Shown: one piece after another, positions 1-21,852 of the stretch | How the letters are laid out: every line of letters begins with the position of its first letter | How positions within the stretch are numbered: position 1 is the stretch's first letter | IMG/VR virus record: IMGVR_UViG_3300021389_000176 | Location: 1 to 21,852 of that record | DNA from: a virus | DNA length: 21,852 nucleotides | Strand: one strand, 5' to 3' | The notes under the pieces: generated by a model | Told to the model about the DNA's origin: nothing | Database searches by the model: none | What the model saw: only the letters and a program-made list of their open reading frames with translations | Translations under genes and position numbers: made by a program

Positions 1-84
1 GATAAAGATGTAGTTGGTATGACTGACTTAATCTATATTGTAGAAGATAGAATGGCTGGTGATTATTTTGAAGATGAAAAATAA
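1..84 (+). CDS. C-terminal end of an unidentified upstream gene (partial)
   Basis: An open frame enters at base 1 and ends at TAA 82-84, giving 27 residues that finish in an acidic tail (FEDEK). The start lies outside the window. Too little is visible to name a family. Its direction and short distance (39 bases) to the next gene suggest it belongs to the same late transcription unit. That it is a real gene end rather than chance open sequence is an inference from the uniformly dense + strand coding that follows. Confidence 0.4.
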   Translation, partial: DKDVVGMTDLIYIVEDRMAGDYFEDEK

Positions 85-123
85 AACAACATTTACTTAT
101 GCAAAGGTTATGGTATCTATTCT

Positions 124-498
124 ATGAGACCTCCAGGTGTACCGAACAAGAATAAAAAGTTCTTACTGGCCCGTCTACAGGATATGTATGGTGAGTCATT
201 TCATCCCATTATGAAGATGGCTGAAGCGGCTAGTAAGCTGGACTACATAGCTGAGGAAGAAGGTGATGTTGCTGCCCTGAATGCTGCTGTAAACGCATGG
301 GGTAAGGTTGCTGAATATACTGAGCCAAAGTTAAAGGCTGTAGAGATACGTGCTGACGATGGCGCTGTAGTGGCTATCCAACGTAAACGCTTTGATGGTG
401 GTACTGATGCTATCGAGGCAGAGGTCGTAGAAGTAGACCCAGTAGTAGAAGCAATTATTAATGCCGCTATAGATGATGAAGATGAGGATGAAGAGTAA
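124..498 (+). CDS. Putative small-terminase-like DNA-binding protein
   Basis: This 124-residue protein starts with a proline/basic segment (RPPGVPNKNK, residues 2-11) resembling DNA-binding arms. A helical stretch follows to about residue 70, then a linker, and it ends in a run of Asp/Glu (last 9 residues). Proteins of this size and build lie just upstream of large terminases in many environmental podophages and are candidates for the small subunit that recognises phage DNA for packaging. ATG 124 is the only ATG or GTG start in this frame after the stop at 82-84; a weak AAAGG lies about 16 bases upstream, so initiation may be inefficient. The stop overlaps the next start (TAATG). The TerS role is inferred from position and composition; no diagnostic motif is visible. 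Confidence 0.5.
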   Translation: MRPPGVPNKNKKFLLARLQDMYGESFHPIMKMAEAASKLDYIAEEEGDVAALNAAVNAWGKVAEYTEPKLKAVEIRADDGAVVAIQRKRFDGGTDAIEAEVVEVDPVVEAIINAAIDDEDEDEE

Positions 499-674
499 TG
501 GCTAAAGGCAAGAGCATGGTTCACAAGTTGGACAAAGAGACACGCAAAGAACACTTCCGTAATTGGGATGCTAACGGTAACGGTGGCAAGGGTGATGGCA
601 GCCGCACATCGACTCCTGAGACACGCGAGAAATTCAAAAGTGGCTATGATGCAATCGACTGGAGCAAGAAATGA
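498..674 (+). CDS. Small basic hypothetical protein
   Basis: A 58-residue frame runs from ATG 498 (overlapping the previous stop as TAATG) to TGA 672-674 (overlapping the next start as ATGA). The product begins MAKGKSMVHKLDKETR, has a Gly/Asn-rich middle (NWDANGNGGKGDG) and ends DAIDWSKK. It is rich in Lys and Arg and has no membrane segment. Junction overlaps on both sides, which are typical of translationally coupled phage genes, are the main evidence that it is real despite its length. I do not recognise a characterised family. A role in packaging or head assembly is suggested only by its place among packaging genes. Confidence 0.7.
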   Translation: MAKGKSMVHKLDKETRKEHFRNWDANGNGGKGDGSRTSTPETREKFKSGYDAIDWSKK

Positions 675-904
675 AAACCTATATCCATGTCAACCAGCAT
701 AAAATTAAAGCTAACTTAAAGCATAATACTGATGAGCCAGTCATTACTGTTAAGCAGGGAAAGAAGAACACCTACTGCCACAGCGTCCAAATCCTTGGTG
801 ACTCTGTAGTGCGTTATTCTGAAACAAGCAAGCCCATCCTATCCTGTGGTGCGCGAGTCGTTATAGAAACACAAGCTGAGGTCATCACTGAATGCCGACC
901 ATAG
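671..904 (+). CDS. Conserved-type hypothetical protein upstream of terminase
   Basis: A 77-residue protein with alternating hydrophobic and polar residues (VITVKQGKKNTYCHSVQILG, residues 24-43), probably a small all-beta fold. It contains three cysteines and no signal peptide. Small proteins of this type commonly lie immediately before the large terminase in marine podophages, but their function is unknown. The start overlaps the previous stop (ATGA) and the end overlaps the terminase start by 13 bases, so translation is probably coupled. Its position suggests a packaging-related or regulatory job; no catalytic motif is visible. Confidence 0.7.
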   Translation: MKTYIHVNQHKIKANLKHNTDEPVITVKQGKKNTYCHSVQILGDSVVRYSETSKPILSCGARVVIETQAEVITECRP

Positions 905-2352
905 AATACTGCATGGGGCCGCAAGGACAAGTCCTACAAGATTACGCTGACTGCCGCTCTCAGAACTCCTTCATTATGGGGCCACTGGGTTCAGGCAAGA
1001 CTGTCCAAACCATCCTCAAGCTATTCGACTTGATGACCGAACAAAAGCCAGTAATGACCCCTGGACATAAGAACTATGGTGTCCGACTGTCCCGCATCAT
1101 TGCCTGTCGAAACACCTACTCCGAATTGTTCTCCACCACCATTAAAGACTGGCTAGAAATCCATGAAGACCTTGGCCCATTCCGTCAGGGTAACAAAGAA
1201 CCACCTACCCATTACATCAACTTTCGTTTAGAAGATGGCACCTCAGTTAAGTCAGAGGTCATATTCATCGCTTTTGACCGCCCTGAGCACGTTAAGAAGG
1301 CCAGGGGTATCCAGTGTACATGGGTGTGGCTAAACGAGACGAAAGAGCATTCTAAGGCCGTTCTCGATATGCTTGACCTACGTCATGGTCGCTATCCTTC
1401 CCCCAAGGAGGGAATCAAACCTACGCATCACGGTGTGCTAGGTGACAGTAACGCCCCCGACGAAGACCACTGGTACTACAAGCTGGCAGAAATTGAGCGT
1501 CCTGAAGGCTGGGCATTTCATAGACAACCAGGTGGCGTGTTTAAAGATGGGGAAAATTGGAAGGTAAACGATAAAGCCGAGAACCTGCCTAACCTACCTG
1601 CTAACTATTACAAGCGTGGACTACAGGGTAAAACACATGATTGGATTAAAGTTAATCTTGCTAATGAGTACGGCTTTGTATCTAACGGTAAGCCGGTTCA
1701 CCCAATGTATACGGATAGTGTTCACGCATCCCACATGGACTTCACGCCGTGCAAGGACACTCCTATCATTTTGGGGTTTGACTTTGGCCGTACACCTGCT
1801 TGTGCCTTTCTTCAACGTACTGCTATCGGGCGTTGGATATGCTTTGACGAAATGGTACTTACTGATAGTGGTGCAGTAGACTTTGCGCCTACCCTAAAAC
1901 GTTATATTGAAGACACTTACCCTGATCACAGTTTTAAAGGCTGGGGTGATCCATCTGGTGACAACAAGAATCAGGCCAACAGTGATACGCCATTCCAGAT
2001 TATGCGAGCCGCTGGTATACCCTGTCAACCAACAGCCTCTAATGATCCCCTGAAACGCAGAGCCGCTTTAGAAGTACCCATGAAAGAGATGTGTATGGAT
2101 GGTAAGCCTCGCTTCATTGTCTTGCCCAAAGCCTCTATGATTCGTAAGGGTCTACAGGGTGGCTTCTGTTATCGTCGTGTGCAGACATCAGGCGAACGCT
2201 ACAGTGATCAGCCAGACAAGAATGAATACTCTCACCCAGTGGAGGCCTTAGAGTATGCCCTGCAAGGTGAAGGTGAAGGTCGCTCTGCTCTCCGTCGAGA
2301 TCAGGGTTTCGCAAAACCACACACAGCAAAGGTAAATTTCAGTGTCTTCTAG
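892..2352 (+). CDS. terL: Terminase large subunit (packaging ATPase and nuclease)
   Basis: This is the motor that pumps phage DNA into the prohead through the portal and cuts the concatemer. Residues 30-37 form a Walker A loop (GPLGSGKT). A hydrophobic strand ending in LNET at 147-150 fits Walker B plus the catalytic Glu (E149). The C-terminal nuclease half shows the RNase H-like acidic pattern: GFDFG at 295-299 (D297), GWGDPSGD near D353, and HPVEALEY near E451. At 486 residues it is a compact but complete terminase. ATG 892 lies inside the previous gene, and the stop overlaps the next gene's GTG start. Its place at the head of the structural cluster differs from T7, where terminase (gp19) is near the genome end. 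Confidence 0.95.
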   Translation: MPTIEYCMGPQGQVLQDYADCRSQNSFIMGPLGSGKTVQTILKLFDLMTEQKPVMTPGHKNYGVRLSRIIACRNTYSELFSTTIKDWLEIHEDLGPFRQGNKEPPTHYINFRLEDGTSVKSEVIFIAFDRPEHVKKARGIQCTWVWLNETKEHSKAVLDMLDLRHGRYPSPKEGIKPTHHGVLGDSNAPDEDHWYYKLAEIERPEGWAFHRQPGGVFKDGENWKVNDKAENLPNLPANYYKRGLQGKTHDWIKVNLANEYGFVSNGKPVHPMYTDSVHASHMDFTPCKDTPIILGFDFGRTPACAFLQRTAIGRWICFDEMVLTDSGAVDFAPTLKRYIEDTYPDHSFKGWGDPSGDNKNQANSDTPFQIMRAAGIPCQPTASNDPLKRRAALEVPMKEMCMDGKPRFIVLPKASMIRKGLQGGFCYRRVQTSGERYSDQPDKNEYSHPVEALEYALQGEGEGRSALRRDQGFAKPHTAKVNFSVF

Positions 2353-2695
2353 CAGTCAAAGCGATATGTTTGTAGTATTTACAAGTGATACAGGCCACTG
2401 GTGGTCTAGGTTTATTAGGGAAGACATGGGGCACTGTTATGTTATCGTGCCCTCCAAAGGTAAGTTTATTGTTGCTGGGAAAAATACAGGCAAGTATGAG
2501 CTGTATAATGTAGACTCAATAAATGATATAATTGGGGCCAACGATATAACAGTCGGTTATAAGCAAGAAAAAACTAGCATTAACTTGTTTGCACTCAACA
2601 CTTGTGTTGGCAATGTTAAGCAGATGCTGGGCATTAAGAAGCCATTCATCTGGACTCCATATCAACTATACAAACATATAAAGCATACGAGGTAA
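2342..2695 (+). CDS. Small protein with His...Cys layout, possible permuted papain-like enzyme
   Basis: The 117-residue product has a His on a predicted strand (GHCYVI, H31) and, 57 residues later, a Cys at the start of a predicted helix (NTCVGNVKQMLGI, C88), followed by TPYQLYKHIK. The order strand-His then helix-Cys is that of circularly permuted NlpC/P60 (LRAT-like) proteins, where the Cys follows an Asn. Related small ORFs with a CV..VK..LGI...TP.QLY signature occur beside packaging genes of phages; their biochemical role is not established to my knowledge. GTG 2342 has AAAGGT at 2328-2333 and overlaps the terminase end; ATG 2366 (residue 9) is an alternative start without a clear ribosome site. 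The enzymatic call is inference. Confidence 0.6.
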   Translation: MSSSSQSDMFVVFTSDTGHWWSRFIREDMGHCYVIVPSKGKFIVAGKNTGKYELYNVDSINDIIGANDITVGYKQEKTSINLFALNTCVGNVKQMLGIKKPFIWTPYQLYKHIKHTR

Positions 2696-2699
2696 TACT

Positions 2700-3044
2700 A
2701 TGGGTGGCTCAGCAGACGCACCAAAAAAAACGGCAGAGCAAGTGGCAATGGAAAAACGACAGCGTTCTGCATTGCAAGAAGAAGCAGCGGCAAGCGAGCG
2801 TAGGTTAAAAGCTATAGCGCAAAAGAAAATAGGCAAAGCATCTTTGCTTGGAATGCCCATACAACAAGCTGAAGCTCCTGCTGGCCCAACAACTACACCA
2901 GGTTATATGCAAACTTCAGGTGGACAAGTTGAAAGCCTAGGGACAAAAGCAATGGGAAGAAGCCTAGGGAAAAAAGCCGCCAAGATGGGAAAAAGCCTAG
3001 GGAAAAAAGCCGCCAAGAAAAGTATTATTGGAGGACTCTTTTAA
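2700..3044 (+). CDS. Lys/Ala-rich small virion-type protein with C-terminal tandem repeat
   Basis: A 114-residue protein. The N-terminal part (about 5-50) is a charged, probably coiled-coil helix rich in Lys, Glu, Gln and Ala. The middle is a Pro/Thr/Gly linker. The C-terminus is strongly basic, with two 11-residue repeats (MGRSLGKKAAK and MGKSLGKKAAK, residues 85-106) before SIIGGLF. It lies immediately before the portal gene, the same place as T7 gp7.3, another small Lys-rich virion protein, but I see no direct sequence match. A virion or tail-assembly role is inferred from position and composition. The stop overlaps the portal start (TAATG). Confidence 0.6.
   Translation: MGGSADAPKKTAEQVAMEKRQRSALQEEAAASERRLKAIAQKKIGKASLLGMPIQQAEAPAGPTTTPGYMQTSGGQVESLGTKAMGRSLGKKAAKMGKSLGKKAAKKSIIGGLF
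2952..3017 (+). repeat. 33-bp tandem duplication inside a coding sequence
   Basis: Two adjacent 33-base copies (2952-2984 and 2985-3017) differ at one base (AGA versus AAA, Arg to Lys). They are in frame and encode 11 residues each. The near-identity implies a recent slippage-type duplication. Confidence 0.95.
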
Positions 3045-4630
3045 TGCAATTGCCAAAAGAGCTTGGATCACTAAAAGATTTAAAAAACCGAGAAGCTAAA
3101 GCATTTGAGGTGGCCCTGCAATGGCACAGTACACTTGATGATGTTTACGAATACTTTTTGCCAAACCGAAACTTATTTCAAGATTATGCTCCAGGTCAAA
3201 AGAAGATGGATCGCATCTTTGACTCTACTGCACTTGAGGCAATCCAACAGGGCGCTAGTAAACTGCAAGAAAACATTGCTCCTATCTGGTCACGCTGGGC
3301 TACCTTTGAGCCATCTGATCAGGTTGTTAAGCAGCTTGAAGAAGGTAACTTTGATGTCAGCCTACAAGACATACAGGGCAACTTGCATATTCAGGCAGAA
3401 GTTATCTTTGATTACATTAACCGATCTAACTTTGCTACTCAGTTTTATGAGCACGCACTTGATTTGTTAGTAGGCACAGGCACTTTGCGCATTGATGAAG
3501 ATCAAAGCGATGAGATGCCCATCATCTTTAATGCTATTCCACAGAAGGGGATTGCTTTTGAAGAAGGCCCACACGGAAGCATCGAAACACATTGGCGTAG
3601 ATTTAAAGTTAAAGCTCGTAACCTTGAGCGTCAATGGCCTGGATTTAAGCCCTCTGAAAAAATAAAAGATGTTATTGCAAAAAGCCCAGAAGCTGATGTT
3701 GATATTAGCGAGGGCGTTGTCTATATGCCCAAATCTAAAACCTACTATGGCTGTGTATGGGTAGGCAAAGAAGATCGCATTAGTTGGATGGAAGACTTTG
3801 GCACGTCCAGCCCTTGGGTTACAGGTCGTTATAGTAAGGTAGCTGGTGAGATTAGAGGCCGTGGCCCAGCACTACAGGCACTCCCTGATGTGCGCTCACT
3901 CAACAAGGCCAAAGAGTTTGTACTCCAGAAGGCCGCTATTGATTTAGCAGGTATGTACACTGCTACCGATGATGGCGTAACTAACCCCTACAATTTGAAT
4001 ATAAGCCCAGGCATTGTTATTCCAGTTGGTTCTAACAACAGCAGCAACCCTTCTATTCAACGCCTAGATACAGGTTCTAATTTACAGTTGGCACAGTTTG
4101 AAATCAATGAGCTACAGATGTCGATCAAGAAGGCCCTATTCAACGATCTTCGTGATCCTACTGGTGCTGTTCGATCCGCCACTGAGGTTGCCATCGAGTC
4201 GCGTGAATTGGCTAAACGCATCGGCTCTGCCTTCGGCAGATTACAGACCGAAGTATTGATCCCTATCATTAAGCGCGTAGCTGCTATACTTACACGCAGA
4301 GGCATCATTACACCTATCGAGCTAGATGGTCGCCAGGTCGCTATTAAGTTTACTTCTCCACTTGCCAGGGCGCAGGACGGTGAAGACATCCTTAACGTAC
4401 AACAAGCTGTTCAGTTTGTACTTCAGAATGCTGGCCCAGATCAAGCCAAGATTGGCTTTAAGCTAGAAGACTTTGGAACCTGGGTTGCAGAGAAGACTGG
4501 TATGCCTGCTGAGTTGGTGCGAAGTGATATTGAAAAACAACAAGTAATTCAGGCCGGTGCTCAGGCTGCACAACAAGGCATGGATACTCAGGGCCAACCG
4601 CCTGTTGATCAGGGACAAACTGCTATATGA
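3044..4630 (+). CDS. Portal protein (T7 gp8-type head-tail connector)
   Basis: The portal forms the dodecameric ring at one capsid vertex through which DNA is packaged and ejected, and to which terminase and then the tail adaptor dock. The 528-residue length is close to T7 gp8 (536). Family-like features include an early segment with YEYFLPNRN and DSTALEAIQQGASKLQENIAP (residues about 30-83), a central GRYSKVAGEIRGRGPALQALPDVRSLNKAKE stretch (about 260-295), and the helical region with PTGAVRSATEVAIESRELAKRIG near 370-395, typical of head-to-tail connector proteins. The C-terminal tail is Gln/Ala/Gly-rich. The start overlaps the previous stop (TAATG) and the end overlaps the next start (ATGA). 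Confidence 0.93.
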   Translation: MQLPKELGSLKDLKNREAKAFEVALQWHSTLDDVYEYFLPNRNLFQDYAPGQKKMDRIFDSTALEAIQQGASKLQENIAPIWSRWATFEPSDQVVKQLEEGNFDVSLQDIQGNLHIQAEVIFDYINRSNFATQFYEHALDLLVGTGTLRIDEDQSDEMPIIFNAIPQKGIAFEEGPHGSIETHWRRFKVKARNLERQWPGFKPSEKIKDVIAKSPEADVDISEGVVYMPKSKTYYGCVWVGKEDRISWMEDFGTSSPWVTGRYSKVAGEIRGRGPALQALPDVRSLNKAKEFVLQKAAIDLAGMYTATDDGVTNPYNLNISPGIVIPVGSNNSSNPSIQRLDTGSNLQLAQFEINELQMSIKKALFNDLRDPTGAVRSATEVAIESRELAKRIGSAFGRLQTEVLIPIIKRVAAILTRRGIITPIELDGRQVAIKFTSPLARAQDGEDILNVQQAVQFVLQNAGPDQAKIGFKLEDFGTWVAEKTGMPAELVRSDIEKQQVIQAGAQAAQQGMDTQGQPPVDQGQTAI

Positions 4631-4911
4631 GTTGGGATACAATTAATACTACGGCTGTCAATGCAGAAGGTGCAAAGGCAGCTAACGCCAAACAAAGAAA
4701 GGCTGCTGCTGAATTGGCTCAGGCTTATAACGAATGCTTCGCAGGTGTTGGTGGCAAACGTGTGCTTGAGGATATTACGCAGCGGTTTATCTTTAACAAT
4801 GACACTCCTTTTAGTGCCTCCAATGTTGATTATGAGGCCGCTTACCATAACGGTGAGGCTGGAGTTGTTAAATTTATTATCAACCAAATGCAACAAGCTA
4901 AAATACTGTAA
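4627..4911 (+). CDS. Bbp19-like accessory head protein
   Basis: This 94-residue helical protein has the pattern of the Bbp19-like phage family: an F-x-x-V-x-G-x-R-V-L segment (CFAGVGGKRVL, about 38-48), then FNNDTPFSASNVDYEAAYHNGEAGVVKFI near the C-terminus. Members lie between portal and scaffold or capsid genes in many podophages; their molecular role is not well defined. The ATG overlaps the portal stop (ATGA), indicating translational coupling. The scaffold gene follows after a 9-base gap. Confidence 0.65.
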   Translation: MSWDTINTTAVNAEGAKAANAKQRKAAAELAQAYNECFAGVGGKRVLEDITQRFIFNNDTPFSASNVDYEAAYHNGEAGVVKFIINQMQQAKIL

Positions 4912-4920
4912 GGAATAATT

Positions 4921-5658
4921 ATGATTGATGAACAGGCCGCAGAAGAAACAACAACAAGCGAAACCCTGTTAGATGCAAGTGCCCCTGAGTTAAGCGAGGG
5001 TGAATACTTTTTATCTGATGGTATCAAGGGTTCCGGCGAGACACCCGAATGGTACAAAGGCGACAAGTATAAGTCTGTCGCTGAACAAGCCAAAGCCTAT
5101 ACTGAACTAGAAAAAAAGTTCGGTGGTTTTACTGGCGCACCAAAAGATGGCTATGCTGGCCCAGAAGGAATTGAGTCTGACGATGCCTTACTGCAAGAGC
5201 TAACTGAGTTTGCAAGCAAAACCAACATGAGCCAAGAAGCATTTGGTGAAGCGTGGGAATTGTTGTCAGCACAGGGTGAAGCAGTAGAAGCTGTAACGCA
5301 GGAACAAGAGATTGCACGGTTAGGTGATAATGCTGGTGAGCGCATTAAGAATGTTGAGGGCTATCTAAAGAACAACTTAGATGCTGCTGACTACGAAGTG
5401 GTTCGTGATCTTGTTACTGATGCCAAATCTATTGAGCTGGTAGAGTATTTGGTTCGTGCCACTGCACCTACTAAGCTACCAATTGATGGTGGACAGCATC
5501 CTACTGGCATGACTTGGAGCGATATTGAATCTCAGATGTTTATGAAGAACGAGAATGGGCAGCTACTTCGTAGTATTGATGCCTCTCACGAAGCCAAAAT
5601 CCAGAAGATGATGCAGGAATTTGGTGGCGATAAGGCTCATACCCGCACGTTTGGTTGA
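4921..5658 (+). CDS. Scaffolding (capsid assembly) protein, T7 gp9-type
   Basis: Scaffold proteins template prohead assembly around the portal and leave before or during packaging. The 245-residue product is acidic. It begins with a disordered Glu/Thr-rich segment, then carries a typical podophage scaffold stretch (WYKGDKYKSVAEQAKAYTELEKKFG, about 44-68, followed by PKDGYAGPEG). A long, largely helical region follows, and the end (about 195-245) has TGMTWSDIESQM and KMMQEFGG. The position immediately before the major capsid gene supports the call. The ATG is preceded by AAGGAA at a good distance. Confidence 0.85.
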   Translation: MIDEQAAEETTTSETLLDASAPELSEGEYFLSDGIKGSGETPEWYKGDKYKSVAEQAKAYTELEKKFGGFTGAPKDGYAGPEGIESDDALLQELTEFASKTNMSQEAFGEAWELLSAQGEAVEAVTQEQEIARLGDNAGERIKNVEGYLKNNLDAADYEVVRDLVTDAKSIELVEYLVRATAPTKLPIDGGQHPTGMTWSDIESQMFMKNENGQLLRSIDASHEAKIQKMMQEFGGDKAHTRTFG

Positions 5659-5683
5659 GTTTATGGGGTGAAAGGTGTATAAT
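5655..5683 (+). promoter_or_regulatory. Candidate sigma-70-like promoter before the capsid gene
   Basis: TTGAGT (5655-5660) and a perfect TATAAT (5678-5683) are separated by 17 bases, the optimal spacing. The -35 overlaps the scaffold stop codon. A transcript would start near 5690 and carry a leader of about 125 bases before the capsid ATG. The caveat is that TATAAT sits in the loop region of the hairpin at 5665-5701, so one of the two readings may be accidental. Confidence 0.45.
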
Positions 5684-5709
5684 CGGCACACTGGACACCC
5701 CTTTCTATT
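5665..5709 (+). terminator. Possible weak terminator or regulatory hairpin after the scaffold gene
   Basis: GGGGTG (5665-5670) pairs with CACCCC (5696-5701), and inside it GTGT (5675-5678) pairs with ACAC (5688-5691), with 4-base internal loops. The tract that follows (TTTCTATT, 5702-5709) is only moderately T-rich, so termination may be partial. A hairpin here could also act as an mRNA 3' or 5' boundary. Confidence 0.45.
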
Positions 5710-5713
5710 AAGG

Positions 5714-5754
5714 CCCAGTAAATTTAGGTTGAATGCTGACCAAGTTTACTCGGG
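5714..5754 (+). promoter_or_regulatory. Long stem-loop in the leader of the capsid gene
   Basis: CCC-AGTAAA (5714-5722) pairs with TTTACT-C-GGG (5745-5754, one bulged C at 5751). The stem continues as TTT with AAG, then after a bulged A as GGTT (5727-5730) with GACC (5738-5741), leaving a 7-base loop. That is about 16 base pairs with two bulges. No T tract follows, so it is not a terminator; mRNA stabilisation or a processing site is a plausible role. An AU-rich stretch and a strong GAGGA ribosome site (5804-5808) follow. Confidence 0.55.
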
Positions 5755-5815
5755 TACTCAGCTAAAACCTTGAAAAACTTTTTATTATTTATTACTCTTT
5801 TTCGAGGAAATCATT

Positions 5816-6649
5816 ATGAGTAAAGTATTATCATCCGTAGCGGTAACGGAGTTTGACAGCATGGTCAAGCACGCATACCAAAACGCTGGCCTTTTGAAAG
5901 GCGCTGTAACTGTACGAAACAACGTAGTAGGTGACACCTACAAATTCCGTAACATGGGTAAGGGTCTAGCTAACCAGAAGTCTACTTCTGATCTAGTAAC
6001 TCCTATGGACATCACTCACGGCTTCGCAACTGCAACTCTGTCTAACTGGAATGCTCCAGAGTACACAGATATGTTTGACGCTGCCACTGTAAACTTTGAC
6101 GAGAAGCAAGAACTAGCAAGCACCATCGCAAGCTCTTTGGGTCGTCGTTCTGACCAGCTCGTTATCGACGCTATGGACGCAGAAACTACTTATGCTGCTA
6201 CTGTTGCTGCGGGCGGCACTAACTTGACTACTGCTAAGGTTATTGATGCTCAGGTTGCTCTCCGCGCTCAAGGCGTTCCTAACTCTAACCTGTATGCTGC
6301 TATCAATGCTCAGGGTCTGGGTGGTCTGCTGAACCAAGAAGAAATCACTTCTTCTGACTACAACAATGTTAAAGCTCTGGTCAACGGTGACGTTGATACT
6401 TTCGGTGGCTTTAAGTTCGTAGTTATCGAAGATCGTGCTGAAGGTGGTCTGACTGAAGCAGCTAACATCGTTGATTCATACTTCTTCTCTCAGGACGCTG
6501 TTGGTCTTGCAATCGGTATCGACATCAAGACTGACGTTGATTGGATTGCTGATCGCACTTCTTGGTTGTGTAACGGTATGCTAAAAGCTGGCGCTGTTTC
6601 TCGTGACGGTCTTGGTATCGTTAAAGTTCAATACGACAAAACTGCATAA
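5816..6649 (+). CDS. Major capsid protein
   Basis: The 277-residue protein forms the icosahedral shell. It starts MSKVLSSVAVTEFDSMVKHAYQ and contains VGDTYKFRNMGKG, DITHGFATATLSNWNAPEYTDMFDAATVNFDEKQELA (about 66-102) and LGRRSDQLVIDAMDA. This is the pattern of a podophage capsid family (Phage_capsid_2-like, HK97 fold expected). Codon use is more biased than in the neighbours (mostly GGT, CGT, AAC, GAC), as expected for the most highly expressed virion gene. ATG 5816 has a GAGGA ribosome site 7 bases upstream behind an AU-rich, probably unstructured segment. The scaffold gene before it and tail genes after it fit the role. The family name is from memory of sequence pattern, not a search. Confidence 0.88.
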   Translation: MSKVLSSVAVTEFDSMVKHAYQNAGLLKGAVTVRNNVVGDTYKFRNMGKGLANQKSTSDLVTPMDITHGFATATLSNWNAPEYTDMFDAATVNFDEKQELASTIASSLGRRSDQLVIDAMDAETTYAATVAAGGTNLTTAKVIDAQVALRAQGVPNSNLYAAINAQGLGGLLNQEEITSSDYNNVKALVNGDVDTFGGFKFVVIEDRAEGGLTEAANIVDSYFFSQDAVGLAIGIDIKTDVDWIADRTSWLCNGMLKAGAVSRDGLGIVKVQYDKTA

Positions 6650-6660
6650 GGAATATTATC

Positions 6661-6936
6661 ATGGCTTTTGAAAGACAAGGTTTATCAAGAATTGGAGGTG
6701 CTGGTACTGGTGGCACTTTATGGATGTATAATGCTTCTGAAGCTCCTGACAATGCTGCTGGCCCAGTCCTGCAACTTGTTAGCTACTTTGATGAAGCAGC
6801 AGATGTTCTACAAAAGGGTGATCAGATCAATGTTACTCGCGAAGTAGGCACAGCTTACTTGCACATCACCTATGTTCGATCAGTTAGTGAGGCAGGCGTT
6901 GTTACTACAGCGGCTGGAACAACCATCACTGATTAA
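6661..6936 (+). CDS. Small beta-rich protein after the capsid gene, possible decoration protein
   Basis: A 91-residue protein, Gly- and Thr-rich, with a likely beta-sandwich pattern (YFDEAADVLQKGDQINVT, about 42-59, then strands to the C-terminus). Short proteins with a YF.DA...L..GD..... motif sit between capsid and tail adaptor genes in many marine podophages. They may decorate the shell, but I know of no firm function. An AAGGAA ribosome site lies upstream, 11 bases after the capsid stop, and a strong terminator follows, so this and the capsid gene probably form the end of one highly expressed transcript. Confidence 0.6.
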   Translation: MAFERQGLSRIGGAGTGGTLWMYNASEAPDNAAGPVLQLVSYFDEAADVLQKGDQINVTREVGTAYLHITYVRSVSEAGVVTTAAGTTITD

Positions 6937-6951
6937 GTAGTAAAACTGAAT

Positions 6952-6978
6952 GGGGCTGCTCCGGTGGCCCCTTTCTTT
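6952..6978 (+). terminator. Rho-independent terminator after the capsid module
   Basis: GGGGCTGC (6952-6959) pairs with GTGGCCCC (6964-6971): eight pairs including two G-U wobbles, closing a TCCG tetraloop. A T-rich tract TTTCTTT (6972-6978) follows directly. It stands in the same relative place as the T7 terminator that follows the capsid gene, and would reduce transcription into the tail genes. Confidence 0.88.
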
Positions 6979-6995
6979 ACATATAAAGGTTTTTT

Positions 6996-7553
6996 ATGTC
7001 AAGCAAGATACAGCTAATTTCTAATGCACTTATTCTAATTGGCGACTTGCCTGTAACATCTTTATCAGGTAACTCTCGCGCAGAGACTGTTGCTAACAAT
7101 TTGTACGACAATATTGTACAGAATGAACTAACAAAGTTTCGATGGGGCTTTGCCCGTAAGCAAGCTCAATTGTCTTTAACTGTCGAGGAGCCTATAGGCA
7201 CTGAATGGCAGTCTATTTATCAGCTTCCTACCGATATGCTTGTTTTAATTAAATTAAGTCCAAGCATCAGATACCAAATTCTTGGTGACAAAGTTTATTG
7301 CAACTATAGTGGAACTCTATATTGCGATTATATTGCTAACGTCTCCGAGTCTGAATGGCCCGTATATTTTTCTAAGATGATTGAATACGCATTGGCTATG
7401 GACTTTGCTCCATCCATTCGCGACAGCGCATCTTCTATGCAACTACTGGCTAACCAGTATTTAAACGCTAGTCGTATGGCTAGATTTACTGACTCTCAGC
7501 AACACCCCCAAACACCTATCCAGGATCAACCCTTTATTAATGTGAGGTACTAA
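6996..7553 (+). CDS. Tail tubular protein A / adaptor (T7 gp11-type)
   Basis: The 185-residue adaptor forms the ring that joins the portal to the nozzle. Family features are a start with NALILIGDLPVTSLSG, AETVANNLYDNIVQNELTKFRWGFARKQAQL (about 30-60), WQSIYQLPTDML (about 70-82), a DYIANVSESEWPVYF segment and an Asp/Ala-rich helical C-terminus. The length is close to T7 gp11 (196). The gene starts about 18 bases after the terminator's T tract, with an AAAGG ribosome site, and its stop overlaps the nozzle start (TAATG), so adaptor and nozzle are probably translated together. Confidence 0.9.
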   Translation: MSSKIQLISNALILIGDLPVTSLSGNSRAETVANNLYDNIVQNELTKFRWGFARKQAQLSLTVEEPIGTEWQSIYQLPTDMLVLIKLSPSIRYQILGDKVYCNYSGTLYCDYIANVSESEWPVYFSKMIEYALAMDFAPSIRDSASSMQLLANQYLNASRMARFTDSQQHPQTPIQDQPFINVRY

Positions 7554-10135
7554 TGCCTAAGTCGCAATATAAGCAGTCCAGCTTTGCTAGTGGAGAGCTT
7601 TCGCCGTTACTAATAGGCCGTACCGATCTTGATCAGTATTACAAGGGTGGGCAATCTGCTGAAAACGTAGTTATCGTACCGCAGGGTGGCGTAAAGCGTA
7701 GACCTGGGACTGAGTTTATTGACGGAGTTGTTAGGGCGCTAGTACGTCAAACTGCTGTAACGCCAACTATGCCCAATGGCGGTGTTGCTGCTAATATCAA
7801 TGACGGAGATGATGAAACATTTGGTATTACGAATGTTCTTACTTCTGCTGGAAACCCAAACGTTGTTGCTCAGTATGATTTTGGTTCTCCAACATTAAAC
7901 GACTTTATTGATCTCAGGAATGTCAGTCTTATTCCTAATCCTGCAGTTGCCGATGGTGTTGTAGTTTCGGCTTTTATGAACATCCAATATTCAGATAATG
8001 CTATTGATTGGACTTCCGTTAAGCCAGGGCCTCTTGGCGTATTTCTGCGCGTGGACAATGTTAGTCCTAAAAACATTAGATTTAAAATAGATAACTTAAA
8101 CAAGCGTTACTGGAGGGTATTAGCTGCGGTTTCACTTGGTGACAGCGTTCAAATAAAAGTTGGGGAATTTGGCTTTAAAAATGAATCGCTTGGAATTGGC
8201 ACAGCTAAAACATTTGACTGGCATTATGGAGTCGATCAAAGCTATCTTGGTGTACTGACTGCTGGCAATCTTAGGTTTTATAGAACGCCTCATGCTGGCA
8301 GCACAGAGACAGTTTATGTAGCTGATGTAATTGTGCCTTATTCAGAAGCAACAGTAGATAGCGTAAGGGATGCTCAAACAGAAAATGTAATGCTTATGTT
8401 TCAGGAGGATTACCCTCCGGTACGCATTGTATTTAGTGGGTTAGATGAAACTGACGCTTTTGTGCTAGACAACATTCCTTTTATAAATGTTCCGCAGTAT
8501 GATTATGATGACGTTGATAGCCCTATTTCCATACCTGCAATACAGGTCTGTACATTTAGTGGTTTTACTTATGGGCAGCAATATCAAATTGATGTTGATG
8601 GAGTTTTAAGTAAAGACATTACTTATTCTGGGGATTCAAATGCTGATGAGCAATCTTCTACGGCTTTCCATTTGCAGAAGAATTTGCAGGATATGCCTAA
8701 CTTTGGTTTTTCGGGTATAACTGTAGAAAGAACTGCCGCCAAAACATACACAATCACAATGGCTGGAGCGTCAGCAGGTGATTATGAATTGTTTGCTGGA
8801 TTCCCTACTAGTGGAAATGTAAATGACACAATAGCGTTTACCATAACACAGCAAGGACAATCTCAATCTGAAGATGTTTGGTCAGAAACTAGGGGCTATC
8901 CAAAGTTAGGAGTATTTTTTGAGGGGCGTTTATGGCTGGGCGGTACAAAGTCTAAGCCACAGAGTTTGTTTGCATCTAGGTCAGGCAGTTACTTTGACTT
9001 CTTTAGCGAGAAGGGTGACGATGATGAAGGCATATTTATAACAATTGACTCTCGCGGATTAACTAACATTGTTGATATTAATCCAGATCGAGGCTTGCAG
9101 TTGTTTTGCTCAGGCAGTGAGTTTGTAGTTAAAGGTCAAACTCCGTCAGATATTTCGGTTGTTGCTCAGACTCAGCATGGCTCAATTAATCTTGAGTCAA
9201 AAGCTGTTGACGGGGCCACACTATTTGTAGACAAGAATGGAAATACTTTGCGTCAGTATGTATTCAGCTTTAATGAAGATGCCTATACATCTAATGACAT
9301 TTCTGTTTTGTCTTCACAGTTAATTAATCAGCCCGTCGATATGGCTTTGTTGTCTGGCAGCACAACAGAAGATGCGAACTGGGTATTTTTGGTAAATCAG
9401 GATGGTACTGGTGCCGTCTTAAATACAATGAGAGCGCAAGATATAAATGGCTTTACGCGCTGGACACCTTCACCAATAAACACTATTAAGTCGTGCTCTG
9501 CTGTTGGAGACGAAATGTACATGATCGTGTATCGCCAAGTAGGCATCGCTGATTTCTATGACATTGAGCGATGGAGTTTTGACTATGTCACAGAGTCTGC
9601 TTTAAAAACTACAGTGGTTAATATGGGGTCTGATGTTATCATACCTGTTGGCCCTAGGCTTGAGGGTTATGAAGTAAGCGTTGTGGCAGATGGCGATGTG
9701 TTGCCCAGTAGAGTTGTTGCTTTTGACAATGGCGCTTGGGGCATTACAATTACCGCAGCAGAGCTTAATGGATTTAGTACTAGGGATATAGAGGTTGGGC
9801 TTAACTTTCCAGTAACAGTAAAGACAATGCCTGTCAACACCAGTTCTGGCACCCGCCTTGGTCAAAATAGTATGCGCGAAAAGAAAATTTGCAGAATGAA
9901 TTTAAGAGTGTATGAGACTGCTGGAGTCTATGTTGACGGAAACCCTGTAGCAATTAGGCAGTTTGGTGCAGCCCCTAATACTCCATTAAATACATCATTT
10001 ACACCTATAACTGGCGTTATAGAAGATGACAATGGCGGCAATGGCTGGGGCATTGATGTTGTTCCTGAGATCACAGTACCAGATCCTACGCCTTTCCATT
10101 TACAGGCTATTGAGTATGAGGTCGAATCTTCGTGA
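7553..10135 (+). CDS. Tail tubular protein B / nozzle (T7 gp12-type) with a discoidin-like insertion
   Basis: The nozzle forms the hexameric lower tail tube. The N-terminus (SFASGELSPLLIGRTDLDQYYKGG...QGGVKRRPGTEF, residues 9-55) is diagnostic. The next canonical nozzle segment, DWHYGVDQSYLGVLTAGNLRFYR, appears only at about 222-244. Between them, residues about 62-215 fit an F5/8 type C (discoidin-like) domain: NINDGDDETF (81-90), VAQYDFGS (105-112), IQYSDNAIDWTSV (144-156) and RYWRVLA (185-191). A second beta-rich insert (about 327-437), of a kind common in marine nozzles, precedes the conserved GVFFEGRLWLGGTKSKPQSLFASRSGSYFDF stretch. The 860 residues compare with 794 in T7 gp12. The end overlaps the next gene's GTG (GTGA). 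Nozzle call firm; domain call by eye. Confidence 0.93.
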   Translation: MPKSQYKQSSFASGELSPLLIGRTDLDQYYKGGQSAENVVIVPQGGVKRRPGTEFIDGVVRALVRQTAVTPTMPNGGVAANINDGDDETFGITNVLTSAGNPNVVAQYDFGSPTLNDFIDLRNVSLIPNPAVADGVVVSAFMNIQYSDNAIDWTSVKPGPLGVFLRVDNVSPKNIRFKIDNLNKRYWRVLAAVSLGDSVQIKVGEFGFKNESLGIGTAKTFDWHYGVDQSYLGVLTAGNLRFYRTPHAGSTETVYVADVIVPYSEATVDSVRDAQTENVMLMFQEDYPPVRIVFSGLDETDAFVLDNIPFINVPQYDYDDVDSPISIPAIQVCTFSGFTYGQQYQIDVDGVLSKDITYSGDSNADEQSSTAFHLQKNLQDMPNFGFSGITVERTAAKTYTITMAGASAGDYELFAGFPTSGNVNDTIAFTITQQGQSQSEDVWSETRGYPKLGVFFEGRLWLGGTKSKPQSLFASRSGSYFDFFSEKGDDDEGIFITIDSRGLTNIVDINPDRGLQLFCSGSEFVVKGQTPSDISVVAQTQHGSINLESKAVDGATLFVDKNGNTLRQYVFSFNEDAYTSNDISVLSSQLINQPVDMALLSGSTTEDANWVFLVNQDGTGAVLNTMRAQDINGFTRWTPSPINTIKSCSAVGDEMYMIVYRQVGIADFYDIERWSFDYVTESALKTTVVNMGSDVIIPVGPRLEGYEVSVVADGDVLPSRVVAFDNGAWGITITAAELNGFSTRDIEVGLNFPVTVKTMPVNTSSGTRLGQNSMREKKICRMNLRVYETAGVYVDGNPVAIRQFGAAPNTPLNTSFTPITGVIEDDNGGNGWGIDVVPEITVPDPTPFHLQAIEYEVESS

Positions 10136-10509
10136 ATGATGTTGTAGCGCAAGATAGTATTTACCAACTACAAGAAATAATAAAGGATTTTCCAAAGGCA
10201 GAAGTAATTACAAGACACCATTTTTCTGATGGTATGTATGCAAGAGAGATGGTAATGCCTCCAGGAAGTATTGTTGTAGGGGCGCTTCATAAAAGCAAAC
10301 ACCTGTTTAGCGTGGTATCTGGTGAGTGTAAGGTATCTAGCGTTCACGAAAGAGAAAAAATTACAGCTCCGTATTTGGGCGAGACAGTGCCAGGAACTAA
10401 GCGTGTTATATATAGCGAGACAGGGTGTACTTGGATTACATACCATCCTACACACTTAACAGATATTGATGAAATAGAAGCAGCTCTAGTAGAGCAAGAG
10501 GTTATTTAA
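10132..10509 (+). CDS. Cupin-like protein in the tail cluster
   Basis: The 125-residue product has a likely beta-barrel with PPGSIVVGALHKSKHLFSVVSGECKV (about 43-68), resembling cupin motif 1 with two histidines (H53, H57) four residues apart, then VPGTKRVIYSETGCTWITYHP (about 86-106) as a second motif with H105. The exact G(X)5HXH spacing is not met, so metal binding is uncertain. The start is GTG 10132, overlapping the nozzle stop, with GAGGT at 10118-10122; the nearby ATGATG is out of frame. Similar small cupin-like ORFs occur in tail gene clusters of environmental phages without assigned function. A structural tail accessory or a sugar- or metal-binding role are both possible. Confidence 0.6.
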   Translation: MNDVVAQDSIYQLQEIIKDFPKAEVITRHHFSDGMYAREMVMPPGSIVVGALHKSKHLFSVVSGECKVSSVHEREKITAPYLGETVPGTKRVIYSETGCTWITYHPTHLTDIDEIEAALVEQEVI

Positions 10510-10914
10510 ATGTCATTTGTGATTATAGGCAGCTTAATAGCAGTCGGTACAGCCACCCAGGTTTATGGCCAGCTTGAAGCCTCTAAAGATCAAGCGGCGG
10601 CACTTAAACAGCAAGCAGAGCAAGAACGTCTGGCCGCTGAGAGTCGTGAGCTAGAACGTCAGCAGAAGCTCAATAGGGCGCAAGCAGCTAACATTGTTGC
10701 TATGGGGTTGTCTGGAAAAAAAGGTGAAGGTACTGATGCAAGTATTTCTTTACAGAGCGCTAAGAATGTTGGTCTAAGTGAAGGTATGATAGAGCTATCT
10801 GAAAGACTTAAGCAAGCACAGTTAGAACGGCAAGCATCTAATGTTGTATCTGCTGGTAAGATTAGTGCGGCTAGTACACTACTATCTGGCGCAACCGATA
10901 TTGCGAGATTATAA
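10510..10914 (+). CDS. Internal virion protein B-like (T7 gp14-type ejection protein)
   Basis: The 134-residue protein starts with a hydrophobic helix (about 2-20, FVIIGSLIAVGTATQVYG). A long Gln/Glu/Ala/Arg coiled coil follows (about 22-60), then NIVAMGLSGKKGEG and a second helix. This layout is typical of gp14-like internal proteins, which are ejected from the capsid and inserted into the outer membrane at infection. It is shorter than T7 gp14 (196). It directly precedes the two larger internal virion genes in gp14-15-16 order, which is the strongest support. The ATG follows the cupin stop with no gap; the ribosome site (GAGG) lies in the end of that gene. Confidence 0.65.
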   Translation: MSFVIIGSLIAVGTATQVYGQLEASKDQAAALKQQAEQERLAAESRELERQQKLNRAQAANIVAMGLSGKKGEGTDASISLQSAKNVGLSEGMIELSERLKQAQLERQASNVVSAGKISAASTLLSGATDIARL

Positions 10915-10916
10915 TA

Positions 10917-12593
10917 ATGGCTAAACAACCTAGACAACAAAGAATTGACGTATACGGTGGCTTTACTCCAACTGGTGTAGACAGAACTGCTGGCGATAAA
11001 ATGCGAGCATTGGCTGGTTTAGGCCAAACTATGCGCGAATCTACCTTGGCTATAGGTAAGCCCATAATTGAGGCTAAAAGGGCTGAGGAAGGCGTACAGG
11101 CCGCACAGGAGGCTTTAGAGACTGGTAGCGATCTTGAGATGATGTCTGCTGCTAAATTTGGTGGCAACCAATATAATGCTGCTGCTATGAGCACCTATAA
11201 GACAGGGATCATGGAAGACATTAATTCAGGTCTGTCTAACATTGCTATAGATAATCCAAGCAACATTAAAGATTTTACCGCAAAGTCTAAAGGGTTTTAT
11301 GACGGCATAAAAGGTTCTGTGCCATTAGAGTTGCAAGAGAGTGTTGAGAAATACTTTGGTACTGTTAGCCGACAGCAAGGTGCATCTGTACTCAAGGCCC
11401 AGCAGAAGATCGAGCTAAGCGAATCCAAGGCATCTTGGGCTGTGCAGAAGAGCTTGCATGAAAACACAATTCTTAACCTTATTGCTGATGGCAAGATGGA
11501 TGAAGCTCAACAGTTGCAGGATGACTTTAACACAACCACAGCCCCTCTCTTTCTTGCGTCTGGAGCAACAGATCAGGAAGAGCTTGCTACTTATGGATTG
11601 AAGCTAGAGTTTGACTCTAAGGTTGCTCAGGTTAATAGTGGCGCACAGCAGATTATTGATGATGAAAGTCTGACTGTTGCTCAAAAGAAACAGAAAGCCA
11701 AAGATTATGTCGATGCTTTTGATGATGCAGACCTTGCAGAGTTTACGCCTAAAGAAAAAAAGACAGCTAGGAAAGAACTTGTCTCCCTGTTTGATGATGC
11801 AGAGAAGGCCAGGATTACAGAGCTTAAAGAGGCTCGCATGGTAGACTTAGAAAATCAATACATTAACCTTACTAAGTATGACGATACCGTCTTGAATAGC
11901 ACTGCTATGAGTACAAAGCAAAAGATAACAGACATTAACAAACTTCGTTATGAAGGAAAGATTCCAGAGGCAGATGCAAAGTTACGCGTTACCTACTTGA
12001 ACTCTGTGGAAAAGTTGACGGCTACTACTGTGCCTGAAATCTATAATGAGTTGATTCAGCAATCCTACGATGTATTGCGGATAGAAGACCCAGAGTTACA
12101 GCTAGAAGGATTTAATCAAATAGAAAATGCAATGCTTACTGCTCAGACTGATGGTACTGTTGAGCAGAAAATTGCTGAAAAATGGAGAGTACAATTTAGA
12201 AACATTACGCAATCAGCCAAAGCTAAGTCTAGTGCTGAGTTGTATGACAGTATGTATGACGCTCAAGAGATAATTGATACAATGATACCTGCCAGTCAAA
12301 GGGGTGCTGGTGTTAGATACTTGTGGGAGAATGCAGAACCTCGCATTAGAGAAGAGAACGACATAAGAGCAGAAGCTGGAAGGCCACCGCTTAGAGGTAA
12401 AGAGATTGAGCGCATCTACAAGGACGAGGCTCAAAATGCTGTTGACGATATTAAGACTAGAATGGCTGTTAGCGCACAAGCAACGATTGGCAAGACTACT
12501 ACACCAATACTGACTAATCCAACTCAAGCTGAGTATGATGCACTTCCAGTTGGAACTCCATATATATATAAAGGTCTACAACGCACTAAGTAA
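10917..12593 (+). CDS. Internal virion protein C-like (T7 gp15-type ejection protein)
   Basis: A 558-residue, almost wholly helical protein, rich in Ala, Glu, Gln and Lys, without signal peptide or obvious membrane segment. The N-terminus (RIDVYGGFTPTGVDRTAGDKMRALAGLGQTM) resembles other podophage gp15-like starts. Long charged heptad-like stretches run from about 120 to 480. T7 gp15 (747 residues) forms, with gp16, the periplasmic ejection tunnel. Assignment rests on fold character and on its place between the gp14-like and giant gp16-like genes. ATG 10917 follows the previous stop by two bases; AAGGA after its own stop serves the next gene. Confidence 0.62.
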   Translation: MAKQPRQQRIDVYGGFTPTGVDRTAGDKMRALAGLGQTMRESTLAIGKPIIEAKRAEEGVQAAQEALETGSDLEMMSAAKFGGNQYNAAAMSTYKTGIMEDINSGLSNIAIDNPSNIKDFTAKSKGFYDGIKGSVPLELQESVEKYFGTVSRQQGASVLKAQQKIELSESKASWAVQKSLHENTILNLIADGKMDEAQQLQDDFNTTTAPLFLASGATDQEELATYGLKLEFDSKVAQVNSGAQQIIDDESLTVAQKKQKAKDYVDAFDDADLAEFTPKEKKTARKELVSLFDDAEKARITELKEARMVDLENQYINLTKYDDTVLNSTAMSTKQKITDINKLRYEGKIPEADAKLRVTYLNSVEKLTATTVPEIYNELIQQSYDVLRIEDPELQLEGFNQIENAMLTAQTDGTVEQKIAEKWRVQFRNITQSAKAKSSAELYDSMYDAQEIIDTMIPASQRGAGVRYLWENAEPRIREENDIRAEAGRPPLRGKEIERIYKDEAQNAVDDIKTRMAVSAQATIGKTTTPILTNPTQAEYDALPVGTPYIYKGLQRTK

Positions 12594-12604
12594 GGATAAG
12601 TTTA

Positions 12605-15600
12605 ATGGCAAGTAAAGAAGAGTTGTTAGGTAAAGCACAAAATGCTGTTGAAAAAGGCATCCTTACAAAAGATAACTACCAAATGGCGATAACTGCAACT
12701 CGCGACAATCCAGAGTTAATAGACTATTTTTCTTCTGTTTTTCCTGAAACAGATCAAGTAACTGAAACAACTCAGCTACCTCCTCGTTACGAGTTTGAGG
12801 GAACAGAAGTTAGCAAGGAACTATTTGAAGAGCTTAGTCGAGAATCTGATCCCGGATTTGTTGGCGATCTTGATCCATCCGATGAGTCTATACCTTTTGA
12901 AGAAGAGGTGGAGGAGCTTGTATTTGCACCTACTGACAAACCAGTAGAAGACCTTGTGTTCGCACCTACGGATAAGCCAGTAGAAGACCTTGTGTTCGCA
13001 CCTACTGATAAGCCAATGACTATTGGTGAGCAGAATGTTGCTGCCCTAAATAACACTGTGGATTTGACTGACCCCTCTATGCTTGAGTTTAACGACCAAG
13101 CCCAGAAGAATGAAGATACCACATGGAACCTTGCGCTTACTCGGTTTACCCCAGAGCAGATTGAGGAGATGAAAGACAATCCTATTGGTTGGAGTGAGGC
13201 CAATGACTTTATTACTCCATCTGATTACCTGCCTCTTGGCGGACTTGTTCGAGGTTATGAGGCTCTAGGTCTTGCCGGTATAGCTAAGAAGATACAGGAT
13301 AAGGTTCCACTTACTGAGTCTGAAGAAACCAAGTTTAATGACTACATAGACACTGAGCTTGAAAAGCAGATCAGGGGCTTTACCTGGGGCGGGGGCATGA
13401 AATATTACGGTGCTCCTATGCCTGCGTTTATAGCTGAGTTTGCTGCTACTGGTGGCATTGGTAAGACTGCACAGACTGCTGCTACACAGGCTCTAACCAA
13501 GGGCGTTATGGTGTCTGCACAAGCTGCTGCTGCTGCACGTTATACAGGTTATGGCGCTAGAGTTGCTGCTCAATCTACTGCAATGGTTCCAGCAAACGTA
13601 GCTAACTATGGTGACTTGCGTTTAGGTCAGTTTGTCCAGCTTACTCAGACTGGTCAGGCTATCTTGAGTGATGCCAAAGAATCCCCGGCTGTCACTGCGT
13701 TAAAAGCATTTGCGTACACTAACGCTGAAATTGCCAGTGAGCTTGTTGGTGTTAAAGTTGGGAAGTTCGTTGTAGACCCTATTACTCGAAGACTTGCTAC
13801 TAATGCTAAGACATCTATAAATAAGCTGCCACCTGCACTTATAGAGGGCATTACTAAGGCTTACCAGAAGATACAGCCTAACGCTAAGGTTCAGGAGATA
13901 CTGACCAGAGCTGGTTGGCATGGTGTACTTAATGAGCTTGGTGAGGAACGTGTTGCTGCTGTACTGAATACGTACGTTGATATGGCATTTGGTGAGACAT
14001 TTACTGTCGATGAAGTATGGGATCGCATTGTTCCTGACAAAGATCAGTTCCTTATTGAGGCTGGACTGATCGCTACTATGGGTGGCGTTAAGACTGTAGG
14101 TGTTGCTGCAAGTAACATACTTTCTAACCAGGGGCGCACTGAGCAGGAGATCATGGAGGCTCTTGAAGGCCTGACTGATGAAGAACTACAGAACGTAGTT
14201 GATGAGCAGACTAATGTTGAAGAGAACGCGCCTGTCAGTGTTGTGCTGAAAGAAGATAGAGTTGGCGATTACGTCAATGATCAGCAGAAGTCTGAAGATC
14301 AAACTATGCTTGAGTTCATGCAGGTTTCTTTTGTTCCTAGAGAAGTAATATCTCAAAAAATAAATGAAGCAAAGATACAGGAATATGAGGCTACTGAAGA
14401 GTTGTCTTTTGATAAGCGCAGAGAAAAAGAAGTAAAAAGATTAGAGAAGTCTGCTGAAAATATAAAGAAAAGATCATTAAGGTTTATTGACCTTATTGCC
14501 GGTAATGGTGCGTTAGACCCTGAGCAGTTAATTTACTATGGCGCTGATCCTAGTATGTTTTATAACATCGATCAGTATGGAAGATATGGCACAAACAAAA
14601 AGGCACCTATTGGTAAAAAGCTCAAAAGAGTTTGGTCTGTTAAAAATCCAAAGCAAACAATATCTGACTTGACGGAAAGATATAATGAAGAGATGGGCCT
14701 GTTTGATATGGGCGCAAGAGCTGGTGGTTCTAGTGACAGAACTATTGGCGATAATGAAATGGCTGAAATGGTTATCGAGTGGTTAAGTGAGGGCGATTAT
14801 GATCTCTTGCTAAATCAAGGTGATCAGATGGAAATTGACATGACTCTTGACGAAGCTAGTCGTCTTGAAAGCATGGATGACTTGCAGACAAAAGAATACT
14901 TTGATGATGCTTACCGCAGTATTGCTGAGTTTAATGAGGCAGAAGTTCCAGTTGAGACTGAAGCAACGCTGGCTGGTGAGGACATTGAGTACGCTGACAG
15001 TATTGATCAAGCAGAGTTCAATGAGAATGTTGCCGAGCTTGAGAAGTTCCTCATAGAGCAAGAGACTGCTGAAAGAGCTGAGATGTATGACTTCCCAGAA
15101 GGTGAGTTGTTAGCTCAATTTGTTGACCAGCCTGAGTTGGTTGATGAAGCGCCACCTATGATTGACCACAGCCAGAGTCTATTTGCTAGTTTTTATGCGG
15201 CATTTGTAAACAAGTTTGACGCAGTAGAAAAAGCCCTGAAGCTGGCTAAGAGTCGTGGTGCAGCAGTTCTTGACGGTGCTAACACTGAGTTATTGATTAG
15301 TGCGTACAGCGGAATCATTGGAAACATTAAGTACACTCTCCAGAGAAACACATACTCTATGGATGAGAATGGCAACATGGTTAAGTCCGGTATTGGTTTG
15401 AAGCCAATCCTAGAAGCCTTTGATGCCAAGCTGTTTGGTGTTGAGCCTAGCAAAGCCAAGAGAAAAGCCGACCTTGCTAAGTTCCTGATAGCCAAGCGCA
15501 TCCAGCAGGACTTGCAGAACTACACTATTCCTGGTGAAAGAGATGCAGCTCCAGAGGTTGAGGCTGAAGTTGATCCTAGCCGAGTATATGAAGAGCCAAG

Positions 15601-18385
15601 AAAGGCAACAAAGAAAAACCTTACAGAAGACTTCGAGACACTTGCCGTCCCAGCTTTAGAAAGAGGATTTCCTTTCCAGAAAGGCATGACGGACAAAGAA
15701 AAGAAAGATGCCCTTAAAGGATACATTGCTGGACATAAGCAAGAAAAAGGTCGCTCAAGTGGGCCTTATGCGCTAAGTAGAGAATATGGCGAGGCTTATG
15801 GTCAGGCGTATTATCAGGGCCAGCGTGACGGAATAGCTTATCGCGAAGTAAAAAATGAATTTGATGAAAAGGGATCGTACCCCATATATGCCGACTATGC
15901 TCGACTAAGAGGAATGAAGGAAGAGGTTAAGGAAGTACGGCAGCCCGAACTTGCAGGCCCTACACAGCCACAGCCCACAGTAGTACAACCTGACTTTGCT
16001 AAAGACAAGAAGTTTGTTGGCCCAGTTACTGAGCGTAGAGTTTCAGAAGAGCAGGCACTAAAAGCTGAGATTGATCTAGCCGACCTAGCATTCAAGTATG
16101 GTGACGCTATTGAGTTCTTTGATTCCACATCTCAGGAGCTGTATGGATTTCAGAAGCGTGTACTGCAACTGTTTGTTAAGTCAGGCAATATGTCTCAAGA
16201 GCAATACAATGAGATTGTGAACGCTAACCAGAACTACATACCTTTCCAGCGTGTGATGCTCAACGACTTCCTAAAGAACAAAGGATTTAACCAAGATCAA
16301 GTTCGTAGGGTTCTGGGTGTTTTGTCTGATGACGAGATACAGCAGGTCATTGATGAAGAGAAGATAAGTCAAGAGCAGTATGACAGAATCATTACTGATG
16401 ACCCCGGTGCAGTAGAGATACTGAAGCCCCTTATGCAGCCTTCTAAGGGCGGTAAGGATTTGTTTAGTGGTGCATCAGCTAAGGCTGTCGTAAAGCGTCT
16501 TAGAGGCTCTGATCTGGCTATTAAAGACCCTATCAATAGCATTATTGGCAATACATCTCGCATCATTGATTTGTCGTCAAGAAACAACATTGCCCGGAGT
16601 CTTGTCAACTTGAGAGACTATATCCCTGAGTTTATTCAGGAGATACCCCAGCAGATGCAAGAGGTTACTATTGATGGCGAGAAAGTGTTGGTACCATCTA
16701 ACCGTCCTCCGGCTGACGCAGTGGAAGTCTTCATTGATGGTAAGCGTAAATACTTTGAGGTGTCTGACCCCATACTAAAGGCTATGCAGGGAATGAAGCC
16801 TGAGCAGTTGAGCTTTGGTGAGAGGTTGTTCAAGCAAGCTGCCGCACTACCTACAACTGTGTTTAGAGTTGGTGCAACCATGACCCCTGAGTTTATCCTG
16901 AAGAATACATTTAGAGATCAGTTTAACGCTGCTCTGATGTCAGAGGCTAGGCCAACCCCTATCGACATGGTGAAAGGGCTTGCATCTCTAGTGGATGATG
17001 GTGAGTCTTATAACCAGTGGAAAGCATCTGGTGGCTCTATGGGTACATACATGGACTTGTCTGACACTGGGTTGTATGACGCACATAAAGACTTAATGGA
17101 TGAAACAAAGTATTCAATGAAGATGTTGCGTACCTTTGGTCTTCAGCCCCTAGCTGATTTTGCTAGTGCTACTGAGCAGGCAACTCGTATCGGTATATAC
17201 ACTGCATCTAAGAGAGCAGGTATGTCTGACCTAAAAGCTGCCCAGGAATCTCGCCAAGGCACTGCTGACTTCATGCGTTCTGGTGGTGTGGGTAAAAGCA
17301 TTAACAGATATGTGCCATTCTTTAACGCTGCTGTACAGGGTACTGACAAACTGATCAGGGCATTCAAGAAGAATCCAAAGCAGGTTAGCACTATTGCTGC
17401 AATGACCATTACTATGCCTAGTGTGCTGTTGGCTGGATACTACCTGTATGGCGCTCCAGATGACGAGAGAGAAGAGTACCTAGAGCATCCACAATGGATT
17501 CGGGATACGCATTGGATTTACAAGGCTGGCGGAAAGTGGCGCAGATTACCTAAGCCATTTGCTCCTGGCTACATCTTTGGAACATTACCAGAAAAGTTTA
17601 TGACTTGGAGCCATCAGAATAATAACCCTGTTGGCAAAAGCATATACGAGGAAGTGCTTGCTGGAATGTGGATGTCTCTTAGCCCGGTTTCTGATGCTAC
17701 AGGAATACTGCCACCCCCAGCAAAAGTTGGTCTTGAGATTGCAACTAACTGGAACTTCTATCGTGGGCAGTCTATCTACCCTGATTACCTAGATGATCTT
17801 GAGCCAGAGCTTAGGGCCACTCCATACACTAGCGAAACTGCTAGAGTGTTGGGCGAGAAGTTTAATGTATCTCCTGCCAATGTTGATGCGCTACTTAAAG
17901 GCACATTTGCTAGTTCCTCTAAGTACATTACTGGTGCTGGCGATATGATATTGGGGCAGGTTAGAGAGTTTAATGACCAGCCTTACTCAGCAAGACCTAC
18001 ATCTGCTCTGGATACCCCTGTGCTTGGCAGCTTTTTAACTCGCCCAGTAATCAGCGGATCATCTATTACCGGCAATACTTTCTATGACTTATCACAGGAA
18101 GTTAAGATCAAGTCTAACTCACTGAAGTCTTACAGTGGCGAGAAGGCCAAGAACTACAGAAGAGAAAATCAGTTTATGTTCTCTCAGGAAGGACAGGTTA
18201 AGAGAGCAGCCAAGAAGATTGCCAAGCTAAACAAGAAGAGAAGGCAGGTTCGTGGGGATATGAGAATGTCAGCAGATCAGAAGGCTAAGAGACTTGAGCA
18301 ATTGGATAGACAGGTCTATGAGAGAGCAAAGCAGTCTGTTGAGCAGTATCTCAAGGGCTTAGAAAAGTATGAGAAGGCACAATAG
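12605..18385 (+). CDS. Giant internal virion / ejection protein (gp16-position) with LPD38-like polyvalent region
   Basis: At 1926 residues this is the largest gene; T7 gp16 has 1318. By position it is the third ejection protein, expected to enter the host with the DNA. Visible in order: three 12-residue repeats (102-137); a small-residue, Ala/Gly-rich segment (271-345) that could contact membrane; GWHGVLNELGEERVAAVL (437-454); a charged region to about 850; then a large polyvalent-protein-associated pattern split in two, about 855-975 and about 1154-1720, including LYGFQKRVLQLFVKSGNMS and NYIPFQRV, TPEFILKNTFRDQFNAALMS, and NRYVPFFNAAVQG before a hydrophobic helix (1594-1617). A Lys/Arg-rich coiled coil (1860-1926) ends it. 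No lysozyme (SLT) motif of the T7 gp16 N-terminus is seen. AAGGA at 12592-12596 decides ATG 12605. Confidence 0.8.
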   Translation: MASKEELLGKAQNAVEKGILTKDNYQMAITATRDNPELIDYFSSVFPETDQVTETTQLPPRYEFEGTEVSKELFEELSRESDPGFVGDLDPSDESIPFEEEVEELVFAPTDKPVEDLVFAPTDKPVEDLVFAPTDKPMTIGEQNVAALNNTVDLTDPSMLEFNDQAQKNEDTTWNLALTRFTPEQIEEMKDNPIGWSEANDFITPSDYLPLGGLVRGYEALGLAGIAKKIQDKVPLTESEETKFNDYIDTELEKQIRGFTWGGGMKYYGAPMPAFIAEFAATGGIGKTAQTAATQALTKGVMVSAQAAAAARYTGYGARVAAQSTAMVPANVANYGDLRLGQFVQLTQTGQAILSDAKESPAVTALKAFAYTNAEIASELVGVKVGKFVVDPITRRLATNAKTSINKLPPALIEGITKAYQKIQPNAKVQEILTRAGWHGVLNELGEERVAAVLNTYVDMAFGETFTVDEVWDRIVPDKDQFLIEAGLIATMGGVKTVGVAASNILSNQGRTEQEIMEALEGLTDEELQNVVDEQTNVEENAPVSVVLKEDRVGDYVNDQQKSEDQTMLEFMQVSFVPREVISQKINEAKIQEYEATEELSFDKRREKEVKRLEKSAENIKKRSLRFIDLIAGNGALDPEQLIYYGADPSMFYNIDQYGRYGTNKKAPIGKKLKRVWSVKNPKQTISDLTERYNEEMGLFDMGARAGGSSDRTIGDNEMAEMVIEWLSEGDYDLLLNQGDQMEIDMTLDEASRLESMDDLQTKEYFDDAYRSIAEFNEAEVPVETEATLAGEDIEYADSIDQAEFNENVAELEKFLIEQETAERAEMYDFPEGELLAQFVDQPELVDEAPPMIDHSQSLFASFYAAFVNKFDAVEKALKLAKSRGAAVLDGANTELLISAYSGIIGNIKYTLQRNTYSMDENGNMVKSGIGLKPILEAFDAKLFGVEPSKAKRKADLAKFLIAKRIQQDLQNYTIPGERDAAPEVEAEVDPSRVYEEPRKATKKNLTEDFETLAVPALERGFPFQKGMTDKEKKDALKGYIAGHKQEKGRSSGPYALSREYGEAYGQAYYQGQRDGIAYREVKNEFDEKGSYPIYADYARLRGMKEEVKEVRQPELAGPTQPQPTVVQPDFAKDKKFVGPVTERRVSEEQALKAEIDLADLAFKYGDAIEFFDSTSQELYGFQKRVLQLFVKSGNMSQEQYNEIVNANQNYIPFQRVMLNDFLKNKGFNQDQVRRVLGVLSDDEIQQVIDEEKISQEQYDRIITDDPGAVEILKPLMQPSKGGKDLFSGASAKAVVKRLRGSDLAIKDPINSIIGNTSRIIDLSSRNNIARSLVNLRDYIPEFIQEIPQQMQEVTIDGEKVLVPSNRPPADAVEVFIDGKRKYFEVSDPILKAMQGMKPEQLSFGERLFKQAAALPTTVFRVGATMTPEFILKNTFRDQFNAALMSEARPTPIDMVKGLASLVDDGESYNQWKASGGSMGTYMDLSDTGLYDAHKDLMDETKYSMKMLRTFGLQPLADFASATEQATRIGIYTASKRAGMSDLKAAQESRQGTADFMRSGGVGKSINRYVPFFNAAVQGTDKLIRAFKKNPKQVSTIAAMTITMPSVLLAGYYLYGAPDDEREEYLEHPQWIRDTHWIYKAGGKWRRLPKPFAPGYIFGTLPEKFMTWSHQNNNPVGKSIYEEVLAGMWMSLSPVSDATGILPPPAKVGLEIATNWNFYRGQSIYPDYLDDLEPELRATPYTSETARVLGEKFNVSPANVDALLKGTFASSSKYITGAGDMILGQVREFNDQPYSARPTSALDTPVLGSFLTRPVISGSSITGNTFYDLSQEVKIKSNSLKSYSGEKAKNYRRENQFMFSQEGQVKRAAKKIAKLNKKRRQVRGDMRMSADQKAKRLEQLDRQVYERAKQSVEQYLKGLEKYEKAQ
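12908..13015 (+). repeat. Three tandem 36-bp repeats in the giant ejection protein gene
   Basis: Units 12908-12943, 12944-12979 and 12980-13015 encode VEELVFAPTDKP followed by two copies of VEDLVFAPTDKP. Units 2 and 3 differ at one base (ACG versus ACT), while unit 1 is more diverged, so the array probably grew by two steps. The repeats follow an acidic, Pro-containing stretch and look like a flexible spacer. Confidence 0.95.
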
Positions 18386-18456
18386 CTGTATATTTTTTAA
18401 CCAATTTTTAGTATAATTGAGCACATATTTATGAACATTATTCTTGAGGAATTGTT
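18386..18456 (+). promoter_or_regulatory. AT-rich leader of the tail fibre gene with a -10-like element
   Basis: The 71-base gap is strongly AT-rich and holds a perfect TATAAT at 18412-18417, but no good -35 hexamer at 16-18 bases upstream. A 5-bp palindrome (CAATT 18402-18406 with AATTG 18415-18419) overlaps it. GAGGA at 18446-18450 is the ribosome site for ATG 18457. No terminator hairpin is visible after the giant gene. Promoter activity is uncertain. Confidence 0.3.
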
Positions 18457-21400
18457 ATGCCTGTAACTGGCGGAGTAACTAGAAACGATTATATCGCATC
18501 AGATAGTCAAACTGTTTTTGCCTATACGTTTAAAGTGTTATCTGCCTCTGACTTAAAGGTCTTGAAGGATGGCGTAGAGCTTACTGTTAATAATGATTAT
18601 AACGTTTCTAATGTGGGGAATGAAAACGGTGGTAATGTAATTTTAACAGTTGGTGCTTCTTCTGGAAGTAAGCTGTCTATTCTTTTGGCAATGCCTATTA
18701 CCCGCACAACCAACTACCAGAATGCTGGTGACTTCTTGGCATCAGATGTTAATGCCGACTTTGACAAAGCCTACCTGGCAATGAATCAACTTGAGACTGA
18801 CATTGATCGTTCTATTGGACTGCAAGATGTAGAGCCAAGTGCAAACTTAAAGCTCCCCTTAGAGGCTGATAGAGCAAACAAAATTTTAACCTTTGACGCA
18901 TCTGGGGATGTGACTGCAACTACACCAAACTATGGTGGCGGTGAATCTTTAGCTCAAACACTAGCGATAGGAAATCAAACTGGCGGGAACAACGTTGTAT
19001 TTGATGACAATGATAAATCCATTTTTGGTGATAGCCTAGATTTACAAATTTACCATGATGCTTCTAACAGCTATGTGGTAGATTCTGGGGAAGGCAACTT
19101 GTTTATTGGCGGTGCAAGTTATGTCGACATTGGTAATGGTGTTGTTGGTGTCGGTGGACAAACATACGCTAGGTTCAATACTGCTGGTAGCTGCGATCTG
19201 AAGTTCAACAACGTCAACAAGATGTCAACAACTAACACTGGCATTGATGTCGATGGCACTGTTGAGTTTGATGGCCTCAAAGGAACTGGCGCTGTTACAG
19301 TTACAAATATACTCGATGAAGATAACATGGCCTCCGATAGTGCTACTGCTCTTGCAACCCAGCAGTCTATTAAAGCATACGTTGATGCTAACGCTGGTGG
19401 TGGTGGAGACTTTTTACCTTTAACTGGCGGGGCATTGACTGGCGCAGTAACTACTACTAGCACTTTTAATGGTCGTGATGTTTCGGTAGACGGTACTAAG
19501 CTAGACGGTATTGGAGCAGGTGCTGATGTAACTGACACCACTAACGTTGTTGCCGCTTTATCAGCAGGCACAGGCATTAGCTTGTCGGCTGGTGGAGAGA
19601 TTGCTAACACATCTCCTGACCAAACCGTAGCACTTGCGGGTGGCACGGGTATTTCCACTTCAGGAACTTACCCTAACTTCACTATTACGAATGATTCCCC
19701 TGACCAAATTGTTGCGCTTACAGGCGGGGGCGGTACAACTGTTACCGGAACATATCCGAGCTTTACAATCACCAGCACTGGCGGGGGTGGCGGAAATGAA
19801 ACCTTAGCGCAAACATTAGTTCTTGGTAACGTTACGGGCGGTACTGACATTTCAGTGTCTAGCGGCGATAACATTCTCATGGCTGCCAATTCTACAGTAG
19901 ATGGTCGCGATGTCTCTGTTGATGGTACTAAGTTAGATGGTATCGAAGCGGGTGCAGATGTTACAGATACTACTAATGTAGTTGCAGCTTTGTCTGCTGG
20001 CACTGGAATCACATTGTCTGCTGGTGGAGAAATCGCTAACTCGGCTCCTGATCAAACTGTGGCACTCACTGGTGGTACTGGTATCTCTACTTCTGGTACT
20101 TACCCTAACTTTACCATTACTAATGATTCTCCTGACCAGACTGTTGGTCTTACTGGTGCAGGCGGCACTACTATTACTGGTACTTACCCCAACTTTACTA
20201 TTACTAGCACAGATGTTGGCGGCGCAACTCTGGCACAAACATTAGCACTTGGAAACCAAACTAGCGGCAACAACATAGCTTTTGGTGATAATGACAAGGC
20301 ATTGTTTGGTCAAAGTTTAGATTTCCAAATTTACCATGACACCCTTAATAGTTATGTAGTTGATTCTGGAACTGGCAACTTATTTATAGGTGGAGTTGCT
20401 TACGTAGATATTGGCAATGGTGTATCAGGCGTAGGTGGTCAGACCTATGCAAGATTTAATCAAGGCGCTGGTTGCGATCTAAAACACAACAACGTTCAGA
20501 AGATGTCAACAACCTCTACAGGCATAGACGTTAGTGGCAATGTTGTTCTGACTGGAACTGTTGATGGCCGTGATGTAGCTACTGACGGCACTAAGCTGGA
20601 TGGCATAGAGGCAGGTGCTACTGGCGATCAAACAGCAGCAGAGATACTAACTGCTATCAAGACTGTTGATGGCGCAGGGTCTGGCTTAGACGCTGATTTA
20701 TTAGATGGCCAGGAAGGAACATTTTATTATCCTGCAAGCAACCCTAATGGCTACACTTCTAACGTAGGCGACATTACAGCAGTAGTGGCTGGTAATGGTT
20801 TGTCTGGTGGAGGCGTTTCTGGGACGGTAACAGTTGATGTCGGTGCAGGCGATGGTATAGCTGTTGCGGTAAATACTGTAGCTGTGGACTCTACTGTTAT
20901 CAGAACCACGGGCAACCAAGCTATTGCAGGTATAAAAAACTTTAGTGATGAGATTAGAGCCAACGGCGGCATTGGAGTGGGCGAAAACGACAAGATTACG
21001 TTTGGTACTAGCGATGACCTAGAGATTTATCATGATGGTTCTAATAGTTATATAAAAGATGTAGGCACTGGTAATTTAAGGATTCAAGGCGACAATGTTC
21101 AATTCACGAATGCTGCTGGTACTCAGAATACAATGTTTGCCGTCAGTAATGGTGGTGTGAGTTTATACAACGCCAATCAATTAAAGTTACAAACAAACGC
21201 CCTCGGCGTAGCTGTTACTGGAGAAATTACAGCGGATGGTCTTTCCCTTGGTGACAACGACAAGGCATTGTTCGGTGCTGGTGATGACTTAGAGATTTAC
21301 CATAATGGTTCTAATAGTTATATTACAGACACAGGAACTGGAAACCTTTTTGTCGGTGGATCAAGCTATGTCGATATTGGTAATGGCGCAACAGGACTTG

Positions 21401-21852
21401 GCGGCCAAACTTATGCTAGGTTTAATGTGTCCGGCGCGTGTCAGCTTAACTACAATGGTTCCGACAAGCTAAAAACCATTAGCACTGGTGCAAATATTAC
21501 TGGTTCGTTAGGAATCAACACAACGTCACCACAAGAAGAACTACACGTAGTAGGCGACATTATAGCCACCGGCAACATTACCGCTTTCTTCTCAGACGAG
21601 CGACTCAAGGACTTCCAGGGAACTATCCCTGATGCACTGGATAAGGTCAACAGTCTTAATGGTTACTACTTTACTCCGAACGATACTGCACTTGGTCTTG
21701 GCGTAGAAGATAAGGGTGTTGAGGTAGGTATCTCTGCCCAGGAAGTAGAAGCTGTGCTGCCTGAGATTGTTACTGACTCTGCGGTTGGTGAAGGTTACAA
21801 GACTGTATGGTATGAGAAACTAACTCCCTTGTTGATTGAAGATGTCAAAGAA
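18457..21852 (+). CDS. Tail fibre with T7 gp17-type N-terminus and C-terminal S74 chaperone (partial, open at window end)
   Basis: The frame is open for 1132 codons from ATG 18457 to the window edge. Residues 1-150 match the T7 fibre attachment domain (TVFAYTFKVLSASDLKVLKDG..., RTTNYQNAGDFLASDVNADFDKAYLAMNQLE). The shaft has four copies of an N/D-N-D-K..FG...DL.IYHD..NSY..D.G.GNL module and two long copies of a DGTKLDGI.AGADVTDTTNV module. The end shows a Peptidase S74 intramolecular chaperone: FFSDERLK (S1046 and K1051, the expected cleavage dyad), SLNGYYFTPND, VGISAQEVEAVLPEIV and WYEKLTPLLIEDVKE. In known fibres this domain helps trimer folding and then cuts itself off before the Ser. Host recognition is the likely role. 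Some tens of residues are probably missing. Confidence 0.93.
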   Translation, partial: MPVTGGVTRNDYIASDSQTVFAYTFKVLSASDLKVLKDGVELTVNNDYNVSNVGNENGGNVILTVGASSGSKLSILLAMPITRTTNYQNAGDFLASDVNADFDKAYLAMNQLETDIDRSIGLQDVEPSANLKLPLEADRANKILTFDASGDVTATTPNYGGGESLAQTLAIGNQTGGNNVVFDDNDKSIFGDSLDLQIYHDASNSYVVDSGEGNLFIGGASYVDIGNGVVGVGGQTYARFNTAGSCDLKFNNVNKMSTTNTGIDVDGTVEFDGLKGTGAVTVTNILDEDNMASDSATALATQQSIKAYVDANAGGGGDFLPLTGGALTGAVTTTSTFNGRDVSVDGTKLDGIGAGADVTDTTNVVAALSAGTGISLSAGGEIANTSPDQTVALAGGTGISTSGTYPNFTITNDSPDQIVALTGGGGTTVTGTYPSFTITSTGGGGGNETLAQTLVLGNVTGGTDISVSSGDNILMAANSTVDGRDVSVDGTKLDGIEAGADVTDTTNVVAALSAGTGITLSAGGEIANSAPDQTVALTGGTGISTSGTYPNFTITNDSPDQTVGLTGAGGTTITGTYPNFTITSTDVGGATLAQTLALGNQTSGNNIAFGDNDKALFGQSLDFQIYHDTLNSYVVDSGTGNLFIGGVAYVDIGNGVSGVGGQTYARFNQGAGCDLKHNNVQKMSTTSTGIDVSGNVVLTGTVDGRDVATDGTKLDGIEAGATGDQTAAEILTAIKTVDGAGSGLDADLLDGQEGTFYYPASNPNGYTSNVGDITAVVAGNGLSGGGVSGTVTVDVGAGDGIAVAVNTVAVDSTVIRTTGNQAIAGIKNFSDEIRANGGIGVGENDKITFGTSDDLEIYHDGSNSYIKDVGTGNLRIQGDNVQFTNAAGTQNTMFAVSNGGVSLYNANQLKLQTNALGVAVTGEITADGLSLGDNDKALFGAGDDLEIYHNGSNSYITDTGTGNLFVGGSSYVDIGNGATGLGGQTYARFNVSGACQLNYNGSDKLKTISTGANITGSLGINTTSPQEELHVVGDIIATGNITAFFSDERLKDFQGTIPDALDKVNSLNGYYFTPNDTALGLGVEDKGVEVGISAQEVEAVLPEIVTDSAVGEGYKTVWYEKLTPLLIEDVKE
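18937..19260 (+). repeat. Fibre module A, first copy
   Basis: About 108 codons, collinear without gaps with 20218-20541 at an offset of 1281 bases. The translation includes LAQTLA-GNQT-GNN, LQIYHD, NSYVVDSG-GNLFIGG and YVDIGNGV-GVGGQTYARFN. A shorter, more diverged version lies at 21250-21504, and a half module at 20980-21060. Confidence 0.85.
19468..19776 (+). repeat. Fibre module B, first copy
   Basis: 103 codons, collinear without gaps with 19900-20208 at an offset of 432 bases. By hand count 92 of 103 residues are identical, while about 53 of those 92 codons differ at a synonymous position. Confidence 0.88.
19900..20208 (+). repeat. Fibre module B, second copy
   Basis: Second copy of the 103-residue module; see the first copy at 19468-19776. 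A short third piece (DGRDV.TDGTKLDGIEAG) is at 20563-20619. Codons here lean strongly to T-ending forms (ACT, GGT, TCT, GAT), unlike the first copy. Confidence 0.88.
20218..20541 (+). repeat. Fibre module A, second copy
   Basis: Second copy of the 108-codon A module (first copy 18937-19260), directly after the second B module, so the order along the fibre is A-B-B'-A'. Within it 20281-20340 encodes GDNDKALFGQSLDFQIYHD. Confidence 0.85.
20980..21504 (+). repeat. Diverged A-type modules near the fibre C-terminus
   Basis: Two further occurrences of the DNDK..FG...DLEIYH.GSNSYI.D.GTGNL pattern, starting at 20980 and 21250. The second continues into SSYVDIGNGATGLGGQTYARFN like the full A module; the first switches to a different sequence after GNL. 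The S74 domain follows. Confidence 0.75.

Follow-up and report, generated by a model that had tools for sequence, protein, structure and literature searches.

A variable discoidin-like domain inserted in the tail nozzle of an uncultured T7-type phage may provide a second host contact beside the fibre

In this study, a T7 gp12-type tail nozzle with a discoidin-like domain inserted between its N-terminal strands and the remainder of the protein was found in the window, that is, the whole 21,852-nucleotide stretch of viral DNA analysed (IMG/VR record IMGVR_UViG_3300021389_000176; all window features given below are on the plus strand). The insert has a predicted beta-sandwich fold and has kept the residues of a calcium site; it is highly variable, differs in blocks between close relatives and occurs together with a tail fibre in the same phage. 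We believe that the best explanation as a whole, to which we assign a probability of roughly 0.55, is that this domain would be an outward-facing, calcium-stabilised discoidin-like module acting as a second host contact beside the fibres.

Judged by its sequence matches, the product of the intact 860-residue ORF at 7553..10135 is a T7 gp12-type tail nozzle. The solved nozzle-type structures 8ck1_A (E 2.4e-25) and 9efk_M (E 5.2e-17) and the tail family phrog_376 (E 2.3e-93) were matched, and the gp11-type adaptor, the partner of the nozzle (6996..7553; phrog_394 tail protein, E 8.4e-36), lies directly 5' of it, which is the gene order expected for a T7 gp12-type protein. Residues 1-60 (7553..7732), aligned with residues 8-61 of 8ck1_A and with 9efk_M, are the N-terminal platform strands, labelled from T7 anatomy (PMC6702177). 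Residues 222-860 (8216..10132; phrog_376 match at 224-859) comprise the propeller, tip, dock region and C-terminal platform, names that are given by analogy with T7. The nozzle thus shares with T7 gp12 and its relatives among the solved structures the same family, the adaptor-then-nozzle order and alignable N-terminal strands, central and C-terminal regions, but T7 gp12 has 20 residues at the insertion site, compared with about 169 in the nozzle of the window. The gene directly 3' of the nozzle (10132-10509) matched a PHROG family of short tail fiber proteins (phrog_12032, E 1.9e-31), and its product may be either another adhesin of the tail or a partner of the nozzle. Farther downstream, a 36-base unit is repeated 2.8 times in frame at 12917-13015, within the gene of a presumed internal virion protein of 1926 residues, and encodes the repeated VEDLVFAPTDKP.

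The preliminary description had placed a discoidin-like domain at 7736-8197, between a gp12-type start that ends near residue 55 and a nozzle segment that begins near residue 222. This region corresponds to nozzle residues 62-215 and lies within the gap between the two nozzle-matching parts. The match to the structure 8ck1_A covers residues 2-55 and resumes at 439-666, the N-terminal PDB matches stop at residues 55-61, and the phrog_376 match starts at residue 224, so that the two boundaries are borne out by independent matches. From the Pfam, profile, fold and site-length evidence, the domain itself was delimited to about residues 64-212 (7742..8188).

A total of 163 distinct nozzles from IMG/VR and annotated phages were aligned. 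The length of the insertion site was bimodal, with 14-26 residues in 58 nozzles, 154-239 residues in 105 and none between; these proportions do not reflect natural frequencies, since patterns from this same nozzle family were used to collect the sequences. The short-site nozzles include T7 gp12, BPP-1, Methylophilales phage MEP301 and Pelagibacter phage HTVC203P, and the segment is therefore not a common part of all T7-type nozzles: T7 gp12 and 57 others have only the short form. A lineage-specific segment of the nozzle core was rejected on these bimodal lengths. All sampled nozzles of the main clade, defined by a core identity of 50% or more, have kept the insert. A midpoint-rooted tree built from the nozzle outside the insert required two changes of insert state, one on the branch of the main clade plus Dunaliella viridis virus SI2 and the other at L131 (standing for L131 and L132), which nests next to nozzles without the insert (moderate support, 0.89-0.91). 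The nozzles of L131 (1238-3577) and L132 (4001-6358) belong to another lineage, with cores about 31% identical to that of the window, and have a homologous insert in the same position. The longest insert region, 239 residues in a nozzle of 1002, was seen in L125 (111-3116), where about 70 additional residues precede the discoidin-like part. A tblastn search of annotated phages with the segment alone gave no match, and no relatives were found in the bacterial and archaeal genomes searched.

Pfam, PDB-profile and fold searches agree in pointing to a discoidin-like domain in the nozzle, as first proposed from the sequence. When searched alone, the window segment matched PF00754 (F5/8 type C) weakly (E 0.0095-0.012, 16.5 bits, under the curated cut-off of 28.2). 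Among 41 diverse homologous segments, 22 matched PF00754 (best 6.7e-7) and 19 matched the sister family PF22633 (best 2.5e-7), and one homologue, L121, exceeded the PF22633 cut-off (31.6 vs 27.8). In the PDB, the profile of the 41 segments had the CBM32 structure 5zu6 as its top match (E 3.3e-6), and the PDB matches of both segment profiles were mostly CBM32 or discoidin chains. An AF2 model of the insert was a beta-sandwich (pLDDT 88.1, pTM 0.83), for which Foldseek placed CBM32 modules at the top of the PDB (E 3.6e-5, probability 1.00), with moderate TM-scores to solved CBM32s of about 0.36-0.57 by query length. Among viral proteins, the best match to the fold was A0A516KVZ4 (741 residues, TMq 0.71), which may be another insert-bearing nozzle. 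On these models and profiles, we regard the insert as a discoidin-like, i.e. galactose-binding-like, beta-sandwich.

All the motifs cited for this assignment were found: NINDGDDETF at residues 81-90, YDFG at 108-111, QYSDNAIDWT at 145-154 (7985..8014) and RYWRV at 185-189 (8105..8119). The last two belong to the core, with W or Y at position 153 and R at position 188 in all 105 homologues. NINDGDDETF had been described as ligand-loop-like and is better read as a structural calcium-site loop, because D84, T89 and E205 are the counterparts of the calcium ligands D804, T809 and E931 of LnbB-CBM32 (PMC12926856). The D-x4-T ... E spacing is as in LnbB-CBM32. In the loop D84-x4-T89 (DGDDET, 7802..7819), D is present in 101 and T in 102 of the 105 homologues; E205 (8165..8167), the third side-chain ligand of the presumed site, is E in 79. 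A CBM32-type structural calcium site is thus presumed from these residues. The canonical galactose-binding residues of CBM32 (H, aromatic, R, N, aromatic) were missing at the mapped positions, which hold T/S/L/V, T/A/V, L/I/V, N/V/G/T and K/R/T/A, according to a rough mapping based on the offset from the calcium site. The canonical motif is not common to all sugar-binding CBM32s, and CBM32 folds that do not bind sugar have been described (PMC3313936). Concentration of variability at the mapped ligand positions was not significant (circular-shift fractions 0.09-0.28).

No other part of the nozzle is as poorly conserved as the insert. In the main clade (n = 94), its mean pairwise identity was 0.33, compared with 0.60 for the rest of the nozzle, and the values for the propeller, tip and dock region were 0.65, 0.50 and 0.44, respectively. 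The pooled dN/dS of 72 close pairs was 0.32 for the insert, 0.29 for the tip, 0.27 for the dock region and 0.07 for the propeller, the pairs being non-independent and such estimates being disturbed by recombination. Within the insert, the predicted non-strand positions were more variable than the strands (0.149 vs 0.094). Between L109 and L110, nucleotide identity dropped to 48-65% over residues 81-200, within the insert, and was 76-100%, mostly above 85%, in all other parts. The nozzles of the window and L004 were nearly identical except for the insert (78-95%) and residues 381-400 (80%). Sharp differences between near-identical relatives were also seen in two other blocks, at 8693-8872 (about residues 381-440, in the tip) and 9473-9772 (about residues 641-740, in the dock region). 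The dock region was variable and was swapped along with the insert in the pairs L087/L083 and L108/L110. Such block differences look like allele exchange at surface parts. Moreover, the insert of L131 reaches 45% identity to an insert of the main clade, against 34% for the two cores; normally the relation is the other way round. This suggests horizontal transfer of the domain, which appears from these identities to have moved into the lineage of L131 and L132.

The phage also encodes a long tail fibre (18457..21852), cut by the end of the window, with an anchor at about residues 1-120 (phrog_1640 and tail-fibre PHROGs), a strongly repetitive middle and an S74 endosialidase-type chaperone near the C-terminus (PF13884, E 1.8e-9). 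The same fibre-anchor family was found in 10 of 16 contigs with the insert and in 19 of 22 other records; 21 of these 22 are without the insert, and the remaining one, L132, bears it and gave no match. As many contigs are fragments, missing anchors mean little. Since insert-free relatives use the same anchor family, the insert is additional to the fibre and dispensable for mounting it. The proposal that the domain sits on the nozzle apart from the fibre was supported: the insert lies at the junction of platform and propeller in phages that also encode a fibre, and T7 and many other nozzles are without it.

In the T7 nozzle, the 45-residue N-terminus supplies three strands of the platform, and the dock for the fibre is on the outer surface (PMC6702177). 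By the course of the chain in T7 and SU10, an insert in the link between platform and propeller should project outward, near the fibre dock; the AF2 monomer of the full-length nozzle was poor (pLDDT 57) and was for that reason left out of this placement. We propose that each nozzle subunit bears one discoidin-like domain, placed where a short stretch joins the N-terminal platform strands to the first propeller blade, which would make six per virion. Each would be a beta-sandwich stabilised by bound calcium, with its variable loops pointing away from the tail axis. The loops may bind a molecule of the host surface, either a glycan or a surface protein, and a glycan is somewhat likelier because of the predicted fold, although the missing galactose-binding residues, the non-significant focus of variability on the mapped ligand positions and the existence of CBM32 folds that bind no sugar all speak against a confident claim of sugar binding. 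In this way the domain would form a second contact beside the fibres and help to seat the tail before the nozzle opens. Because variation and exchange are much stronger in the domain than in the remainder of the nozzle, this contact is probably a changeable one. A precedent exists in Vibrio phage OWB, whose nozzle protein is reported to take part in adsorption (PMC7241545). Against this reading, relaxed constraint together with recombination could produce the same variability, and dN/dS was below 1 throughout.

The main rival is that the domain is a structural adaptor, which braces the fibre anchor or the joint between adaptor and platform or holds another small protein of the tail, for example the one encoded at 10132-10509, and the variability of the domain would then track that of its partner. 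By T7 anatomy the insertion point is indeed near the outer fibre dock, and the dock region is itself variable and exchanged with the insert in the two pairs named above. However, the same fibre-anchor family serves 19 of the 22 other, nearly all insert-free, records, and the insert of L109 and L110 fell to 48-65% nucleotide identity over residues 101-200 while their dock regions remained 81-95% identical in nucleotides. We consider this rival unlikely, though it deserves to be kept in mind.

It is less probable still that an acquired domain of little function is merely tolerated outside the tail, where it drifts and recombines. Such a passive decoration would fit the low conservation of the insert, its absence from many related nozzles and its missing sugar-binding residues. 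On the other side, the domain was kept in all sampled nozzles of the main clade, the residues of the fold core and calcium site are strongly conserved, dN/dS is well below 1 and the loops are more variable than the strands. That there is no discoidin-like insertion at all, only a lineage-specific nozzle core with a chance resemblance, could draw on the sub-threshold Pfam score of the window and the moderate TM-scores, but it is largely contradicted by the empty range of site lengths between 26 and 154 residues, the family-wide Pfam matches with one above the PF22633 cut-off, the convergence of profile and fold searches on CBM32 and the conserved spacing of the calcium site, and we regard it as very improbable.

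Nozzles and discoidin-like domains are each of already known kinds. The domain described here shares with CBM32 and F5/8 type C modules (5zu6, 4lks, LnbB-CBM32) the common beta-sandwich, profile similarity and the D-x4-T ... E residues. It differs in scoring under the Pfam cut-offs and in lacking the canonical galactose-binding residues, and it lies inside a phage nozzle and not next to an enzyme. A comparable insert at the same site was found in the tail protein of Dunaliella viridis virus SI2 (YP_009020989.1; L030, NC_023841), which is 26% identical overall to the nozzle of the window and has no Pfam hit. Among those inspected of 178 matching records, SI2 was the only annotated phage with a full-length match through the site. 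Although its record names a green alga as the host, it encodes an adaptor and a nozzle of tailed-phage type; this assignment may be mistaken, and a bacterium present in the culture is the likelier host. In Vibrio phage OWB, TTPA and TTPB bind Vp0980, and a nozzle protein is reported to act in adsorption beside the fibre, as we propose here, but in that case a membrane protein is the ligand (PMC7241545). No podovirus nozzle with a discoidin or CBM domain was described in the literature searched, which was incomplete in subscription journals; in the Peru-2 paper, the CBM is on the tailspike and not the nozzle. As far as could be checked, what is new is the pairing of nozzle and discoidin-like domain, together with its occurrence across an uncultured lineage and the way in which it behaves like a set of alleles.

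Predictions of host range in short-tailed phages centre on fibres and spikes. We tentatively suggest, at somewhat less than even odds, that a large uncultured T7-type lineage carries on its nozzle a second, exchangeable receptor-binding module, which recombines as alleles, has passed between nozzle lineages and adjusts host range without dependence on the fibre. Should a variable binding domain sit on the nozzle of a widespread environmental lineage, specificity would be set in two places. Whether a T7-type nozzle itself senses the cell surface before it opens would then become testable by taking away a single discrete domain, from which related nozzles are naturally free.
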